Notes under the pieces: generated by a model | The model's database searches: none | The model's input: the letters and a program-made list of their open reading frames with translations, nothing else | Told to the model about the DNA's origin: nothing | Part shown: positions 1 through 64,000 of the stretch, piece by piece | How the letters are laid out: each line of letters opens with the position of its first letter | Position numbering within the stretch: position 1 is the stretch's first letter | Source: Peptococcaceae bacterium BRH_c8a | GTDB lineage: Bacteria > Bacillota > Desulfotomaculia > Desulfotomaculales > Desulfallaceae | Length of the DNA: 64,000 nucleotides | Assembly: GCA_000961575.1 (NCBI GenBank) | Contig: LADP01000010.1 | Coordinates: 1-64,000, forward strand | Direction of reading: 5' to 3' | Position numbers and translations under genes: made by a program

Positions 1-361
1 CAAAAGAGAACTTATATTTTTTTAATATCTTAGCGGAAACCTTGTGAAGATTGAGTTCATGATAGATCTGCTGGAGGAAAAGATAACCGCCGTTGAAGAT
101 GTGCTGTTGGTCTTTGGAAATTAATTTGGATGGTGAATACTTAACGATGACTTCACGCGATTGCTCTTTTTCTTTTTTGTTTAGCTCATCTATGTATGCT
201 TTAGCCCATTTAATGGGTTCTTGCCCATTTAGTTTTTCCTGTAATTCAGCAACCGTTCCCAACTTTTCAACAACTCTGGTAGAACGTTTACCGTTTTCGT
301 AAACGGATTGTATGACATAAAGTGAAGTAGCATTTTTAGACTTGGATATACTAAGTCGCAC
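1..361 (-). CDS. IS1634-like transposase, N-terminal part (runs off window edge)
   Basis: The first 120 or so codons of a DDE transposase are readable leftward from a GTG at 361, and the frame is still open at base 1. The protein begins MRLSISKSKNATSLYV and continues through NGKRSTRVVEKLGTV, a lysine/glutamate-rich linker and FNGGYLFLQQIY. From memory of the family this is the N-terminal pattern of IS1634-type (IS4 superfamily) transposases. The catalytic DDE residues lie outside the window, so activity cannot be judged. A GGAGGGG ribosome site lies nine bases upstream of the GTG and a good promoter sits just before it. The right end of the element must lie between about 420 and 570, but I could not define a terminal inverted repeat. 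It reads away from glnA. Confidence 0.75.
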   Translation of the reverse strand, partial: MRLSISKSKNATSLYVIQSVYENGKRSTRVVEKLGTVAELQEKLNGQEPIKWAKAYIDELNKKEKEQSREVIVKYSPSKLISKDQQHIFNGGYLFLQQIYHELNLHKVSAKILKKYKFSF

Positions 362-387
362 GGTAAGAAACCCCTCCAATCCCTTAT

Positions 388-416
388 ATTATAACACATT
401 ACGCAAAATTACGCAA
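388..416 (-). promoter_or_regulatory. Promoter of the IS1634-like transposase
   Basis: On the minus strand TTGCGT (411-416) and TATAAT (388-393) are separated by exactly 17 bases, about 27 bases upstream of the GTG start at 361. This fits a vegetative sigma-A promoter for the transposase. Confidence 0.55.
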
Positions 417-454
417 CATCTATTGGAGAAAATTTGACAGTTTTCCAATAAAAA

Positions 455-474
455 AAGCCCTGTTTTCAAGGCTT
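455..474 (-). terminator. Hairpin with T tract upstream of the transposase
   Basis: AAGCC (455-459) pairs with GGCTT (470-474). On the minus strand the stem is followed by seven Ts. It would stop leftward read-in into the insertion sequence. The stem is short, so confidence is modest. Confidence 0.35.
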
Positions 475-575
475 GCAGAGATTTCTATATTAAAGCAAGT
501 GTCAAAGACCCGAGGATTAAGCGTCCTCTAGGCAATGAAAGTTTGTCCTAAGCCCTATAAATTTGTTAATTTCTA

Positions 576-604
576 TTGATTTTTGTGCGGGGTTAAATTA
601 TAAT
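576..604 (+). promoter_or_regulatory. Promoter of the glnA leader
   Basis: TTGATT (576-581), a 17-base spacer and a consensus TATAAT (599-604) place transcription start near 611. That leaves about 175 bases of untranslated leader before the glnA ATG at 786. Confidence 0.65.
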
Positions 605-623
605 GTACTCACCAATTAAATAT

Positions 624-671
624 TTTAATACAACGGTGTATTAAACTTCAAGCAGAGGCAAAGATGCCCTC
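624..671 (+). promoter_or_regulatory. Tandem hexaloop hairpins, ANTAR-type antiterminator target
   Basis: Two hairpins carry six-base loops. Hairpin 1 has a stem of 7-8 pairs (624-631 with 638-645) and loop AACGGT (632-637). Hairpin 2 has a stem GAGGC/GCC-TC and loop AAAGAT (660-665). Both loops have A at position 1 and G at position 4, the known signature of RNA targets bound by ANTAR-domain regulators. The 3' side of hairpin 2 (666-671) is also the 5' foot of the terminator that follows, so the two structures exclude each other. The inference is that a nitrogen-responsive ANTAR protein, not encoded in this window, stabilises the hairpins and allows read-through into glnA. Confidence 0.75.
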
Positions 672-716
672 GAAACAGGTTGGTTTTCAACTTGTTTCGA
701 GGGCTTTGTGTTTTTT
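666..716 (+). terminator. Leader terminator (attenuator) upstream of glnA
   Basis: A near-perfect stem of 17 pairs joins 666-682 to 688-704 around a five-base loop, followed by a T-rich run to 716. It sits 70 bases before the glnA start codon, inside the transcript from the 576-604 promoter, so it must act as a conditional terminator. Confidence 0.8.
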
Positions 717-785
717 AGGGTGATTAAGGTTGCAATGGGGCCAGGGCAAAACAAATTATGTTTTTTAAATGAAAGGTGGTTTCTC

Positions 786-2108
786 ATGGACAAGAGGAGT
801 GTTATAGCAGAGGCAAGGGAAAAGGGCGTTAAATTTATCCGTTTGCAGTTCACTGATATCGTAGGCGTCATGAAAAACGTAGCCATAACCATTGAACAAC
901 TGGAAAAAGCCCTGGACGGGGAATTAATGTTTGACGGTTCCTCCATTGACGGTTTTGCCAGGATCGAAGAATCCGACATGTACCTGCGCCCGGACCCCGA
1001 CACATTCGTGGTGTTCCCTTGGCGTCCCCGCGAAGGCGGCGTAGCCAGGCTAATGTGCAACATTTACAATCCCGACGGCACCCCCTTTGCCGGCTGCCCC
1101 AGGCTGACTTTAAAACGTGCCCTGGCCAAAGCAGCTGACCTGGGTTACACCATGCAGGTGGGGCCGGAACTGGAATTCTTCCTGTTCAAGCTTGATGACA
1201 ATGGTATGCCCACCCTGCAGACCCATGACAACGCCGGTTACTTCGACCTTTCCCCGGTAGATTTTGGCGAGCAGGCCCGCAGGGAAATCGTGCTTACTCT
1301 GGAGCAAATGGGATTTGAAATCGAGGCTTCGCACCACGAGGTAGCCCCCGGTCAGCACGAAATTGACTTTAAATATTCAGATGCCCTGGATACCGCCGAC
1401 AAGATCATGACCTTCAAGTTCGTAGTTCGGACCATCGCCCAGCGGCACGGTTTACATGCCACATTTATGCCCAAGCCGATTTTCGGTATCAACGGCAGCG
1501 GCATGCACACCAACATGTCACTGTTTAAGGGTGACCAGAACGCCTTCTTTGATCCCGAAGGTGATATGAAAATGAGTAAAGAAGCATTTTATTACATTGG
1601 CGGACTGCTGAAGCATGCCCGGTCATTTGCCGCCATCACCAATCCCATTGTAAACTCTTACAAGCGGCTGGTGCCCGGTTATGAGGCTCCTGTCTACCTG
1701 GCTTGGAGCGGTCGTAACCGCAGTCCGCTAATCCGTATCCCGGCCAAGCGTGGCTCCAGCACCAGGGTTGAATTGCGCAACCCCGACCCGTCTTGCAACC
1801 CATACCTGGCCCTGACTGCCTGCCTAACCGCCGGTCTGGACGGCATCAACAACCAAATCGCACCGCCGCCGGCCTGCGACAGGAACATTTACCACATGAC
1901 CCAGTCCGAACTGGATGAACTGGGCATCGCATCCCTGCCCGCCAGCCTGCAGGAAGCCTACGCGGAAATGGCCAAGGACGAAGTGATCAAGGAAGCCCTG
2001 GGAGCGCACATTTATGAAAAACTGGTGGAAGCCAAAATGAAGGAATGGGACGACTACCGCACCAAGGTGCACCAGTGGGAAGTAGACCACTACCTGTCCA
2101 GGTTCTAA
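786..2108 (+). CDS. glnA: Glutamine synthetase, type I (GSI-alpha)
   Basis: A 440-residue cytosolic glutamine synthetase making glutamine from glutamate, ammonia and ATP. The ATG at 786 ([17 protein letters not shown]) has AAGGTGG upstream; the frame is open further 5' but that part is leader RNA. Landmarks include FDGSSIDGF near residue 65, the metal-binding [11 protein letters not shown] stretch, [12 protein letters not shown] for ATP and glutamate binding, and the C-terminal [19 protein letters not shown] block. Length and the absence of the NLYDLPP-like adenylylation loop indicate the GSI-alpha class, normally controlled by feedback and regulatory proteins rather than adenylylation. Control here appears to be by leader antitermination. 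It is monocistronic, ending at a strong terminator. Confidence 0.97.
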
Positions 2109-2185
2109 AAAGGATTGCCAACTAATCCGCAACATTGATGTATCCAACGGGACTCTAATTATTAAGGCTTATCATCCTCTATATA

Positions 2186-2228
2186 AGGTTTTCGGGCTTT
2201 TGAAAAAGCCTGAAAACCCTTTTTTTTG
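2186..2228 (+). terminator. Terminator of glnA
   Basis: GGTTTTC-GGGCTTTTG and its near-exact complement form a stem of about 14 pairs, followed by eight Ts, 80 bases after the glnA stop. Confidence 0.85.
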
Positions 2229-2321
2229 TTGGTACAGAATAACAGCATGAACCAATCTCCAGGCCAAGACCCCGGATGGCTTGCTTGGGAAAAATCATTA
2301 ATGGAATGGCTTGGGTAATCA

Positions 2322-2330
2322 TGTTATAAT
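2322..2330 (+). promoter_or_regulatory. Extended -10 promoter of the MFS exporter leader
   Basis: TG, one base, then TATAAT (2325-2330) form an extended -10 element. No clear -35 is seen. Start near 2337 would give a leader of about 315 bases before the MFS start codon at 2654. A small CCCTG/CAGGG hairpin (2441-2454) lies inside that leader. Confidence 0.4.
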
Positions 2331-2505
2331 CAATGTATTCTTACGGCTAAGAGTTACTGCGTTAAGTCAATTCAAGGAGATTAACAATGCATTCAATGTT
2401 CTTATAATTATTTACTTTTTCATACAACTGTTTAACTGCACCCTGGCGTCAGGGTTTATTTGTTATGCGGTTTGGTGAAGGTAGAGTATTTATAAGGGCA
2501 TTTTT

Positions 2506-2553
2506 ATGAACCGTGGTTTATGTTGCCTCATAAAATACGCATGTCTACTTTGA
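2506..2553 (+). CDS. Putative 15-residue leader peptide upstream of MFS exporter
   Basis: A tiny ORF reads MNRGLCCLIKYACLL, with AAGGG (2494-2498) seven bases before its ATG. It overlaps by ATGA the stop of another 14-codon ORF (2465-2509, MRFGEGRVFIRAFL). Its distal codons contain TACGC (2536-2540), complementary to GCGTA (2563-2567) that forms the 5' foot of the downstream terminator. This is the geometry expected of ribosome-controlled attenuation of drug-resistance genes. Whether the peptide is made is untested; neither ORF resembles a leader I can name. Confidence 0.4.
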   Translation: MNRGLCCLIKYACLL

Positions 2554-2562
2554 TACCATTTT

Positions 2563-2607
2563 GCGTAAACAACTACCCCAGATGTGGGTGTGGTCTACGC
2601 TTTTTTT
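2563..2607 (+). terminator. Attenuator terminator in the MFS leader
   Basis: GCGTA (2563-2567) pairs with TACGC (2596-2600) outside an imperfect ACCC/GGGT inner stem, directly followed by seven Ts (2601-2607). It lies 46 bases upstream of the MFS start, within the leader, so read-through must be conditional. Confidence 0.55.
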
Positions 2608-2653
2608 ATTGCTAATGATTGCTTATCTATATGAATGGAGAATAAGTACAGAC

Positions 2654-3862
2654 ATGAATAATTGGAAAAGGAATACCATACTCTTTTTGGCAAGTCAGAC
2701 CCTGTCACTTTTTGGCACCTCACTGGTGCAGTACGCAATTTTATGGCATATCACGTTGACCACCCAGTCGGGTGTAATGATGACCATATTCATTATCTGC
2801 GGATTTTTGCCCACCTTTTTCCTGTCTCCCTTTGCGGGGGTGTGGGCCGACCGTTATAACCGCAAACTGCTAATTATGTTCTCCGATTCCATGATCGCCC
2901 TGTCAACACTTTTTTTAGCGATTATGTTTCTTATGGGATACGATGCGTTGTGGCTGCTCTTTATGATGGCTGCCATTCGCGCTGTCGGCGCGGGAATACA
3001 AATGCCGGCGGTGGGAGCTTTTCTGCCACAAATTGTGCCGCAGGATAAGCTGACTAAAGTAAACGCCACAAACGGGAGCATCCAGGCAATGGTGATGCTG
3101 ATATCGCCCATGGTTAGCGGCGCACTACTTACCATGACCACCATTGAAACGATATTTTTTATCGATGTTGTCACCGCGGCTGTTGCGGTTTTGGTACTGC
3201 TGGTGTTTCTGCATGTGCCTGTGCACGCCAAAGCCATGGAAAAGCTAACGATCAGCTATTTTAGCGATATGCGCGAAGGCATTCTTTATATCAAGAATAA
3301 TGCCTACATTAGGCAATTCTTTTTATTCTGCGCGTTTTTCTTTTTTTTCGTTGCTCCGGCGGCCTTTCTGACGCCGCTTCAAGTGGCACGCAGTTTTGGC
3401 GGCGATGTCTGGCGATTGACAGCAATTGAAATCACCTTTTCCATTGGTATGATGGTGGGGGGGATGATTATGGCTGCCTGGGGCGGCTTTAAAAACAGAG
3501 TGCACACCATGACGCTGTCAACCCTTATTACCGGAACTTGCACCGCTGCTCTGGGTTTGGTGCCTGTTTTTTGGATCTATTTGCTTTTCATGGGTCTGAT
3601 CGGCATTGCCATGCCTTTCTTCAACACCCCCTCCACAGTTTTAATCCAAGAGAAGGTGGATGAGAATTATCTGGGCCGGGTATTTGGTGTTTTCGGGATG
3701 ATCGCAAGTGCCATGATGCCCCTGGGTATGCTGGTGTTCGGGCCGGTTTCAGACGTCATGCCAATAGAATGGCTGCTTATAGGAACCGGGCTGCTGCTTT
3801 TTATCCAGGGCTTCTTCCTGCTAGGCAGCAAAGTATTAATCGAAGCCGGAAAACCAATTTAA
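2654..3862 (+). CDS. MFS exporter of the macrolide-efflux type
   Basis: A 402-residue, roughly twelve-helix major facilitator protein resembling the Mef/MdrP-type drug:H+ antiporters. The ATG at 2654 (MNNWKRNTILFLASQTLS) is preferred. The frame extends upstream to a TTG, but that stretch is the attenuator hairpin. The loop after helix 2 has the MFS motif FAGVWADRYNRK (about residue 75), and a GRVFG stretch lies before the last helices. It is monocistronic, between its leader and a bidirectional terminator. Substrate cannot be read from sequence. The attenuator-like leader favours induction by a ribosome-targeting compound (inference). Confidence 0.85.
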   Translation: MNNWKRNTILFLASQTLSLFGTSLVQYAILWHITLTTQSGVMMTIFIICGFLPTFFLSPFAGVWADRYNRKLLIMFSDSMIALSTLFLAIMFLMGYDALWLLFMMAAIRAVGAGIQMPAVGAFLPQIVPQDKLTKVNATNGSIQAMVMLISPMVSGALLTMTTIETIFFIDVVTAAVAVLVLLVFLHVPVHAKAMEKLTISYFSDMREGILYIKNNAYIRQFFLFCAFFFFFVAPAAFLTPLQVARSFGGDVWRLTAIEITFSIGMMVGGMIMAAWGGFKNRVHTMTLSTLITGTCTAALGLVPVFWIYLLFMGLIGIAMPFFNTPSTVLIQEKVDENYLGRVFGVFGMIASAMMPLGMLVFGPVSDVMPIEWLLIGTGLLLFIQGFFLLGSKVLIEAGKPI

Positions 3863-3865
3863 ACT

Positions 3866-3903
3866 TGGTGCCAGGTGTTGCAAGTTGAATTTGTTGCAAG
3901 TTG
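3866..3903 (+). repeat. 38-bp dispersed repeat, copy 1
   Basis: This intergenic segment matches 7801-7838 at 37 of 38 positions. Internally it holds two GTTGCAAGTTG units 17 bases apart. Copy 1 lies just after the MFS stop codon; copy 2 lies inside hydF. Confidence 0.85.
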
Positions 3904-3915
3904 AAAAAAAGCTCA

Positions 3916-3963
3916 TCGGGGTCGAACTTACCAATTTTTAGTATTGGAGTCCGGCCCCGTTTG
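3916..3963. terminator. Bidirectional terminator between MFS exporter and hydG
   Basis: CGGGG...CCCCG outer and CCAAT/ATTGG inner stems lie between two converging genes. On the minus strand the stem is followed by a run of seven Ts (3905-3911), and on the plus strand by TTTGTTG. Confidence 0.6.
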
Positions 3964-3967
3964 TTGC

Positions 3968-5389
3968 CTAGAAATAAAAGTCCCGCTGCCCTTCTTCAAT
4001 TAGCTTCAATCGTTCTTCGGTCAGCCGGCGCACCTTGGGGTTGTTGATTGCCTGCAGGTGCTCCTCGATGGCCTTTGCGCCGACTTCCCTAGTGGCGGGC
4101 GATGCGTAATCCTCCAGGAATTCTTTAAATGTCAGGATGGCGTTGGGCTGGCAAACGTTTTGGATTTGGCCGCTTTTGGCCAGGGGCATGAACCGGTCGC
4201 CGGTGCGGCCGCTGCGGTAGCAGGCCGTGCAGAAACTGGGTATGTATCCGCCCAGGCAAACGCTGCGCAGCACCTCGTCGGGGCTGCGGTGATCTTCTAC
4301 CTGGAACTGCCGGGTATCACTGCCGGAACAATCGCAGCATTGAGCCTTTTCTTGCTCCTGCTTGTAGCCACCCACGCCGGTACAGGAACCCGCGCTGATT
4401 TGTGATACTCCTACGGAAATCAATTCATCCCTCAGTTCGGCCGGTTCCCGGGTGGACAGGATGATGCCGGTGTAGGGTACGGCCAATCGTAGTACAGCAA
4501 TAATCTTCTTAAAGGTGGCATCGTCCACCAGGTGGGGGAAGTTGTCGTAGTTGACGCCCTGGGCGGGCCTGAGCCGGGGCACTGAGATGGTGTGCGGTCC
4601 CACGCCGAACCTTTTCTCCAGGTGCAGGGCGTGCTGCAGCAGGCCGAGTACCTCAAACTTGTAGTTGTACAAGCCAAACAGCACCCCGGCGCCCACGTCG
4701 TCGATGCCGCCGGTCATGGCCCGGTCCATGGCGGTGGCATGGTAGTCGTAATCCTGTTTGGGGCCCGACGGGTGCATGGTGGCATAAGTTGCCCGGTGAT
4801 AGCTTTCCTGAAACAGGATGTAGGTGCCGATGCCGGCTTCCTTGAGCAGACGGTAGTTTTCCACCGTGGTGGCGGCGATATTAACGTTGATGCGCCTGAT
4901 GCTGCCGTTGGCTTCCTTGACTTCGTAGATGGTGCGGATAGCTGCCAGGATGTAATCAATGGGGCAGTTTATTGGATCTTCTCCGGCTTCCAGGGCCAGG
5001 CGTTTGTGTCCCCAAGACTCCAGGATTTTTACTTCCTCCCGCAGCTCTTCCACGCTCAGGCGGCGGCGGGGCATGGCTCCGTTGGCGCAGCGGTAACCGC
5101 AGTAAACACAGTTGTTCACGCAGTGGTTGCTAACGTACAGCGGGGCAAAAAGCACCAACCGCCTGCCGTAGATATTTTCCTTAATCTTTTTGGCTTCCCG
5201 GTACATCTCTTCCAGCAGTTCACTGTCCTCCAGGTGCAGCAGCACGGCGCACTCGTAAGGTGACAAGCCTCCGGCCAGGCGTGATTTTTCGATAATCTGC
5301 CGGGCCTGGTCGCGGTCGGCCAAGCTAGCTTCTTCTAACCAGTCAGCAATTTGTTCTTCGTCAATAAAATCGGCCCGCTCTTTTGGCAT
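3968..5389 (-). CDS. hydG: [FeFe]-hydrogenase H-cluster maturase HydG
   Basis: A 473-residue radical-SAM tyrosine lyase that cleaves tyrosine to give the CO and CN ligands of the hydrogenase H-cluster. The radical-SAM triad is CVNNCVYC (CX3CX2C) near residue 95. The auxiliary-cluster ligands specific to HydG appear near the C terminus as CTAC followed 22 residues later by a third cysteine (QNVCQ). An in-frame ATG lies 15 bases further out, but GGGGG sits correctly for the ATG at 5389 (MPKERADFIDEEQ), and that start matches the family. It is the last gene of the TM1266-hydF-hydE-hydG operon, ending at a bidirectional terminator. Confidence 0.95.
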   Translation of the reverse strand: MPKERADFIDEEQIADWLEEASLADRDQARQIIEKSRLAGGLSPYECAVLLHLEDSELLEEMYREAKKIKENIYGRRLVLFAPLYVSNHCVNNCVYCGYRCANGAMPRRRLSVEELREEVKILESWGHKRLALEAGEDPINCPIDYILAAIRTIYEVKEANGSIRRINVNIAATTVENYRLLKEAGIGTYILFQESYHRATYATMHPSGPKQDYDYHATAMDRAMTGGIDDVGAGVLFGLYNYKFEVLGLLQHALHLEKRFGVGPHTISVPRLRPAQGVNYDNFPHLVDDATFKKIIAVLRLAVPYTGIILSTREPAELRDELISVGVSQISAGSCTGVGGYKQEQEKAQCCDCSGSDTRQFQVEDHRSPDEVLRSVCLGGYIPSFCTACYRSGRTGDRFMPLAKSGQIQNVCQPNAILTFKEFLEDYASPATREVGAKAIEEHLQAINNPKVRRLTEERLKLIEEGQRDFYF

Positions 5390-5423
5390 CTTATAACCCC
5401 CCATTTTAGAATTTATAATTTAG

Positions 5424-5537
5424 GGTCAGGAGTCAGAATACAAAGACGATAAACCATCTCTTATGCTGACTACAAACTTCTGATACTGTTGTTCTACGCT
5501 TTTTCATTCTGAATACTGAGTACAGACCCCTGTCTAC
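5424..5537. repeat. Copies of a TCAGGAGTCAGAAT-type dispersed repeat
   Basis: GTCAGGAGTCAGAATAC (5424-5440) and a second degenerate copy (5509-5537, inverted sense) lie between and across the hydE 3' end and hydG. A related stretch, CTGAATCCTGACTCCTGAC, occurs at 43202-43220 in another intergenic gap. The last dozen HydE residues are read from the second copy. Confidence 0.5.
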
Positions 5538-6573
5538 TTCCAAAGGCATGGCCGTAATCTATGGCCAGGGGTCTGGCCAGGCTGGCCAGTAAATCTTCAA
5601 TGTCCCTTTTTGCTTTTACCGGGTGATCCTTGATATCGGCTTTCTGAGGGTAAATCATATACTTATCCCGCACCCCGGCGGGGGTCAGGTTGGGCATAAT
5701 CACATTGGCACCGCAGTCCAGGGCCAATTTATGACCTTCGGGGGTCAGGGTACCCAATGATGTGGTGGCCGGCAGGTGGGCTCGGGGCAGGCACATCCTG
5801 GCTACGGCCAGCGTCACCAGCGTGGTTTCCAGCTTGCCCGGCGCAGCGCTTCGCAGGGGGGTGTCCTGGTGGGGCAGGAAGGGCCCGATGCCCGCCATTT
5901 CCACGTCCAGTTCGCGCATCAGGGCTATGTCCCGGGCCAGGGTGGCCGTGGTTTGGCCAGGCAGGCCCACCATATTGCCGCTGCCGGTTTGGTAGCCCAG
6001 TTCCTTCAGCCAGAGCAGGCATTGCAACCGTTTTTGCAGGCTGCCGTCGGGTTTTAGGTACTCGAATAATACCGGGTCGCTGGTTTCTTGCTTTAACAGG
6101 TAGCGGTCGGCGCCGGCCTTCCGCCAGGTGCTGTATGTTTCCCGGTTGTGCTCCCCCAAAGACAGAGTAACGGCCAAGTCGTGCCGGGCTTTAATTTGCT
6201 CCACCAGTCGGGCTATGTCCGCGGCGCTGTAATACGGGTCTTCGCCTGACTGCAGCACTACGGTGCGGTAACCCAGGCTGGCGGCCCGGCCTGCGGCGTC
6301 CAAAATATCTGCCATGACCAGACGGTAGCGGGGCAGGGTCTTGTTATCCCGCCGCAAACCACAGTAGAGGCAGTTCTTGCGGCAGTAGTTGGAAAACTCA
6401 ATAATGGCCCGCAGGTGCACAGCGTTCCCGACGCCGGAGCGGCGCACCCGGTTGGCGGCGGCAAATAGAACCCGGATCTGCTCTCCCCGGGCGCCCAGCA
6501 TGGTTTCTAACTCAGGCTGCCCCGGGCGTTCTCCGGCCAGGATTTTATTCAGGTTGGCGGTAAAGGAGTGCAT
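5494..6573 (-). CDS. hydE: [FeFe]-hydrogenase maturase HydE
   Basis: A 359-residue radical-SAM enzyme needed, with HydG and HydF, to build the 2Fe subcluster (dithiomethylamine bridge). CRKNCLYCG near residue 64 is the CX3CX2C site. GNMVGLPGQT and the GIGPFLPHQDTPL block are typical of HydE. Length is close to the family norm. The last 12-15 residues after YGHAFG read through a dispersed intergenic repeat and are probably a recent extension. HydE follows hydF after one base, so the two are translationally coupled. Downstream hydG is 104 bases away. Confidence 0.95.
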   Translation of the reverse strand: MHSFTANLNKILAGERPGQPELETMLGARGEQIRVLFAAANRVRRSGVGNAVHLRAIIEFSNYCRKNCLYCGLRRDNKTLPRYRLVMADILDAAGRAASLGYRTVVLQSGEDPYYSAADIARLVEQIKARHDLAVTLSLGEHNRETYSTWRKAGADRYLLKQETSDPVLFEYLKPDGSLQKRLQCLLWLKELGYQTGSGNMVGLPGQTTATLARDIALMRELDVEMAGIGPFLPHQDTPLRSAAPGKLETTLVTLAVARMCLPRAHLPATTSLGTLTPEGHKLALDCGANVIMPNLTPAGVRDKYMIYPQKADIKDHPVKAKRDIEDLLASLARPLAIDYGHAFGSRQGSVLSIQNEKA

Positions 6574-6574
6574 T

Positions 6575-7855
6575 TTAATCCATTCCTTTTTCGTCCAGCA
6601 TGGCCAGCACCTCGGGGAAGGGACCCAGGGTGCGCCTAAGGATGCCGTGCATATACGCGATCAAGACCCCGTAGTTGACAATGGGCACGCCGGCGGCCCG
6701 GGCGGTCATCATTCGGCTGAGCATTTCCCGGCGGTTAATCATGCAGGCACCGCAGTGGACAATTAACTTGTATTTGGCCAGATCCGGCGGCAGCTCGATG
6801 CCGCTGGACCAGTGGAAATCCAACTCCCCGCCCACGTTTTGGCGCAGCCAGCGAGGAATTTTTACGGTGCCGATGTCGTCCGCCACCCGGTGGTGGGTGC
6901 AGGCCTCGGCAATCAGCACCGGGTCGCCGGGCCGCAAGTCATCCACCGCCAGGGCTCCGGCCACCAAGGTGGTCAGGTCGCCCTTGTAACGGGCGAACAG
7001 AATAGAGAATGAAGTCATCGGTACGCCAGGCGGGGTGTCGGCGTCCACCCTGGCAAAAACCTGGGAGTCGGTAATCACCAGGGCAGGCGGCTGTGGCAGC
7101 CTTTGCAAGGCTGTTTGCAGTTCTGTTTCCTTGACCACCATAATCAGGCAGTCATGCTCCAAAAGATCCCGGATGGTCTGCACCTGGGGCAGGATTAGCC
7201 TTCCCTTGGGGGCCGCCAGATCGATGGGCACAACCAGGAGCGCCAGTTCCCCCGGAGGCAGCAGGTCGCCGGCGATGGCGGGTGCCGTCCAGTCTTTGGG
7301 GGCCAGTTTGCTCAAGGCCTGTTTCAACTCGCCGATGCCTTGGCCGGTAAGACCGCTCACCGCCACCCGGGGCACGTCCGGCAGCCCAAACGAAAAGGTA
7401 TCCGGTTCAGGCAGTAAGTCGGACTTATTAATCACCGCCAGCAGGGGCACCTGCTTTTGCACGGCGGTGTCCATGACCTGTTGCTCCACTTCCCCGAAAC
7501 CCTGCAGCGGGTCCACCACCAGCAACACCAAGTCAGTTTTTTCCAGCACGGCCAGGCTCTTGGCCACCCGTTTCCGCCCCAGTTCCCCGGTGTCATCAAG
7601 CCCCGCGGTATCAATGAGCACCACCGGGCCGATGGGCAGAATCTCCATGGATTTGTACACCGGGTCGGCGGTGGTGCCGGCCACGGGGGAGACAATGGCC
7701 AGATTCTGACCGGTAAGAGCGTTAATCAAGCTCGATTTACCGGCATTGCGCCGGCCCAAAAAAGCAATGTGCAGCCTGCCACCCCGGGGCGTATCGTGCA
7801 TGGTGCCAGGTGTTGCAAGTTGGATTTGTTGCAAGTTGCAGTAAATATTTTCCAT
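6575..7855 (-). CDS. hydF: [FeFe]-hydrogenase maturation GTPase HydF
   Basis: A 426-residue scaffold GTPase that receives the precursor made by HydE and HydG and delivers it to apo-hydrogenase. The GTPase domain has GRRNAGKSSL (P-loop, near residue 35), a DTAG switch and NKSD. The C-terminal [4Fe-4S] site shows CTHH and then HCGAC about 50 residues later. The ATG at 7855 has AGGAG at ideal spacing. Codons 6-18, however, come from a 38-bp dispersed repeat, and the conserved region begins only at HDTPRGGRLHIAF. An internal ATG at 7801 could be the ancestral start. The gene follows the TM1266-like regulator by 21 bases. Confidence 0.95.
   Translation of the reverse strand: MENIYCNLQQIQLATPGTMHDTPRGGRLHIAFLGRRNAGKSSLINALTGQNLAIVSPVAGTTADPVYKSMEILPIGPVVLIDTAGLDDTGELGRKRVAKSLAVLEKTDLVLLVVDPLQGFGEVEQQVMDTAVQKQVPLLAVINKSDLLPEPDTFSFGLPDVPRVAVSGLTGQGIGELKQALSKLAPKDWTAPAIAGDLLPPGELALLVVPIDLAAPKGRLILPQVQTIRDLLEHDCLIMVVKETELQTALQRLPQPPALVITDSQVFARVDADTPPGVPMTSFSILFARYKGDLTTLVAGALAVDDLRPGDPVLIAEACTHHRVADDIGTVKIPRWLRQNVGGELDFHWSSGIELPPDLAKYKLIVHCGACMINRREMLSRMMTARAAGVPIVNYGVLIAYMHGILRRTLGPFPEVLAMLDEKGMD
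7801..7838 (-). repeat. 38-bp dispersed repeat, copy 2, in frame inside hydF
   Basis: It matches 3866-3903 with one mismatch. Read on the minus strand it contributes residues NLQQIQLATPGT near the HydF N terminus without a stop codon or frame change. Confidence 0.85.
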
Positions 7856-7876
7856 ATTAACACTCCTGTTCTAATC

Positions 7877-8128
7877 TCACCGCGTTACCAGTGCGCTTTT
7901 TACCCGCACCCCGCCAATTTGACCCAGCTTGCCTGTCAGAGCGCCGATTTCGTCGGTGCTGCCATCCACAATCAACGAGATAACTGATAAACCTCTTTCC
8001 CGGTATGGAATGCCCATGCGCCCCACGATTACATCCCCGTATGCGCTAAGGATGGCGTTGATGAAGTTGGCTTTTTCCCTCTGTTCCACCACCAGGCCGA
8101 TTACCCCGATGCGGCGTTCCGTGCTCAT
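7877..8128 (-). CDS. TM1266-type iron-only hydrogenase system regulator
   Basis: An 83-residue ACT-like domain protein of the TM1266 family, which is regularly found beside hydrogenase maturation genes and is proposed to regulate them. It reads RRIGVIGLVVEQREKANF, then a GRMGIPYRERGLSVISLIVDG core typical of ferredoxin-like ACT folds. AAGGAGG lies seven bases before the ATG at 8128. It is the first gene of the hyd operon. No DNA-binding motif is visible, so a small-molecule or protein sensor role is as likely as direct DNA binding. Confidence 0.85.
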   Translation of the reverse strand: MSTERRIGVIGLVVEQREKANFINAILSAYGDVIVGRMGIPYRERGLSVISLIVDGSTDEIGALTGKLGQIGGVRVKSALVTR

Positions 8129-8454
8129 AAAAGTACCTCCTTTTGTTAATCCAGCTGATACTGCATAGCATTCATGCCCTGGTTAAAATACCAAACGGTC
8201 TGTTCCCATAAGGAAACAGACCGCATCAAGGCCATCGTTATAATCTCGTCCCCTTGACCGCAGTACCGGTGGTACCTGTTTGCCTCAGGGTTTGTCTTGA
8301 TAAAATTATTGGGATCAGCCCTTCCGTACAGGGTAAAAAATCCCCGCCCCAGTCAGGCCATTAGCAATCTCATTTGATTTTATGACCTTATGGCCTCTTA
8401 TTATTCCTCCGGCGCAAATAAAATAAGTCAAGGGAGCGTCTCCCCTGACTCATT
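8129..8454. other. Gene-free region upstream of the hyd operon
   Basis: No coding sequence is supported. It holds a 9-bp inverted repeat CGGTCTGTT/AACAGACCG (8196-8204, 8215-8223), which on the minus strand is followed by the T-rich TTTGGTATTTT, so it may be a weak attenuator or mRNA hairpin in the hyd leader. A TATAAC on the minus strand (8237-8242) is a candidate -10, with no good -35. The right end is a terminator. Confidence 0.5.
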
Positions 8455-8460
8455 TTATTT
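8416..8460. terminator. Bidirectional terminator downstream of the TPR gene
   Basis: AAATAAAATAAGTCAAGGGAG and its nearly exact complement form a stem of about 20 pairs around a CGT loop. The A/T flanks allow it to work in both directions. The TPR gene stop lies inside the stem. Confidence 0.8.
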
Positions 8461-9105
8461 GGTTTTACCGAATAACCTGGCGTAAATAGCCATATTTCTA
8501 AATTGGCGCCGCATTCTAGGCGAGGATAAACGGTAAGCATCCAGCACCTCATCAAAGAATCTGTTGGCTTCGGGCTGGTTGCCGGTTTGTTTGAAATACT
8601 TGCCGGCGTCAAAAAAAGTTTTTACCGCGCCATACCGTAATAGATTGTCAATTAATTCCCGCGAGTACTCATGCTTCACCAGGTAAAGGTAAGGGTAACC
8701 GTGGGCAATTTTAGGGTTTAACCTAATCGCTTCTTGCAACTGCTGCAGGCTTTCCTCCCGCTGGCCAAGGTTAAAAAGGGCTGCGCCCAGGTAAAACCGC
8801 GCCAGTGCCGAATCATCCATTTTGACCAGGGCTTTTTCCAGGTATTCAACGGCTTGCTTGTACTGCCCACTTAAAAAATGTATTTCACCAAGTTCCAGTT
8901 GCGCATTGGCGTTATGTGGGTTAACCTTAATTTGGCGCTGCAATTCTGCCATATTTCTCCTGCGCCGCAGCGGGGCCATAAAATCAGGCAGGATGCCAAT
9001 AAAACTGCGGTCAAGGAAAACGAAAATTAATATAATAATTAGCAGTGCCACTAATGGATTGCGCAGCAACAAGGAAAAAATTAAAAACAGCCCGAAAATT
9101 CTCAA
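8455..9105 (-). CDS. Membrane-anchored TPR-repeat protein
   Basis: A 216-residue protein with a hydrophobic N terminus (residues 1-30, probably one hairpin or span), a basic PLRRRRN stretch, then tetratricopeptide repeats from about residue 55 to 130 (NAQLELGEIHFLSGQYKQA, ARFYLGAALFNLGQREES). TPR repeats mediate protein-protein contacts; no catalytic domain is present. Start is TTG at 9105 with GGTGAG eight bases upstream; no in-frame ATG is available. It is probably monocistronic and ends in its own terminator, so it is not part of the hyd operon. Function unknown. Confidence 0.75.
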   Translation of the reverse strand: MRIFGLFLIFSLLLRNPLVALLIIILIFVFLDRSFIGILPDFMAPLRRRRNMAELQRQIKVNPHNANAQLELGEIHFLSGQYKQAVEYLEKALVKMDDSALARFYLGAALFNLGQREESLQQLQEAIRLNPKIAHGYPYLYLVKHEYSRELIDNLLRYGAVKTFFDAGKYFKQTGNQPEANRFFDEVLDAYRLSSPRMRRQFRNMAIYARLFGKTK

Positions 9106-9326
9106 TGGTTATGCTCACCATCCTCAACACTAATGTTTTCATGACCGCACCTTTTTATAACAATGGTATCTATTGATGACAATACGAAACAAAAAAGGAC
9201 ATAATAGCATTCAATAGGCGACTACCGGTTTCCTTTCGTTCATTAAAAAAACTACCCGGAAGATAGACTTTAGAAAGTGATGGTGTTACCGGAAGGTAAT
9301 TGAATTTTTAGAGGGAGGATAATAAC

Positions 9327-11120
9327 ATGAATCTACCTACCCGAAATGAAATTCCCGAAAACTATAAATGGCGGCTGGAAGATATCTACCCGTCTGATGA
9401 ACTATGGGAACAAGATTTTCGCCACGTTCAAAACATGATTGGTGCGGTTGAGGCCTACCGGGGCAGGCTCGGGGAATCGGCCCAGATTATGTTGGAGGCG
9501 TTTCGAACCCAGGAACAGGTGGAACAGATTAACGAAAAGGTATTTACTTATGCCCGGATGAGACGGGACGAAGACAATGCCAACCCCACCTACCAGGCGT
9601 TAACCGACCGGGCGCAGAATTTAAGTACCCGGCTGCAGGCGGCTAATTCTTATTTCGTGCCCGAAATTCTGAACTTGCCGGAGGGGACCCTGGAGCGCTT
9701 CCGGCGGGATGAACCGGCACTGGACCTTTATCATTTTGCCCTGGAAGAAATCTACCGGCAAAAACCACACACCCTGACCGCTGCCGAAGAGCAAATCATT
9801 GCCCGGGCGGAAGAAGTAACCCAGGCCCCGGTCAACATCTTCAGGATGATTAACAATGCCGATATGACCTTCCCGCCCATCAAAGATGAAACTGGTGCAG
9901 AGGTGCAGGTTACCCACGGCCGGTTTATTCAGTTCCTGGAAAGCAGTGACCGCCGGGTACGCCGGGACGCTTTCCAATCTCTTTATAGTTCGTACCGCAA
10001 TCTTACCAACACCCTGGCGGCAACGCTGGGCTCCGGCGTTAAAAAAGACGTTTTTTACGCCCAGGTGCGTAAATATCCGTCCGCTTTGGAGGCATCGCTT
10101 TTTGCCGACAATATTCCACCTGAAGTTTATGATAACCTGATTCAAACAGTGCGCCGCAACCTTGGTCAGATGCACCGTTATCTGGCCCTGCGTAAAAAAC
10201 TGCTCCAACTGGATGAACTGCATTTCTATGACTTGTATACCCCGGTGGTGCAAGATGTAAAATGGAACATTCCCTATACCGAGGCGGTTGAATTAGTTAA
10301 GACAGGATTGGCCCCACTGGGGAGTTCCTATGTGGAAACCATGAGCGAGGGCATGAATAATAGCTGGGTGGATGTGTACGAAAACAAGGGCAAAACCAGC
10401 GGTGCCTATTCCTGGGGCCCCTACGGGGTGCATCCTTATGTTTTGTTAAACTACCAGGAAAACTTAAGCAATGTTTTCACCCTGGCCCATGAGATGGGGC
10501 ATGCCATGCATTCATTTTACGCATCTGGCGAACAGCCCTATATATATGCCCATTACAAAATTTTTACCGCTGAAGTTGCTTCCACGGTTAACGAATCATT
10601 GCTGATGGACTACCTGCTTAAAACTGTCACCGAGCGGGATAAAAGACTATATTTGCTGAACCATTACCTGGAGCAGTTCCGCGGCACTGTTTTCAGGCAA
10701 ACTATGTTTGCCGAGTTTGAAAAGATAACCCATCACAAAGTAGAAACCGGCGAAGCCTTAACTCCCCGCCTGCTCTGTGATATATACCGCCAGCTTAATG
10801 CCGATTACTATGGAGCAGGAATAGTTATGGATGAGGAAATTGAAATGGAATGGGCCCGGATCCCACATTTTTACTCGGCTTTCTATGTTTATAAATATGC
10901 TACCGGTTTTTCGGCGGCCACGGCTTTAACCAACCAGATTCTTGAACAGGGGGAGCCCGCGGTTAACCGCTATCTCAGTTTCCTTAAAAGTGGGGGTTCG
11001 GATTACCCGCTTAACCTGTTAAAGGCAGCCGGGGTGGATATGGCCACGCCGCAACCGGTGCAAGCAGGGCTGGATAAATTTGCGCAGCTGCTAGATGAAA
11101 TAGAAGAACTGCTGGCCTGA
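9327..11120 (+). CDS. pepF: Oligoendopeptidase F (M3B metallopeptidase)
   Basis: A 597-residue cytosolic zinc peptidase degrading short peptides. The zinc site HEMGH (HEXXH) is near residue 388, with the third ligand expected in the downstream TAEVASTVNE segment. Length fits the PepF group at about 600 residues. A strong GAGGGAGG lies before the ATG at 9327. It is monocistronic, between the divergent TPR gene and a terminator before recQ. Confidence 0.95.
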   Translation: MNLPTRNEIPENYKWRLEDIYPSDELWEQDFRHVQNMIGAVEAYRGRLGESAQIMLEAFRTQEQVEQINEKVFTYARMRRDEDNANPTYQALTDRAQNLSTRLQAANSYFVPEILNLPEGTLERFRRDEPALDLYHFALEEIYRQKPHTLTAAEEQIIARAEEVTQAPVNIFRMINNADMTFPPIKDETGAEVQVTHGRFIQFLESSDRRVRRDAFQSLYSSYRNLTNTLAATLGSGVKKDVFYAQVRKYPSALEASLFADNIPPEVYDNLIQTVRRNLGQMHRYLALRKKLLQLDELHFYDLYTPVVQDVKWNIPYTEAVELVKTGLAPLGSSYVETMSEGMNNSWVDVYENKGKTSGAYSWGPYGVHPYVLLNYQENLSNVFTLAHEMGHAMHSFYASGEQPYIYAHYKIFTAEVASTVNESLLMDYLLKTVTERDKRLYLLNHYLEQFRGTVFRQTMFAEFEKITHHKVETGEALTPRLLCDIYRQLNADYYGAGIVMDEEIEMEWARIPHFYSAFYVYKYATGFSAATALTNQILEQGEPAVNRYLSFLKSGGSDYPLNLLKAAGVDMATPQPVQAGLDKFAQLLDEIEELLA

Positions 11121-11262
11121 TAGTTTACTAAAGGAATTAAAGAAATAGTGCCGAAATATAAAGACAAGCGTAACATTTAGTAACCGATAAGGAAATAATT
11201 AACAGGTGTCTGGCACTCCGTTAATTCAACAATAGTTAGCAATTTGGCAGTACCAGCATTGG

Positions 11263-11305
11263 AACGGGCTGTTTAAGGTACACTAGACGGCCCGTTTATT
11301 TGTTT
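11263..11305 (+). terminator. Terminator of pepF
   Basis: AACGGGC (11263-11269) pairs with GCCCGTT (11290-11296), followed by TATTTGTTT. The stretch just before it (11200-11220) carries a GGTGTCTGGCACT palindrome-like motif of unknown role. Confidence 0.6.
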
Positions 11306-11354
11306 ATGGGTAACCTTAAAAACCTGAGTAATTTGGGGCGCCGGAGGTACTTTT

Positions 11355-13427
11355 ATGGGAACGGAACTGGATCTGGATTTAAAAGAAGCCCTGTCAAAAC
11401 ACTTTCACTTTGAACACTTCCGCCCGGGGCAAAAAGAAGTGATGGAAGCTTCTTTAGCCGGGGATGACGTACTGGCAGTTATGCCCACCGGCAGCGGGAA
11501 ATCTCTTTGCTACCAGCTTCCGGCCTTGCTGCTTCCGGGCTTAACCCTGGTTATTTCACCTCTGGTGGCACTAATGAAAGACCAGGTGGATAATCTACAT
11601 GAAAATGACTTTTCCCAAGCTACCCTGCTTAACAGCCAACTTAAATCCGATGAGTACCGGCAGAGAATGCGCGGTATCCGCAACGGCGAATATAAAATTG
11701 TCTATGTAGCACCGGAGCGGCTGCGTAACAGATATTTCAACGAATTAATCAAAGAGTTAGTGGTGGACTTGCTGGTGGTGGATGAAGCCCACTGTGTTTC
11801 CCAGTGGGGTCACGACTTTAGGCCGGACTACCTCTGGATTGGCAATTTTTATGAGCAACTGGCCCAGCGCCCGCGGATTATGGCTCTTACCGCCACGGCC
11901 ACGCCCTCTGTCCAGCGGGACATCCTGGAACAGTTGGGTATACCCGACGCCAGGAAGGTGTTGTCAGGCAGTGACCGGCCCAATCTTTACATAACCGCCC
12001 AAAGGGTTGACGGCGAGACAGCCAAGCAGTCGGTACTGCGGAATTTTCTTAGCGGTCAAAGCGGCAGCGGTATTATATACGCCGCCACCAGAAAAGAGAG
12101 TGAGGCAGTGGCCGTCTGGGTAAAGGAATCGCTGGGCATTTCCACGGGCTGTTACCACGCCGGTTTGGCACCCGCCCAGCGCATCAGGGTACAAGATGCT
12201 TTTATCAATGAAGAAGTCAAAGTGGTGGTGGCCACTAATGCTTTTGGTATGGGTATCGACAAGGCCAATATCCGTTTTGTTGTCCACTATAACCTGCCGG
12301 CCTCCCTGGAAGCCTACTACCAGGAAATTGGCCGGGCGGGTCGGGACGGCCTGCCGGCCCAATGCCAACTGCTGTTTTCCTTAAAAGATAAAAGACTGCA
12401 GGAATGGATTATTGAAAACGATGCTGTCACCCGGGAGGATCTGGCTATTTTCTGGCGCGTCTGTGCCAGGAACGCCAACGGCAACAGTTCCGCGGTGCCG
12501 CTGATTGAACTGGAGCGGGACGGCCTGGCTGAAACAAAGCTGCGTCAGGTGATCAGTATGTTTGAACGGCTGCAGGCGCTTAGGTTGACCGACCGGGACG
12601 AAGATCACCTTTATCTGGAACCGGGGAAGCGCCCGGCCCCCGGGGCGGTGCAGGACGCCTTGCAGGAAGTGGAAAACCGTCTGGCCTATCGCAAAGATAA
12701 GCTTACTGCCGTAGTATACTGGGCCAATACCACCTTCTGCAGAAGAGCAATGCTTTTAGAATATTTTGGAGAAAAGCCGGAAGGCGGAGCCCGGCCCTGC
12801 TGTGACAACTGTTTGGCCAGTGCAGCCGGTGACCTGGAATACTCCAAAGACCCGCTGATGGTACTGGCCTGCGTGGCCGAACTGCAGCGGGGAGTAGGAC
12901 GCAAAAAACTGGCGGACATTCTCCGGGGCGCCGCCACCGCTAATGTGGCAGCCTTTAGGTATGACAGGATGATTTATTACCGCAGCTTGGCCGGCCAAAC
13001 CGGCAAAGCCATTCTGTCTATGATAGACTGCCTACTGGCGGATGGTTTTCTGGCTTTAAGCGGCGCAGAATACCCGGTGGTGGTTTTAACTGCGCAGGGC
13101 AAGCAAGCACTTAAAAAGGGTAAGCCTCTGCCGGTGCCGGTAAAGATTAAGAAAAAATCCCCACCGGTGGTCGCTGATGCCGAAAAAAGTGAACAGATGA
13201 CATTGGATGAAGAGGGGTTGTTGTCCGCGCTGAAAGAATATCGCAGCAACCTGGCCAAACAAGAGCAAAAGCCGGCCTATGTATTTTTTCACAACAGCGC
13301 ACTTGAGGAAATAGCCAAACTTCAGCCCCGCACCCTAGCGGAACTGCAGGCCATTAAAGGGCTGGGCGAAAAAAGAGTTTCCGCCTACGGGAATGAGATT
13401 CTGTCTATTATTGAGCGGTACTTGTAG
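11355..13427 (+). CDS. recQ: ATP-dependent DNA helicase RecQ
   Basis: A 690-residue 3'-5' DNA helicase of recombination and repair. Walker A is MPTGSGKS (about residue 42). The DEAH box and aromatic-rich loop are VVDEAHCVSQWGHDF, and motif VI is EIGRAGRDG. The zinc-binding region of the RQC domain shows CRRAML followed by CCDNC. A C-terminal HRDC domain (about 615-690) reads LAELQAIKGLGEKRVSAYG. A lysine-rich linker (about 590-605) joins RQC and HRDC. GGAGGTAC lies before the ATG. A terminator follows directly. Confidence 0.95.
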   Translation: MGTELDLDLKEALSKHFHFEHFRPGQKEVMEASLAGDDVLAVMPTGSGKSLCYQLPALLLPGLTLVISPLVALMKDQVDNLHENDFSQATLLNSQLKSDEYRQRMRGIRNGEYKIVYVAPERLRNRYFNELIKELVVDLLVVDEAHCVSQWGHDFRPDYLWIGNFYEQLAQRPRIMALTATATPSVQRDILEQLGIPDARKVLSGSDRPNLYITAQRVDGETAKQSVLRNFLSGQSGSGIIYAATRKESEAVAVWVKESLGISTGCYHAGLAPAQRIRVQDAFINEEVKVVVATNAFGMGIDKANIRFVVHYNLPASLEAYYQEIGRAGRDGLPAQCQLLFSLKDKRLQEWIIENDAVTREDLAIFWRVCARNANGNSSAVPLIELERDGLAETKLRQVISMFERLQALRLTDRDEDHLYLEPGKRPAPGAVQDALQEVENRLAYRKDKLTAVVYWANTTFCRRAMLLEYFGEKPEGGARPCCDNCLASAAGDLEYSKDPLMVLACVAELQRGVGRKKLADILRGAATANVAAFRYDRMIYYRSLAGQTGKAILSMIDCLLADGFLALSGAEYPVVVLTAQGKQALKKGKPLPVPVKIKKKSPPVVADAEKSEQMTLDEEGLLSALKEYRSNLAKQEQKPAYVFFHNSALEEIAKLQPRTLAELQAIKGLGEKRVSAYGNEILSIIERYL

Positions 13428-13445
13428 TAGAAAAGAATTATTATC

Positions 13446-13483
13446 AAGCAGTCTCGGACTCGTTTCGAGGCTGCTTTTATTTA
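13446..13483 (+). terminator. Terminator of recQ
   Basis: AAGCAG-CTCG (13446-13456) pairs with CGAG-CTGCTT (13466-13476), followed by TTATTTATAT. Confidence 0.7.
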
Positions 13484-13511
13484 TATAAGCGCAGCGGAAA
13501 AATAACCAGTA

Positions 13512-14045
13512 ATGGATTCGAGATCCGGTGTTGACTATTATCCGTTTACCAAAGAACAACTGCTTAAGGCCGGTGAGGCAGGTTATATAGACCGGACACC
13601 TGCGTTTATTCGCTTTGTGGATTTTATACTGAATCATTATGAAATAACAAGAGAAGATGCTGAAGAAACAGCTGAACAATGCATATTTTTAATCCAATGC
13701 GACGATAAACCGGGTGATATCATAAAGCACCTGGGGTACCGGTTGGAGTTTCCTTCTTTAGAAGTGGTGCAACAATTGACAGGGGAAATTATAAATCTCT
13801 CCAACAATACACGAATGTGGATATTGAAGGGACATACACCGGAAGAGCTTTTCCATGAGGATAAGGAGCGTTTACTGCCGCTGCCCGCTGTTGCCGCGGC
13901 AGAGACTGGTGCGAAAGTTATTGATATAAGAACCCGAACCAAGGTGGGCGAAACGATCCCTGTCCCTGCGGCAGCGGGAAAAAGTATAAAAAATGCTGTG
14001 GCAAGTGAACCTGGCGGTGGGAAGTCGCCAAGCCTGACCCCATGA
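13512..14045 (+). pseudogene. SEC-C motif protein with a frameshift in the zinc motif
   Basis: The frame from 13512 gives 177 residues. Residues 1-140 are a helical domain with a NNTRMWILKGHTPEELF segment often seen in SEC-C proteins. From 13947 the sequence shown is unlike any motif, but the frame one base later (from 13949) reads RNDPCPCGSGKKYKKCCGK then stop at 14006-14008, an exact SEC-C zinc motif. One base (probably a C in GGC-CGA) is therefore missing at 13947-13950. As it stands the protein has a meaningless 35-residue tail instead of the zinc knuckle. It may be a true recent mutation or a sequencing error. The repaired gene is 13512-14008. Function of the family is unclear. Confidence 0.8.
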
Positions 14046-14078
14046 TCCCCTAATTAAAACATTAACATTAGTTTGGAT

Positions 14079-14116
14079 AAAAAGCCACTCCCTGGAAAAA
14101 TGGTGGCTTTTTTTAG
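14079..14116 (+). terminator. Terminator after the SEC-C gene
   Basis: AAAAAGCCAC (14079-14088) pairs with GTGGCTTTTT (14103-14112), ending in a run of seven Ts. Confidence 0.75.
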
Positions 14117-14352
14117 CTAGTAATGCAGGATTTGCTAATTTTTTGTCGAAAATGAAAAGCATTATATTAACACAGAACAGTCTATGCAACTTACGTAACA
14201 CACCTTTTAAAAGGTATTTGTAATTGCCAACAAAAAAGCAAATATGATCTTTTATAAAAATGTTGTGGTAATTACGTGAAGAAGGTCGCATCATCCGATG
14301 GTTTTGCTGGGGCAAGGTTATGGGTACACCAAATGTTAGAAATTAAACTTAG

Positions 14353-14499
14353 AACTACTGTGACAAATGTATAATATCAATTGTTGGTTATAAAGATTTT
14401 TTTGATTTGATCGAACAAGACCAAGTCTCATTGCTTGAACCGGAGGAACATTTAACCTGGCCTGTAATCATTAACAAAACATATTTAGCAAAGGAGTAA
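14353..14499 (+). other. Coding-like fragment without a start codon
   Basis: An open frame of 48 codons without ATG or GTG ends at TAA 14497-14499, just before the next gene. It reads IVGYKDFFDLIEQDQVSLL and EPEEHLTWPVIINKTYLAKE, protein-like in composition, but I recognise no family. It may be the 3' remnant of a decayed gene; the remaining bases 14117-14352 are AT-rich with nothing visible. Confidence 0.25.
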
Positions 14500-14504
14500 A
14501 AGCA

Positions 14505-15017
14505 TTGCTAAAGCTAAGTTTAGGTGGGCAAAAAATCTTAAAATCTATACATATCATCTTGGTTTGTACGTGGATAGGTGCTGGAGTCTCCATGATAATC
14601 CTGGGGTTTGCAAAAGAGCATATAATTAACGGTGATGAACTCTACGCCTTTAATGCATGCATAAAGTTCATTGATGATTTCATTGTAATACCTGCTGCAA
14701 TTGGTACATTATTAACCGGTCTTCTTTTCTCCTGGTTAACCAACTGGGGATTTTTTAAATTCAATTGGGTAGTTGTAAAATGGGTTGCTACCGTTGCCCA
14801 AATATTGTTTGGAACCTTTTTTCTTGGACCGTGGACCAATGGTTCTACAGCGATAGCGGATGCGGAACGCCTACAGGCTTTACAAAACCCGACATATTTG
14901 TATTTTAGTCAAATGAATCAATATTTTGGTGTTCTACAGGTTTCCTTATTAATAGCGGTTGTATTTGTCTCGGTCTTTAAGCCTTGGGGTAAAAATACAA
15001 AAAAAATAAACTTCTAG
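14505..15017 (+). CDS. DUF2269-like integral membrane protein
   Basis: A 170-residue protein with about four transmembrane helices and charged or aromatic motifs WGFFKFNWVVVKW, ALQNPTYLY and FKPWGK. TTG start at 14505 with AAGGAG nine bases upstream. It is a clear paralogue of the 201-residue protein at 38240-38845 (shared IPAAIGTLLTG/IPGAFGSVLTG, WG..K.WVV.KW, LQNP.YL and KPWGK). Resemblance to DUF2269 is from memory and only moderate. It precedes the 139- and 1643-residue genes in the same direction (57-base gap) and may be co-transcribed with them. Function unknown. Confidence 0.7.
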   Translation: MLKLSLGGQKILKSIHIILVCTWIGAGVSMIILGFAKEHIINGDELYAFNACIKFIDDFIVIPAAIGTLLTGLLFSWLTNWGFFKFNWVVVKWVATVAQILFGTFFLGPWTNGSTAIADAERLQALQNPTYLYFSQMNQYFGVLQVSLLIAVVFVSVFKPWGKNTKKINF

Positions 15018-15073
15018 TTATTCATATGATTAGTATTTATATAGTGTGAAGAAACATTTTAGAGGTGACATTG

Positions 15074-15493
15074 GTGAAACTATACGTTTCCATAAAGCAG
15101 GCAGGTAAACGTAAAGCATATATAACAAAAAAAGAACTGCTTCTGAACAACGTCCCGTCAAACTTAAGGGAGCTTATCACAGAGATTGTGCGTATAAATG
15201 TCACTGCCTACAATAACAAAACGCCAGAACCTTTGCTCATCCAATATCTTGCCCCTGGTCAAATAGAGAATCAGGCTCAAACCGGAAAGGTTGGCTTTGG
15301 TCAGCGTCGAAGCGACAAACAAGCTGATGTTAATCAAGCAATCGAGACTGCCATGCTTGCCTTTGAGGATGGCATCTACAGAGTATTTAGCGGCGAAAAC
15401 GAAGTTTCGTCTCTTAATGATCCACTGGTATTAAAAGAAGGCGACCTGCTGACCTTTATTCGGTTAACCATGCTTGCCGGCAGGATGTGGTGA
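15074..15493 (+). CDS. Unknown 139-residue protein coupled to a DUF5724/DUF4132 giant
   Basis: I do not recognise the family. The chosen start is GTG 15074 (MKLYVSIKQAGKRKAYITKK), nine bases after GAGGTGA; a GTG nine bases earlier is possible. The N terminus looks like a beta hairpin, the middle is polar (QRRSDKQADVNQAIETAMLAF) and the C terminus is strikingly hydrophobic and basic (GDLLTFIRLTMLAGRMW). An alternating-strand pattern followed by a conserved-looking C-terminal tail recalls small beta-grasp proteins, but this is a guess. It ends nine bases before the 1643-residue gene, which has its own GAGGTG, so the two are almost certainly expressed together. Confidence 0.75.
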   Translation: MKLYVSIKQAGKRKAYITKKELLLNNVPSNLRELITEIVRINVTAYNNKTPEPLLIQYLAPGQIENQAQTGKVGFGQRRSDKQADVNQAIETAMLAFEDGIYRVFSGENEVSSLNDPLVLKEGDLLTFIRLTMLAGRMW

Positions 15494-15502
15494 GGTGCTC
15501 TA

Positions 15503-18500
15503 ATGTATAACTATATAAATAACGAAGCAATACAAAAGTATCTCTCCAAACTTTCTGTAAAAACTTTTTTATCGTTTGGGAGAAACAAGAACATTTTAAA
15601 AGCAATTTTAGCCTGTTTTGAAGAGGGTTCCAAAACCTATTCCGAGCAGATCTTAAAGCAAAACGAACTTTATAACCTATTGTGGACTGGGAATGCCGAT
15701 AAGATTGCCGGTACTTTTTCCGGCTCGGAATATAAAGTTTTAGTCACCCTTTTGGGCCGGGAATGGGCGGAAAAGTTCAAGCAAATATGGGATAGAAGCC
15801 CCCATTATACATACTCGGAGGGATATGAGCGGCGTTCATATCGCACCAAATCGTTTGAAGCGCTGTACCTTTATCCCGGTATAGCAAAACTTTTTGCCAT
15901 GCTGCACCTGGTAGCAAATGACTTTACCTATGATCAATACTTTTCCCGGCCGGATAATACCTTTACGCACAACCAGGTTATTCCGGATCTGCTGGCGCTG
16001 GAAATAGACGAAGGCAATGAATTGGTGATCAATAAGCTCCATGACATAGTTTATGGAGATAACAATGTTGGTCTTATTAGCCGCGGCATGATCAAAGGCC
16101 TCCTAATGAGTCACAGCAGCGAAGCACAAAAGTGGGTGGGAGACCTTTTGCTGGCCGCCAGGCTGCAGGAAGGGCTGCGCCAGGTTATTGTGGAATGCAT
16201 GGACGAAGGGTCAAGGGAAGGCTTTCTCTATATTCTAAAGATTATTCTTGATCATAATTTGGTCAGATTCTCATCAGTGGTTCGGGCGCTTGATGTTTGG
16301 ACAGGCCTTGGCATTGCAGCGCAAAAACCCGCTGTGATTAAAAAATGTCTGGAAGCCGGTTACCGGTGTCTTACAGAAAACGGTTATGCCGATGAATGCC
16401 TGCAGAGCCGCGATGCCATGCTTATATTTATGGGGCTTTGGTCCGTGGCCTTTGACGACATCATGCTGACTGAGCACAAAATTAAAACGCTTTTGTCGGA
16501 TGAAAAATATAAAAGAATGGCCGCCTTTTATTTCCTGTTACAGACCCAATTTCCATGGTATCAGCACCAGCTGGCCGTGCCGCTCCTGGATGATGCGGAT
16601 GATGAGGTAAAATGCTGGGCCCTGCGAAATCTTTTTGCCGATGCAAATTACATATCCATAAGACCTGAACGCAGGGAGATACTCAACAAATACCATGGCA
16701 TTGTTGGTATATGCAGCCTGGATGAACTGTTCAATAAGCTAAAGAAGATACTGGATGGTATGACCGGGAAGGAAATGGTCTTTAAGGAGAGTGTTTTTCC
16801 GTGGGTGCAATTAATCGTATCACGTGATGAAATCATCGTTAAGATGCTGCTGGCCATGACCAATGACGCCACGGATAGCAACGTGGACTTGATGCTGGAT
16901 TACCGTGATCAAATGAGCGTCAATACTCGCGGTGAGTTTGTAAATGCCTTTTTGAGCCATCCCAAGACGAAAAAACAAAAGACGGCCCTGGTTGAGTTTA
17001 TGGGAGATAAAAGCTCTTATGTGCGTGTTACCGCAATGAAAATGGTTGAAAATATAAATCTTGCACCAGATGACTATAAGATTATTGAAGATTTGTTGCG
17101 ATACAAATCGGGTGACTTGAGAAAAAATGCCATCGCAGTGCTGCTGCGCCAATCTCCAAAAAGCTTGCTGGAAAGCGTCAGACACTTATTTGACGATAAA
17201 AATGAGAACAAGCATTTGGCGGCCCTGGACATTATTTCAGCAGTAGAGAACAACCCCAAATTCAACCCCATCATGCTGGAACTTCGACAGATGGCAGCCG
17301 TGCTAGCCGGGACTTCTCAAAAAACCAAAGTGCTGGCGGAAAAAATTACTAACAAGGATGGGACTGTTTACACTGTTGCGGACGGCTTGGGGCTGTTTAA
17401 TCCGAGGCAGGCTGTTTCTCTTCCTGCTATAGCATGTCCCAGAGGTTTTGCCGCCCAAGATATACTATCTTCTTCGCCTGAGCAAATAAAAAAGGTACTG
17501 CTGGCACTAAGCGACCTGATCGATAAACACAAAGATTTTGAATATCAGGTGGAAGACTGGAACGGGGCTTGTAAGAAAGTAATACTGGGTGGGGAACACT
17601 ATCTCAGGACAATTAAGCAACGTAAAATTGGGGATGCAACTATAACCCTTGACGATTATCCACTGCCGGAGGTGTGGCGGGGGGCGGCAAAGGAATATGG
17701 CCTGACAATTGAAAAAGTGCTTGAAATACTATTCTACTATCATACCAACCAATTCAATTACATGAAAACACAGGATTGGTATGATCGGCTGGCTGAGTTG
17801 TTTCCCCTGCAACATAAAGAATTTAAGGCCACCATTAAAAAATTACCATATGCAAATCATATTAGGAGTATTTTCGAGGCTCTGTTGAATGAATGTCCCC
17901 GAGCCGAGGTCTTTGCACTGGGCCGTGATATGTCCTGCTATATTCTGAACCGGACTCCAGCTAAAAATTTAGCGGAAGATTACGTGAAGGACAAGTCTTA
18001 CTATTTTGGAGGCCATACCTCCTGCTTGGTTGATGCAACAGAGATATCATTTTGGTATGATGGTATGAGGGCAGGTATATATGATGACCAGAGCTTTAAA
18101 GAATACTTTGGGATAGGATATGCATTTTATCAAGCCTCAGAGTTTAAATCGCACGCCTGCTTGCAACTCGTTGATTTTGAACAGGCATTTGCCATGGGAC
18201 TGGTGGATGAGAATGAACTATACGCAGAGCTTTGCGGCCGGCCCTTAAGTACTAAGAATTTAAGGATGCTCACCGATTCCACATTTCACAGCCATAAAAA
18301 TGTGGCCTCCTGCCAGAAGCTTAAGGAAGTCTGCGCAAAGGTTGTTGACCGGATTGTCAGTATTGAGCTAAAGCGGGGGGATATGACCACCGAGGTTAGC
18401 CATCTTGCGTCAGGTGTTTATAAATGCTGGGGCGCCAGGTTTTTTGTCGATATCCTGGTCGGTGCTGAAAAGGATACCTATGTGCGCGGCTATAACTTTG

Positions 18501-20434
18501 TCGGTGATGACAGCACTAAAAAGCAGAGTTTCAGCCACCTGCTGAAACATTGCCATCCGGCCGACGGTGAGGATGAGCACACCCTGCGGGAGCTGTTGAA
18601 GGATATAAAGGTTACTGAAAAGCAGCTGATTAACGCGGCGATGTATGCACCGCAATGGGTTGAGATAGTAGAAAAATATTTGCACTGGCCGGGACTAAAA
18701 TCCGCCTGCTGGTATTTCCATGCTCATGTAAACGAGACCTTTTCCAGTGCCAAGGAGACCATTGTAGCCCGGTATTCGCCGGTAGCCCCGCACGACTTCA
18801 AAAAGGGGGCCTTTGACATTGACTGGTTTAATGAGGCTTACTCAACACTTGGCGAAAAACGTTTCCAAGTGGTTTACGACAGCGCAAAATATATTGCCGG
18901 CGGTGGGCTGCATAAGCGCGCCCAGCTTTTTGCGGACGCGGTGTTGGGGAAGATTGATCTAGAACAGGCCGAAAAGGTAATCGGTGCCAAACGCAATAAG
19001 GATTATGTGCTGTGCTATGGACTGATCCCTCTTGGCCATCATCATCATGAAATTCTGCACCGATATGAATTTTTGCATCGCTTTCTAAAAGAGAGCAAGC
19101 AGTTCGGCGCGCAGCGGCGTGAGAGTGAAGCCAAAGCGGTTTCCATTGCGCTGGAAAACCTGGCGCGAAACGCGGGTTTCGCTGATGTTACCCGATTCAC
19201 CTGGAATATGGAAACCGAAAAAATACGCTCTATAGAACCGTACCTGAAACCAGTAGCAGTTGGAGATATTGCAATACATATCAACTTTGATGAACTCGGC
19301 AAAGCATCGGTTGCGGTAATCAAAGGCAACCAGGCGCTTAAGAATATCCCGGCCAAGTTAAAGAATAATGAGTACGTCAAGGAAGTTAAAGCTGTTCAGA
19401 AATCTTTAAAGGACCAGCATGCACGAGCCCGGGTGACCCTGGAAAAGGCGATGGAAGCAGAGGATGTGTTTACTGCCGGCGAGCTTCAGAGTCTGGCGGA
19501 AAATCCGGTTATTTATCCGCTGGTACAAAACCTTGTTTTTAAGAGCGGCCACAAGCTGGGTTATTTTAGAAACAAAACGCTTGTGGACACCGGGAATAAA
19601 AAGCATGCTCTGCAGACCGGGGATAAGTGCATTATCGCCCACCCGGTGCACCTTTATGAAAGTGGAACCTGGGCGGCCTATCAAAGGGACATTTATGACC
19701 GAAAAATTGTCCAGCCGTTTAAGCAGGTGTTCAGGGAACTATACCGGCCCAATGTAGACGAGCTTGAGGCGCGCACAATATCACGCCGGTATGACGGGCA
19801 TCAGATTCAGCCTAAAAAGGCGGCTGCACTCCTAAAGGGCAGGGGATGGACGGCAAACTATGACGAAGGATTACAAAAGGTATATTACAAGGAAAACATC
19901 ATCGCACAAATATATGCCCTGGCAGACTGGTTCTCTCCCGCTGATGTAGAGGCGCCAACTTTAGAGGGCGTTGTATTTGCAGACCTAAAAACAGGCCAGC
20001 TTGTACCGTTTACCGATGTTGCTGCAGTGATTTTTTCCGAGATTATGCGTGATGTTGATTTAGTTGTTAGTGTGGCCCATGTTGGAGGCGTTGATCCTGA
20101 AGCAAGCCTGTCGACTGTGGAAATGAGAACCGTAATAATCACTGAAATGCTGCGGCTGCTTAAGTTAGCCAATGTTGATCTGAAAGGTGTCCACGCATTG
20201 ATCAAGGGCATCCTTGGCCAATATACCGTCCATCTCGGCAGCGGTGTTGCTCATAAAATGGCCAGCGGAGCTTTAAACATACTGCCTGTGCACTCACAGC
20301 ACAGAGGCCGTGTTTTCCTGCCATTTGTAGATGACGACCCGAAAACAGCCGAGATACTTTCAAAGGTCATTTTCCTGGCTGAGGATGGGAAGATAAAAGA
20401 TCCGACTGTTCTGGATCAGATCAGGGAAGTTTAA
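15503..20434 (+). CDS. Giant DUF5724/DUF4132 (MolR/YehI-like) protein
   Basis: A 1643-residue soluble protein. The N-terminal half contains HEAT-like alpha-helical repeats (for example near residues 380-600, with repeated KTKKQKTALVEFMGDKSSYV-type units). The middle region (about 640-1250) fits DUF5724. The C-terminal 250 residues match the DUF4132 pattern seen in E. coli YehI/MolR, with TISRRYDGHQIQPKKAAALL and SVAHVGGVDPEASLSTVEMR. Biochemical role unknown; MolR was originally linked to molybdate regulation but without a mechanism. No transmembrane segment or NTPase motif is visible. It is preceded by the 139-residue protein. The stop is followed by a GTAGGGGC palindrome that may terminate transcription. 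Confidence 0.8.
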   Translation: MYNYINNEAIQKYLSKLSVKTFLSFGRNKNILKAILACFEEGSKTYSEQILKQNELYNLLWTGNADKIAGTFSGSEYKVLVTLLGREWAEKFKQIWDRSPHYTYSEGYERRSYRTKSFEALYLYPGIAKLFAMLHLVANDFTYDQYFSRPDNTFTHNQVIPDLLALEIDEGNELVINKLHDIVYGDNNVGLISRGMIKGLLMSHSSEAQKWVGDLLLAARLQEGLRQVIVECMDEGSREGFLYILKIILDHNLVRFSSVVRALDVWTGLGIAAQKPAVIKKCLEAGYRCLTENGYADECLQSRDAMLIFMGLWSVAFDDIMLTEHKIKTLLSDEKYKRMAAFYFLLQTQFPWYQHQLAVPLLDDADDEVKCWALRNLFADANYISIRPERREILNKYHGIVGICSLDELFNKLKKILDGMTGKEMVFKESVFPWVQLIVSRDEIIVKMLLAMTNDATDSNVDLMLDYRDQMSVNTRGEFVNAFLSHPKTKKQKTALVEFMGDKSSYVRVTAMKMVENINLAPDDYKIIEDLLRYKSGDLRKNAIAVLLRQSPKSLLESVRHLFDDKNENKHLAALDIISAVENNPKFNPIMLELRQMAAVLAGTSQKTKVLAEKITNKDGTVYTVADGLGLFNPRQAVSLPAIACPRGFAAQDILSSSPEQIKKVLLALSDLIDKHKDFEYQVEDWNGACKKVILGGEHYLRTIKQRKIGDATITLDDYPLPEVWRGAAKEYGLTIEKVLEILFYYHTNQFNYMKTQDWYDRLAELFPLQHKEFKATIKKLPYANHIRSIFEALLNECPRAEVFALGRDMSCYILNRTPAKNLAEDYVKDKSYYFGGHTSCLVDATEISFWYDGMRAGIYDDQSFKEYFGIGYAFYQASEFKSHACLQLVDFEQAFAMGLVDENELYAELCGRPLSTKNLRMLTDSTFHSHKNVASCQKLKEVCAKVVDRIVSIELKRGDMTTEVSHLASGVYKCWGARFFVDILVGAEKDTYVRGYNFVGDDSTKKQSFSHLLKHCHPADGEDEHTLRELLKDIKVTEKQLINAAMYAPQWVEIVEKYLHWPGLKSACWYFHAHVNETFSSAKETIVARYSPVAPHDFKKGAFDIDWFNEAYSTLGEKRFQVVYDSAKYIAGGGLHKRAQLFADAVLGKIDLEQAEKVIGAKRNKDYVLCYGLIPLGHHHHEILHRYEFLHRFLKESKQFGAQRRESEAKAVSIALENLARNAGFADVTRFTWNMETEKIRSIEPYLKPVAVGDIAIHINFDELGKASVAVIKGNQALKNIPAKLKNNEYVKEVKAVQKSLKDQHARARVTLEKAMEAEDVFTAGELQSLAENPVIYPLVQNLVFKSGHKLGYFRNKTLVDTGNKKHALQTGDKCIIAHPVHLYESGTWAAYQRDIYDRKIVQPFKQVFRELYRPNVDELEARTISRRYDGHQIQPKKAAALLKGRGWTANYDEGLQKVYYKENIIAQIYALADWFSPADVEAPTLEGVVFADLKTGQLVPFTDVAAVIFSEIMRDVDLVVSVAHVGGVDPEASLSTVEMRTVIITEMLRLLKLANVDLKGVHALIKGILGQYTVHLGSGVAHKMASGALNILPVHSQHRGRVFLPFVDDDPKTAEILSKVIFLAEDGKIKDPTVLDQIREV

Positions 20435-20451
20435 AAAGTAATAGTCAGGAT

Positions 20452-20504
20452 TGTAGGGGCATCCCTTAACATTATTTCGGGCACCCGCAAGGGGTGCCCC
20501 TACG
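20452..20504. repeat. GTAGGGGCA palindromic repeat, copy 1
   Basis: GTAGGGGCA (20453-20461) and TGCCCCTAC (20495-20503) enclose a second GGGCACCC-type element. A closely related palindrome sits at 41933-41961. It separates the converging giant gene and oxidoreductase gene and could serve both as terminator. Confidence 0.65.
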
Positions 20505-20506
20505 AT

Positions 20507-21970
20507 TTAAGCGCTTTCGTAATAGATATTTTCCGGTTCCACCCCTGCACCGTACAAGACCTTCAAAGAGGCGTTGATCATGGGCTTGGGGCCGCACATA
20601 TAAACTTTATAACCCTTTAAATCCATCTCTTTGATAATATCGGTTACAAATCCTTGCTTACCAGGCCAGTCTTGATCGGCTGCGGCCACTTTGATATATT
20701 CAAATTTACCGCTTTCGGATTGCAGCATGTTAAAGTGGTCATCGTAAATTAGTTCTTTGGCTTTATTAACGCCATAAACCAGCTTGACATTTTTGGCGGT
20801 TTTTGAATTTTTGACCATATCTCCGGCCATCGGCACGAATGGGGTAATGCCTATTCCGCCGGCCACGAAAAGAAACTTATCCGCATTTTTGTTGACCACC
20901 AGTTCTTTCCCCAAGGGCCCTTCGAGTTCGACCCGATCTCCCTCCTTAAAGGTATCAAAAAGGATTTGTGAGCCATAGCCTCCCGGCATCTTTTTCACGG
21001 AAACCTTTACTTCTGTCCCGTCTTTTTGGCAGGAAGAAATGGAATAGGCCCTAAACATTTGGGGTTGCTCGTTGATTTTAACCAAGATAAATTGTCCTGG
21101 TTTATAATCCAATTTTGCAGGTTTAATCATCTTAAAGGTATACTCATTAACGTCATCACTTAGTTTGCTAATTTGGCTGATGGAAGCGGCAATTCGCCGC
21201 CTTTCCTGGTAACCATCAGTATCAGTTTCTTCGATGAGTCGGAGGGCCTCGGTTTCATTGCTTAGCGACAGGATGCCGGCAGGGCAATTATTAACGCAAG
21301 TGGAGCACCGGATGCATGCTTCGCTGTCAAGCTGGTTTTTCTCCGAGAATTCCAGGTAGGGGGTTAACTGCATCGGGCAAACCCGGGAACATTTACCGCA
21401 CGTGTGACACATTGCTTTACTGGCCACGGTCACTTTGGCGTCGGTCTTCCTGTTTAGACGCAATAGTTTCCCCAGCTTGTAAGTGAGTATTTCCAGTGTT
21501 CCCATGGGGCAGAAATTGCACCAAGAACGGGGACTGACGGTAATAGCCAAGATTGTGCCAATAACGGTAACCACCAAGTAGTTAATGACAAAAACGTATC
21601 CCAACTTGTCGAGAAAACTGGCGCTGCCATAGATGGCGAATACTTTAATCAAACGACTAATCATCATATACATGAACCAGGTAAACATGGCTGTAGCCAT
21701 TAATTTGTGTTTCATAAAAGCAGGTATTTTACGGTTTGCCCCGCGGGGCATGATGATAAAATCAAATAAACTGCCGTGGGGGCAGATGTTACCGCACCAA
21801 TACTTGCCCTTCAAAAAAGCCATTACAGCCAGGGTCAGCATCAGCGGGATGATCAACAATCCTAGTTTGGGAAACCACAACCCGCCCAAAGCCACCAGCG
21901 GGATGAACATCCAGCTGAATTTTCTGAAGGAGTTGAATACCCGGTTTGTTTTGATGTAAAAAGAACTCAT
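20507..21970 (-). CDS. NapH-like 4Fe-4S membrane protein fused to a flavodoxin/ferredoxin reductase
   Basis: A 487-residue membrane oxidoreductase. Residues 1-165 contain about four to five helices with CGNICPHGS and CNFCPMGT, the polyferredoxin-type CX3CP motifs of NapH/CcoG-like proteins. Residues 185-235 hold two ferredoxin clusters (CHTCGKCSRVCP and CIRCSTCVNNCP). Residues 255-487 form an FAD/NAD(P)-binding reductase (FRAYSIS for FAD, GGIGITPFVP for NAD). It probably passes electrons between a pyridine nucleotide and a membrane or cytosolic partner. It diverges from a MarR gene, with CsoR-like palindromes in the shared region, suggesting thiol, sulfide or metal control (inference). ATG at 21970. 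Confidence 0.85.
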   Translation of the reverse strand: MSSFYIKTNRVFNSFRKFSWMFIPLVALGGLWFPKLGLLIIPLMLTLAVMAFLKGKYWCGNICPHGSLFDFIIMPRGANRKIPAFMKHKLMATAMFTWFMYMMISRLIKVFAIYGSASFLDKLGYVFVINYLVVTVIGTILAITVSPRSWCNFCPMGTLEILTYKLGKLLRLNRKTDAKVTVASKAMCHTCGKCSRVCPMQLTPYLEFSEKNQLDSEACIRCSTCVNNCPAGILSLSNETEALRLIEETDTDGYQERRRIAASISQISKLSDDVNEYTFKMIKPAKLDYKPGQFILVKINEQPQMFRAYSISSCQKDGTEVKVSVKKMPGGYGSQILFDTFKEGDRVELEGPLGKELVVNKNADKFLFVAGGIGITPFVPMAGDMVKNSKTAKNVKLVYGVNKAKELIYDDHFNMLQSESGKFEYIKVAAADQDWPGKQGFVTDIIKEMDLKGYKVYMCGPKPMINASLKVLYGAGVEPENIYYESA

Positions 21971-21993
21971 GTCTTAAACCCACCCTTCATTCA

Positions 21994-22011
21994 TATACCC
22001 CATGGGGTATA
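21994..22011. promoter_or_regulatory. Perfect palindrome, CsoR/CstR-type operator candidate
   Basis: TATACCCCATGGGGTATA is an exact 18-bp palindrome 24 bases upstream of the oxidoreductase start. The ATACCCC...GGGGTAT layout matches operators of the CsoR/RcnR/CstR family (copper, nickel or persulfide sensing). No such regulator is in the window. Confidence 0.55.
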
Positions 22012-22147
22012 ACTATTAACATCATTATAAGGCAGGACAATCATAATTGTCAAAAACTATTTTATAGCCCCTTGCGCCGCTAGTTGCGTGGAAATAATCT
22101 ATTTTTGTTAATTGGGTTTAATAGGTTTAATATTATTTTATATTTTG

Positions 22148-22162
22148 TACCCCCTGGGGGTA
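22148..22162. promoter_or_regulatory. Second G/C-tract palindrome, CsoR-type operator candidate
   Basis: TACCCCCTGGGGGTA is a perfect 15-bp palindrome 22 bases upstream of the TTGACA of the MarR gene. With 21994-22011 it gives one site per divergent promoter. Confidence 0.55.
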
Positions 22163-22183
22163 ATGATTCTGGGCAAAAAAGAT

Positions 22184-22212
22184 TTGACAAATGAATTAAA
22201 ATATATTATTTT
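22184..22212 (+). promoter_or_regulatory. Promoter of the MarR-family gene
   Basis: Consensus TTGACA (22184-22189) is followed 17 bases later by TATTTT in a very AT-rich stretch. The exact -10 is ambiguous. Confidence 0.5.
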
Positions 22213-22272
22213 TAAAGCAGAAAGATTCGCCTATGGAACTATTCGTTTCAAGGATTATTAGAGGGGGGCCAA

Positions 22273-22752
22273 ATGGCAGGAGAAACTAAGTTATTAGACT
22301 TTTTCCTGGATAACTTAAGAAAAGTCTTTTACCCAGAAGAGTGGATAGACTTAGATTTGGAATTATCTAAATCACAGTTGCTGGCTATGCTCATTATTGA
22401 CCGGCATGGCGAGTTAATTATGAGCCAAATTGCAGACTATCTTAATATCCCATTGAGTACGACAACCGGCCTGGTTAACAGGTTAGTCAAAAGTGGTTAT
22501 TTGCGCCGCGAAAGAAGTGAATCCGACCGGAGAATCGTTGCCATTCAACTAACCGAAACAGGCAAAACCTTAGTTGTAAATATCAAAGAAACTATTAACC
22601 AATATGTAGAGCGTATTGATCGCTTGTTATCGGATGAGGAACGAGAAACACTGATGCATATTTTTGTCAAAGTAATCGAAGCTCTAAATAAAGAAAAGCA
22701 GGATTATACGGCAGAAGTTGAATCAAACATTAATAAAATAGAAATAGAATAA
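22273..22752 (+). CDS. MarR-family transcriptional regulator
   Basis: A 159-residue winged-helix regulator. The recognition region reads MSQIADYLNIPLSTTTGLVN and the wing RRERSESDRRIVAIQLTETG has the conserved DRR. GAGGGGGG precedes the ATG at 22273. It diverges from the Fe-S flavoprotein gene and is followed after 156 bases by the ArsA-type gene in the same direction. Likely targets are these neighbours. There is no clear MarR-type dyad at the promoters other than the CsoR-like palindromes. Confidence 0.9.
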   Translation: MAGETKLLDFFLDNLRKVFYPEEWIDLDLELSKSQLLAMLIIDRHGELIMSQIADYLNIPLSTTTGLVNRLVKSGYLRRERSESDRRIVAIQLTETGKTLVVNIKETINQYVERIDRLLSDEERETLMHIFVKVIEALNKEKQDYTAEVESNINKIEIE

Positions 22753-22908
22753 CTGCTGCTGCCCACCAAGGTGGGCCAAATGTTTGCTCAATAGTTCGTA
22801 TGTGGAAGTATTCATAGCTAAAATAATTTAATGGGCGTTGCGTCTTCAAATTACATGTAATGGGGTACTTAAAGAGGTCAGCAATCTAGCCATAGCTAGG
22901 AAGGAAGG

Positions 22909-23889
22909 ATGGGAAGGGATATGAGAATTATTTTATACACTGGAAAAGGTGGAGTCGGCAAAACAAGTATTGCTGCGGCGTCAGCTGTACAAAGTGCGGC
23001 CAGCGGGAAAAAGACTTTAGTTGTTAGTACGGATCGAGCCCATAGTTTAGGCGATTCCCTGGATATAAAATTAGCACCGGAACCCCAGTTAATAAGGCCA
23101 AACCTATGGGCCCAGGAAATTGACTCTACGCATGAGGTGGAAAAAAGCTGGGGGCAGGTACAGAAATATATGACGACCTTGTTTACTGCCAAAACCGTCA
23201 AAGACATTACCACTGAGGAATTGACAGTTTTTCCCGGCATGGAAGATCTACTTAGTCTACTGAGAATTCTACGGTATTACAAAGAAAACGCTTATGATGT
23301 TATCGTGATTGACTGTGCTCCCACCGGGGAGACTCTGGCTCTTTTAAGTTTTCCAGACATGCTGCGGTGGTGGATGGATAAACTTTTTCCCATTAAGCGC
23401 AAGGCCATAAAATTGTTAAAACCAGTGGCCGAACCCTTACTTGGTATTCCAATGCCTTCTGATTCAGTAATGGGCGAAATTGAAAAAATCTACAGTCAGT
23501 TGGATGAAATGCGGCAGCTTTTTACCAATAAGGAAGTTACCAGTATCCGTATTGTAGTCAATCCTGAAAAGATGGTAGTCAAGGAAGCCCAGCGTAGTTT
23601 TACCTATCTTAATATTTACGATTTTAATGTCGACGCGATAATTGTTAACAAGGTTATTCCAGACAATGTTTCCGATCAGTATTTTACCGTTTGGAAAGAG
23701 ATTCAAAAAAAGTATAAGGACATGATTAAAGAAAGCTTTGCTCCGCTGCCAATGTACTATGCTCCTTTGTTTGAAAAGGAAGTAGTTGGATTGGAAATAT
23801 TGGAACGAATGGGGAAGGAAATCTTTAAGGACGAAGATCCCGTGGAGATAAAATATAATGCCCGCACCCAAAGAGTAATTAAAGAATAA
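22909..23889 (+). CDS. ArsA-family (arsenite/tail-anchor type) ATPase, ATPase domain
   Basis: A 326-residue deviant-Walker ATPase. The P-loop is TGKGGVGKTS (residues 12-21), switch I is STDRAHSLGDSLD and the second motif is IDCAPTGETL. Family members include ArsA and Get3; the substrate here is unknown. Start may be ATG 22909 or 22921 (MRIILYTGKGG), both near purine-rich ribosome sites. The gene ends at TAA 23887-23889, but the same frame continues immediately into an HSP20-like domain normally fused at the C terminus of this subfamily, so the stop looks like a GAA-to-TAA nonsense change. Confidence 0.85.
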   Translation: MGRDMRIILYTGKGGVGKTSIAAASAVQSAASGKKTLVVSTDRAHSLGDSLDIKLAPEPQLIRPNLWAQEIDSTHEVEKSWGQVQKYMTTLFTAKTVKDITTEELTVFPGMEDLLSLLRILRYYKENAYDVIVIDCAPTGETLALLSFPDMLRWWMDKLFPIKRKAIKLLKPVAEPLLGIPMPSDSVMGEIEKIYSQLDEMRQLFTNKEVTSIRIVVNPEKMVVKEAQRSFTYLNIYDFNVDAIIVNKVIPDNVSDQYFTVWKEIQKKYKDMIKESFAPLPMYYAPLFEKEVVGLEILERMGKEIFKDEDPVEIKYNARTQRVIKE

Positions 23890-23898
23890 GATGAATAT

Positions 23899-24096
23899 GT
23901 GCTGGCTATTTATATGCCCTTCACTAGTAAGAAGGAGCTTTCTCTAAACCAAAAAGCTGATGAATTGATTGTTAAAGTAGGCAATGTAAAAAGAAATATT
24001 ACTTTACCCCGCACGTTGCTTAATTTACCTATTAAAGGCGCCAAATTTGAGGATGAAACCCTTAAAATTAGGTTTGGAGGTGCCGTTAGTGAATGA
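23899..24096 (+). pseudogene. Separated C-terminal HSP20-like domain of the ArsA ATPase
   Basis: Sixty-five residues in the same frame as the ATPase and beginning three codons after its stop. LAIYMPFTSKKELSLNQKAD and VGNVKRNITLPRTLLNLP, then GAKFEDETLKIRF, match the ArsA HSP20-like domain. A GTG at 23899 could start it but has no ribosome site. It is best explained as the end of the ATPase gene cut off by one stop codon. Read-through or reinitiation would restore function. Confidence 0.7.
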
Positions 24097-24307
24097 GGAA
24101 AGGCTAAAGAGGGTATTGCAACTTAAAATGGAATTAGCTGAATTGGTGCTGGAAACCCTTCCTGCTCCAGTACAAGAACCGCTGAAAGAATGGCAAAGAC
24201 AGGCATTCCAGGTATTACATGATCTAAGTGAAGAATACCTGGCCCGAAGCAAGGCGGAAAAGGAGCATCAACCCCAGGTTATCAAGACGATTGTGGTCGA
24301 AGAGTGA
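24089..24307 (+). CDS. Small coiled-coil protein in the ArsA operon
   Basis: A 72-residue helical protein (NEERLKRVLQLKMELAEL, then EPLKEWQRQAFQVLHDLSEE). The chosen start is GTG 24089, six bases after GGAGGTG and overlapping the end of the HSP20-like domain by eight bases; earlier starts lie inside that domain. Tight overlap implies coupling to the ArsA gene. No family recognised; an accessory or regulatory subunit is plausible. Confidence 0.65.
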   Translation: MNEERLKRVLQLKMELAELVLETLPAPVQEPLKEWQRQAFQVLHDLSEEYLARSKAEKEHQPQVIKTIVVEE

Positions 24308-24331
24308 ATTAAATTCAACCTGCCAGTAATT

Positions 24332-24371
24332 AAAAATGAGAGCTGCCTCTACAAGGCCAGCTCTCATTTTT
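24332..24371. terminator. Bidirectional terminator
   Basis: AAAAATGAGAGCTGGCC-type arms (24332-24347 and 24355-24371) flanked by A and T runs lie between converging genes. Confidence 0.85.
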
Positions 24372-24375
24372 AATC

Positions 24376-25272
24376 CTATTCAAAAACCCTGATTATTTCC
24401 GCCCCACCCTGCACGGGGTAGATCATTAGAACAGGTCCGCCAAAAAAGGCTTCGACGGTAATGCCTTCTTTTAAGTTATCTTTAGATATAATTTCATCGG
24501 TATCCCCTCTGTAAATCTTGGTGTCATCGGTAATCATTACGTTTGCTTTATCATAAGAGATACCTTTTTGCTGTTCGCCTTCTACAAATACGCCGGTGAT
24601 ATCTTGATCGTCATTAAGAATTAGCTTGGTCACTTTCCCGCTAACATCAACTTTTTTCAGGGATGAGACATGCCAGTTAGCGTCCTGTTTTTTTACGGTA
24701 ACATATTCGCGCATCGAAAATGTGCTTTGGGTAGAATCGGTATAGGTGAAGACTACTTCATACTTTATAGCCTCATTATTAATGATACTTTTTTCAATGA
24801 CCTCGTATTTTTCCACCCACGGGCTTGATGTTCCGGTGGACCAGTTGCTTTCCGCAAATTTCTGATACCACTCTTTTTGCAACTCCGGTGTCATAACTGC
24901 ATACTGCAGGGCTCCGTTTCTTGTTTTTACCCCTTGGGCCCATGTTTCTGCAGCAGTCACAGCGTCTTTTGCCGCTACAGCTTCTTCCAGGCCAGTCACC
25001 CAGGAGTGCGGTACCTGTATTTTATCTGGTGTTTTAGCGGTAAGAATTCGGGCGGTGTTGCTTTTTGCATCCCAGACTACTTCTGCGCCAAATTTCTCTG
25101 CAATAACCCGCAGGGGGACCAATACCCTCCCATTTTCAATAATTGGTGCCACATCAGAATTCAATTCATCCTCGTCAAACACAATCTTAATTGGAGCAAA
25201 TGCATAGGCAGATGCTACTATTGCTGTTGAAAGTACCAACAGAATAGCAAACGCAAAAAGTTTATTTTTCAT
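24376..25272 (-). CDS. Secreted copper-amine-oxidase-like stalk-domain protein
   Basis: A 298-residue exported protein. Residues 1-25 form a signal peptide (MKNKLFAFAILLVLSTAIV...ASAYA). Residues 35-78 carry the stalk domain common in clostridial surface proteins: VLVPLRVIAEKFGAEVVWD and ARI. The rest has a DUF4829/NTF2-like feel (YEVVFTYTDSTQSTFSMREY) and a C-terminal beta region. The stalk domain is named after amine oxidase N termini but is not enzymatic. Start ATG 25272. Monocistronic. Confidence 0.8.
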   Translation of the reverse strand: MKNKLFAFAILLVLSTAIVASAYAFAPIKIVFDEDELNSDVAPIIENGRVLVPLRVIAEKFGAEVVWDAKSNTARILTAKTPDKIQVPHSWVTGLEEAVAAKDAVTAAETWAQGVKTRNGALQYAVMTPELQKEWYQKFAESNWSTGTSSPWVEKYEVIEKSIINNEAIKYEVVFTYTDSTQSTFSMREYVTVKKQDANWHVSSLKKVDVSGKVTKLILNDDQDITGVFVEGEQQKGISYDKANVMITDDTKIYRGDTDEIISKDNLKEGITVEAFFGGPVLMIYPVQGGAEIIRVFE

Positions 25273-25448
25273 TATGCCATCCTTTCATTTCGTTAAATAG
25301 GCGCCTTTATGCATATAGACGAAAAGTCTTAACATTTGTTCCAACACTTTTTCGCTCTGTATTTATGAATTGATACCCGATATTATAAACGAGAATACTA
25401 ATTAACAAGCTTATCTTACACAACCATGCGCTAGAGGGGGATGCCCAT

Positions 25449-28097
25449 ATGAATGCTTATGTGCTTGGTTTTCAGGAGATCGACAAAACAAAGCTCACGA
25501 TTGTCGGGGGTAAAGGAGCCAATCTGGGTGAAATGAGCAAAGCGGGATTTCCTGTTCCCCAGGGATTTTGCATTACGACATCGGCCTACCAAAAGTTCAT
25601 CGCAGCCAGTCATGAGCTGGATGAGCTGTTGGATATGCTTGACCGGTTACAGCCGGATCAGCTGGATCAAATCAGCAAACTGGGCCAGCGAATGCGGGAA
25701 CATTTACTGTCCCTTACCATGCCCGAGAGTATTAAAACGGCCATACTCGACGGGTGGAGAAATGCAGGGGAAAATCAGGAGTATGCCGTTCGATCCAGCG
25801 CCACCGCCGAGGATTTACCAACAGCATCCTTTGCCGGCCAGCAGGAAACTTATTTAAATGTCAGGGGTGCCGCACAACTGCTGCAAGCCGTTGTGCAATG
25901 CTGGGCTTCACTGTTTACCGACCGGGCCATTGTCTACCGCGCCCAAAACGGATTTGGCCACCGCTCAGTGTTTCTGGCTGTCGTGGTGCAGAGGATGGTC
26001 TTTCCCGAGGTGTCGGGAATTATGTTTACTGCCGATCCGGTGACCGGCAACCGAAAAATCGTATCCATTGACGCCAGTTTCGGTCTGGGAGAAGCGCTGG
26101 TGTCAGGTATTGTTTCTGCCGATTTATACCAGGTAAGAGCGGACAAATTGATTAAAAAGCAAATTGCCAGGAAAGAAATCGCTATTTATGCCAAGCCTGA
26201 GGGTGGAACCGTCCAAGTGGGGATTGAGGGTGAAAGGCAGACCGTTCCGGCTTTATCGGACGAACAAGCAGTCAGCCTGGCCCGACTGGGACGAAGCATT
26301 GAAGAACACTACGGAAAGCCACAGGATATCGAGTGGTGTCTAACCAATGCAATATTTATTGTGCAGAGCCGGCCGATTACAACCCTCTTCCCCGTTCCCG
26401 CCACTGCAGATGAGCAACTGCACCTTTTCCTGTCCATCGGCCATGCGCAAATGATGACTGAGGCCATGAAGCCCCTGGGGATATCGGTGGTTAGGACGGT
26501 GAGTCCGCTCGGCAAAAGTTCGCCCCGGGCAGAAAGCGACCTGGTGCGGGAAGCCGGTGGCAGATTGTATCTTGATATCACCCAATTGCTTGCCTATCCA
26601 CAGGTAAGGAAACGGCTGCCCGGTGTGCTGCTTATTGTCGATGAATTAATTAGCCGAACGGTGCAGGAATTCATTGGGCGAGAAGAATTTCAGGCAGCGG
26701 CGCAGCCCGACAAAAAAGTGGAGTTTGCGCTGGTTAAAAAGGTCTTTCCAACGGCTTTCGCCGTGCTCAGGAATATCTTGTATCGAAACAACTACCAGGC
26801 CATCGATGAGTTGAACCGGTTTATTGCCGCTAAGGTCACGGAGAACAGAAAGAAACTGGAAGACGTAGCAGGTGCCGACAGAATCGCACTGATTCAGGAA
26901 ATGTTATCCACCTTGCTGCCCATGGTTTTTGCAACAGTAGTCCAATACATGGGGGCTGCGATTGTTACATACAAACTCATCGAGAGCCTGCCCCAAAAAT
27001 GGCTGGGCGACGTGGACGAACTGGGCAGCATCAGTAAATCTCCGCCGGGGAATGTGACAACTGAAATGGGGTTGGCGCTGGGGGATGTGGCCGATGCCGT
27101 GCGCAAGCATCCGGCGGTAATCGCATACCTAGAGCGGGCAGTCGATGAAACATTCTGGGAGGATTTAGAGGCTGTTCCCGGCGGAGCAGATGTGCTGCCT
27201 GTATTTTTAGATTTTTTTGACCGTTACGGGATGCGGGGCTCGGGGGAAATCGACGTGACCCGGCCGCGGTGGCGTGAGGCTCCGACCCAACTGGTTCCCG
27301 CCATTTTGAGCCACATTAAAGGTGTTAAACCCGGACAGCACCGCCGTGATTTTCTGGCCGGCCAAGAGGAGGCTGAACTTGCCGCCGATAGGTTGCTGGA
27401 GCGCTTGAAGTATACGCGCCGGGGGTTCTTTAAGACCAGGCTCATGCGGCGGTTGCTTAGGGTGCACCGCTCATTAATCGGGATTAGGGAACACCCCAAA
27501 TATTTTATTGTGCAGAATTTGGATTTGATTAAACAGGCCATTTTGCATGAGGCCGCTAAATTAGTTGCCGCCGGTATACTTAATCATCGTGAAGAAGTTT
27601 TTTGGTTTTCGCTAGAGGAAATCAAAGCAATTATTGAAACCCAGCAGGCCGACCACCATGTTATTGCCAGGCGCAAAGAAAAATTCCAGCATGATGCCAA
27701 GCTAAATCCTCCCCGGGCCATCACTAGTGAGGGAGAAATAATTACCGCTAAGCCGGGAGCTGACGTGCCGCCCGGGGCACTGGCCGGGAGTCCGGTGTCG
27801 GCCGGAACCGTCGAAGGCCGGGCTCGGGTGATTATGAAGCTGGAGGAGGCGAATATGGAAAAGGGAGATATACTGGTGGCGCCGTACACCGATCCGGGCT
27901 GGACGCCGTTATTCCCGCTGGCAGCCGGTCTGGTGACCGAAGTCGGCGGTCTGATGACCCATGGTGCGGTGGTGGCCCGGGAATATGGCATTCCTGCCGT
28001 TGTTGCCGTAGAAAATGCCACAAAAATATTAAAAGACGGCCAATACATCCGTGTTGACGGTACTAAGGGTTTTGTTGAAGTATTAGAAGAGCAGTAA
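25449..28097 (+). CDS. Rph/Pps-like ATP-dependent phosphotransferase (rifampin phosphotransferase family)
   Basis: An 882-residue dikinase-type protein. The N-terminal ATP-grasp domain (1-320) has GGKGANLGEM, VRSSATAEDLPTASFAGQQ and DIEWC. A central domain (about 340-750) includes TVSPLGKSSPRAESD. The C-terminal swivelling His domain has GGLMTHGAVVAREYGIPAVV with the phosphohistidine. Unlike true PEP synthases there is no PEP/pyruvate barrel after the His domain, which is the architecture of rifampin phosphotransferases and the Pps-named Bacillus homologues. Members without resistance phenotype exist, so the substrate is uncertain. GAGGGGG precedes the ATG at 25449. Monocistronic. Confidence 0.85.
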   Translation: MNAYVLGFQEIDKTKLTIVGGKGANLGEMSKAGFPVPQGFCITTSAYQKFIAASHELDELLDMLDRLQPDQLDQISKLGQRMREHLLSLTMPESIKTAILDGWRNAGENQEYAVRSSATAEDLPTASFAGQQETYLNVRGAAQLLQAVVQCWASLFTDRAIVYRAQNGFGHRSVFLAVVVQRMVFPEVSGIMFTADPVTGNRKIVSIDASFGLGEALVSGIVSADLYQVRADKLIKKQIARKEIAIYAKPEGGTVQVGIEGERQTVPALSDEQAVSLARLGRSIEEHYGKPQDIEWCLTNAIFIVQSRPITTLFPVPATADEQLHLFLSIGHAQMMTEAMKPLGISVVRTVSPLGKSSPRAESDLVREAGGRLYLDITQLLAYPQVRKRLPGVLLIVDELISRTVQEFIGREEFQAAAQPDKKVEFALVKKVFPTAFAVLRNILYRNNYQAIDELNRFIAAKVTENRKKLEDVAGADRIALIQEMLSTLLPMVFATVVQYMGAAIVTYKLIESLPQKWLGDVDELGSISKSPPGNVTTEMGLALGDVADAVRKHPAVIAYLERAVDETFWEDLEAVPGGADVLPVFLDFFDRYGMRGSGEIDVTRPRWREAPTQLVPAILSHIKGVKPGQHRRDFLAGQEEAELAADRLLERLKYTRRGFFKTRLMRRLLRVHRSLIGIREHPKYFIVQNLDLIKQAILHEAAKLVAAGILNHREEVFWFSLEEIKAIIETQQADHHVIARRKEKFQHDAKLNPPRAITSEGEIITAKPGADVPPGALAGSPVSAGTVEGRARVIMKLEEANMEKGDILVAPYTDPGWTPLFPLAAGLVTEVGGLMTHGAVVAREYGIPAVVAVENATKILKDGQYIRVDGTKGFVEVLEEQ

Positions 28098-28158
28098 AAA
28101 TCAAAGTTTTATTACGAGTGATTTATACAACAGGCCGCTGAGGAACTTATGCAAAGTG

Positions 28159-28186
28159 GACTTGCCAGCGTCGGGCAAGTTTGTCT
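28159..28186 (+). terminator. Probable terminator after the Rph-like gene
   Basis: ACTTGCC (28160-28166) pairs with GGCAAGT (28174-28180), followed by TTGTCT. The stem is short. Confidence 0.45.
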
Positions 28187-28263
28187 ATAATTAGAAGATT
28201 TAAAAAAACATAATTATTTTGTCAATATGAGTGTATATCATGTGTAAAGGAAGGTCTAATACT

Positions 28264-29442
28264 TTGCGCTATACTCCGAAAACAGAGCTGGATCAACGGG
28301 TTGCTAAACTGCAAGAATTTTTAAAAAAACAGGATATCGACGGGGTAATAATTGTTCAAAATGCTGACCTTTTTTACTTTAGCGGAACTGTTCAGCAGTC
28401 CCACCTCTTTATACCGGCTGAGGGCAGGCCGGTACTATTAGTCAAAAAAAGCTATGAACGCGCCCGGGAAGAGTCCTCCCTGGACAATATTGTCTATCTG
28501 GACAGCCTTAAGGATATATTTACAGTTCTCCAGTCATATGGCTATAGTGGTTTTAAAACCCTGGGCTTTGAGTTGGATGTGCTGCCAGCAAACCTGTACA
28601 TGCGCTATCAGAAGCTCTTTAAGCCGGCTAATATAGTTGATGCCAGCCCTTTTATCCGCACTGTGCGCATGGTCAAATCTAATTATGAGCTGGTAATACT
28701 CAGAGATGCGGCCAGAATGAACATTGAGGTATTTTCCTTTATCAAGGCTAATTTGCGCGAGGGTATGTCTGAGCTGAAGTTGACCGCGATTGTTGATGCA
28801 TTTTCCAGGGAGAAGGGCCATCCTGGTTTAATTAGAATACGGGGATTCAATCAGGATCTTGTACAAACTCATATAGTATCCGGGCACAATACCTTGCCCA
28901 GCTATTTCTGGGGAGCGGTTGGCGGAAAAGGGGTTGGCCCGGCGTTTGCGCAGGGCGCCAGCGATAAGCTGATTGGCCGAAACGAGCCTGTGTTTGTAGA
29001 CTACGGCTTTAGCCTCGATGGATACATATTGGATCAGACCAGGATTTTTTGCATCGGGAAACTACCGAACCACCTGGTACAGGCCTACACAATAGCAACC
29101 GAAATCCTGGGGCAAATGAAGAAGCTAGCCAAGCCGGGTGTACCCTGCGGTAAGCTTCACGACTTGGCGTTGCAAATAGCCGATGCAAGTCCATTTGCCA
29201 AGCATTTTACGGGCTACCCAACGCCTTTGGCATTTGTCGGTCACGGCATCGGCATTGAACTGGACGAATTGCCGATAATTGGACACGGGTTTGAAACGCT
29301 ACTGGAAGCAGGCATGGTCATTGCGTTGGAGCCCAAATTTACCTTTCCCGATGGCGCCGTGGGGATCGAAAACACCTATCTAGTAACTCAAGACGGACTA
29401 GAAACCTTAACTGTATATGATGAGGGAATACAGTATATATAA
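28264..29442 (+). CDS. M24-family metallopeptidase (Xaa-Pro aminopeptidase-like)
   Basis: A 392-residue pita-bread peptidase. The N-terminal creatinase-like domain (1-150) is followed by a catalytic domain whose metal ligands are visible: D in FVDYGF, D in LDQTR, H in GHGIG, E in LEPKF and E in GIENTY. Start is TTG 28264 nine bases after AAGGAAGG; a GTG 33 bases upstream is less well placed. It probably removes N-terminal residues before proline, although M24 homologues also include non-peptidase members. Monocistronic. Confidence 0.85.
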   Translation: MRYTPKTELDQRVAKLQEFLKKQDIDGVIIVQNADLFYFSGTVQQSHLFIPAEGRPVLLVKKSYERAREESSLDNIVYLDSLKDIFTVLQSYGYSGFKTLGFELDVLPANLYMRYQKLFKPANIVDASPFIRTVRMVKSNYELVILRDAARMNIEVFSFIKANLREGMSELKLTAIVDAFSREKGHPGLIRIRGFNQDLVQTHIVSGHNTLPSYFWGAVGGKGVGPAFAQGASDKLIGRNEPVFVDYGFSLDGYILDQTRIFCIGKLPNHLVQAYTIATEILGQMKKLAKPGVPCGKLHDLALQIADASPFAKHFTGYPTPLAFVGHGIGIELDELPIIGHGFETLLEAGMVIALEPKFTFPDGAVGIENTYLVTQDGLETLTVYDEGIQYI

Positions 29443-29530
29443 GCGCAGCAAAATCAATAGCTTTATGCGGTATTCGTGCGCATTGCAGGGCGGCGAAAAG
29501 GTTCTAATACACTATCCACCCGATGTGAGG

Positions 29531-30286
29531 CTACGAATTCCGGTAGATCACTTTATTAAAGCGCCGGCTAAACGCTACAATTGCCACCATCTGCAGCACA
29601 ACGCCAAGAGCTAACGACCCAAGCCAAAGCGGGTTACCCTCCAGCGCCAGCCAATATGCTTTGCTTACCCAGTAAGGCGGAAACAGCCCAAACAAAAACT
29701 GGAGCGGCTCCGGAATGAACCACGCCAAGGGAATAATAAACCCCGCTATGCCCAAAAATTTAATTAGGGCCAGGGCCTGTACCTTGTTTTCCGCGAAGAT
29801 GGCCAAGTATAGCAAGGCCAGCGGCGCACTAAGTGAGGCGCCCGCTGATAGCAGTGCCAACTGCCAGAGCGGCGGTACAGCTACATTGACGATCAACACC
29901 GCTATGATGATCTGGAAGAAAGCAATTCCCAGCGGCACCCCTACTCGATAAGCAACGTACTGGTTCAGCGGCAAAGGGGAGACTAGCAAAGCTGTTATGG
30001 TATGGTTGTCCTTTTCCTCGATAAGCACAAAACCAAAAATCGTGCCCACCAGGGCCGCACCGAGAAAGAACTGAAAATAGGCAATAAGCAAGGGATACCA
30101 ATCGGATAGTGCAAACGGTACACTGCCGCTGGCCGCAAAGTGGGCATCCAAGTAGGGCAGGGCGAAACGCAGCCCCAACGCAGTTAAGTTGATATAGAGT
30201 AACAGGTAGATTAGGAATAGATCTCGTCCAATGAGCCGGACATCGTTGCGCCCGAGCCGGCGAAAGCTGCTCGTCAATTTCATCAT
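29531..30286 (-). CDS. ABC-2 type permease (second subunit)
   Basis: A 251-residue membrane protein with about six helices. The first-loop sequence FVLIEEKDNHTITALLVSPL matches the conserved cytoplasmic segment of ABC-2 exporters and of its partner at 30288-31016. It lies one base after that partner. With the ATPase it forms an exporter; the substrate cannot be inferred. Its stop lies 88 bases from the converging M24 gene, with no clear terminator. Confidence 0.85.
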   Translation of the reverse strand: MMKLTSSFRRLGRNDVRLIGRDLFLIYLLLYINLTALGLRFALPYLDAHFAASGSVPFALSDWYPLLIAYFQFFLGAALVGTIFGFVLIEEKDNHTITALLVSPLPLNQYVAYRVGVPLGIAFFQIIIAVLIVNVAVPPLWQLALLSAGASLSAPLALLYLAIFAENKVQALALIKFLGIAGFIIPLAWFIPEPLQFLFGLFPPYWVSKAYWLALEGNPLWLGSLALGVVLQMVAIVAFSRRFNKVIYRNS

Positions 30287-30287
30287 C

Positions 30288-31016
30288 TCAACCTGCTTTC
30301 ATAATCACATGGGCCCGAAAGGCGACATAAGCCCAGTAGGCAAATCCAATGGTCACCATCAGGGTATAGCCCACCGCGTATACCCATATCCATGGCGACA
30401 GCGCCAGAAACGCCCCCGACATCAGCAGCAGCGGGGCGGTGGTCGGCACAATCAGAAATATTGGATGTGTCAGCCAACCCAAATAGTACAGAAACGGCAG
30501 TTGTAACGGGATGGCCACGGCCAGTACCGGCACCAGTGCATCCGTGAAACGATCATAGCGTACCATCACAATGATCCCGATCAGTGTATAAATTACCCCC
30601 ATGGCGATAATACCAACCAGCAGCAGCAAAACGTTAAATGGAATCCATGCTTGGGCATTGCCGCGAATAAACAAAGTGGCACCAATAATGATGATTAAGC
30701 TTTCCAGCGTGGCTAACGCAGTTAGTGTCAATACCTTTGACAGCAAATATTCGTGAATTCTAAGCGGCGAAACAATGAACGCGTTTAGCGTTCCTTCTTC
30801 TTTCTCGAATGTAATGAGCCCTACGACGTACAGCAACGTGGAACCGCCAACCAAAAGAATCATGGCGGTGGGGATGCTTTGCGCCAGACCTACGGTTGGG
30901 GCAAGCAGTACCAGTAAACCGGCAGCAAAGACTGAAAACGCCGGCCCGATATAATACAAGCGATTACGCACCTGCACCGTTACATCCGTCTTCATGGCTG
31001 AGATTAAGCGGATCAT
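30288..31016 (-). CDS. ABC-2 type permease (first subunit)
   Basis: A 242-residue membrane protein with six predicted helices and the ABC-2 motif FEKEEGTLNAFIVSPLRIHEY. It overlaps the ATPase stop by four bases (ATGA), so translation is coupled. It pairs with the protein at 29531-30286 to form a heterodimeric channel. Confidence 0.85.
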   Translation of the reverse strand: MIRLISAMKTDVTVQVRNRLYYIGPAFSVFAAGLLVLLAPTVGLAQSIPTAMILLVGGSTLLYVVGLITFEKEEGTLNAFIVSPLRIHEYLLSKVLTLTALATLESLIIIIGATLFIRGNAQAWIPFNVLLLLVGIIAMGVIYTLIGIIVMVRYDRFTDALVPVLAVAIPLQLPFLYYLGWLTHPIFLIVPTTAPLLLMSGAFLALSPWIWVYAVGYTLMVTIGFAYWAYVAFRAHVIMKAG

Positions 31017-31873
31017 TTTAGCTCCCTTCCCGTCACTTTAACAAAGACATTTTCCAAGGTTGTTTCTTGAGTGTGGATCGTCTCAATATGGTTAACCGTT
31101 TTAAGCAAGCTAATAAAATCATCGTTTTGACCCAACTCATCCAACGGAAATTCCTGGCTCCGTAACTCTGTTTGACCACTGGTGTATTCCACGATCACAC
31201 TTCGCTTGCCGTATTTTTTCTTCAGCGTATCCGGAGTGTCAATCACATCGATTTTACCCGCACTAATGAAGGCCACCCGGTCACACAACTCATCAGCCAC
31301 CATCATGTCATGGGAGGTGATGAATACCGTGGTGCCCCGGGCACGCTGGTCCAAAATCAGGTTCTTAATGTGGCGAGCGTTGACCGGATCCAGACCGCTG
31401 GTCGGTTCGTCCAGAAAGAGCAGTTTGGGCTTGTACAGTAGGCTGCGGGCTACATTTAGGCGTATCTTCATGCCTTTACTAAACGCTGCCACGCGTTTCG
31501 CCGCGTCATCCGCCAGGCCTACCCAATCTAACACCTCCATCGGGTCACGGGTTGATCCGCTGCTTAGCGAGCGAAAATAGGCCAGGTTCTCCAGGGCAGT
31601 GAGCTTCAAATAATGGTTGGGCAGTTCGAAGGAGACACCAATATGTTCATAAAATTCATGACCCCAATTTCTCAGTTCCTGCCCCAGAATAGTGATGCTG
31701 CCCTGGTAATTCTTCAGCAGGCCGATTAGGATCTTCTGAGTAGTGGACTTGCCGGCGCCGGACGGGCCCAGAAAACCGAAGATTTCCCGGTCTTCAATAC
31801 TGAAATCAAGGCCATGCAACACCTCTTGGTGCGCCCCCGGATACGTATAGTGCAAATTGCGCACCTGGATCAT
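31013..31873 (-). CDS. ABC transporter ATP-binding protein
   Basis: A 286-residue ATPase of an ABC-2 exporter. Walker A is GPSGAGKSTT, the signature is the variant FSKGMKIRL, Walker B is LLFLDEPTSGLD and the switch is TSHD. The frame is open 57 codons further upstream, but AAGGAGAGG sits seven bases before the ATG at 31873 (MIQVRNLHYTYPGA), which is the family start. It is the first gene of the three-gene operon. Confidence 0.92.
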   Translation of the reverse strand: MIQVRNLHYTYPGAHQEVLHGLDFSIEDREIFGFLGPSGAGKSTTQKILIGLLKNYQGSITILGQELRNWGHEFYEHIGVSFELPNHYLKLTALENLAYFRSLSSGSTRDPMEVLDWVGLADDAAKRVAAFSKGMKIRLNVARSLLYKPKLLFLDEPTSGLDPVNARHIKNLILDQRARGTTVFITSHDMMVADELCDRVAFISAGKIDVIDTPDTLKKKYGKRSVIVEYTSGQTELRSQEFPLDELGQNDDFISLLKTVNHIETIHTQETTLENVFVKVTGRELK

Positions 31874-32180
31874 TTTTCTACCTCTCCTTTGTGTGTTCCG
31901 CGCTGGGTCAAACTGAAAGGCTGATATATGAAGAATGAGCCTTTTAAAAGTAAATATGCAAAAACACCGAAGGAAATTTCTAGCCCATTGGCAATAGCCA
32001 TTTAAAAAACGGCATTTGGGACTTGGATCTAATAATAAAGGCATCTGCTTTCAGATAGCAGATGCCTTTTCTTGCTACTAACATCATCCCAAGGAATTGA
32101 TTCCGTATGCAAAGTTAAAAAGTGAAGGTGCCATAAATGCCCCCAAAGCCGCAGATTGACACTTTTAGGGGCATTTGTTT
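31874..32180. other. Gap with two hairpins between ABC operon and LysM gene
   Basis: No gene seen. It holds the 32037-32069 terminator and a second stem, AAATGCCCC/GGGGCATTT (32135-32143, 32168-32176), which has a T run on the plus side only. Confidence 0.4.
32037..32069 (-). terminator. Terminator of the LysM-BsuPI gene
   Basis: AAAGGCATCTGCT pairs with AGCAGATGCCTTT, a perfect 13-pair stem; on the minus strand TTATTATTAG follows. The same AGCAGATGCCTT arm recurs at 51386-51397 in the ABC-F leader. Confidence 0.65.
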
Positions 32181-33281
32181 TTAATTAACACACGTCAATT
32201 CTACATCATCGATGCGTACCCTGCTGCGATTGCCGGATCGGGGTCGGAAAGTAAAACGGAGTTCCATGCTGTGTGTGCCCGCCGGTAAGGCCCCGGTGTT
32301 AAAGGAATATTCCCGATAATCATTGTCGGGTAGTTGATCCGGTGTATAGACCGGATCCACCCGTCCGATCTGGCGGCTCTGCTGGTCAAAAACGTATACT
32401 GCCGCCTCCAGGTCAAAATTACCGTTGTTGCCGTTATTGACGTTTTCCATAGCCCCAAAGACAACCCGGTAAGTCCGGTCGGGCTCGGCGCGTACAAGTT
32501 GGGAAAGAACGGCCTGGTTAAGGGGTTTACTGCCCAACTCGGCTGCATAATTACCGGAATTAGCTTGGGAGGTATTTTGCAAGTTCAGGGCGGACCAAGC
32601 CCTTGGCGTGGTCCGGTCGACCCATTGCTCCAAACCGGCATTGAGCAGTATATTTGTGTTCGGGCAAGGGGTACTGTTTGTGGATATGAAAACATTCTGT
32701 TCTACCTCCGGATCCAACACTTCCACATCAGTATCCACGTAGTGGGTGCGCAGTTCTTGGGACCTGTCATAAGCCCGGAGGGTATAGGGCCCGTGCTTAA
32801 CATAAGCACCATGTCGGTCACGTAAATCCCAGTCGGCTTGGTAGGTACGGCATTCGCCGGGCTGTAGTAGCATAGTTTGGCTGCCGCGGTCATAGTTATA
32901 GCCGTCGGACCAGCGCCAGATCTCCCGCCCACCGCGCGAGGTCACAATATCATATAAACGGGCGTCATCATAGCGAAGCGTGCGGGGCCTATCGGAAAGG
33001 TTACAGTAACTGAATATCACGGGTATTTCTTTACTCGGGCGGAAATGCTTACGGCCTGTGATGATTTCATAACGCATACCGTCGCGGTACCGGTTTCGCC
33101 CCCACTGCCTGGGGTAATCATAATAATCGTACTCATAGTCAGGAATATATATCCGCCGTCCGGGCCGGGCGTAGTCAGTACCGTAATAATTATTGGCTTG
33201 ATACAGCCACCTTTCGGGGACACCATACCTTTCGGCAATCAGGGCCGGGGTTTCGCCTGCCCTGATTAAATGAGTTGGCAC
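32181..33281 (-). CDS. LysM plus BsuPI-domain protein, coat-like
   Basis: A 366-residue protein. Residues 1-48 are a LysM domain (HLIRAGETPALIAERYGV...RPGRRIYIP). Residues 65-190 fit the BsuPI proteinase-inhibitor fold (YNYDRGSQTMLLQPGECRTY). The C-terminal third (about 215-366) looks like a carbohydrate-binding jelly roll (LLNAGLEQWV...MELRFTFRPRSG). It lacks a signal peptide, which with the tyrosine-rich linker suggests a spore-coat or cortex-associated protein (inference). GGAGGG precedes the ATG at 33281. Monocistronic. Confidence 0.75.
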   Translation of the reverse strand: MPTHLIRAGETPALIAERYGVPERWLYQANNYYGTDYARPGRRIYIPDYEYDYYDYPRQWGRNRYRDGMRYEIITGRKHFRPSKEIPVIFSYCNLSDRPRTLRYDDARLYDIVTSRGGREIWRWSDGYNYDRGSQTMLLQPGECRTYQADWDLRDRHGAYVKHGPYTLRAYDRSQELRTHYVDTDVEVLDPEVEQNVFISTNSTPCPNTNILLNAGLEQWVDRTTPRAWSALNLQNTSQANSGNYAAELGSKPLNQAVLSQLVRAEPDRTYRVVFGAMENVNNGNNGNFDLEAAVYVFDQQSRQIGRVDPVYTPDQLPDNDYREYSFNTGALPAGTHSMELRFTFRPRSGNRSRVRIDDVELTCVN

Positions 33282-33505
33282 ATCTTTCCCTCCTTCAATA
33301 ACACAAACTACCGTTAAAACACTTTATGTCAAGAAGCAGGAAAAGTGCATCTAAGGGGAAGACCTCTATAATGCATATAATTAATAAAACAAGATGATAA
33401 CATACGAAGGAGTTTAGATATAGGAATGATTAGAAATCTGGTAAATGAAATGAATAGAGCTGTGGTTTTAAACAAAAGATATATCAAAAAACAGGAGGTG
33501 GAGGG

Positions 33506-34174
33506 GTGAAAAAAGTAGCCGTTTTGGTTTTAGTATTGTCTACTTTAATTGTTTTCGGCTGCAACGCCCAGAGAAAGCCGGCCCCAGACCCGGAGCCAAG
33601 GTTGATTCCCCAGGAATCCTCCATTGGGTTCAGTCAGGTTGACATTGATGAGGTGCCCGCGTCCATCCAAAAGATAGCTTCTGCCATGGATAATAGGCCA
33701 ATGTTAACTTGGGCGCAGGACAATAATAACAGCTACATATTGTTAAACACTGGTCAGGATGAGCAAGCCGTAAAAGTGAATAAAGTGATTCAAAGAGTTC
33801 CCGTGCAGGATTTTCTGTGGCTTGATGTACAACTGGATTATACCGATGATGATAAGGGGAAGAATAACAGTAACAATCAAGAATTAGTGGTTGTTAAACT
33901 GGATAATACCGACAAGGCCATTAACGGAGTCGGTTTTGAATTCCAGGAAGAAGACACAGAAGACCCGGAGGAGGAAAAACCACAAGCCGCGCCGACACCG
34001 GCACCGGCACCAACACCAACGACCAGGGCACCGGCTAATCAAGCCAAGCCAGCTCCGAGCCGGGAAACCAGCCCTGAAGAAAGACAACCCCAAAACCAAA
34101 CACCGGAAGAAGATAGCGAAACAAAAGCTAATCAACAACAACAGCCAACCCCGGCAGCGCCGAATGGCGATTGA
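33506..34174 (+). CDS. Lipoprotein with proline/glutamine-rich tail
   Basis: A 222-residue exported lipoprotein. Residues 1-19 form a lipoprotein signal with lipobox LIVFGC, followed by a compact domain to about residue 150 (protease-complex-like PrcB features are possible: NRPMLTWAQDNNNSYILLNTG). A low-complexity tail rich in Pro, Ala, Glu and Gln probably extends through the wall. The start is a GTG directly preceded by AGGAGGTGGAGG. Monocistronic with a strong terminator. Confidence 0.75.
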   Translation: MKKVAVLVLVLSTLIVFGCNAQRKPAPDPEPRLIPQESSIGFSQVDIDEVPASIQKIASAMDNRPMLTWAQDNNNSYILLNTGQDEQAVKVNKVIQRVPVQDFLWLDVQLDYTDDDKGKNNSNNQELVVVKLDNTDKAINGVGFEFQEEDTEDPEEEKPQAAPTPAPAPTPTTRAPANQAKPAPSRETSPEERQPQNQTPEEDSETKANQQQQPTPAAPNGD

Positions 34175-34181
34175 CGAAAAA

Positions 34182-34210
34182 ACCCCTGAGCCTTGGCTCA
34201 GGGGTACCTT
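34182..34210 (+). terminator. Terminator after the lipoprotein gene
   Basis: ACCCCTGAGCC and GGCTCAGGGGT form a perfect 11-pair stem with a two-base spacing, followed by ACCTTTAT. Confidence 0.7.
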
Positions 34211-34269
34211 TATATGAAGAAGTGTGAGTTCTTGAAACTTTGTTTGAAATATGGCCACTAGTTGTCTGA

Positions 34270-34365
34270 TTAAATATTGGTTAAATCCTCAGGATTCATC
34301 AGCTTTCGCGTAAGCAGCGGGATGCCGAACGCACCAAGCAGTACCATAACTATGGCAGTTAACAT
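34270..34365 (-). CDS. 31-residue membrane peptide
   Basis: A very small ORF with an ideal ribosome site: AAGGAGG (34374-34380), eight bases, then ATG 34365. It encodes one hydrophobic helix (LTAIVMVLLGAFGIPLL) followed by a basic TRK and a polar tail ending DLTNI. The composition and N-out helix resemble small membrane proteins such as regulatory subunits. No family recognised. It stands alone in a 460-base gap; bases 34381-34611 upstream are AT-rich and hold no other gene. Confidence 0.6.
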   Translation of the reverse strand: MLTAIVMVLLGAFGIPLLTRKLMNPEDLTNI

Positions 34366-34611
34366 ACTATCAGCCTCCTTTAATGATTAAAATGCCGTGT
34401 CGGTTGCACTTTTTTGTTGTATGTCTTTTATAGTAATTATAAAGTAGCAGTTTTAAGAAATAATGAATAAAAGATTACATAATTCTTAATTTACCTTTTA
34501 ATAAACAAGACGATCAAAACAACGAGGATGTTCCATGTATTTTATTACCCATATTGTTAATTGATGACATTTTGAGAGTGCTGATTTATTTCAATAGTTA
34601 CTACTCAAATA

Positions 34612-34654
34612 AAGACAAGATCCCACCTGAATGCCGCTGGTAGGATCTTGTCTT
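34612..34654. terminator. Terminator of the hemerythrin gene
   Basis: AAGACAAGATCC and GGATCTTGTCTT make a perfect 12-pair outer stem with an inner CC/GG. Confidence 0.75.
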
Positions 34655-34671
34655 ATGCTTTAAGATTTAAA

Positions 34672-35238
34672 CTATTTCATAAGCTGATATTTGTGCGCTA
34701 GTTCGTGTATCATGTGGTGAAATTTTTCATGGACTCCGGCGCCAATTTCCTCTGCTTCCAGTAACTCAAACGCTTCGTAAAGCTGCTGCTGCTCGTCCGG
34801 GTTTAGAATACCTTCGGCTATGGTAAACAATGCACTGTCTTCCTTGGCAATGTGTTTTTCCAGCAGCGTAGTGTAGTCGGTAATGCTGCTTGCCAGTAGG
34901 GCAGTATCGCCGGCACCGTTTTGCACCTCACCCAGTCGCTTATTAATCAACTTGGCCAGTTTTCTACCCTGCACGTGCTCGTCTAGCATGGCGCTAATCG
35001 AAGCGTCTTGTTCAGGATTGCCCTTTTCTAATAGCATAGGAAAAAGTATGTCTTCCTCTTTTTTGTGGTGACATCCGTCGGTGAAGTCTTTGAAGAAATC
35101 CACCGCTTTAGCTATGGTGTCCAACTCAGCTAAATTACCTTTTTGAATCCTGTCGGCGCTTATGTTGCACACCTTGAGCATAATTTTAATTTCTCTATGT
35201 TCGGTTCTTAGTGCTTCGGTTCCGTTCACTGTATTCAC
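34672..35238 (-). CDS. Hemerythrin-domain protein
   Basis: A 188-residue cytosolic di-iron protein with hemerythrin ligands in order: H in LRTEHRE, HH and E in CHHKKEED, H in LDEHVQG, and H and D in LEKHIAKED. Homologues bind oxygen or NO or protect iron-sulfur enzymes. The longer C-terminal helix (FHHMIHELAHKYQLMK) matches the bacterial RIC/YtfE-like and HHE group. A TGTGATG...CATCACA dyad lies about 70 bases upstream of the start, suggesting redox or NO control. Confidence 0.88.
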   Translation of the reverse strand: MNTVNGTEALRTEHREIKIMLKVCNISADRIQKGNLAELDTIAKAVDFFKDFTDGCHHKKEEDILFPMLLEKGNPEQDASISAMLDEHVQGRKLAKLINKRLGEVQNGAGDTALLASSITDYTTLLEKHIAKEDSALFTIAEGILNPDEQQQLYEAFELLEAEEIGAGVHEKFHHMIHELAHKYQLMK

Positions 35239-35305
35239 CCCTATATGATTTTTTTCATTTTAACCTTTTATAATGCACTATTCATTAACCTGGTTCACTG
35301 TTTTT

Positions 35306-35323
35306 TTGTGATGTTCATCACAT
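35306..35323. promoter_or_regulatory. Rex- or Crp/Fnr-like operator
   Basis: TGTGATG-TT-CATCACA (35307-35322) has perfect 7-bp arms. It fits TGTGA-N6-TCACA (Crp/Fnr) and, with the preceding T, TTGTGA-N6-TCACA (Rex-like). It lies between the divergent hemerythrin and DHA2 genes. Confidence 0.5.
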
Positions 35324-35519
35324 CGTTGTTTTATAGATGTATGCGCCGGCGGCGTGCAGGTAACCTTATACAAGATGTCGTTAGATATTAAAGGGGCGGC
35401 CAGTTGGTAGAAGTGGCAGATTTAATGGTACGGTGAGGTTGCTTTAACTATTCGAACTGCGATATGATTTAAGCTATGGGTTAACATATAAAAGCGGAAG
35501 TTTAACCGGAGAGATATAA

Positions 35520-37127
35520 ATGAAAAAGAGCATCTTACAACCAAAAATACAAACCACAAATCAAATTACGGGACAACGGAAATGGTGGGCGTTGGTTACT
35601 GTCATGGTGACCATGTTTTTTGCCTCCATGTATCAAACCATTATCGCTACCGCTATTCCTACCATCATCGGAGACTTACATGGTTTTGCCCTGTACGCCT
35701 GGGTATTTAGCGCTTATATGCTGACTTCGGCGGTTTCCATCCCCATTTACGGGAAACTATCCGATGTGTACGGGCGGAAGCCTTTTTACATCTTTGGACT
35801 GGCGATGTTCGGAATTGGCTCGGCCATCTGCGGTCAGGCCGACACAATGCTGGAACTGGTGCTGGCCCGCGGGCTGCAGGGCATCGGAGCCGGCTCCATG
35901 ATGAGTATGCCCCGTGCGACCATCGGGGACATCTTAAACCCCAAAGAGCGGGCGCGGTGGATGGGGGTCATGGGGGCGGTGTTTGGGTTATCCAGCATTA
36001 TAGGCCCCGTAGTCGGTGGTTGGATTACCGACACCTACTCCTGGCGCTGGGTTTTTTATATCAACCTGCCCTTTACAGTGCTGACTATTATCGGCGTTAT
36101 GCTTACGTTGCCCAAAGTACGGGTAAGCGAACAGGTTAAGATTGACTGGCTGGGCTCGTTGTTGCTGGTTGCCGGCCTGGTTCCCATTTTACTGGGGCTT
36201 ACCTGGGCCGGAACCAAATACGCCTGGACTTCGCCAGCGCTGTTGACTTTGTTCGGCAGCGGTGCCATTATGCTGGCGTTGTTTATTTGGTTTGAACGCA
36301 GAATTTCCGACCCCATTATAACGCCAATTTTGTTCCGCAACCGCATTTTTTCCGCCTCGCTGGTGCTCGGGATTCTTGTATCCATGGCTATGTTCGGCAG
36401 CGTGATGTTTCTGCCCCTGTTTATCCAGGGTGTCATCGGCTTAAACCCCCGGGACAGCGGACTGGTGATGGCGCCGATGATGATTAGTTTTGTGGTCGGG
36501 AGTATCATTTCCGGGCAGATAATGACCAAAACAGGGAAGTACCTGCGACTCGCTAACATTAGTGCCGCGGCCATTGTCCTGGGTACCATGCTATTCATGA
36601 GGATGGATATTAACACGGGTTATATCACCGTTATCGTCAACATGGTGGTGCTGGGGCTGGGGGTGGGGGCGTTGATGCCGTTACTCAATATTGCCGTACA
36701 AAATGCCTTTCCATACAAGATTATGGGTACCGTCAGTGCCACCCAGCAGTTTGTGGCCTCCCTGGGTGGCGTAATTGCATCCCCCATCTTCGGCTCAATT
36801 TTAAACCGTGGCTTTCAGGAACGCTTTAGCATTGTCCTGCCGAAAGGAGTGCAGGAATTAACCGGCGGCATGTCCCGGCTAGATCCTCAGACCATGCTCA
36901 CCGAGCAAGCTCAAAAGTCTATTGCCGAGCAGTTTGCTCAGTTAGGCCCGGCCGGCCAAGAAATGTATCAAGAACTTTTATACGCCGTGAAGGTTTCGCT
37001 CACCGCCGGTATCAACGACTTGTTTGCAGTCGGTCTGATGTTCGCCATACTATGCTTCATCGGCACCTTCTTTTTGCCGGAGCGCACCCTCCAGGGCGAT
37101 GAGTACTACAGCGATTCCAAAGAGTAG
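35520..37127 (+). CDS. DHA2-type MFS multidrug exporter (14 helices)
   Basis: A 535-residue transporter of the EmrB/QacA class. Motif A is GKLSDVYGRKPFYIFG after helix 2, and motif C-like GAVFGLSSIIGPVVGGW lies in helix 5, both marking drug:H+ antiporters. The length fits 14 helices, with an extended loop near 430-490. GGAGAG is at the start. No adjacent TetR or MarR gene is present. It diverges from the hemerythrin gene. Confidence 0.9.
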   Translation: MKKSILQPKIQTTNQITGQRKWWALVTVMVTMFFASMYQTIIATAIPTIIGDLHGFALYAWVFSAYMLTSAVSIPIYGKLSDVYGRKPFYIFGLAMFGIGSAICGQADTMLELVLARGLQGIGAGSMMSMPRATIGDILNPKERARWMGVMGAVFGLSSIIGPVVGGWITDTYSWRWVFYINLPFTVLTIIGVMLTLPKVRVSEQVKIDWLGSLLLVAGLVPILLGLTWAGTKYAWTSPALLTLFGSGAIMLALFIWFERRISDPIITPILFRNRIFSASLVLGILVSMAMFGSVMFLPLFIQGVIGLNPRDSGLVMAPMMISFVVGSIISGQIMTKTGKYLRLANISAAAIVLGTMLFMRMDINTGYITVIVNMVVLGLGVGALMPLLNIAVQNAFPYKIMGTVSATQQFVASLGGVIASPIFGSILNRGFQERFSIVLPKGVQELTGGMSRLDPQTMLTEQAQKSIAEQFAQLGPAGQEMYQELLYAVKVSLTAGINDLFAVGLMFAILCFIGTFFLPERTLQGDEYYSDSKE

Positions 37128-37137
37128 CTCTAATAGT

Positions 37138-38037
37138 TTATGATGTGGTGGAATATTTTTTACTTACGTCAGTGCGGTATTGCTCAACTTGATTTGTTAG
37201 CTTGTCATCATTATTTTTAACTACATCTAAAAATCCCTCTAAAGTTTTAATAAACTCACTGTTGCCGCCATTGGCTACCGCACTTAAATAAGCATCCTTG
37301 GCTTCGGGGTCTATAGTTTTTGCATCATAGCTGAAAAGGGGAGTGTTGTTGGCGCCATATAATGTAAATGTAACGTATTTTTGATGTAGTTGCTTTATTT
37401 CATCAATTTTAATGGAATCACTGTGGGTTTCAATAAAATCTTCCTGGTTTAATGCTCTATTTACTATTTCATCCCAGCTAATAACAAGCGCTGCGTCTTT
37501 GGCCGGTACTTCGTTGGATTCCTCAGCCATGATGTCAATATAATCTTGCATATCGTTGGTTACATGGGCACTGAAATTTTTATAGAATTCGTAATCAATA
37601 ACAGGGAAGTACATCCCTTCAGCAGTTTCCACTTTGTAACCACTGATTTTGGTTTTGGTTATTAGTTCTTTAAGTTCGGGGTCATTAATATCGGTTTGTT
37701 CAGTGATTGATTTGTATTCTTTATTTATTTTGTTTTGCATGTCGGTTTCAAAAATAACACTTTCAATCTGCGGGAGAAACTCTATCTGTATGCTTTCAAA
37801 CTCGTCTACCATCTTGGCCGCATCTTCTTTGGAGACGTCCGCAATGTTGTTATTTATGAAGTCGGCAACTTCTTCAGGACTGGTATCCTTTTGAGTGAGG
37901 GCCTGGAATTCATTCATTATCGCATTGGCTTTCGGATCTTGGGGTGTGTTAGGTTCAGTTTGATTTTTCGTATTACACCCGGCGGCAACAACAACCAGGA
38001 TGAAACAAAAAATTATAAGCGCAAGTTTTTTTAACAA
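37138..38037 (-). CDS. Lipoprotein of unknown function
   Basis: About 299 residues, exported and lipidated (lipobox VAAGC). The mature part is helical and acidic (SPEEVADFINNNIADVSKED, DPELKELITKTKISGY). Start chosen at TTG 38037 with GGAGG eight bases upstream; the upstream in-frame GTG overlaps the ribosome site. No family recognised. It converges on the DHA2 gene with ten bases between stops. Confidence 0.7.
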   Translation of the reverse strand: MLKKLALIIFCFILVVVAAGCNTKNQTEPNTPQDPKANAIMNEFQALTQKDTSPEEVADFINNNIADVSKEDAAKMVDEFESIQIEFLPQIESVIFETDMQNKINKEYKSITEQTDINDPELKELITKTKISGYKVETAEGMYFPVIDYEFYKNFSAHVTNDMQDYIDIMAEESNEVPAKDAALVISWDEIVNRALNQEDFIETHSDSIKIDEIKQLHQKYVTFTLYGANNTPLFSYDAKTIDPEAKDAYLSAVANGGNSEFIKTLEGFLDVVKNNDDKLTNQVEQYRTDVSKKYSTTS

Positions 38038-38183
38038 GTTTACTACCTCCACAAGTTAATTATTTAAGACATTTCATTTGGGACTTCATTCGTTGGGGAC
38101 ATTCCTCCGACCCCAGAGCCATCTTTAAAGGGAAGTGTTTCTCCTTTATATTTGACGACTTAAAGTCTAATATGTTCCGCTAT

Positions 38184-38222
38184 TTAAAAAAAGCCCTTGG
38201 ATATGCATGCAAGAGCTTTTTA
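38184..38222. terminator. Bidirectional terminator
   Basis: AAAAAGC-CTTG and CAAG-GCTTTTT arms surround an ATGCAT-containing loop between the lipoprotein gene and the ArsR operon end. Confidence 0.6.
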
Positions 38223-38239
38223 CACCTTCTTATTATTAC

Positions 38240-38845
38240 TTAAAATTGTTCTAGTCTGACCCCAGTTATTCTTTTCCCCCACGGCTTTAAATAAGAGATT
38301 ACTACCAAGAAGATTAAAATACTAAAACTAATTGCCGTGCCAATGAACAGCATTTCACGATTTTCAAGATAAACCGGATTTTGCAAGGGGTGAAGGTTGC
38401 CAGAAAATATTTTAGTGAATGATTCATGAATCCAGATCCGCATGAAATTAGCGCCGAAAAGAATTGCTGAGATGTTGCCGATCCATTTAGTCATGACCCA
38501 ATAATGCTTTGTGAGTCCCCAATGCGTCCGTACGGCAAGCCAAACACCTGTAAGCACAGAACCAAATGCACCAGGAATAATCAAGAACCAGTCGAAGTAC
38601 TGAATAAATAAATGTGCCGCATAAATTAACTTTCTATCTGTAATGAATGTTGTCGAAACTGCCAATAAAAGTGTGCCAAACAGGCCACTGAAATAGACAA
38701 TTACAAATACAATGTGGATAATCAGCCACCAATTTTTCTGCTTGGTAGTTAATTTTTTAGATTTAAATTTTCCGATCATTACCAGCACCAAAGTCAGCCC
38801 AACCAGCAAAAGAAGAGTTGTTAATAAACCAAACAGCGTGCCCAA
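38240..38845 (-). CDS. DUF2269-like integral membrane protein (paralogue of 14505-15017)
   Basis: A 201-residue protein with about five helices. Shared motifs with the protein at 14505 are IPGAFGSVLTG, WGLTKHYWVMTKW, LQNPVYL and YLKPWGK. TTG start at 38845 preceded by AAGGAAGGTGG. It ends the operon ArsR regulator - 88-residue membrane protein - this gene, which suggests that the family acts in a regulated stress or small-molecule response. Function unknown. Confidence 0.7.
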   Translation of the reverse strand: MGTLFGLLTTLLLLVGLTLVLVMIGKFKSKKLTTKQKNWWLIIHIVFVIVYFSGLFGTLLLAVSTTFITDRKLIYAAHLFIQYFDWFLIIPGAFGSVLTGVWLAVRTHWGLTKHYWVMTKWIGNISAILFGANFMRIWIHESFTKIFSGNLHPLQNPVYLENREMLFIGTAISFSILIFLVVISYLKPWGKRITGVRLEQF

Positions 38846-38873
38846 CCGCTACCACCTTCCTTGCATCCAATCA

Positions 38874-39140
38874 TCAATCAACCTCACGAAGCAATTTTTC
38901 CATGGATGCTACGCGAGTTCGCAGGTCGGATAAATCCTCAGCGATCTTACGCTGTGCCGAAATGGCTTCCTCCGCGAGCTTGCGATACGCCTCGTCCCTG
39001 GCGATTTCAGTCATGCTCACAGTTTTGGCCCGGGCAGTTTTTAATACCTGCGATATCACAACCACGCACACTATAGTAAACAACGTCAGAATAACAAGTA
39101 CAAATCCCATTCCGGCAAACTCCATTGGAAAATTATTCAT
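38874..39140 (-). CDS. Single-span membrane protein with cytoplasmic coiled coil
   Basis: An 88-residue protein with one transmembrane helix (GMGFVLVILTLFTIVCVVVI, about residues 11-31) and a heptad-rich C-terminal tail (KLAEEAISAQRKIAEDLSDL, then SMEKLLRE). Its ATG overlaps the ArsR stop by four bases. It resembles small envelope proteins that partner sensors or anti-sigma factors, but I recognise no family. Confidence 0.7.
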   Translation of the reverse strand: MNNFPMEFAGMGFVLVILTLFTIVCVVVISQVLKTARAKTVSMTEIARDEAYRKLAEEAISAQRKIAEDLSDLRTRVASMEKLLREVD

Positions 39141-39547
39141 TTGAGATCCCCCTTTTCTTTGTTAATGTCCGAAGCGGTGCTGCCAGATTTTTTAATAGTG
39201 AGCGTTTTTACCGCTTCGGCGATGCTCTCCGGACTTAATTGGAGTGCAAACGGTGTTACTTCGTAATAATTCATTGCTTTGCCATCCTCCGACAATTCTA
39301 TTTGACTAGCCACCAATCCAGCGTTCTCCAATCGCTTTAAGTGCATGTATAACAATGGACGGCTAATCATAACCTCACGGGCAAGTTGACTTACATGGAT
39401 ACGCTTGCCCGCCAACAAGGCAATAATCCTTAGCCGGTGCGGGTTTGCCAGTGCCTCCAGCACCTTGATTAAATCATCTCCGCAAGGTGACCCTGGTGTT
39501 AATTCATTATGATCATTTATTTTTTGCTTCCTCCTTTCGATCAGCAA
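39137..39547 (-). CDS. ArsR-family winged-helix repressor
   Basis: About 127-136 residues. The core LIKVLEALANPHRLRIIALL, then HVSQLAREVMISRPLLYMHL, is an ArsR helix-turn-helix. The CG at residues 22-23 is the only cysteine near the N terminus, so no classical metal box is seen. The start is odd. The strong AAAGGAGG (39530-39537) is followed at correct spacing only by an in-frame ATA (39520), while the in-frame TTG at 39547 lies before the ribosome site with none of its own. It probably represses its own operon through the paired boxes at 39585-39620. Confidence 0.75.
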   Translation of the reverse strand: MLIERRKQKINDHNELTPGSPCGDDLIKVLEALANPHRLRIIALLAGKRIHVSQLAREVMISRPLLYMHLKRLENAGLVASQIELSEDGKAMNYYEVTPFALQLSPESIAEAVKTLTIKKSGSTASDINKEKGDLK

Positions 39548-39584
39548 ACGTCACAACCCAAAAAAACGCTTAAGCAAAAATATG

Positions 39585-39620
39585 TCTTACACATGTAATA
39601 AATATATTACAGGTGTAAGA
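39585..39620. promoter_or_regulatory. Paired TTACANNTGTAA operators, 20 bp apart
   Basis: TTACACATGTAA (39587-39598) and TTACAGGTGTAA (39607-39618) are each palindromic and together form a 36-bp dyad with 15 of 16 arm matches. Centres are 20 bp apart, two helical turns, allowing two dimers on one face. The TACA-NN-TGTA pattern recalls BlaI/MecI and some ArsR operators. It lies just upstream of the ArsR gene. Confidence 0.6.
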
Positions 39621-39645
39621 TGATGTCAATACCATCTACAACCCA

Positions 39646-39676
39646 TTGACATTTACGTTACGTTAAGGTGTATAGT
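39646..39676 (+). promoter_or_regulatory. MerR-type promoter with 19-bp spacer
   Basis: TTGACA (39646-39651) and TATAGT (39671-39676) are 19 bases apart, the over-long spacing characteristic of MerR-activated promoters, with a repeated ACGTTACGTTA element in the spacer. It drives the MerR gene 23 bases downstream, implying autoregulation. Confidence 0.6.
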
Positions 39677-39698
39677 TGTTTTATCGGAGGGTGAGGAC

Positions 39699-40487
39699 GT
39701 GGAATATACAGTGCAAAAATTAGGGTTGCTGGCCGGCATTAGCACCAGAACACTACGATATTACGATGAGATTGGGATTCTTAAACCGGCCAGAATTAAT
39801 TCGTCGGGGTATCGTATATACGGCCGAGCTGAGGTAGACACGTTGCAGCAAATTCTCTTTTATAGAGAACTTGGCGTGAGTTTGGAAAATATAAAAGAGA
39901 TAATAACAGCACCGAATTTTGATGGTTCAAAGGCGCTAAGAGAGCATCGTCAGAAGCTTGTTGATAAAAGAAAGCAATTGGATTTATTAATAACCAATGT
40001 GGATAAGACCATAAACTTAATAGAAGGGAAGATTACTATGACTGATAAAGAGAAATTTGCAGGCTTCAAACAAAAAATGATTGCTGACAATGAGAAGAAG
40101 TATGGTCAAGAAATCCGAGCTAAGTATGGTGATGACCGGGTCGATCAATCAAATAAGAAAATTAAAGACATGACCGAGGAGCAATATGCGCAGGTGGAAA
40201 ATCTGGGTGCCAGCGTAATTGACATGCTAAAAGCGGCCTTGGCCACAGGCGACCCGGCAGGTGATTTGGCCCAAAAAACTGCGGATTTACATCGCCAGTG
40301 GTTAAGCTTTTATTGGGCTAGCTACAGCAAAGAAGCACATGCCGGTATTGCCCAGATGTATGTGGATGACGAGAGGTTTACTGCCTACTATGATAAGGAA
40401 CAACCCGGTGCGGCAGCGTTCTTAAGAGATGCAATTTTGATATACACTGGCATGGACGGTTTGTCTGTGGAAAACAAATCCACTTAA
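39699..40487 (+). CDS. MerR-family activator with TipAS drug-binding domain
   Basis: A 262-residue regulator. The N-terminal MerR helix-turn-helix reads YTVQKLGLLAGISTRTLRYY, followed by a coiled-coil dimer helix (90-115). Residues 125-260 match the TipAS antibiotic-recognition fold (HRQWLSFYWASYSKEAHAG). TipA-type regulators respond to thiopeptides and other peptide or small-molecule ligands. GTG start with GGAGGGTGAGG upstream. It diverges from the ArsR operon. Confidence 0.88.
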   Translation: MEYTVQKLGLLAGISTRTLRYYDEIGILKPARINSSGYRIYGRAEVDTLQQILFYRELGVSLENIKEIITAPNFDGSKALREHRQKLVDKRKQLDLLITNVDKTINLIEGKITMTDKEKFAGFKQKMIADNEKKYGQEIRAKYGDDRVDQSNKKIKDMTEEQYAQVENLGASVIDMLKAALATGDPAGDLAQKTADLHRQWLSFYWASYSKEAHAGIAQMYVDDERFTAYYDKEQPGAAAFLRDAILIYTGMDGLSVENKST

Positions 40488-40577
40488 AATTATTCTTAAC
40501 AGCTAATGGCTAAATAGTGTATTATAGGTTAAGGGGATGGGCTGTGACAAAATATATGGCTAAGATGGAGATGAAAA

Positions 40578-41045
40578 ATGGTTTTTTCGTTCCTTAGTAT
40601 CGGGGTGTTACTGGTTGTTGTTGTGCTTTTTGTGCTCATAGGTACAGGCCTTAAAGCTCAAACGGAAGATGGAGGAAAAGATATGATTAAAAATGTTTAT
40701 ATTTATTTAGTGCTATTTGCTACGTTGATGATGACCATCGGTGGAACCGTAGCTGCTTTTATGGCCGTTGCCGATATCGTCGCACCTGTTCCTTACCATC
40801 AATCCTTTGAGGATTTTAAACGTTTTGACATGAAGGAACCTCGCATTGGTACCGATACAACTGACCAGGAAAATAATCTGTCGGAAGAAGAGTTAAGACA
40901 ACAGTATGATGCGATGGTATTAATGGAAAGTGAAAGGCAATTAAATAGAGCCAAAAATTCCCTGATCAAAAGTTTTGGCTGGATTGTAATTCCCTTGCCG
41001 GTTTTTATATACTTTCAACGTCGTTTAGGTAATAAAGAAACCTAA
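40578..41045 (+). CDS. Membrane protein of unknown function downstream of MerR gene
   Basis: A 155-residue protein with three likely helices (residues 4-24, about 38-62 and 128-146) and a central acidic soluble segment (TDQENNLSEEELRQQYDAM). It resembles DUF5671-like small membrane proteins only vaguely. It follows the MerR gene by 90 bases in the same direction and may be its target. The TAA stop lies within the first unit of a 15-bp tandem repeat. Confidence 0.65.
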   Translation: MVFSFLSIGVLLVVVVLFVLIGTGLKAQTEDGGKDMIKNVYIYLVLFATLMMTIGGTVAAFMAVADIVAPVPYHQSFEDFKRFDMKEPRIGTDTTDQENNLSEEELRQQYDAMVLMESERQLNRAKNSLIKSFGWIVIPLPVFIYFQRRLGNKET

Positions 41046-41115
41046 AATCAACAAACCTAAAATCAACAAACCTAAAATCAACAAACCTAAAATCAACAAA
41101 CCTAAAATCAACAAA
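41041..41115 (+). repeat. Five tandem copies of a 15-bp unit
   Basis: CCTAAAATCAACAAA is repeated exactly five times. The first copy holds the stop codon of the preceding gene, and a terminator hairpin follows immediately. Confidence 0.97.
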
Positions 41116-41127
41116 CCCTACCATAAA

Positions 41128-41160
41128 GTAGGTTGCAAACTTATGCAACCTGCTTTTTTA
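41128..41160 (+). terminator. Terminator after the tandem repeat
   Basis: GTAGGTTGCA (41128-41137) pairs with TGCAACCTGC (41144-41153), followed by six Ts. The following 245 bases hold a CCTGCCCGGGCAGG palindrome (41223-41236) and no gene. Confidence 0.8.
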
Positions 41161-41405
41161 TATTTACCCGGTGTAATTTTAGCTATTGGGCTTATACCAA
41201 TTATTAAGTCACACTATTAATACCTGCCCGGGCAGGCGTTGGCACGGGGCAAAGGATGTATAAGCATTTTAACGGGTGTGCCAGGCTGTAGTGTTTTTTA
41301 AAATTCCGTTGGCCCCTCTTTTTTTTCACTTCGCATCACTTTCATTGTCTTTTTACAGGTAGCTAACTTAACATATAATAAAAGAAAAAAGGAGGTTGAA
41401 CCCGA

Positions 41406-41921
41406 TTGATAGATACCAGAAAAGTCATTGAGTCCATTGCGGAGATGGTGATTAACGTTTCAGCCAGTTTTCGTACGCATAATAGTGAGCTGGTCGCCAA
41501 AATCAAGCGGGACAGCCTGTTGCTGGAACAGAAAATTAAAGAAAGCCGGGATGATCAGTATGCCGACTACATTGAAAATGCCAGACAGGACCTGGATAAG
41601 CTGGCGACAGCTGTGGAACACAAAGTGACCGGCGGTATAATCTTCAGTGAAACTGCAGTCAGGGAACTGGATACCCTATTTAGCGGGCTAATTGAATACA
41701 CTGTACATGTACATGACCACCAGTTAACCGGAAATATTGTTCTAGAACAGCATATTAAAACTGAAGCTGAAAAGTATGCCCGGTATGCCAGAGATGCTGC
41801 CACCAAGCACGAAGAAAGGTTAATTCAGGGTATCTGCCAGTCCAAGTCTTCAACTGTTTACCTGGATATGCTTAACGGTATCAGCGGCATATTTCACAAC
41901 CTATCCCGCATTACCGGGTAG
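41406..41921 (+). CDS. PhoU-like helical protein of unknown function
   Basis: A 171-residue all-helical protein (VIESIAEMVINVSASFRTHN, YADYIENARQDLDKLATAVE). Helix periodicity and length recall PhoU-like domains, but no metal-binding motif is seen. TTG start ten bases after AAGGAGG. It stands alone and converges on the ABC-adaptor gene with a GTAGGGGC palindrome between. Confidence 0.6.
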   Translation: MIDTRKVIESIAEMVINVSASFRTHNSELVAKIKRDSLLLEQKIKESRDDQYADYIENARQDLDKLATAVEHKVTGGIIFSETAVRELDTLFSGLIEYTVHVHDHQLTGNIVLEQHIKTEAEKYARYARDAATKHEERLIQGICQSKSSTVYLDMLNGISGIFHNLSRITG

Positions 41922-41932
41922 ACCGTTAAAAA

Positions 41933-41961
41933 GTAGGGGCACCCGCGAGGGGTGCCCCTAC
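41933..41961. repeat. GTAGGGGCACCC palindrome, copy 2
   Basis: GTAGGGGCACCC and GGGTGCCCCTAC form a perfect 12-bp inverted repeat with a 5-base loop. Its right arm provides the TAG stop codon of the adaptor gene. Related to 20452-20504. Confidence 0.8.
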
Positions 41962-43127
41962 TTGATCCGGGTGTTGTCCTTTAGGTCCAAATTGCCATCC
42001 CGGATAATTACCTCACCTGCTGCCAAGCCCTCTGTTATTTCAATATTCTCCCTGTCTCCGATACCTGTTTGTACCGGTCTGCGTTCAACGCGGTTATCGG
42101 TCACCACCATTACTTCCTTGCCGCCATCTTTTAAGGTGCGCACGGCTTCCCGGGGGATAACCAGTACATCCTGCGCGCTTTTTGTTTCAATGGCCAACTT
42201 AACTTCATATCCGGGTTTTAGGTTGGCCTGGTCGGTCAGGGTGATGATTACTGGCACCCGTCTCTGGATCACCCCCAGGGCGGATTGTTTTTCCACGGCC
42301 AGGGGATATATCTCTCTGACTTCGCCGTACAATACATTGGCGCCAAGCACCGGGGCGGTAATGGTTACCCTCTGGCCCAGCTTTACCTCACCCAGGTCGT
42401 CGCTGAGGATATCGGCCTTGATTTCAAGTTTATCCTGCACCGCCACACTGGCCAGCAGTGCACCCGGGTTCACCACTTGTTCCTGTTTGGCCGGCAAATT
42501 CAGGACAATTCCGTCTACCGGGCTTTGCAGTGTCAGTTGCTGTTCTTTGCGGTTGAGATTCTGCAACGACCGGTTCATGCCCGCTTCCTGTGCCCGCGCG
42601 CTTTCCAGAAGCGATGTTTGCTCCTGCAGGCTTTGCTCCATGGTTTTTACTCTTAGTTCGGCTTCTTCATATTCCACGGTGGGAATGGCCCCCGCTTCAT
42701 GCAGTGACCGAAGGCGTTCCAGGTTTGCCCCGGCCTTTTGCAATTCCAATTCGATACGCTGCACTGCTGCCTGGGATGCGGGGATGGCAGCAGCGGTTTG
42801 GGACAATTGAGAGCGGGTGTCTTCAATTTGGATGGCCAGATCCAGGCTTTCCAGTACCACTAAGGTCTGTCCCGCTTTAACCTGTTGACCGGTGGCAACG
42901 GGTACTTGTATAATCCTGGCGTTTTGGACAGCGTGCAGGTCGTAGTTGGTAGTGGGCTGAATATAACCGGTATCCTCAACGGAACGGATGATATCCCCGG
43001 TCTGGGCCTGCACCGTTTCCGCCGCGGTTCCACCGGTTAAAATTTTGGCCACGGTAACTAACGCTAGTATCACCACGATGCCCACCCACAGAAATATTTT
43101 TTTTCTTTTTTTGACAACCGGCTTCAT
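41958..43127 (-). CDS. MacA/HlyD-type periplasmic adaptor of an ABC exporter
   Basis: A 389-residue adaptor with an N-terminal anchor (residues 9-29), split lipoyl half-domains (HAVQNARIIQVPVATGQQVK, then LQSPVDGIVLNLPAKQEQVV), a coiled-coil hairpin (about 95-190) and C-terminal beta-barrel and membrane-proximal domains. It works with the FtsX-type permease (43230-45644) and ATPase (45638-46348). The gene follows the permease after 102 bases that include a dispersed repeat. Its stop codon sits in a palindromic repeat. Confidence 0.9.
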   Translation of the reverse strand: MKPVVKKRKKIFLWVGIVVILALVTVAKILTGGTAAETVQAQTGDIIRSVEDTGYIQPTTNYDLHAVQNARIIQVPVATGQQVKAGQTLVVLESLDLAIQIEDTRSQLSQTAAAIPASQAAVQRIELELQKAGANLERLRSLHEAGAIPTVEYEEAELRVKTMEQSLQEQTSLLESARAQEAGMNRSLQNLNRKEQQLTLQSPVDGIVLNLPAKQEQVVNPGALLASVAVQDKLEIKADILSDDLGEVKLGQRVTITAPVLGANVLYGEVREIYPLAVEKQSALGVIQRRVPVIITLTDQANLKPGYEVKLAIETKSAQDVLVIPREAVRTLKDGGKEVMVVTDNRVERRPVQTGIGDRENIEITEGLAAGEVIIRDGNLDLKDNTRIK

Positions 43128-43197
43128 AATCAGACCTCCTGTTGTTACTATTCATCTCAGTTTACTAACCTACTGCAGAAGCATTGTTGCTGTTTTT

Positions 43198-43222
43198 AAT
43201 TCTGAATCCTGACTCCTGACTA
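43198..43222. repeat. Dispersed TCAGGAGTCAGAAT-type repeat (inverse sense)
   Basis: ATTCTGAATCCTGACTCCTG (43199-43218) is related to the 5424-5440 element in the hyd operon gap. It lies between the adaptor and permease genes. Confidence 0.5.
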
Positions 43223-43229
43223 CTCCCCG

Positions 43230-45644
43230 TTAATCTTTATTCTTCAATACTTCCACCAAATTAAGCTGTCTGACACCCCGGACACCCAGCAGGTGGGCCA
43301 CCAGGATGAAGAAAAAACCACCCAGCGCAGCATATATATAAGTGGTCGGGTAGATGGTTACCGGCAGGGTAAACAGGTCGGTGCTCACCGCATTCATGTA
43401 GCCCTTAGCCATCAGGTAACCGAAGGGCAGGCCCAGGGCCACTCCCAGCACGGACTGCAGCAGATTCTCTTTCAGCAGGATGCCGGAGACCTCTTTTACC
43501 GAAAAGCCCAGCACCCGCAGCGAGGCCAATTCGCGCTGCCTTTCCGAGAAACTAATCACCGCAGAGTTGTACACGATGGCAAAGCCCAGCAGCAGGGCGA
43601 AGAAGACCAAAATTGAAATTGAGTAGATCATGGCGTCCATGTTTTGATTAAAATTGTCCAGGTCTTTTTGGCGGCTGGAAATGGATGACACGCCGGTCAT
43701 CTCCTCCAAATCCTCTTCTATCTGGGCGGCAAAGGCCGGATCCACCTTCAACATCACACCGGAGGCCAACTGCCTTTCCTGCAGCATGCGGTTGGCTTGT
43801 TCCAGGGAAACGAAGGATCCTCCACCCACCAATTGCATGTTGATGCCTACAATTTTAACCGGGCTATGTCTGGCCGGGCCGATGCCCAGCAAGGTTTCCA
43901 CTTCTACCATATCCCCGACTTTAGCCCCCAGTTTGTTAGCTGTCCGCTGGTTGATCAGTAGGCCTTCTTCGGGCACTTGGGCGGGCTGCTGCCGGTGGTC
44001 AAACAGCCTTTTCAAGGTGGCTTGCGGGCTCATGCCGGTAATGGCATCATCTTCGCTGTGGCCGTTAAACTTAATTTTAGCCGGTATTTCCATTAATGGT
44101 TCCGATTTCTGGATCCCTTCCAAACGGGTGATGTTTAAGATTGCATTTTCCTTCACCGGTGCGGCAAACCGGACCAGGTAATCATAACGCTGATTCTGGT
44201 GAAAATGAGATTCCACCATATAGTCGACGGCGTCAATGGTAAACAGGGACACCACCAGCATGCCCACGGCAAAAACAACACCCACTATGGTGATGGCGAA
44301 ACGGCCGCGGTTACGGGATGCGGATCTGATGCTCATCTTCCAGGCGGTATCCAGCCGGTGCCATAGCCAGGACAAATTCTCGACCAGAGTTTTGCCACCA
44401 CCCTTGGGCGGCTCGGGGCGCATGGCTTCCGCGGGGCTAATAGCGGTAATACTGCGGCAGGCGGTCAAGCCGGCCAGAATACTCACGCCCAGGCTGAGCA
44501 AGAAACCGTATAGGATGGCCTGGTTGTTCACAGCGCCAATGGTAGCCGGCAGGTTGAAATACATGGCATAAGCTTGGGACATTATCGCAGCCAGGGCCAG
44601 ACCCAGCAGCGTGCCCAGCCCGGCGCCGCATAAAGCTACCAGTACGGAATAACTGGTATAATGCAGTATTACTTGCCGGCTATTGTAACCGATGGCTTTC
44701 ATAACCCCGATTTGCAGGCGCTGGGCGCGGACCATGCGACGCAGGATGACAAACTGGATGGCGGCGGCAATACCCAAGAAAATGGCGGGCATAAAACGGG
44801 CCGCAGCTCTTAGGCCGTCCAGCTCTCCCTCCAGCATGGCGTTACTGAGCTGTTGTTTGCGCGGGTAAGCGGCCAGGTTACCGTAGGGCTCCAGGATGCT
44901 TTTAACCTGCTGAGCCACCTTTTCTTCATCGGTGCCCGGTGCCAGGGTAACCAGTACCTGGTTCACCTGGCCTGACAAATTCAATAGCTGCTGGGCCCTT
45001 TCCCGGGACACGGTGATAATGCCGAAGGACGTGGGGTCGGGCAATAGGGTGGCAGCGTCCTTCATCAGGTAAATAAATTCCGGCCCGGTAGCAGTGCCCA
45101 CCATGGTTAGGGGTATTGTCTTGCCCTCGGCAACGATGGTCACGATGTCGTTAAAGTCCAGGTCGTTGGCTGCGGCATACTGAGGGTCGACCAGGATTTC
45201 AATGTCCCCGGTTCGGGTGTGTTGTTCCCCGGGCCGGGCAGCCGCACCCTCGGCGGCAAAAAAACGACCGGTGAGCAGTTGCAGGCTATTAATTTCTTGT
45301 TCCATGGGCAAAGTATAGCTGGTTAAACGGGCGGTGGCCCGTTTATTATGTTCGTTTACCAGGGTTACATCCTTTTGGATGCGCCCGGTGACCCCGGTGA
45401 CTCCGGGGATGGCCTCAATCTGTTTAGTCACCTGTTGCGGGGCTTTAACCACGTGGAAGTAATAGTCTGCAAAATTATGTTCCCGGTAAAACTGATCCTT
45501 TGATTCGTTCAAGTTAAAATACGCGGTGGTCATACCGATGTAAACGGCGATGCCCATCGTAACCACCGCCGCCACGGCTATAAACTGCCCCTTGGTTTTG
45601 CCGATGGTGCGCCATAATTTTTTGTATAGGGCCCCCATTACCAC
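43230..45644 (-). CDS. FtsX/MacB-type ABC permease
   Basis: An 804-residue permease with an N-terminal helix, a large extracellular MacB-like domain, three helices (about 265-390), a second extracellular domain and four terminal helices (about 680-800), the duplicated FtsX layout. Cytoplasmic motifs include LGVMKAIGYNSRQVI-like (IGVMKAIGYN) and ELASLRVLGFSVKEVS. It overlaps the ATPase stop by seven bases. It probably exports lipids or antimicrobial peptides; the substrate is unknown. Confidence 0.92.
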   Translation of the reverse strand: MVMGALYKKLWRTIGKTKGQFIAVAAVVTMGIAVYIGMTTAYFNLNESKDQFYREHNFADYYFHVVKAPQQVTKQIEAIPGVTGVTGRIQKDVTLVNEHNKRATARLTSYTLPMEQEINSLQLLTGRFFAAEGAAARPGEQHTRTGDIEILVDPQYAAANDLDFNDIVTIVAEGKTIPLTMVGTATGPEFIYLMKDAATLLPDPTSFGIITVSRERAQQLLNLSGQVNQVLVTLAPGTDEEKVAQQVKSILEPYGNLAAYPRKQQLSNAMLEGELDGLRAAARFMPAIFLGIAAAIQFVILRRMVRAQRLQIGVMKAIGYNSRQVILHYTSYSVLVALCGAGLGTLLGLALAAIMSQAYAMYFNLPATIGAVNNQAILYGFLLSLGVSILAGLTACRSITAISPAEAMRPEPPKGGGKTLVENLSWLWHRLDTAWKMSIRSASRNRGRFAITIVGVVFAVGMLVVSLFTIDAVDYMVESHFHQNQRYDYLVRFAAPVKENAILNITRLEGIQKSEPLMEIPAKIKFNGHSEDDAITGMSPQATLKRLFDHRQQPAQVPEEGLLINQRTANKLGAKVGDMVEVETLLGIGPARHSPVKIVGINMQLVGGGSFVSLEQANRMLQERQLASGVMLKVDPAFAAQIEEDLEEMTGVSSISSRQKDLDNFNQNMDAMIYSISILVFFALLLGFAIVYNSAVISFSERQRELASLRVLGFSVKEVSGILLKENLLQSVLGVALGLPFGYLMAKGYMNAVSTDLFTLPVTIYPTTYIYAALGGFFFILVAHLLGVRGVRQLNLVEVLKNKD

Positions 45645-46348
45645 TCAATCCTTTCTGGTGGCAGGGGGGAAGCATTCTCCCGGATTTCGGCTATCAATCC
45701 GTCTCGCATCCTAATCACCCGGTGGGCCATGTCTCCAATGGGGGTATTGTGGGTGACGATGACTACGGTGCTGCCCCTGGCCCGATTGATTTTGACCAAA
45801 AGAGCCAGGATTAGTATCCCGGTCTGGTAATCCAGGGCACCGGTAGGCTCGTCACAGAGCAGCAGACGGGGATTTTTAACTGCCGCCCGGGCGATGGATA
45901 CCCGTTGCTGTTCTCCGCCGCTCATCTGGGAGGGAAAATGGTCCATCCGGTCGGCCAGACCCACGTCGCTTAATACTTCGGTTACTGACAGCGGTTCGTC
46001 CACCAGGTCGGCGGCCAGTTCCACGTTCTCTCGGGCGGTCAGGTCGGGGATCAGGTTGTAAAACTGAAAGACAAAGCCGATTTCATTTCTTCGGTAACGG
46101 GTTAACTGGTTGTCATTGGCCAGCCCGAGATTATCATTGTCGAAAAACACATCGCCTGCGGTGGGTAGATCCATGCCCCCCATGATATTAAGCAGGGTGC
46201 TTTTCCCGGACCCGCTGGGGCCCAGGATAACCACTATTTCACCCTGGTAGATGTCCAGGGAGGTTTCTCCCAGGGCATTTACCGTTACTTCGCCCATGTG
46301 ATAAGTTCTGGTTACGCCGTTTAAACGCATTAGTATATTGTTGGTCAT
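45638..46348 (-). CDS. MacB/LolD-type ABC ATPase
   Basis: A 236-residue ATPase. Walker A is [10 protein letters not shown], the Q-loop is FQFYNL, the signature is MSGGEQQR, Walker B is [12 protein letters not shown] and the H-switch is VTHN. It follows the GbsR-like regulator gene by 13 bases and overlaps the permease gene. Confidence 0.95.
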
Positions 46349-46361
46349 ATCCGCACGCCTT

Positions 46362-46844
46362 TCAAGGTTTTTCCGAGACTTGGCCTATTTCGCCCTTTGT
46401 CCAGCGCTCATATTGGACCGTTATATCCGACAAATACCAGTTTATAAAACTAAAATAGTCTTTCAGCATCGTCAGGTTTTCCCTGGATTCCCGGTTTTGG
46501 GCTGGCACAGTACTAAGCCCCTGGTCAATTACTTGCGCCCACAACTGCATCGCGCCGGCTTTTTCGAGCGAGGCCTTAATCCAGGACTGGGTATTGGCCC
46601 GGTAACGGGCTTTGCGTTCTCCCGGGATACTCAGCTTTTCAAATATACGCATCAGCAGTCCCTGGCGAATGGTAAGGGATGCCGTAGCCTTGCTAAACAT
46701 TAAATCGGTGGCTATCTCGTCCAGGGTCCTGGGTCGATCAGCCAGCAGCAGGTAGCCAAAGATGCGGCCCAGAGTCTTGGATGCACCGGCATTCTCCATT
46801 AATAGCCCCAGTTCCTCCACAAATTGAAGTTCTTGTTCGTTGAT
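46362..46844 (-). CDS. GbsR/MarR-type regulator of the ABC operon
   Basis: About 160 residues. The DNA-binding part reads GRIFGYLLLADRPRTLDEIA and FSKATASLTIRQ, typical of GbsR-like winged helices. The start is unusual. AAGGAGG is followed nine bases later by ATC (46842-46844) at the point where the family protein begins (NEQELQFVEELGLL). The only upstream ATG (46868) lies inside the -10 region, so cannot be in the mRNA. The alternative GTG is 24 bases further in. It is the first gene of the regulator-ATPase-permease-adaptor operon, with a palindrome over its own promoter. Confidence 0.8.
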   Translation of the reverse strand: MNEQELQFVEELGLLMENAGASKTLGRIFGYLLLADRPRTLDEIATDLMFSKATASLTIRQGLLMRIFEKLSIPGERKARYRANTQSWIKASLEKAGAMQLWAQVIDQGLSTVPAQNRESRENLTMLKDYFSFINWYLSDITVQYERWTKGEIGQVSEKP

Positions 46845-46866
46845 GCTGCACCACCTCCTTAAAAGC

Positions 46867-46911
46867 ATTATAGTTTTTAGTTTGTTTAATTGCAACTAAA
46901 CAAACTAAAAA
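46867..46911 (-). promoter_or_regulatory. Promoter and operator palindrome of the GbsR-ABC operon
   Basis: On the minus strand TTGCAA (46890-46895) and TATAAT (46867-46872) are 17 bases apart. A perfect inverted repeat with 15-bp arms, TTTTTAGTTTGTTTA and its complement (46874-46888, 46897-46911), covers the spacer and the region upstream, so bound regulator would block polymerase. Confidence 0.7.
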
Positions 46912-46917
46912 TACAGC

Positions 46918-46946
46918 AAAAAAAAGCCCCTGTTGCAGTAGGGGTA
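46918..46946 (-). terminator. Terminator upstream of the GbsR promoter
   Basis: CCCCT/AGGGG stem with TTTTTTTT on the minus-strand side; it would insulate the operon from leftward read-in. Confidence 0.4.
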
Positions 46947-47074
46947 TAATTAGGAAAGGATAAGACAATAATTTATTTTCCCATTTTTTACATCCACATT
47001 AGTAGTTCTCCTATTTTATGATATCATATAAAAACTAGTTAAATATAAATACATTTTGCCAGGAGATGGTGAAC

Positions 47075-48211
47075 ATGAAAAAAGACACCCAATGCGTACA
47101 TAGCGGCAGCTACCGGGACGGCGAAACACGAGGGGTCAATACGCCGATTTTTACATCTTCCGCCTACGACTACCTGGATCGGGACGACACTCCCTACCCG
47201 CGCTACTTCAATACCCCCAACCAGGATGCGGTTGTGAAGAAGGTATGTGCCCTGGAAGGAGCGGAAGACGGAGTTGTTTTCAGCTCGGGGATGGCTGCGA
47301 TGAGCACCGCGGTTTTGGCGTTCGCAGGTTCAGGCGATCATATCGTCCTAATGGACGAGTTGTACGGCGGAACACATGCATTTGCAACCGACCAATTCCA
47401 GAGGCTCGGGATCGGATACTCATTCGCGTCCACAGATGCCGAATCACTATGCGCGGCGGTTACGGAGCGCACCAGGGTGATCGTAATTGAATCTCCGACG
47501 AATCCACTGCTGAGCGTTATTGACATTCGAAAGGTGGCGGCGTTCGCCAGGGAACGAGGTATCACAACGATTATCGATAATACTTTTGCGTCTCCAATGA
47601 ATCAGAATCCTATCGAACTAGGCATAGACATTGTCGTACACAGCGGCACCAAGTATCTGGGGGGGCACAGCGATATGTGCAGCGGCCTAGTTGTAACTTC
47701 GCGAGAGAAAATGGTGCGCGTACGCACTCTGGCACGACACTTGGGTGGAAGCCTGGACGCCATATCCTGCTATTTACTTGAACGTAGTTTAAAGACACTG
47801 GCTTTGAGAGTCGGACGTCAATCGGAGAACGCTCTCCGGATCGCTCAATTCCTTAAGGGGCATCAGGGTATAAGTCGCGTGTACTACCCTGGTTTGACAG
47901 ATTCACCCGGCTATGCAATTGCAAAGTCCCAGATGAAGGCTTTTGGCGGGATGGTATCCTTTGAATTAGACGGGCAACCGGACACTACAAAATTTGTAAG
48001 ACGACTTCGGCTGATTAGCCCTGCGGTAAGTTTGGGAGGCGTGGAGTCTACCATTTGTGCTCCGGCGGTTACTTCACATCTTAAAATGTCTGCCGCCGAG
48101 AGGAAACGAATCGGGGTTACCGACTCCTTGTTGAGACTCTCGGTAGGAATCGAGGACGCCGGCGATCTTATTTTGGACTTGGAGCATGCTCTTGGTACCG
48201 TGCAAACTTGA
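47075..48211 (+). CDS. Cys/Met metabolism PLP enzyme (cystathionine gamma-synthase/lyase family)
   Basis: A 378-residue trans-sulfuration enzyme. YPRYFNTPNQ, SSGMAAMSTAV (phosphate cup) and HSGTKYLGGHSD (with the PLP-binding lysine) are family marks. It could be a cystathionine gamma-synthase, beta- or gamma-lyase or methionine gamma-lyase; sequence alone does not decide. Start ATG 47075 nine bases after AGGAG; an ATG nine bases earlier is too close to it. Monocistronic; its stop lies 11 bases from the converging MFS gene. Confidence 0.9.
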   Translation: MKKDTQCVHSGSYRDGETRGVNTPIFTSSAYDYLDRDDTPYPRYFNTPNQDAVVKKVCALEGAEDGVVFSSGMAAMSTAVLAFAGSGDHIVLMDELYGGTHAFATDQFQRLGIGYSFASTDAESLCAAVTERTRVIVIESPTNPLLSVIDIRKVAAFARERGITTIIDNTFASPMNQNPIELGIDIVVHSGTKYLGGHSDMCSGLVVTSREKMVRVRTLARHLGGSLDAISCYLLERSLKTLALRVGRQSENALRIAQFLKGHQGISRVYYPGLTDSPGYAIAKSQMKAFGGMVSFELDGQPDTTKFVRRLRLISPAVSLGGVESTICAPAVTSHLKMSAAERKRIGVTDSLLRLSVGIEDAGDLILDLEHALGTVQT

Positions 48212-48222
48212 ACAGATGATTT

Positions 48223-49428
48223 CTAACTTGCCGTTATTGAATAACGTTTTCTGTATGCTTCCTTCTTGCCGTGCAGTAAATAGTATAAGAAGATACATGC
48301 CAATACAACCACGGCCAGCGCCGCGTACAATCCCCGAAAACCGAGGATCGGGATGATATATCCCAGCAGGAAAGGACCGATGCCGACGCCTCCATCCAGG
48401 CAAATAAAAAAGGTTGAGATAGCAAGTCCGACGCGGTACTTGGGTGATTCCCTTACGGCAATGGCCTGGGAGCAAGATATAATGGTCCCAAAGCCAAGAC
48501 CAATTACCGCACCGGCTAACAGGAGTGTGAAGCTGTGCTGGACTTGACTGAGCAATACCAAGCCCAGCATAAAAATTATTAGTGATGGATAAATAACCAG
48601 ATTGGCCCCTTTTAGATCAAGTAACCGGCCGGTGAAGGGCCTGGAAATTAAGATGAACGCGGCGTATACAATAAAAAAGAAGCTTGCCGCATCGATTAAA
48701 ACAATTTCTTTGGTGTAAGAGGTGAGAAAGGTCAGGATACCTGAGAAAGAAAAACCCATGACGGCAATAATAATTGAAATAGGCACCGCCTTCACTTCAA
48801 AGAAATTTTTCAATTTAAAACCTTGCATAGCTTCAAGTTCTGCTTGGTTGATTATGGCTGCCGGGATATGTGAAAATAACGATATTATAACACTCAGCAT
48901 GGAAAATAGCGTGCAGGCCACAAATATCATGGTAAAACCGGCATGCTGACTGATAAAAACGCCCAGGAAGGGGCCAATGGCCATCGCCAGAGTACTGCTC
49001 ATGGAGAAGTAACTTGTTCCTTCGCCCAGACGCTCTCTCGGGATAATATTCATTACAATAGTGGCCATGGCTGTCGCGGCAACCCCAAATGCCGCCCCGT
49101 GGATAAAACGAACCACCAGCAGCAAGTTCAGGTCTTCCACGGCAAAATACAGCAGTATGGCCAGCAAGAATAAACATAACCCTCCGAAAAGCATCTTTTT
49201 GCGACCAATAAACTCAATATAGCGGCCTGCAAAAAGACGGAAAACCAGCGCCCCAATAATGAAGATACTGGAAGCAAGACCAGCCTTGCTTGGCGAGGCA
49301 TTAAATTCTTCTACCGCATAAACCGCTAAATTGGTCATTAGCAAGTAAAAGGTTAAAGCAACAAAAAAATTGGCCCCGGCCAGAATAATAAAATCTTTTG
49401 TCCATAGCTGTGTTTTTGCTTGATCCAT
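48223..49428 (-). CDS. MFS transporter, 12 helices
   Basis: A 401-residue major facilitator protein with motif A-like RLFAGRYIEFIGRKKMLFGG between helices 2 and 3. It most resembles the YfcJ/YhhS-type drug or metabolite exporters. It has few charged residues in its helices apart from E and D near 170. The converging neighbour is the Cys/Met enzyme, so an amino-acid or sulfur-compound export role is possible but unproven. Confidence 0.88.
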   Translation of the reverse strand: MDQAKTQLWTKDFIILAGANFFVALTFYLLMTNLAVYAVEEFNASPSKAGLASSIFIIGALVFRLFAGRYIEFIGRKKMLFGGLCLFLLAILLYFAVEDLNLLLVVRFIHGAAFGVAATAMATIVMNIIPRERLGEGTSYFSMSSTLAMAIGPFLGVFISQHAGFTMIFVACTLFSMLSVIISLFSHIPAAIINQAELEAMQGFKLKNFFEVKAVPISIIIAVMGFSFSGILTFLTSYTKEIVLIDAASFFFIVYAAFILISRPFTGRLLDLKGANLVIYPSLIIFMLGLVLLSQVQHSFTLLLAGAVIGLGFGTIISCSQAIAVRESPKYRVGLAISTFFICLDGGVGIGPFLLGYIIPILGFRGLYAALAVVVLACIFLYYLLHGKKEAYRKRYSITAS

Positions 49429-49452
49429 TTAATCTATCTCCAAATTCAGTGC

Positions 49453-51199
49453 CTATTGAAGGCGTTTCTTTTGTGCATGAAGCTCCTTTGCGGCGGCCAA
49501 AAATCTTTCATTCAGCTGTTTTTTTTCGGTGTCATCCATTTTTTCATTTAGTTTGGCGCCTAAAAAAGCCAATTCACATTCCAATCTTCTAATATTGTCT
49601 GTCAACTGCCCGTATGCAGCGCCAATATTATCTTTCACCTGTTGTTCCCTACATTTGGCCAAGTAGTAATCGTAATTACCATCATAACAGTTTAATTTTT
49701 GGTTATCGATGGTGAAAATCCGGTTGGCCACCCTTTGAATAAAATATCTGTCGTGGCAAACAAAAAAGTATAATCCCTTTAAAATCCTCAAGCACCGACT
49801 CAATTTTTTCTTTGGATTCGATATCCATGTAATTTGTCGGTTCATCTAATATAAGCATATCGGCACCTGACAATATGAGCTTGGCAAAGGCCACCCTGCC
49901 TCTTTCACCCATACTCAAGTTGGCGATGCTCTTATAAACATCATCCCCTCTAAAAAGTAAATTAGCTAGCAGCAACCTGGCTTCGGCAGCAGTAGTTCCT
50001 GCAGTCAAAACACTATCAAGAATGGTGGCACCATAAGGCAGGTTATTAAGCTCCTGGGCGAAATAACCGGTTTTAACCGCGGGGTTGATAGTCACGGTTC
50101 CCTGATAGTCTTGGTCCAAACCACAGATTGTTTTAAGCAGGGTGGTCTTGCCAACTCCGTTTGCTCCGATTAACGCGATTTTATCCCCACGCTTGATCCG
50201 AAAAGAAATACCCTGAAAGATTATATTACGGCCAAAACTTTTGCCCAGGTTTTGCCCTTGTACCAGGTACGGCGGATACTTTTTGCCCCTAATGCTTTTT
50301 TTGATCACCTCAAAGGCAGGCGAAACCGGTTTGACAGGTTTGTCAAGTTTGGCAGATTCTGTTCTCTCCAATTCTTTTCGCTTGGCCTTTAGCACATTGG
50401 CGTGTTTATTAGCCTTGGATCTGTAAAAGTCGTTTTGACCGGCTGCTTGATGAGCGCTTTGATACCAGTCTTCCCTGGTATTGATTACCTGCTTCAGATG
50501 CTGAATCTTCAGCTGCTGCTTGTTGTATTCCCTGGCCATATTCTTCAGTTCAATTTCCTTTTGCGTGCGGTAGGCCGAGTAATTGCCTTCGTACATTTTT
50601 AATCCTCGGGCGGTCAGTTCCCAAATTTTATTTACAGCCCGATCAAGAAAGAAACGGTCGTGAGATATAATTAACATGGGCTTATCCAGTTGGCCAATAA
50701 ACTCCTCCAGCCATTCGCAGCTTTTCGTATCCAGGTGGTTAGTGGGTTCATCAAGGATTAGTAAATCAAAATTAGTAACCATAATCCTGCATAGGGCCAG
50801 TTTTGTTTTTTCCCCGCCACTTAAACTTACCGCTCTTTGTGACCATATTGCCTCGTTTAAACCAATCTTGTTCAGCGATTTTTTGACTATTGTTTCGGTA
50901 TCCCTGGTTTGTTGCAGGTTCTTGGTAGGCACATTCAAAATCGCCTCGTAAACCGAAGCGTAGGAGTCAAATTGAGGGTGCTGTTCAATATAAAGAATTC
51001 TAAGGTGGGGGGGTGCATATACAATTTTGCCGGCATCGCAGCTTTCCCGGTTAGCTATCAGCCTGGCCAAAGTTGTTTTACCGATGCCGTTTAATCCAAC
51101 CAACCCTACTTTATCCCCATCGTTAATCTCCCCGCTAATATTTTTAAATACAGTTTTGCCGTGATAGCTTTTACTAAGCTCATGAAAACGGGCAGGCAT
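49453..51199 (-). pseudogene. ABC-F ribosome-protection-type ATPase, frameshifted near second SHDR motif
   Basis: The frame from ATG 51199 gives two ABC domains: first GLNGIGKTTL, SLSGGEKTK, LLILDEPTNHLD and ISHDR; linker about 215-315 (basic, coiled coil); second GANGVGKTTL, LSMGERGR, LILDEPTNYMD. After DFKGIILF the frame goes off at a run of six Ts (minus strand; 49762-49767). One base fewer restores FVCHDRYFIQRVANRIF and a charged C-terminal tail to 49453. Full length would be about 580 residues, normal for ABC-F proteins of the Msr/Lsa/Vga type that rescue ribosomes from antibiotics. The motif reads CHDR rather than SHDR. The cause may be true mutation, slippage or a homopolymer sequencing error. 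An attenuator-like leader precedes it. Confidence 0.8.
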
Positions 51200-51245
51200 A
51201 GAATCATCTCCCTTGTCCTGTTTTTAAACCGCAAGAGATGATAGT

Positions 51246-51290
51246 AAAAAAAACAAAACTGCAGTAAACACCCGGGTGTTAAACTGCAGT
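51246..51290 (-). terminator. Attenuator terminator in the ABC-F leader
   Basis: CTGCAGT-AACACCC and GGGTGTT-ACTGCAG (51274-51289, 51259-51273) form a stem of about 14 pairs followed on the minus strand by TTTTGTTTTTTTT. It lies between the eight-codon ORF and the ABC-F start. Confidence 0.75.
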
Positions 51291-51346
51291 GGCGTATAAA
51301 TAAGCGTTATAGCCTCAAAATTTAATTATTTTCCTGGCCGTGTTTT

Positions 51347-51373
51347 TTAACTATCATCTCTTAAAGAAGGCAT
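51347..51373 (-). CDS. Eight-residue leader peptide ORF of the ABC-F gene
   Basis: ATG at 51373, TCAGGAG just upstream (four-base spacing), eight codons MPSLRDDS, then TAA. Its codons 5-8 are exactly the segment that pairs with 51233-51245. A ribosome paused on this ORF would therefore change the fold of the downstream RNA. No experimental support; the assignment rests on the geometry. Confidence 0.5.
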   Translation of the reverse strand: MPSLRDDS

Positions 51374-51495
51374 ACTACTCCTGATAGCAGATGCCTTGAT
51401 TAAGAAGAATATTTAATTTGTTTAGTTAAAAAACACTTGCTTCATTTTGCACCTCGTAATTAATTTTCAAATTTATGCTAACATACTTGAAGCTA

Positions 51496-51597
51496 GGAAG
51501 CAAGGTGGTAGGAAGCAAGGGGACGGTTCTTTTGCTTCCTGTTTTTAGGGGTGGGAAGCAAAAGAACCGTCCCCTTGCTTCCTACCACCTTGCTTCC
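51496..51597. repeat. Perfect 44-bp inverted repeat built from GGAAGCAAGG units
   Basis: Arms 51496-51539 and 51554-51597 are exact complements with a 14-base loop. Each arm contains GGAAGCAAGG twice and a CGGTTCTTTTGCTTCC end. It ends four bases before the rhodanese stop codon and could terminate that gene. Related GGAAGCAAGGG units recur at 52037-52061. Confidence 0.95.
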
Positions 51598-51601
51598 CCA
51601 C

Positions 51602-52027
51602 CTACCCCGCTGGTTGCACCTTCTCATATGGCCAGGCTACAATGCCGCCCTTTAGGTTATAAACGTTATTAAATCCCTTGCCTGTAAGGAACCCCGCTGC
51701 GTCGGCGCTTCTCCGTCCGGTACGGCAGTATATAATTAGCTTTCCGGTTTGGGGTAGAGTACTAAAATCCTGCTTTAGCTTGCTTACCGGTATGTTGACT
51801 GCCCCGGGAATAAAACCTGTTTCCAGTAGTTCTTCAGGCTCTCGTACATCTACCAGGAAGTAATCCTTTTCCTCTTGGAGTATCGCTATTAGCTCATCGG
51901 CGCTGATATTTTGATACACCGGAGCGGCTTCTCCGCCACAGCCCGCCAAAACCGAAAAAGCTACCATTACCAGTAATAATGAGAGGCATATTCGTTTCAC
52001 TGCGCTTTGAGTTACATAACCTTTCAT
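51602..52027 (-). CDS. Rhodanese-domain lipoprotein
   Basis: A 141-residue exported sulfurtransferase-like protein. The lipoprotein signal (residues 1-30) ends with VLAGC. The rhodanese domain contains FLVDVREPEELLETGFIPGA and the active-site loop YCRTGRRS with the catalytic cysteine. ATG 52027 is chosen because it starts the signal peptide and follows AAGGGGGG; the frame continues 12 codons upstream through the GGAAGCAAGG repeat. It may handle persulfide or thiosulfate at the membrane surface. Confidence 0.88.
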   Translation of the reverse strand: MKGYVTQSAVKRICLSLLLVMVAFSVLAGCGGEAAPVYQNISADELIAILQEEKDYFLVDVREPEELLETGFIPGAVNIPVSKLKQDFSTLPQTGKLIIYCRTGRRSADAAGFLTGKGFNNVYNLKGGIVAWPYEKVQPAG

Positions 52028-52036
52028 TAATACACC

Positions 52037-52061
52037 CCCCTTGCTTCCAACCCTTGCTTCC
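52037..52061. repeat. Two GGAAGCAAGG units at the rhodanese ribosome site
   Basis: On the minus strand GGAAGCAAGGG and GGAAGCAAGGGG lie in tandem, the second supplying the purine-rich ribosome site of the rhodanese gene. The same unit builds the 44-bp palindrome at its 3' end. Confidence 0.7.
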
Positions 52062-52184
52062 AAGAAATCTTAAGACAATCTTAATAATTATATCAGGTGT
52101 TTTGCAAAAATCATCTGCCAGAATTGTTTCAAAGGCAGGTGATTTAGGTGTGCAGTGATAAAACAACATAGCGGGGTGATGGAA

Positions 52185-52880
52185 ATGGACAAACTGAATG
52201 TTTTAGTGTGCGATGATGATACCGCCATAGTTGATGCTTTGGCAATCTATTTGAAACAAGAAAATTACGGGGTCATAAAAGCGTATACCGGAAAACAGGC
52301 TTTAAAAGCCTTGGCTGAACAGACAATTCATCTGGTGCTGTTGGACATCATGATGCCCGAACTGGATGGCCTGTCCACAACAATAAAGATTCGTGAGGAA
52401 ATAAATATACCAATTATTATTTTATCCGCCAAGTCAGAGGATACCGATAAAATTACCGGGCTAAATTTTGGGGCCGATGATTATGTAACCAAACCCTTCA
52501 ACCCATTGGAACTGATGGCCAGGGTTAAATCACAAATGCGCCGTTACACCGCGCTGGGCTGTTTGGCATCCTCAAGCGGTATTTTAAAAACCGGTAGTTT
52601 GGAACTTGATCCGGATGCTAAAGAATTACGCGTGGATGGGGAAGTGATCAAGTTAACCGCCACTGAATATGGCATTATGCTGTTTCTTATGCAGAATATG
52701 GGCCATGTATTTTCAATCGATCAAATATACGAGCATGTCTGGAACGAGCCGTCATATTCGGCGGAGAACACCGTTCCGGTACATATCAGACGCATTAGGG
52801 AAAAAATTGAAATCAATCCCAAAGAACCGAAATATTTAAAGGTGGTATGGGGCATTGGATACAAAATTGAAAAATGTTAA
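52185..52880 (+). CDS. OmpR/VanR-type response regulator
   Basis: A 231-residue regulator. The receiver has CDDD (acidic pocket), phospho-Asp in LLDIMMPELDG and the Lys of VTKPF. The C-terminal winged helix reads LTATEYGIMLFLMQNMGHVF and VPVHIRRIREKI. ATG 52185 follows GGGGTG by six bases; earlier in-frame ATGs are less well placed. It overlaps its kinase gene by 26 bases. Similar VanR-like pairs commonly control resistance or envelope genes. Confidence 0.92.
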   Translation: MDKLNVLVCDDDTAIVDALAIYLKQENYGVIKAYTGKQALKALAEQTIHLVLLDIMMPELDGLSTTIKIREEINIPIIILSAKSEDTDKITGLNFGADDYVTKPFNPLELMARVKSQMRRYTALGCLASSSGILKTGSLELDPDAKELRVDGEVIKLTATEYGIMLFLMQNMGHVFSIDQIYEHVWNEPSYSAENTVPVHIRRIREKIEINPKEPKYLKVVWGIGYKIEKC

Positions 52881-54810
52881 ATATTCGCCAGGGGCAAAAA
52901 TTACTGCCTTCGTCATAGTCTGGCTTTGCGCCATGAGCGCTGCGGGAAGTTTTATTTGGTGGGTTTATCATCAGGACACTAAAACTAGTGAGAGTTATTA
53001 TGATACCTATCAGTTTAAGAATGAATTTAGCGTACTGGTGCACAATGCCGTCGAGTATAACGTCGAACTTAAAAGTGAAACCAATATAAAATCATCCGGT
53101 GATGCCGAGGATAGTATTAAAAATGAACTACAACGGTATTACATAATAAAAAATAAGCTATCAAATACAGTTAATTTCGCTTATTACTTAAAAGATACCG
53201 AAACGGAAGAAATAATTACTAATGTAGCGAATGAAGATGCGCTGGCCCTAATACAAAAACAACCTTCCGTTGTATATTATGACCAGTGGACATCGGCATC
53301 GAATAATCATCCCTTTGGTGGTGATATAGCACAGATGCTGACGGGCACGCCGTATCAGTTTTACGCCGCTGTAATTGAACCGTTAAAACCGGGAGATGTG
53401 TTTTATGACCATTCGATAAAATTTACTCAAAATAAAGCATTATCAAGTTATGTGACCTTTGTATTAATGGCCTCAATAATTTTAATGATTCCATTCTTTA
53501 TTTACCTGGTTATCGTTACCGGGCGCCGGGAACAGGGCGGGGAAATAACCCTTTCATTTATAGACCGCATCTATACCGATGTGCATACCATATTGGTATT
53601 TATCGCTGCGATAATCTCGTTGCGTATAGCATCCGCAATGCAATTAGACAACGAGGTGGAATTATTTATCGTCGCTTTGGTCTTTGGTATAGACATATTA
53701 ATAGGGTTATCCTATGTCCTGTCTATGATTAGACAGATTAAGGGCAAAAAATTGCTCAAAAACACACTGGTTTATAGCATTTTCGATTTATGCTTCAATG
53801 GCAGGGCTTTTAAAGCATGGACCTTGCTGCTGCTTTTGGGATATGGCGCAGTAAACGGCATGTTATTTGCGTTAGCTGCTGATGCCGGTGGGGGATTTGT
53901 GGGGATTTTTATTTTTTTAATCATCCCTTTTAATATAGCCGCTGTTTATTTTGCAGCCAAATCTCTTTTGTCCTTATCACAAATCATGCAGGCGGTAAAA
54001 GAGATATCAACCGGTAATATAGACCATGTGTTAGATAAATCGCAAATAACGGTTACTTTCTCACGCTTGGCCGGAGACATCCAAAGCATCCAGGGGGGGC
54101 TGAAAAAAGCCGTTGCCGAGGCCGTTAAGGGGGAGCGGATGAAAACCGACCTCATTACCAATGTGTCCCACGATTTGAAGACGCCGTTAACCTCAGTGAT
54201 CAACTATGTTGACTTGTTAAAACAGGAGAATTTGAACAATGACAAGGCCCAAGAATATTTAGGTGTTTTGGAAGAAAAGTCGGCCAGGTTAAAACAACTA
54301 ATTGAGGATTTAATTGAAGCGAGTAAGGCTTCCAGCGGTAATCTTACTGTCAGTGCAGTAAAAATTGACTTGCATGAACTGGTTATGCAGGCCTGCGGCG
54401 AGTATGAGGAAAAAATTAAAAAAGCCGCCTTGGATGTGCACATAAATGCTGCAGATACAAAAACATTCATATCCGCCGACGGCAAACATATGTGGCGGAT
54501 AGTTGAAAACCTGTTGTCTAATGTAGTGAAATATTCAATGCCGCATTCGCGGGTATACATTAATATTGCCCAAAGTGACCAATATGGATTGCTAACTGTT
54601 AAAAACATATCCGCCAATCCCCTTGATATACCCCCTGAACAGCTAACCGAACGGTTTGTCCGGGGCGATGTATCCAGAACGACGGAAGGGTCAGGTCTGG
54701 GTCTTTCTATCGCCCAAAGCCTAACCAATATCCAGGGAGGCAGGTTTATGATTGAAATTGATGGTGACTTATTTAAAGTGCTGGTAGAAATGCCCTTATG
54801 GTTGGACTAA
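52855..54810 (+). CDS. VanS-like sensor histidine kinase
   Basis: A 651-residue membrane kinase. A helix at 16-36 and an extracellular domain (37-200) precede about six more helices between 200 and 385, an unusually large membrane region. Then come HAMP-like coiled coil, H-box NVSHDLKTPLTSVINYVDLL, N-box IVENLLSNVVKYS and G-box EGSGLGLSIAQS. Start is TTG within the regulator gene, implying coupling. The multi-helix domain may sense a lipid-linked ligand or contact a transporter (inference). Confidence 0.9.
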   Translation: MDTKLKNVKYSPGAKITAFVIVWLCAMSAAGSFIWWVYHQDTKTSESYYDTYQFKNEFSVLVHNAVEYNVELKSETNIKSSGDAEDSIKNELQRYYIIKNKLSNTVNFAYYLKDTETEEIITNVANEDALALIQKQPSVVYYDQWTSASNNHPFGGDIAQMLTGTPYQFYAAVIEPLKPGDVFYDHSIKFTQNKALSSYVTFVLMASIILMIPFFIYLVIVTGRREQGGEITLSFIDRIYTDVHTILVFIAAIISLRIASAMQLDNEVELFIVALVFGIDILIGLSYVLSMIRQIKGKKLLKNTLVYSIFDLCFNGRAFKAWTLLLLLGYGAVNGMLFALAADAGGGFVGIFIFLIIPFNIAAVYFAAKSLLSLSQIMQAVKEISTGNIDHVLDKSQITVTFSRLAGDIQSIQGGLKKAVAEAVKGERMKTDLITNVSHDLKTPLTSVINYVDLLKQENLNNDKAQEYLGVLEEKSARLKQLIEDLIEASKASSGNLTVSAVKIDLHELVMQACGEYEEKIKKAALDVHINAADTKTFISADGKHMWRIVENLLSNVVKYSMPHSRVYINIAQSDQYGLLTVKNISANPLDIPPEQLTERFVRGDVSRTTEGSGLGLSIAQSLTNIQGGRFMIEIDGDLFKVLVEMPLWLD

Positions 54811-54862
54811 TCGCCTAGTAACCTATTTAATATTAACCAATGTTTAATTACCATAACGTAGT

Positions 54863-54893
54863 AAAACCGGGCCCTCATAAGGCCCGGTTTTGA
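54863..54893. terminator. Bidirectional terminator
   Basis: AAAACCGGGCC and GGCCCGGTTTT form an 11-pair stem with loop CTCATAA between converging genes. Confidence 0.85.
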
Positions 54894-54906
54894 CACTACT
54901 GAAACT

Positions 54907-55365
54907 TTACTGCGGCCCAAGTAAAATAGGGCACGTTACTTTTTTAGCCAGGTGATGCAGGTTGAATCTCAACCCGGCGGCGGCTGCCGGTTCCGTGGAA
55001 TTGGGATTGGGAAGAACCAAAAGAACCGTACGCTCATTGTTGGCGGCTTCGGCAATAACCTTTTCGGTTTTGCCGGTTAAAATTGCAGTTTCAACTTTAA
55101 CCCCGCTTGAAACAGCCTGGTTGGAAAACTGGTTTAAAACTTGCTCCGCCCGGGTCTTTAATTCACCCTCGAACCAGGAGAAAAACTTCATTCTGGTATC
55201 GGATGTGTTAATCCACTCGTCTCCCAAGAGGCTTCCCCAGCCTTCGTCAAGAATGAAGACGGCGCGTAGGTCGGATTGCCGTGTGGCTGCCAATTCAATG
55301 GCAATGGCTCCGGCTTTGGTTGCTGATGCAGAACCGTCTGAGATAAACAGGATTTGTTTTTCCAT
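54907..55365 (-). CDS. Universal stress protein-like (UspA fold)
   Basis: A 152-residue protein. The N terminus ILFISDGSASATKAGAIAIE and C-terminal HHLAKKVTCPILL resemble UspA proteins. The canonical ATP-binding GxxGxxxxxxxxxGS is replaced by VLPNPNSTEPAAAAGLRFN, so nucleotide binding is doubtful. It is third in the order YeiH exporter - 44-residue protein - Usp on the minus strand, gap 17 bases, so probably co-transcribed. Confidence 0.75.
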   Translation of the reverse strand: MEKQILFISDGSASATKAGAIAIELAATRQSDLRAVFILDEGWGSLLGDEWINTSDTRMKFFSWFEGELKTRAEQVLNQFSNQAVSSGVKVETAILTGKTEKVIAEAANNERTVLLVLPNPNSTEPAAAAGLRFNLHHLAKKVTCPILLGPQ

Positions 55366-55382
55366 GGGTAAAACCCCTTTTA

Positions 55383-55517
55383 TTAAGCAGCTATAATGAT
55401 TATCAGCAGCATGACTACCGCGGCGCCGATAATGGCGGCCAAGTCTTCATGGCGTTCGTTTGTAAACAGTGAGAGTTTGCCTTTTTCTTTATCAGGAACA
55501 GCTTTTCCTTTTTGCAC
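55383..55517 (-). CDS. 44-residue single-span protein paired with YeiH exporter 1
   Basis: GTG 55517, with AAAGGAGG nine bases upstream. The polar N terminus (QKGKAVPDKEKGK) is followed by LSLFTNERHEDLAAIIGAAV and a helix ending VVMLLIIIIAA. The segment L-x-LF...ER-x-EDL-A is shared with the 37-residue protein at 60775-60888, which follows the second YeiH gene in the same arrangement. It lies 38 bases after exporter 1. Probably a small subunit or regulator of the exporter; no known family recalled. Confidence 0.7.
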   Translation of the reverse strand: MQKGKAVPDKEKGKLSLFTNERHEDLAAIIGAAVVMLLIIIIAA

Positions 55518-55555
55518 GAGATTATGCCTCCTTTAATAGCCAAGCCTTATTAATG

Positions 55556-56674
55556 TTAATCAATTAGTAGCAGTACAACAATCAGTGAACCTACGGCTTT
55601 TAATAGCCCGGCAGCTGAGCCCACTATCAGCGGTTTGCCGCCGGCTTTCTTCATTTCCGCAAAGGAAATTTGCAGACCCAGACCGGTTAAGCCAATGGCA
55701 AAGAACCAGCCGTACAACAACCGGAACATTTTCAGTTCTGCCGATGCGGGGTCAATGGAGCCAAAGGCACCGAAAGAGGTAAGCGTAACGGTGGCCAGAA
55801 AGCCAAGCACAAATAACGGGAACTTGGACATAAAGGAACCGGTTGTCGCGGCTGCTTCCTGGTTTTCGGACTCATTGCACATCCTGGTGTAGAGCAGCGC
55901 AATAACCATTACCACCAGGGGTAAAAATATAACCCTGGTCAGGTTGAATACTTCGCCGACCTTAAGGCTGATGGAAGGGTTGTCCACCGTCCCCGGGTCG
56001 AAAGCCAGGGCGGCCGCTAGAACTTGGCCGGAATTCAAAATGCCGGTACCGGCCCAGGCGCCGAACTGTTCACTGGAAAGGCCCATCAAGTGTCCCAGAA
56101 ATGGGAAAGTGAACATACACACCAAACCGAAAGACAGGATAGTGGCTATTGAGTAAGCGATATCCTCACCTTTACCACGCACTGCCGGGGCAACGGCCAC
56201 GATAGCGGAAACGCCGCACACACCCACACCGGCCGCCAGGCAGGCCGCTGAAGAAGTTGGCATATTCATCTTTTTGCCGAACCACATGGTGAAAATAATG
56301 GTACCGAAAACAAAGGCCAGAATCAGAACTACTGATGTGGCTCCCAGCGTAGCCAACTCGGCCAGGCTGTAGAGTGTACCCAGCAGAATAACACCCATTT
56401 TAATAAATAGCCGGGAGGTTTTTACCCCGTCCAGGGCCCAGGATGGGATGCCAATGGTGTTTCTAATGACCATCCCGATAACGATGACCAAAATTACATA
56501 ATTAATTTTTAATACTTTGCCTAGAAAGTCGGAATTAGCCTTGAGCACTCCTTCCAGGCCGATCCACTGGGGCAAGCCCAGATCCTTCGTGCCCATGGAC
56601 AAGGCCGCGATGAAAAACATCAGTAATAGTCCGGGTATCACTTTCCATAATTTTGAGGCGTAGCTATCTGTCAT
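55556..56674 (-). CDS. YeiH-family putative sulfate/anion exporter 1
   Basis: A 372-residue membrane protein with about ten to eleven helices of the YeiH/UPF0324 (PSE) family. Signature segments: GLPQWIGLEGVL, FIKMGVILLGTLYS, AAGVGVCGVSAIVAVAPAVR and GTGILNSGQVLAAALAFDPG. It is 45 percent or so identical by eye to exporter 2 (60972-62129). Family members are proposed to export sulfate or sulfonates. It is first in an operon with the 44-residue and Usp proteins, divergent from the kinase gene. Confidence 0.9.
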   Translation of the reverse strand: MTDSYASKLWKVIPGLLLMFFIAALSMGTKDLGLPQWIGLEGVLKANSDFLGKVLKINYVILVIVIGMVIRNTIGIPSWALDGVKTSRLFIKMGVILLGTLYSLAELATLGATSVVLILAFVFGTIIFTMWFGKKMNMPTSSAACLAAGVGVCGVSAIVAVAPAVRGKGEDIAYSIATILSFGLVCMFTFPFLGHLMGLSSEQFGAWAGTGILNSGQVLAAALAFDPGTVDNPSISLKVGEVFNLTRVIFLPLVVMVIALLYTRMCNESENQEAAATTGSFMSKFPLFVLGFLATVTLTSFGAFGSIDPASAELKMFRLLYGWFFAIGLTGLGLQISFAEMKKAGGKPLIVGSAAGLLKAVGSLIVVLLLID

Positions 56675-57086
56675 GATTATCCCTCCGAAGTCTAATATTG
56701 CTTCCGTGCAGTTAAACCTTAAGTATAGTAAAACAGTTTAGACCAACAAATAGTCAGGAATTCTCTAATTCACCGCCTTTCTTGTAGATTTAAAACAAGA
56801 TTTGAGCTTCTAAGCCAAAATTAAAACTAGCAATGATGTTGTTAGGCTTTAAGGTCAAATTACAAATGCTAATGATTCGGATAACCACCGCTAATAATTG
56901 CGGTACTCAAATAATAGCCCAACGGCGCAAATAATCAATGCCGGCAGGCTAGTATGGCCTTTTTAGGTAGGGCATGTGACGTGAATGGTTCACCAGGGTG
57001 AACACTTTGGTTCATTTTTATGACAATTTTGTCCTGAAGGGATGGTTGCATTTGTGTCGAAAATTTAGAAATTGAAGGTGATATAA
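56675..57086. other. Divergent regulatory region between exporter 1 and kinase genes
   Basis: No coding sequence seen. It is AT-rich near 56700-56880. A small stem ACCGC/GCGGT (56888-56904) is present. GAAGGTGA ribosome site before the GTG/ATG-region start at 57087. Likely holds the promoters for both sides and binding sites for the response regulator, but no repeated motif could be fixed by eye. Confidence 0.4.
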
Positions 57087-58721
57087 GTGAATGACATAAA
57101 AAAATATCGCAGCTGGTTTTTAGCATTTATATCGATAATATTGGTGATACCCGCATTACATCTGTACGGGACTTTTTCCACACCTGTTAAGATAAAGAAT
57201 TTAGATAGTGATTATAGGCTTTTATCTGAGTATTACGAACTAAATCATGATCTTACCCAACTGACATCAAGCGCTCGGGCGTACGTTCTGCATATGGACG
57301 GGCAGTATATTAGCGAATTTGATGAGCTTGGCATTGCTGTGGTTACCCGAGAAATGGATCTTTTTAACCGGGCGGCTTCCGAAACGGATAGGGATGCACT
57401 AAAAAAAATAATCGACCTGACAGAAGCATACATCACCAGTTATCGTAACGAAGTTGTACCGCTATTGGAAAACGGGGATCAGGATTACATGGAGGTGTAC
57501 CGGGAAAAGTGTGAACCGCTGGCTTACGAGTTAAGCGTGGTTTCCCGGCAGGCCCTGGCAGGAATGCGGGAAGATTTTACGCGTCATACCGTAAGCGAAA
57601 CCGCTATGGAAAGCAGCCTGTGGGTTTTTTCTGCCTTCCTGATGGTTGCTGCTCTGGTGTTACTTGTTTACGGCTGGATGCAAATTGTGTCACCGATGCT
57701 GTTTAGACATCACCATCTGGTGAACCTGGCGGAACTGACCGGTGACGCGCTGGTGGTGATAGACAAACGTGGTCAGGTATCCGCAGTAAACAGAGCAGGT
57801 GAAAAACTGTTACATGTTCGTGCCAAAGATATTGAAGGGGAGCCATTAAATGAAGTCATGGTTCGCTACCCTCTCCTTCAGGGGTTATTTCAGCCCCTGC
57901 TGGATTTAGCGTCCAAGGATGCGGAAGCGGTAAATAACCAGGTAATATTTGAATTGGGCGGGCAAAGGATGCTTTTGAGTGCAGATTACCATCCTTTATA
58001 TTTTGCCGGCCAATTATCCGGCGCCATGCTGGTGACCCGTCCGGTAGAGATCCACAAGGACAAGCGGTTCCTTTTTGATGCCATTGAGGCGGAACGAAAA
58101 AAAATATCCATTGAAATACACGATTGGGTTGGACGCAACATGTCAACAATTATCCACTCTCTGGATTACACGCTCAAAACCGGTGCCGGGAGAGTTCCGG
58201 TGGATTTAAATGAGGATTTGGTAAAACTGAGATTTCAGTGTCAGAGTGCGGCCATGGATATGCGCGGTATCATGAACGATATCCATCCCTATCTGATTGA
58301 TAAGGTGGGGCTGCTGTCCGCACTGGAATCATACGTAACCAGGTTCGAGCAGATACACGGGCGTAAAGTATACATTTTCTACCGGGATCGGGTGCTGAAC
58401 CTGGGCAAGGCCGAGGAAATAATTGTATACCGGATTATCCAGGAGGCTTTAACCAATGTGGTAAAACACAGTAACGCGAATGAAGTGGACATCTATTTCA
58501 AGGAAACCGATGGCTCACTGCAGGTGGAAGTTATGGATAACGGTGAGTCCCAGGGTCAATTAGCGGCGGGCAACGGGTTATGGGGGATGAAGGAAAGAGC
58601 CAATTTAATCGGCGGGGATTTGGTCTGTAACGGCGGAGAAACTGGTTTTGCCGTAACATTAACCGTCCCAGTGACAGCGGAGGGAAAAACCAATGGCCCA
58701 GATAAAGATAATGCTTGTTGA
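57087..58721 (+). CDS. NarL-type sensor histidine kinase with four-helix sensor and PAS
   Basis: A 544-residue kinase. Helices at 9-29 and 180-202 enclose an extracytoplasmic four-helix-like domain. A PAS domain (about 215-325) reads GDALVVIDKRGQVSAVNRAG. The HisKA_3 region has KKISIEIHDWVGRNMST with the phospho-His, and the ATPase has IQEALTNVVKHSNANEV and GNGLWGMKERA. GTG-start with GAAGGTGAT. Its end overlaps the regulator gene by 29 bases. It probably senses an external ligand and controls the flanking exporters. Confidence 0.92.
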   Translation: MNDIKKYRSWFLAFISIILVIPALHLYGTFSTPVKIKNLDSDYRLLSEYYELNHDLTQLTSSARAYVLHMDGQYISEFDELGIAVVTREMDLFNRAASETDRDALKKIIDLTEAYITSYRNEVVPLLENGDQDYMEVYREKCEPLAYELSVVSRQALAGMREDFTRHTVSETAMESSLWVFSAFLMVAALVLLVYGWMQIVSPMLFRHHHLVNLAELTGDALVVIDKRGQVSAVNRAGEKLLHVRAKDIEGEPLNEVMVRYPLLQGLFQPLLDLASKDAEAVNNQVIFELGGQRMLLSADYHPLYFAGQLSGAMLVTRPVEIHKDKRFLFDAIEAERKKISIEIHDWVGRNMSTIIHSLDYTLKTGAGRVPVDLNEDLVKLRFQCQSAAMDMRGIMNDIHPYLIDKVGLLSALESYVTRFEQIHGRKVYIFYRDRVLNLGKAEEIIVYRIIQEALTNVVKHSNANEVDIYFKETDGSLQVEVMDNGESQGQLAAGNGLWGMKERANLIGGDLVCNGGETGFAVTLTVPVTAEGKTNGPDKDNAC

Positions 58722-59307
58722 GGATCATAATATCGTCAGGGAAGGCCTCAAAAGGTTGATTGAAATGGAGGAAGGCCTGACAGTGGTGGCGGAGGCCGGT
58801 ACCTGTGGGGAAGCCCTGGATCAAATGCGGGATGATGTGGATATTGTGCTGCTGGACATCAAATTGCCCGATGGTGACGGTCTGGATCTATGCCGGGAGA
58901 TGGGCAGGGTCAACTGCCGGGTTAAATATATTGCTCTGACCACGTACGACGACGCTCATTTTATTCGTAAGGCGCTGGAGTGTGGGGTACACGGATTTAT
59001 TCCCAAGTATGCTTCTTTTGACGAAATAAAATCGGCCATCGCAATCACGTTCAGGGAAGGCCGGTACCTGTACCCCGGACTGGGTCTGGACGTGATCATG
59101 AAACTGCCCCAAAGCGGCCTTACCGATACTGAGACCCGGGTGCTGAATATGATTGCCGCCGGCGGGGCTCAAAAGGATGTGGCTGCCGCCATGTTTATAA
59201 GTTTGTCCACCCTGCGGCGTAGGATTAGGGGCATATGTACTAAATTGGGCGTGGAGACCCTGGAGGAAGCTCTTGCTTCGGCGGTCAAAAAAGGATTGGT
59301 GCAGTAG
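58693..59307 (+). CDS. NarL/FixJ-type response regulator
   Basis: A 204-residue regulator. The receiver has VEDH, phospho-Asp in VLLDIKLPDGDG and K in FIPKYAS. The helix-turn-helix part is LTDTETRVLNMIAAGGAQKD and STLRRRIRGICTKLGV, a slightly diverged LuxR-type domain. It is coupled to the kinase gene and 22 bases before the Cache/PAS sensor gene, forming one operon. Confidence 0.92.
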   Translation: MAQIKIMLVEDHNIVREGLKRLIEMEEGLTVVAEAGTCGEALDQMRDDVDIVLLDIKLPDGDGLDLCREMGRVNCRVKYIALTTYDDAHFIRKALECGVHGFIPKYASFDEIKSAIAITFREGRYLYPGLGLDVIMKLPQSGLTDTETRVLNMIAAGGAQKDVAAAMFISLSTLRRRIRGICTKLGVETLEEALASAVKKGLVQ

Positions 59308-59329
59308 AGCAGCCGGGGAGGTTTGAAGC

Positions 59330-60778
59330 ATGGCGGACAGGTTTGATAATACCACTAAAACTATGGCTATCCTGGCCGTAATTTTTTTTGTGCTGCTGAT
59401 TATATTATTTTTTCTGCTGGAGTTTCGGTTTCTGAAGAAAATTATGGTTGAGTACGAGGATAATATTGAGCGCATTGTGCTGAGCGAAACATATTCTTTT
59501 ATGCACGAACTGGAGTTTTATACCGACACCACCGCAAGCAGGTTGTCCGGTGAGGACAGCCTGCGGGACAAAGAACTACTGAGCGCTATTGCGGCGGAAA
59601 ACCCCAGGGTGATTGATATTCAGTTGTTGAATGAACGTGGGTATGTATTACATTCGCTGCGGAGTCCGGCAAATTATTTATACCCCGGCAGCGGGTTGAA
59701 ACAGGCTGCTCCCGGACGTCCCTATTTATTTAGTATTGTTGAGCAGGGCCGGGTTAACGAATTGTGTGTGGCGGCAGTTATGGACAGTCATTCCGGGGCC
59801 GGCGGTTACTTATTGATTACCTACCGAATCAACGATTTACAACAAAAATTTATTTTAAAATATGCCACCCAAAAGTTGAAAATTGCCCTGGTGGATAACG
59901 CGGGTAATCCGCTGGTATGGCCTTTTGCCGAAGACATGATTACTTATCTGGCACCCGACAGGGATAGTCTCACTGCCGACAATGTGCGTTACAGTATCCA
60001 ACGAGCAGAATTGGACAAATCCAACATTAATGTTTTGTTCTTTCATCAAGATACTCACTTTGACACCTATCGCATCATAGCCATTATGTTTCTTTTATTT
60101 GCCCTGTATTTTTTAATTTATCATTTCATTGTTGAATTTTTTAAAATCAATAACGTTAATTCCTATTTTGAGAATATCGATTTTAATATTTTTAACCATT
60201 TGCAAGAGGGTATTATTATTGCTAATAATGCCGGCAGGCTGGTATTTGCCAACAGCGAGGCGTATAAAATTTTTGCCGGTAAAAGAATCGAAACCGGTAA
60301 AACTGTTTTAAGTGAGTTAATCGGCCCTCTGGAGGGTCAAAACGGTCGGCTGACCCTAAAAAAATCCGACGATCTGCTGGAAATTATACTATCACCGATT
60401 ATTAAAAACGGCAGGCAACTAGGTTCTTTGGCGGTTATCGGCCCTGATTCGGAAAGGGAGAAGCTTTGCCACAATGCTATGGGCAGGGTATTTGAACACT
60501 TGGTAGATGGTCTCGTTTTTGTGGATCGGGAGTGTAAAATCGTGGCATCCAACATGATGGCCAGGTATTATTTAGGTAATCTGCAAGACGGCATGAATTT
60601 AGGTGAAGTTAACACTGAACTGATGGCCCTGGTGGAAAAACACATCGGCTCTACCAAACCGATTAGAGAAAAGCTGGCTTGGTCTGATGCCCCCTGTGAA
60701 CTGTTGCCCGTATTCGACGGCAACGGCCTGTATGCCGGCACGATTATATTCATCAAGAACGAAACCAGTTATTGTTAG
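59330..60778 (+). CDS. Cache plus PAS sensor protein without output domain
   Basis: A 482-residue membrane protein. Helix 12-35, an extracytoplasmic Cache-like domain (about 40-240, with LNERGYVLHSL and VDNAGNPLVW), a second helix (245-267), then two PAS-like domains (FNHLQEGIIIANNAGRLVFA; VFEHLVDGLVFVDRECKIVA). There is no kinase, cyclase, methyl-acceptor or DNA-binding domain after the second PAS. It probably feeds a signal to the adjacent kinase by direct contact. Its stop overlaps that of the antisense 37-residue gene by four bases. Confidence 0.82.
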   Translation: MADRFDNTTKTMAILAVIFFVLLIILFFLLEFRFLKKIMVEYEDNIERIVLSETYSFMHELEFYTDTTASRLSGEDSLRDKELLSAIAAENPRVIDIQLLNERGYVLHSLRSPANYLYPGSGLKQAAPGRPYLFSIVEQGRVNELCVAAVMDSHSGAGGYLLITYRINDLQQKFILKYATQKLKIALVDNAGNPLVWPFAEDMITYLAPDRDSLTADNVRYSIQRAELDKSNINVLFFHQDTHFDTYRIIAIMFLLFALYFLIYHFIVEFFKINNVNSYFENIDFNIFNHLQEGIIIANNAGRLVFANSEAYKIFAGKRIETGKTVLSELIGPLEGQNGRLTLKKSDDLLEIILSPIIKNGRQLGSLAVIGPDSEREKLCHNAMGRVFEHLVDGLVFVDRECKIVASNMMARYYLGNLQDGMNLGEVNTELMALVEKHIGSTKPIREKLAWSDAPCELLPVFDGNGLYAGTIIFIKNETSYC

Positions 60779-60888
60779 TAGAACAGCAGTACAATGATCA
60801 ATATTATTGCTGCAATTGCCATAGCGGTTAAATCTTCCAGACGTTCCGATAAGAAATACAATTTGTCGTTATCCCTATCTTTATACAC
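60775..60888 (-). CDS. 37-residue single-span protein paired with YeiH exporter 2
   Basis: GTG 60888 with GGAGGTGA eight bases upstream. It reads YKDRDNDKLYFLSERLEDLT, then MAIAAIILIIVLLFY. The LYFLSERLEDLTA segment matches LSLFTNERHEDLAA of the 44-residue protein. It lies 83 bases downstream of exporter 2, mirroring exporter 1. Not co-directional with the sensor gene that it touches. Confidence 0.7.
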   Translation of the reverse strand: MYKDRDNDKLYFLSERLEDLTAMAIAAIILIIVLLFY

Positions 60889-60934
60889 CAGTGTCACCTC
60901 CGAAAAAACTGTTATTTTATCTTATGCCGAAGAC

Positions 60935-60967
60935 TCCCACTTATATAAGTGGGATCTATTTTTTTAC
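60935..60967 (+). terminator. Terminator-like perfect palindrome
   Basis: TCCCACTTATATAAGTGGGA is a perfect 20-bp palindrome followed by TCTATTTTTTT on the plus strand. It could end the kinase-regulator-sensor transcript, which would run antisense across the 37-residue gene; on the minus strand it sits between exporter 2 and that gene. Confidence 0.65.
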
Positions 60968-60971
60968 TTAA

Positions 60972-62129
60972 TCACGGGTGTTCGGCAATCAACAGTAGCA
61001 CCACCAGCAAAGCTCCCACCAGCTTAACCGTGGCTGCTGTTATACCCACCAACAGGTGACTGCCCCCCGCCCGGCGCAGTTCCTCAAAGGAAATTTGCAT
61101 GCCCAAGCCCGCCAGTCCGATGGCAAAAAACCAACTGTACAGGCGTCTAATAAATACCAGTTCGGGGGATGGCGGTGTAGTTTCCCCCAGCATACCGAAA
61201 GAGGTCATGAACACTACGAACAAAAAACCAACTACAAAAAGAGGAAAGTTTGTTCCCAGTTTGGTGTTGATGCCAAAACCATCACCATCACCATCACCAT
61301 CACCTTTGCCGGAACGGCTGCAATAAACAGCCAGGAACAGAACCACAAAAGGCAGAAATAGAATTCTGGTCAGGTTGTATATTTCACCCGTCTTCAAACT
61401 AGCCGAGGCATGTTCGGCGGTGCCGGGGTCGAAGCTCAACGCAGCGGCCAGCACCTGGCCGGAATTAAGTATCCCGGTACCTACCCAGACACCGAATTGG
61501 TGCGGGCTTAAACCCAATAAAGTGCCTATGGCGGGTAGCATAAACAGGTAGAACAGGCCCACACCGAGAATAGTGGCAATAGAATAGGCAACATCGGTGG
61601 ACTTTGCGCGCACCGCTGGTGCAACCGCAACGATGGCTGACACACCGCAGATTGCAGTACCGGCCGCCAGCACCGACGCGGCAGCCGGATCTAGCCCCAG
61701 CCTTTGCCCCAGATATAGGGTTAAAGTTAGGGTGAAAATAACAAAAGCCAGAATTATTACAAAGGCAGTGGAACCTAGGTTGGCCAGGTCTCTGAAGCTG
61801 TACAGCGAGCCCAGCAAAATAACGCCCAGCTTGATAAATAAGCGGGAAGTCCTGGTGATGCCCGGGGCAAGCAGGGGGGGGATGCCGATTAAGTTGCGCA
61901 GCAGTATCCCGGTGATAATACAGATAAGTACATAATTAAGGTGCAAAATATTAACCAGGTATCTGGCCGTAACCGGCCTTGCTGCCAGTATTGATTCCAA
62001 ACCTTGCCACTGAGGGAAACCCAGATCCGCTCCGCCCCTGGCAACCACAGCTACCGCAACCATGGTTAAAATGCCCGGCAGCAGATGAATTAAATACAGC
62101 AGTGTCTTAATTTTCGACACACCCCGCAT
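60972..62129 (-). CDS. YeiH-family putative sulfate/anion exporter 2
   Basis: A 385-residue paralogue of exporter 1: GFPQWQGLESIL, FIKLGVILLGSLYS, AAGTAICGVSAIVAVAPAVR, GTGILNSGQVLAAALSFDPG. One cytoplasmic or periplasmic loop carries a GDGDGDGDG tract encoded by a hexanucleotide repeat (61279-61304) that exporter 1 lacks. The start is placed at ATG 62129, with no good ribosome site; a GTG three codons later is possible. It is followed by the 37-residue gene. Confidence 0.9.
   Translation of the reverse strand: MRGVSKIKTLLYLIHLLPGILTMVAVAVVARGGADLGFPQWQGLESILAARPVTARYLVNILHLNYVLICIITGILLRNLIGIPPLLAPGITRTSRLFIKLGVILLGSLYSFRDLANLGSTAFVIILAFVIFTLTLTLYLGQRLGLDPAAASVLAAGTAICGVSAIVAVAPAVRAKSTDVAYSIATILGVGLFYLFMLPAIGTLLGLSPHQFGVWVGTGILNSGQVLAAALSFDPGTAEHASASLKTGEIYNLTRILFLPFVVLFLAVYCSRSGKGDGDGDGDGFGINTKLGTNFPLFVVGFLFVVFMTSFGMLGETTPPSPELVFIRRLYSWFFAIGLAGLGMQISFEELRRAGGSHLLVGITAATVKLVGALLVVLLLIAEHP
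61279..61304. repeat. Hexanucleotide tandem repeat inside exporter 2
   Basis: Four copies of CCATCA on the plus strand (GGTGAT sense) encode Gly-Asp repeats. Copy-number change would keep the reading frame. Confidence 0.85.
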
Positions 62130-62309
62130 AACAATTGTGAAAATTATTTTTTATTCTCCCCTGACAGATCGTTTTTTACCCCGCAGGGGCTTGATACTCC
62201 CCGCCCTGCTCGTTTTAGGTTTATTTTTGTCCGAGTATAAAAATCAAAGCAATTTGGCAATAATTCATTAAAAATAGGGCTATTTGGGTATTATTTATGT
62301 TTGAGACAC

Positions 62310-62338
62310 TTGCTTTTAAAAGCCTTATTTTGTACTAT
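62310..62338 (+). promoter_or_regulatory. Promoter of htpG
   Basis: TTGCTT (62310-62315), 17 bases, TACTAT (62333-62338), just upstream of the CIRCE element, so transcription would start at its 5' edge. Confidence 0.6.
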
Positions 62339-62346
62339 CAATCTTA

Positions 62347-62373
62347 TTAGCACTCATTTAAAGAGAGTGCTAG
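62347..62373 (+). promoter_or_regulatory. CIRCE element (HrcA operator)
   Basis: TTAGCACTC, nine bases, GAGTGCTAG. Only the final base differs from the consensus TTAGCACTC-N9-GAGTGCTAA. HrcA would repress htpG here. Confidence 0.93.
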
Positions 62374-62440
62374 CAAAATAAAAACATTTTTTGCAGCCGA
62401 GATGCATGACTAAACAGTACCGGTTTTAAAAAAGTAAGAC

Positions 62441-62506
62441 GGGCACCTCTGCCTGACCCAAAAGGTGCCCGCATCAAATAAACCGGCCCCAGGTTAATAC
62501 CTGGGG
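62441..62506 (+). other. Two hairpins in the htpG leader
   Basis: GGGCACC...GGTGCCC (about 62441-62471) and CCCCAGGTTAATACCTGGGG (62487-62506) lie in the 5' untranslated region. Neither has a T tract, so mRNA stability elements are more likely than terminators. The rest of 62130-62309 holds no gene. Confidence 0.45.
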
Positions 62507-62554
62507 TGCGGTGTTGTTTGAACAAAATTATTATTAAAGGTTAAAGGAGGGCGC

Positions 62555-64000
62555 ATGATGACAGAGGAAACAAAAACCCAGGGGCACCAAACGATGGAAT
62601 TCCAAGCTGAAGTTAAGGAACTGCTTAATATCGTAATTAACTCCCTTTACACCGACCGGGAGATTTTTCTGCGTGAATTAATCTCCAATGCTACCGATGC
62701 TTTGGAAAAATTCCGTTACCTGAGCATTACCGATAAGGAAGTGGCGGATGCCGACCTGCCTCTGGAAATAACCATCGAAGTGGACGAGCAGAACAAAACG
62801 GTAACTGTAACCGACACTGGCGTGGGTATGACCCGGGACGAACTGGTGGAAAACCTGGGCACCATTGCTCACTCGGGTTCCAGGTCTTTCTTTCGCCAGA
62901 TGGCCGAGTCAGAACGCAAAGACCTCAATTTAATCGGCCAGTTCGGGGTAGGCTTTTACGCGGCGTTCATGGCAGCTAAAAAAGTGCGAGTGTTGACCCG
63001 TTCCTACCGCCCCGAAGCCCAAGGTGTGGAGTGGGTCTCCGATGGCATGGGCGGGTATTCTGTAATGCAAGCCCAAGGGCTGCAGCGGGGTACTAAAATC
63101 GTTATGGAACTTAAGGAAGACGCTGATGAATTTGCCAGCCCGGCCACGGTAAAACAAATAATTCAAAAGTATTCAAACTTCGTGCCCTTTCCCATTATGC
63201 TGGGAGGCGAAAAGGTTAACACCGTCCAGGCCATTTGGGCCCGTAATAAGAATGAGATTAAAGATGAGGAATATAACGAGTTTTACAAATTTATTGCCAA
63301 TGCTTACGAAGAGCCCCGGTACCGGATGCATTTTTCAGTTGACGCACCGCTGGCTATTAATGCGTTGCTGTATGTGCCGGGGGAAAACATGGAACGGTTT
63401 GGTTTTGGCAAACTGGATCCCGGGGTGCACCTGTATTGCCGCAAAGTGATGATCCAGCAGAACGCCGAGGGGTTGCTGCCGGAATGGCTGCGCTTTGTGA
63501 GAGGCGTGGTGGACAGCGAGGACATTCCACTGAACATTTCCCGGGAGACCATGCAGGACAGTGCCCTGATGGCTAAACTGCGCCGGGTGATTACCGGGCG
63601 GTTTCTCAAGTTTTTGGGCGAACAGGCCAAGGCAGACCCCGAAAAATATGCTGGTTTCTGGGATACTTTCGGCATTTTTCTCAAGGAAGGGGCGGCTTCC
63701 GACTTTAACCACTATAAGGATATCGCGCCCCTGCTACGGTTTGAATCGTCCCGTTCCGAATCCGGCAAGTATGTTACCCTGGATCAGTATGTGGACAGGA
63801 TGAAGGAAAACCAAAAGCATATCTACTATATTAATGGCCCCACCCGGGAGGCTATCGAGGCCGGCCCCTACCTGGAGGCATTTCGCGCCAGGGATATGGA
63901 GGTGCTTTACACCCACGAACCGGTGGACGATTTTGTACTTAGCAAACTGGCCGAATACCGGGATAAAAAACTGGTCTCTGCTGACCAGGCCGAACTGGAT
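62555..64000 (+). CDS. htpG: Molecular chaperone HtpG (Hsp90), 5' part, runs off window
   Basis: Reads MMTEETKTQGHQTMEFQAE, then ELLNIVINSLYTDREIFLRE, DTGVGMT and GQFGVGFYAAF, the GHKL ATP-binding domain of Hsp90, then NFVPFPIM, VDSEDIPLNISRETMQ and the middle domain; 482 codons are present and the C-terminal domain is beyond base 64000. ATGs at 62555 and 62558 both follow AAAGGAGGG. CIRCE control shows that it belongs to the HrcA heat-shock regulon in this organism. Confidence 0.97.
   Translation, partial: MMTEETKTQGHQTMEFQAEVKELLNIVINSLYTDREIFLRELISNATDALEKFRYLSITDKEVADADLPLEITIEVDEQNKTVTVTDTGVGMTRDELVENLGTIAHSGSRSFFRQMAESERKDLNLIGQFGVGFYAAFMAAKKVRVLTRSYRPEAQGVEWVSDGMGGYSVMQAQGLQRGTKIVMELKEDADEFASPATVKQIIQKYSNFVPFPIMLGGEKVNTVQAIWARNKNEIKDEEYNEFYKFIANAYEEPRYRMHFSVDAPLAINALLYVPGENMERFGFGKLDPGVHLYCRKVMIQQNAEGLLPEWLRFVRGVVDSEDIPLNISRETMQDSALMAKLRRVITGRFLKFLGEQAKADPEKYAGFWDTFGIFLKEGAASDFNHYKDIAPLLRFESSRSESGKYVTLDQYVDRMKENQKHIYYINGPTREAIEAGPYLEAFRARDMEVLYTHEPVDDFVLSKLAEYRDKKLVSADQAELD

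Follow-up and report, generated by a model that had tools for sequence, protein, structure and literature searches.

The stretch of DNA analysed here (the window) comprises the first 64,000 nucleotides of contig LADP01000010.1 from Peptococcaceae bacterium BRH_c8a. Near its start, an intergenic region lies between a gene ending at 2108, which from its appearance we take to encode glutamine synthetase, and the ATG (2654) of an exporter gene on the + strand (2654-3862; 402 aa; Pfam MFS_1). The exporter matches the HMMs for TIGR00900 (H+ antiporter family), Mef(A) and Mef(B), with every score below the curated cut-off (198 bits versus a curated 675 for Mef(A) and 234 versus 319.6 for TIGR00900). 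It is about 31% identical to Mef(A) from streptococcal plasmids. By sequence it is Mef-like only, as the curated NCBIfam score for the Mef(A)/(B)/(C) macrolide exporters is not reached.

An extended -10 element, TGTTATAAT, with a weak -35, lies at 2322-2330 on the + strand. Transcription of the leader would start near 2337, so that the leader measures about 317 nt up to the ATG. When folded, the 318-nt leader was more stable than 100 of 100 shuffles. An arm, UGCGUUAA (2358-2365), can form 8 pairs, with one bulge, with 2432-2440. It is followed by AAGGAG (2374-2379), the best ribosome site within the leader, which serves a six-codon ORF (2387-2407; ATG CAT TCA ATG TTC TTA TAA) encoding MHSMFL and ending in UAA. 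The 3' part of this ORF (segment A, 2397-2407) is predicted to form 11 pairs with segment B, UUAUAAGGGCA (2490-2500), as an anti-antiterminator. Hairpin T1 (2440-2455; ACCCTG/CAGGGT; -8.4 kcal/mol in isolation) begins 33 nt past the ORF stop, and TTATTT (2456-2461), immediately 3' of it, matches the NusG pause motif TTNTTT. The original prediction overlooked AAGGAG, its six-codon ORF and T1. Terminator T2 (2563-2607) begins 156 nt past the stop and consists of a stem GCGTA...TACGC (2563-2600) and seven Ts (2601-2607). Its isolated fold has an energy of -15.3 kcal/mol (z -2.8), a stability equalled in 1 of 200 shuffles. The exporter gene has its own ribosome site, GGAG (2637-2640), around which a weak 5-pair stem (CUUAU/AUAAG) was noted by eye. 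No Rfam family reached its gathering score anywhere in the window.

Among 113 genomes of the order, the leader DNA occurred only in the window and in one genome of the same genus, the MAG Desulfotomaculum sp. BL5_bin.2 (locus L037, hereafter the sister), whose pump is 92% identical to that of the window. A sequence-only profile searched against 113 genomes of the class gave convincing matches only to these two; the next four matches (E 0.0015-0.0098) were inspected and rejected for their unrelated contexts. Plasmids gave no match to the leader DNA, and the leader pattern was not found in viral contigs. In the alignment of the two leaders, the sister's six-codon ORF, MYSLFL, has 19 of 21 bases as in the window, the SD is kept, and so are T1 and T2 (stem and T-run). 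Both amino acid changes are conservative; at position 2 the sister has the Tyr of MsrDL (MYLIFM), the leader peptide that controls the ABC-F gene msrD and is described as stalling with erythromycin or azithromycin while UAA is in the A site (PMC10314930). Upstream of its leader the sister has TTGACC-17-TACTAT, at a position that differs from that of the extended -10 in the window. Covariation at homologous loci had been proposed as a check by the original prediction. A:B is without covariation because the searched sets contain only two sequences of the MHSMFL-type leader, and the pairing 2358-2365/2432-2440 has one two-sided change in the sister, which with two sequences counts as a single event.

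Our folding models predict that the strongest pairing common to window and sister joins 2397-2407 with 2490-2500. Blocking the six-codon ORF, to simulate a stalled ribosome, was predicted to abolish A:B (0.98 to 0 in the window, 0.65 to 0 in the sister), to leave T1 at 0.05 (sister 0.06) instead of 1.0 and to lower P(T2), over all pairs, from 0.76 to 0.04 in the window and from 0.47 to 0.01 in the sister, two results that are not independent because the leaders are about 90% identical. The left arm of T1 would then pair with the right half of T2 (0.77 in the window, 0.69 in the sister). Linker shuffles produced a drop in P(T2) of at least 0.5 in only 5 of 200 and 7 of 200 cases, the sister's own drop being 0.46. 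A control block further downstream left the base of T2 and A:B nearly unchanged in the model; T1, itself covered, was prevented. In an RNA that ends at T1, equilibrium folding predicted T1 to form with or without the ORF block.

From the sequence, the folding models and the likeness to known leaders, we consider it likely that 2322-2653 is a ribosome-stalling transcription attenuator of the Mef-like exporter. On the same grounds we infer translation of the ORF, stalling, the drug, pausing and the function of the pump. In this model, transcription would begin near 2337, and ribosomes would bind at AAGGAG to translate MHSMFL. When no drug is present, the ribosome would complete the peptide and depart, 2397-2407 would pair with 2490-2500 so that T1 is enclosed, and T2 would stop transcription short of the pump gene. 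With a drug bound in the tunnel, most likely a macrolide, the ribosome would stall close to the UAA that ends the six-codon ORF, much as it does on MsrDL, covering 2387 to about 2420. Segment B (2490-2500), now free, would pair downstream. T1 would give its left arm to the right arm of T2, which would keep T2 from forming and allow transcription of the pump. T1 with TTATTT probably holds RNA polymerase until the ribosome arrives. We read it as a pause hairpin because TTNTTT stands directly 3' of T1 in eight of nine leaders of the same layout and because the order of parts matches that of the vmlR leader. T1 is thus probably a pause hairpin and possibly a weak terminator; if it is a strong terminator, the attenuator model fails.

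We profiled the regions upstream of orthologous pumps for leader peptides. The count covered 24 regions, namely 21 places with a pump identity of at least 68% plus three further loci; it omits two duplicates (L036, whose upstream region equals that of L047 by eye, and L037, on the same contig as L003) and seven places with 44-48% pump identity. An SD-led ORF of the form M-x-x-hydrophobic-F-hydrophobic-(N) was found in 3 of the 24 regions (window, sister and G038, with MKKVFLN) against a shuffle expectation of 0.007, for a motif that was partly derived from the sequences in which it was counted. Leaders of the RLR/RFR type were present in 5 of the 24 (G010, G044, G015, Bacillus sp. 7884-1 with MTASMRLRFPALNC and Neobacillus niacini with MTASIRLRFPALNF; shuffle expectation 0.1). 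Shuffles were mononucleotide, and one region was 420 rather than 480 nt long. The other 16 regions had neither leader type within the stretch read. RLR leaders are described as a signature of macrolide sensing (PMC4335068, PMC6310831), and their presence before orthologs supports a macrolide role of the pump family.

Leaders of a related kind precede ABC-F genes. The window itself encodes an ABC-F protein of ribosomal-protection-like type on the - strand (49706-51199), and the region 49706-51490 holds this gene with an attenuator: a leader ORF MKQVFFN, a 14-pair pairing of the ORF end and a terminator, ACTGCAGT...ACTGCAGT, with a T-run. A distal arm, ACTATCATCTCTT, can pair either with the segment beside B or with the gene's own ribosome site, GGAGATGAT. 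Just upstream of this leader, at 51480-51620, lies a long inverted repeat around GGAAGCAAGGGGACGGTTCTTTTGCTTCC. Leaders of the pattern MK/MR-x-VF-(L/F)-N-stop, with the same layout, are found upstream of ABC-F genes and, in one case, of an orthologous pump. In 398 genomes the heptapeptide pattern was matched in three (the window ABC-F leader, that of its G033 ortholog and the G038 pump leader), and the backward pattern gave 0 hits. The original prediction described the exporter leader as a second candidate ribosome-sensing leader in the window, on an unrelated exporter class. The other leader that we found, that of the ABC-F gene, has the same layout as the exporter leader and is not unrelated to it in mechanism. 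The heptapeptides, MK(K/Q/R)VF(L/F)N and MRKVFFN, resemble the window exporter leader in being short ORFs that end in F-hydrophobic, with an ORF end that pairs about 75-90 nt downstream, an enclosed hairpin with TTNTTT and a terminator before the gene. They have no clear sequence similarity to the MHSMFL leader beyond the peptide, and their ABC-F versions have an extra arm able to hide the gene's ribosome site.

When seven heptapeptide leaders were aligned, every one of them had its ORF end paired with the downstream segment at all 14 positions, whereas slid controls, with two helices counted, were 30-50% paired. One position has a two-sided change, common to three sequences. Blocking the ORF in six of these leaders was predicted to remove A:B in all six, but T2 still formed in five, which counts against the switch model. 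In the pump leader of G078, codon 3 is a stop and no TTNTTT follows T1, suggesting that this leader has decayed. In the locus L086/L049 (G075:C1:522198-525176), an ortholog of the ABC-F gene, with leader MKRVFLN, is followed directly by an ortholog of the window pump, an operon that resembles mef(A)/msr(D) with the gene order inverted.

Another leader type, with longer ORFs, was seen by eye at two MFS genes with 44% identity (L013, L015) and at ABC-F genes (L087-L090). The leader ORF of L015 reads, for example, MLVFAGM...MIPV...YRDK, and that of L013 is similar. A GGCACATCTTTATT block and a terminator are common to leaders of one MFS gene and of the ABC-F genes (L013/L015 and L087-L090), hinting at a second exchanged cassette. 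Elsewhere in the window, two genes of PF03601 (Cons_hypoth698) lie a few kilobases apart on the - strand (55559-56674 and 60975-62129).

Other readings of the exporter leader differ in where they place the sensor and the start of transcription. The original prediction placed the sensor in two overlapping ORFs (2465-2553), with pairing of the terminator foot GCGTA to TACGC as the switch. The parts it named are there: ORF1 (14 codons, 2465-2509) and ORF2 (15 codons, 2506-2553) are joined by ATGA, ORF2 has a good ribosome site (AAGGG 7 nt upstream of its start) and a stop 10 nt from the terminator, TACGC lies inside it at 2536-2540, and the terminator has the seven Ts and the GCGTA foot. A scan of the + strand at 2570-2660 gave no promoter-like site, so the first ground on which that prediction would fall, a promoter between 2607 and 2654, does not apply. 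The second, a lack of conservation, does apply to its own ORFs: in the sister, ORF1 is cut short at 9 codons and differs at three amino acids up to there, the start of ORF2 reads AGG and TACGC is TACGG. Ribosomes modelled as stalled in ORF1 or ORF2 gave a P(T2) of 0.63 to 0.92, against 0.76 in the free leader. We regard it as highly improbable that these ORFs and this pairing are the sensor and the switch. The broader claim, that an MFS drug exporter is preceded by a ribosome-sensing attenuator, has good support; since ORF1, ORF2 and TACGC are not conserved, any sensor would have to be the six-codon ORF upstream of them. The main rival reading starts from a promoter-like site that overlaps this ORF, TTAACA-16-TATAAT (2381-2408, + strand), with 11 of 12 matches. 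Of the shuffled regions, 1.0% contain at least one such site, and the sister's counterpart, TTTACA-16-TATAAT, also reaches 11 of 12. If this were the real promoter with starts near 2415, the ORF would be coincidental and T2 a plain constitutive attenuator or one that answers to another signal. We find this distinctly unlikely. It leaves the SD and an ORF with a conserved stop unexplained, window and sister each have other promoter-like elements further upstream, the complementary arm with the two-sided change sits upstream of the site, and in the heptapeptide relatives with the same layout no TATAAT is seen by eye where the ORF ends. It may also be that both promoters are active.

It is unlikely that T1 is the main terminator, with the ribosome acting on it directly as in msrD and T2 as a backup. 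Its energy does resemble that of the msrD terminator, given as -7.9 kcal/mol in the account of how the MsrDL stall lets polymerase pass (PMC10314930) and also -7.9 when we folded the plasmid record by the method used for T1, and its tail is T-rich. T1 starts, however, outside the reach of a stalled ribosome, and no upstream competitor reduces it in the model. A somewhat unlikely variant keeps the same attenuator and changes the trigger to a lincosamide, a pleuromutilin, a phenicol, several classes or a general slow-down of translation. Very short ABC-F uORFs are described as often responding to non-macrolide drugs (PMC10201436, PMC9226507), and position 3 is Ser where MsrDL requires Leu. Against this, the pump is Mef-like, RLR leaders, with their macrolide signature, precede its orthologs in other genera, and the peptide end F-L-UAA is close to MsrDL.

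To our knowledge, few ribosome-arrest peptides are known in detail. MsrDL is unusual among them because its stalling occurs at the stop codon. Relatives that have an altered residue 3, control a different type of resistance gene and come from environmental anaerobes would reveal which residues matter and would also show how resistance genes exchange sensors; the predictions can be tested on a 21-nt ORF. We tentatively suggest that peptides of the form M-x-x-hydrophobic-Phe-hydrophobic-(Asn)-stop could be a second class of antibiotic-stalling leader beside RLR, which would exert its effect at the stop codon or beside it and move as cassettes between ABC-F and Mef-like pump genes in anaerobic Bacillota, one pump having different sensors in different genera.

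Among known systems, the RLR leaders of the Mega elements, Mef(E)L/MefAL (MTASMRLR; PMC4335068), are described as 327 nt long, similar to the length here, and likewise combine a Mef-type pump with a terminator. The group also includes ErmDL and hflXr rli80 (PMC6310831). In contrast to the MefL/ErmDL leaders, MHSMFL lacks the R/K-x-R/K motif. The Mega mef leader has a weak collinear similarity to the attenuator part, for which 1-8 of 1000 shuffles were equally good for the window, depending on scoring, and 13-98 of 1000 for the sister; homology is only suggestive, because this was the best among 10 targets tried for the window (sister excluded). The vmlR leader of Bacillus subtilis is described as having a uORF within an anti-antiterminator, a hairpin with TTNTTT and an intrinsic terminator, with an antiterminator predicted on stalling (PMC9226507). 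The window leader resembles it in the uORF inside a predicted anti-antiterminator pairing (A:B, as modelled in both window and sister), in the hairpin followed by TTNTTT and in the predicted loss of the terminator when the uORF is occupied. The tripeptide uORF, lincosamide sensing and ABC-F target belong to vmlR, which is also reported to hide the ribosome site of its gene (PMC9226507).

We compared the leader most closely with MsrDL. A pattern built to cover both MsrDL and the window ORF was matched five times across 398 genomes of the phylum. One match is the window itself, one the true msrD (MYLIFM) and one an msrD-like ABC-F gene (MYYIFI); the remaining two fall within unrelated reading frames. 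Run backward as a control, the pattern was matched six times, so support comes from context and not from counts, which show no enrichment. The msrD-like gene (L044, G048:C1:2823641) has the leader MYYIFI and an msrD-like terminator, with no mef directly before it. None of the peptides MKKVFFN, MKKVFLN, MHSMFL, MYSLFL, MYYIFI and MKQVFFN was found in the open-access papers searched. Induction through MsrDL is reported to need Leu3, as Ala there abolishes it (PMC10314930), and residues N-3 and N-2 are described as closest to erythromycin (PMC12121999); these are Ser/Met here and Ser/Leu in the sister, and one of the two drug-near residues is therefore unlike MsrDL. Ser3 is common to window and sister, the controlled gene is an MFS exporter and not an ABC-F gene, T1 and T2 are too distant for the direct cover that the MsrDL ribosome gives to the first half of its terminator, and the window leader has the additional A:B pairing and pause-like hairpin. 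Since Leu3, direct terminator cover and the ABC-F target are not found, we do not file the leader as a member of MsrDL. It shares with MsrDL the six-codon ORF, strong SD, UAA stop, downstream terminator and a gene of macrolide-resistance type, as well as a hydrophobic position 4, Phe5 and a hydrophobic position 6 (M-F-L in the window, L-F-L in the sister). Attenuator switches of this kind are already known, and an MHSMFL-type peptide on a Mef-like pump appears to be new. By analogy, the MHSMFL leader may well work like MsrDL.

Follow-up and report, generated by a model that had tools for sequence, protein, structure and literature searches.

Two YeiH-type transporter genes, each followed by a tiny gene

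The window, by which we mean the whole 64-kb stretch of DNA that was analysed, contains two genes for YeiH-type transporters, each with a very short open reading frame at its 3' side (Table 1). An earlier note on this DNA had described two YeiH exporters followed by tiny genes for 44 and 37 residues, with GTG starts, strong ribosome sites and a common ER-x-EDL motif ahead of one hydrophobic helix. Our analysis agreed on all of these features, coordinates included. The tiny 1 protein reads MQKGKAVPDKEKGKLSLFTNERHEDLAAIIGAAVVMLLIIIIAA, and tiny 2 ends in ...DKLYFLSERLEDLTAMAIAAIILIIVLLFY. The motif takes the form F-x-x-E-R-x-E-D-L in tiny 1 and F-L-x-E-R-x-E-D-L in tiny 2, and leads into the hydrophobic helix in each. 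An alternative GTG at 60897 would lengthen tiny 2 to 40 aa; we preferred the 37-aa start because this GTG overlaps the ribosome site. The stretch between the two transporter-tiny pairs (57087-60778) encodes a histidine kinase and a LuxR-type regulator, and also a membrane protein with only weak Cache/PAS matches, whose gene is convergent with tiny 2, their ends overlapping by 4 bases.

Table 1. Coordinates of the genes and ribosome-binding sites at the two transporter loci of the window
Feature	Coordinates	Strand	Details
Universal stress protein (Usp), the triad's third gene, after tiny 1	54907..55365	-	PF00582, 31.6 bits
Tiny 1, single-span E-D-helix protein	55383..55517	-	44 aa, GTG start; SLFTNERHEDLAAI plus helix; 3' of transporter 1
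Ribosome-binding site of tiny 1	55527..55534	-	Sequence AAAGGAGG, 9 nt 5' of GTG
YeiH-type transporter 1 (PSE family, PF03601)	55556..56674	-	372 aa; PF03601 195 bits, TIGR00698 117 bits
Sensor histidine kinase (PAS, HisKA_3, HATPase)	57087..58721	+	Pfam; homologous genes at most of the order's loci
Response regulator, receiver plus LuxR/GerE	58693..59307	+	Pfam
Membrane protein, weak Cache and PAS matches	59330..60778	+	Pfam (weak); kept in most loci of the order
Tiny 2, single-span E-D-helix protein	60775..60888	-	37 aa, GTG start; YFLSERLEDLTAM plus helix; 3' of transporter 2
Ribosome-binding site of tiny 2	60897..60901	-	Sequence GGAGG, 8 nt 5' of GTG
YeiH-type transporter 2 (PSE family, PF03601)	60972..62129	-	385 aa; PF03601 199 bits, TIGR00698 119 bits

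Both transporters score over the PF03601 cut-off (24.5 bits; PSE family, TC 2.A.98) and below that of TIGR00698 (232.6 bits). Judged by these profile scores, they are members of the PF03601 family but belong to a subfamily other than TIGR00698. The term "exporter" is a family name; the direction of transport is inferred. Within transporter 2, a 6-bp tandem repeat (window 61262-61300) gives rise to a run of Gly-Asp units (GDGDGDGDG), which falls in a predicted loop. Near the block, at 51602-52063 on the minus strand, a small protein with a lipoprotein-like signal and rhodanese-like sequence (YFLVDVREPEELLETGFIPGAVNIP) is encoded.

The tiny open reading frames are genes under selection

Open reading frames that combine the [ED][RK]x[ED]D motif with a C-terminal helix occur exactly twice in the 64 kb, as tiny 1 and tiny 2, and never in 40 dinucleotide-preserving shuffles of the window. 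A profile of the family, run against the 4.17-Mb host genome, matched only the same two genes, with E values of 5e-15 (tiny 1) and 1.5e-12 (tiny 2). One alignment row (L034) is truncated, and the profile performs nonetheless. Estimates of dN/dS from sets with distant pairs (0.54 to 0.64) were saturated and were discarded; closer pairs were used instead, namely orthologues whose YeiH proteins are 70 to 98% identical. Across 36 independent pairs, the peptide core gave a pN/pS of 0.204 (p ~4e-94 versus neutrality), so that coding selection, the absence of which would have spoken against the earlier proposal, is present.

Very short frames that start with GTG and belong to no database family (neither tiny 1 nor tiny 2 matched a Pfam or NCBIfam model) could be taken for spurious or non-functional remnants. 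Such remnants would not be expected to show this pN/pS, residues that are invariant across phyla and near-universal presence beside the transporter. Given the shuffles, the selection and the conservation, we regard this explanation as practically ruled out.

Transporter and peptide are found together across phyla

We sampled 113 genomes of the order to which the host genome belongs, which includes Desulfoscipio, Desulforamulus and Moorella relatives, and examined 36 YeiH genes of the window subfamily. The small gene was directly downstream of 35 of them; the sole exception (L061) lies close to where its contig ends, and a copy is present elsewhere in the same genome, on a different contig. A second YeiH subfamily in the order has a related peptide in 17 of 17 cases, 14 downstream (type B) and 3 upstream (type C). 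From named genomes of Bacillota, Thermodesulfobacteriota and Pseudomonadota, 79 loci were picked by YeiH similarity and not by the peptide, among them Desulfotomaculales, Desulfosporosinus, Desulfovibrionales, Desulfobulbaceae and Sulfuricella, Gallionella and Thiodictyon relatives. The small gene lies immediately 3' of YeiH in 78 of these. The pairing thus passes the check for conservation beside YeiH in related genomes, and chance adjacency is ruled out by the named loci and the second subfamily. One gammaproteobacterial MAG carries two transporter-peptide-Usp triads in tandem (L138:4719-9303), and a MAG labelled Actinomycetes (L116) has a locus of the Moorella-like Bacillota type that is probably mis-binned or transferred.

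A search for orphan copies in 398 genomes of the phylum with the type A and type B profiles gave strong matches in the same order only. No further copies were found in 198 genomes of the Desulfovibrio phylum beyond two known loci, and outside the order the type C profile gave only marginal matches. The divergence of the peptide mirrors that of the transporter (r = 0.87; the best of 999 permutations reached 0.18). As this correlation also reflects shared descent, it supports long co-inheritance and not contact. Together, these observations show that the genes are real, selected, exclusive to this YeiH clade and nearly universal beside it.

The peptide core follows the consensus [TS]-[LV]-F-x-x-[DE]-R-x-E-D-x-x-A-[IML]. 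Among 81 sequences, E and D are each conserved in all, R/K in 80 and F in 78. Type B peptides carry K-x-R-[RK]-Q-D-Y and type C peptides F-[SA]-A-E-R-x-E-D. Comparison of the type A and type B profiles gave an E value of 1e-4, and whole-genome searches with the type C profile returned type A genes, including window tiny 1, among the best matches. Types B, C and D had no Pfam or NCBIfam match near any cut-off. In Desulfovibrio and relatives, the small protein has ~123 to 135 aa and carries a biotin/lipoyl-like barrel-sandwich domain at its C terminus (PF13533, E 3e-9 to 4e-14); the analogy with HlyD-type adaptors suggests that this C terminus may be periplasmic, which remains an inference. The barrel-sandwich (HlyD-type) extension was seen in Desulfovibrio/Desulfobulbaceae loci L127-L170, and some beta- and gammaproteobacterial copies have a Pro/Ala-rich tail. 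We saw no small gene fused to the C terminus of a split-clade YeiH; a stop codon separates every downstream copy.

A probable counterpart of the peptide is fused to longer YeiH proteins

The PSE family comprises 9-TM PSE_1 and 11-TM PSE_2 proteins, the latter with two extra N-terminal helices (PMC8396727). The window transporters share the core of PSE_2 but start at it (PF03601 matches YeiH 1 from residue 14) and lack both extra helices. Longer YeiH proteins (~445 to 500 aa) in the same genomes open with an extra helix, for example WSDLWKKEDYWAIWMGLGVVLAALIFF. On full-length long YeiH, the tiny-protein profile aligned at this N-terminal helix, E-D on E-D, with a score of 20.1 that was equalled in none of 300 shuffles keeping the hydrophilic/hydrophobic layout. 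With the type B profile, 3 of 200 shuffles were equally good. Statistical support for the likeness is moderate (E 0.004), and comparisons of one helix are weak. The first extra helix of PSE_2 has an invariant E-D-[YW] in register with the tiny proteins: the E-D pair was present in 22/22 complete fused N termini and in 19/20 members of a fused subfamily of 490 to 510 aa. One fused-branch protein, L067, lacks the motif; its ORF begins close to the end of a contig and is apparently truncated. In PSE_2 the helix is part of the transporter and is followed by a second one, whereas in the split forms it is encoded by a separate gene, downstream (types A and B) or upstream (type C).

We built a maximum-likelihood tree of 90 proteins, midpoint-rooted and with several long branches. 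All helix-bearing YeiH proteins, fused and split, fell on one side of a branch supported at 100/99 (77 rows: 55 split with the gene downstream, 3 split with it upstream, 18 fused and 1 truncated), and E. coli-type YeiH, which lacks this helix, on the opposite side. Split forms grouped with support of 99/96 and fused forms with 100/100. This topology is read most simply as a single origin of the helix with a single fission or fusion event; the order of the states is undecided. Since the profile aligns on the fused helix and the fused and split forms make up one clade, the peptide most probably represents an accessory helix with a gene of its own.

Structure models were compared for both forms. 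A read-through model of Desulforamulus putei YeiH, a close homologue, with its in-frame small gene had a pLDDT of 76 and a pTM of 0.70 (small helix ~70 to 85), and a model of a fused-type YeiH reached 85 and 0.82 (N-terminal E-D helix above 90). By VIA-align, the read-through model matched NapA (Z 15.1; 272 aligned, rmsd 4.4), CitS (Z 13.0) and ASBT (Z 12.9). The fused-type model matched NapA with a Z of 14.2 from about residue 90 onward, which places its two extra helices outside the core fold. Foldseek gave no significant match for either model (best E values of 0.04 and 0.005). The fold statement is therefore based on VIA-align together with the published assignment of the PSE fold as reentrant-helix-reentrant, related but distinct (PMC8396727). 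A sequence search of the PDB with the transporter found nothing. On these models, both transporter cores are predicted to belong to the NhaA/CPA fold group; Z values of this size call for caution in helical bundles.

Association with sulfite reductase, Usp and a published phenotype

The host genome carries dsrA. Outside the order, DsrA was over the cut-off in 43 of 50 genomes with the pair, and 3 more had it in long pieces; within the order, dsrA was present in 35/37 carriers of the pair against 75/113 genomes overall. This co-occurrence is partly due to shared ancestry, and the converse fails, many Dsr genomes being without the pair. A gene for a Usp directly follows the small gene in all 54 loci outside the order. 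Within the order it is adjacent in only 1 of 23 loci examined, and window tiny 1 also has one.

In Salmonella, resistance to sulfite depends chiefly on YeiH (PMC12880088). The D. vulgaris Hildenborough cluster DVU0542-0545 encodes a Usp, a PSE transporter, a 133-aa protein with one TM and a second Usp, and adjoins a divergent histidine kinase/regulator pair (PMC10102598). Disruption of DVU0543, DVU0544 or DVU0545 in each case raised fitness with molybdate; DVU0544 was not described as a subunit (PMC10102598). Because its architecture and size, between the PSE transporter DVU0543 and the Usp DVU0545, match the motif-bearing Solidesulfovibrio loci L142-L144, DVU0544 very likely belongs to the same family, an equation made by size, topology and gene order without an alignment. 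Relatives of DVU0544 (e.g., L137) have the C-terminal barrel-sandwich domain, which the window proteins lack. Among the functional evidence to date, the shared molybdate phenotype is the strongest, with the proviso that polar effects are possible. That sulfite is the main substrate is an inference without transport data, which we favour by a modest degree only.

The peptide as an accessory helix of the transporter

We consider it highly probable that each tiny gene is a real, dedicated partner of its YeiH transporter. The earlier note had proposed such a partner, comparable to KdpF or CydX; the proposal is upheld by a gene that is almost always adjacent, exclusive to this clade and under coding selection, by paralogue types that match and by divergence that is mirrored, the word "subunit" remaining an inference. 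The earlier note had not noticed the fused helix of the 11-TM branch, the range across phyla, the Usp as a regular third member or the dsrA association. The comparison holds for the kind of protein: like KdpF and CydX, the tiny proteins have fewer than 60 residues and one span and are co-encoded with one large membrane protein. There is no sequence relationship, and no match to a known small-subunit family was found in Pfam or NCBIfam. Unlike KdpF and CydX, the window peptides have a predicted CPA/NhaA-fold carrier as partner and a counterpart helix that a sister branch carries in fused form, and their binding is inferred. The family is new in that it lacks a Pfam or NCBIfam model, and known as a kind, a KdpF/CydX-like accessory micro-protein.

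Our model is that the peptide is probably a separately encoded equivalent of the PSE_2 N-terminal helix; binding and docking are inferred. Most likely inserted N-in, it would hold [DE]-[RK]-x-E-D on the cytoplasmic side, where its single membrane helix begins, and dock on the nine-helix NhaA/CPA-type core. There it would take the role of the first of the two extra helices of PSE_2 and stabilise or gate the carrier, possibly also relaying a signal from the co-encoded Usp. In bacteria that have dissimilatory sulfite reductase, the transporter would carry a sulfur oxyanion, for which sulfite is the likeliest candidate. The docking site, the gating, the substrate and the direction are all inferred. 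A point against an accessory helix is that E. coli-type YeiH works without one: E. coli and Salmonella YeiH (TIGR00698) have the PF03601 core in common with the window transporters, and at the classical YeiH genes examined we found neither a fused nor a separately encoded E-D helix.

This independence of classical YeiH would also suit a dedicated regulator, such as a degradation tag or an MgtR-/AcrZ-type modulator, that docks elsewhere and resembles the fused helix by convergence. The merely moderate significance of the profile alignment leaves room for such a regulator, as does the further fused subfamily with another small partner that lacks E-D. However, three peptide types share the register of an acidic residue and D with the fused helix, and fused and split forms make up one clade, and we find convergence improbable. 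The regular presence of Usp outside the order raises a different possibility, that the peptide is no structural part of the transporter and is instead a membrane anchor or adaptor bringing Usp, or another regulator, to the exporter. A Usp directly after tiny 1, an invariant motif predicted to be cytoplasmic and the common phenotype of DVU0543-0545 (PMC10102598) would all fit. Yet of the 23 small genes examined within the order, 22 have no adjacent Usp while YeiH is always there, and the fused form links the helix to the transporter and not to Usp. An anchor of this sort is unlikely as well, and we retain the accessory helix as our working interpretation.

A broader reading is conceivable, although we put it forward only tentatively and doubt it somewhat more than we believe it. 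According to this reading, a helix of a CPA-fold oxyanion carrier occurs either fused to the carrier or as an independent gene that can change position (downstream, upstream, or extended by a periplasmic barrel-sandwich domain). With Usp, it would make up a fixed system of three parts, so far without a name, by which Dsr bacteria handle sulfite and in which the invariant E-D pair would gate or assemble the transporter. The whole PSE family would rely on dedicated micro-proteins, given that a different small protein accompanies another fused subfamily.

A conserved, dedicated partner offers a handle on the control of toxic sulfite in Dsr bacteria and on the substrates of PSE transporters; when such transporters were expressed in other hosts, a subunit that they need may have been missing. 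It also provides a context for DVU0544, an uncharacterised gene with a published phenotype, and a natural comparison of a helix in two states, built into a larger protein or encoded on its own.

The small partner of the 490- to 510-aa fused subfamily fits no Pfam or NCBIfam model. It is a distinct single-span protein encoded directly downstream of the transporter in 17 of 20 loci examined (L190-L209, e.g., L195:1382-1555 on the minus strand, and L041 and L112), with the motif EEW-[YF]-x-L-x-P-x-EKKLI-x-x-SL-x-LG...
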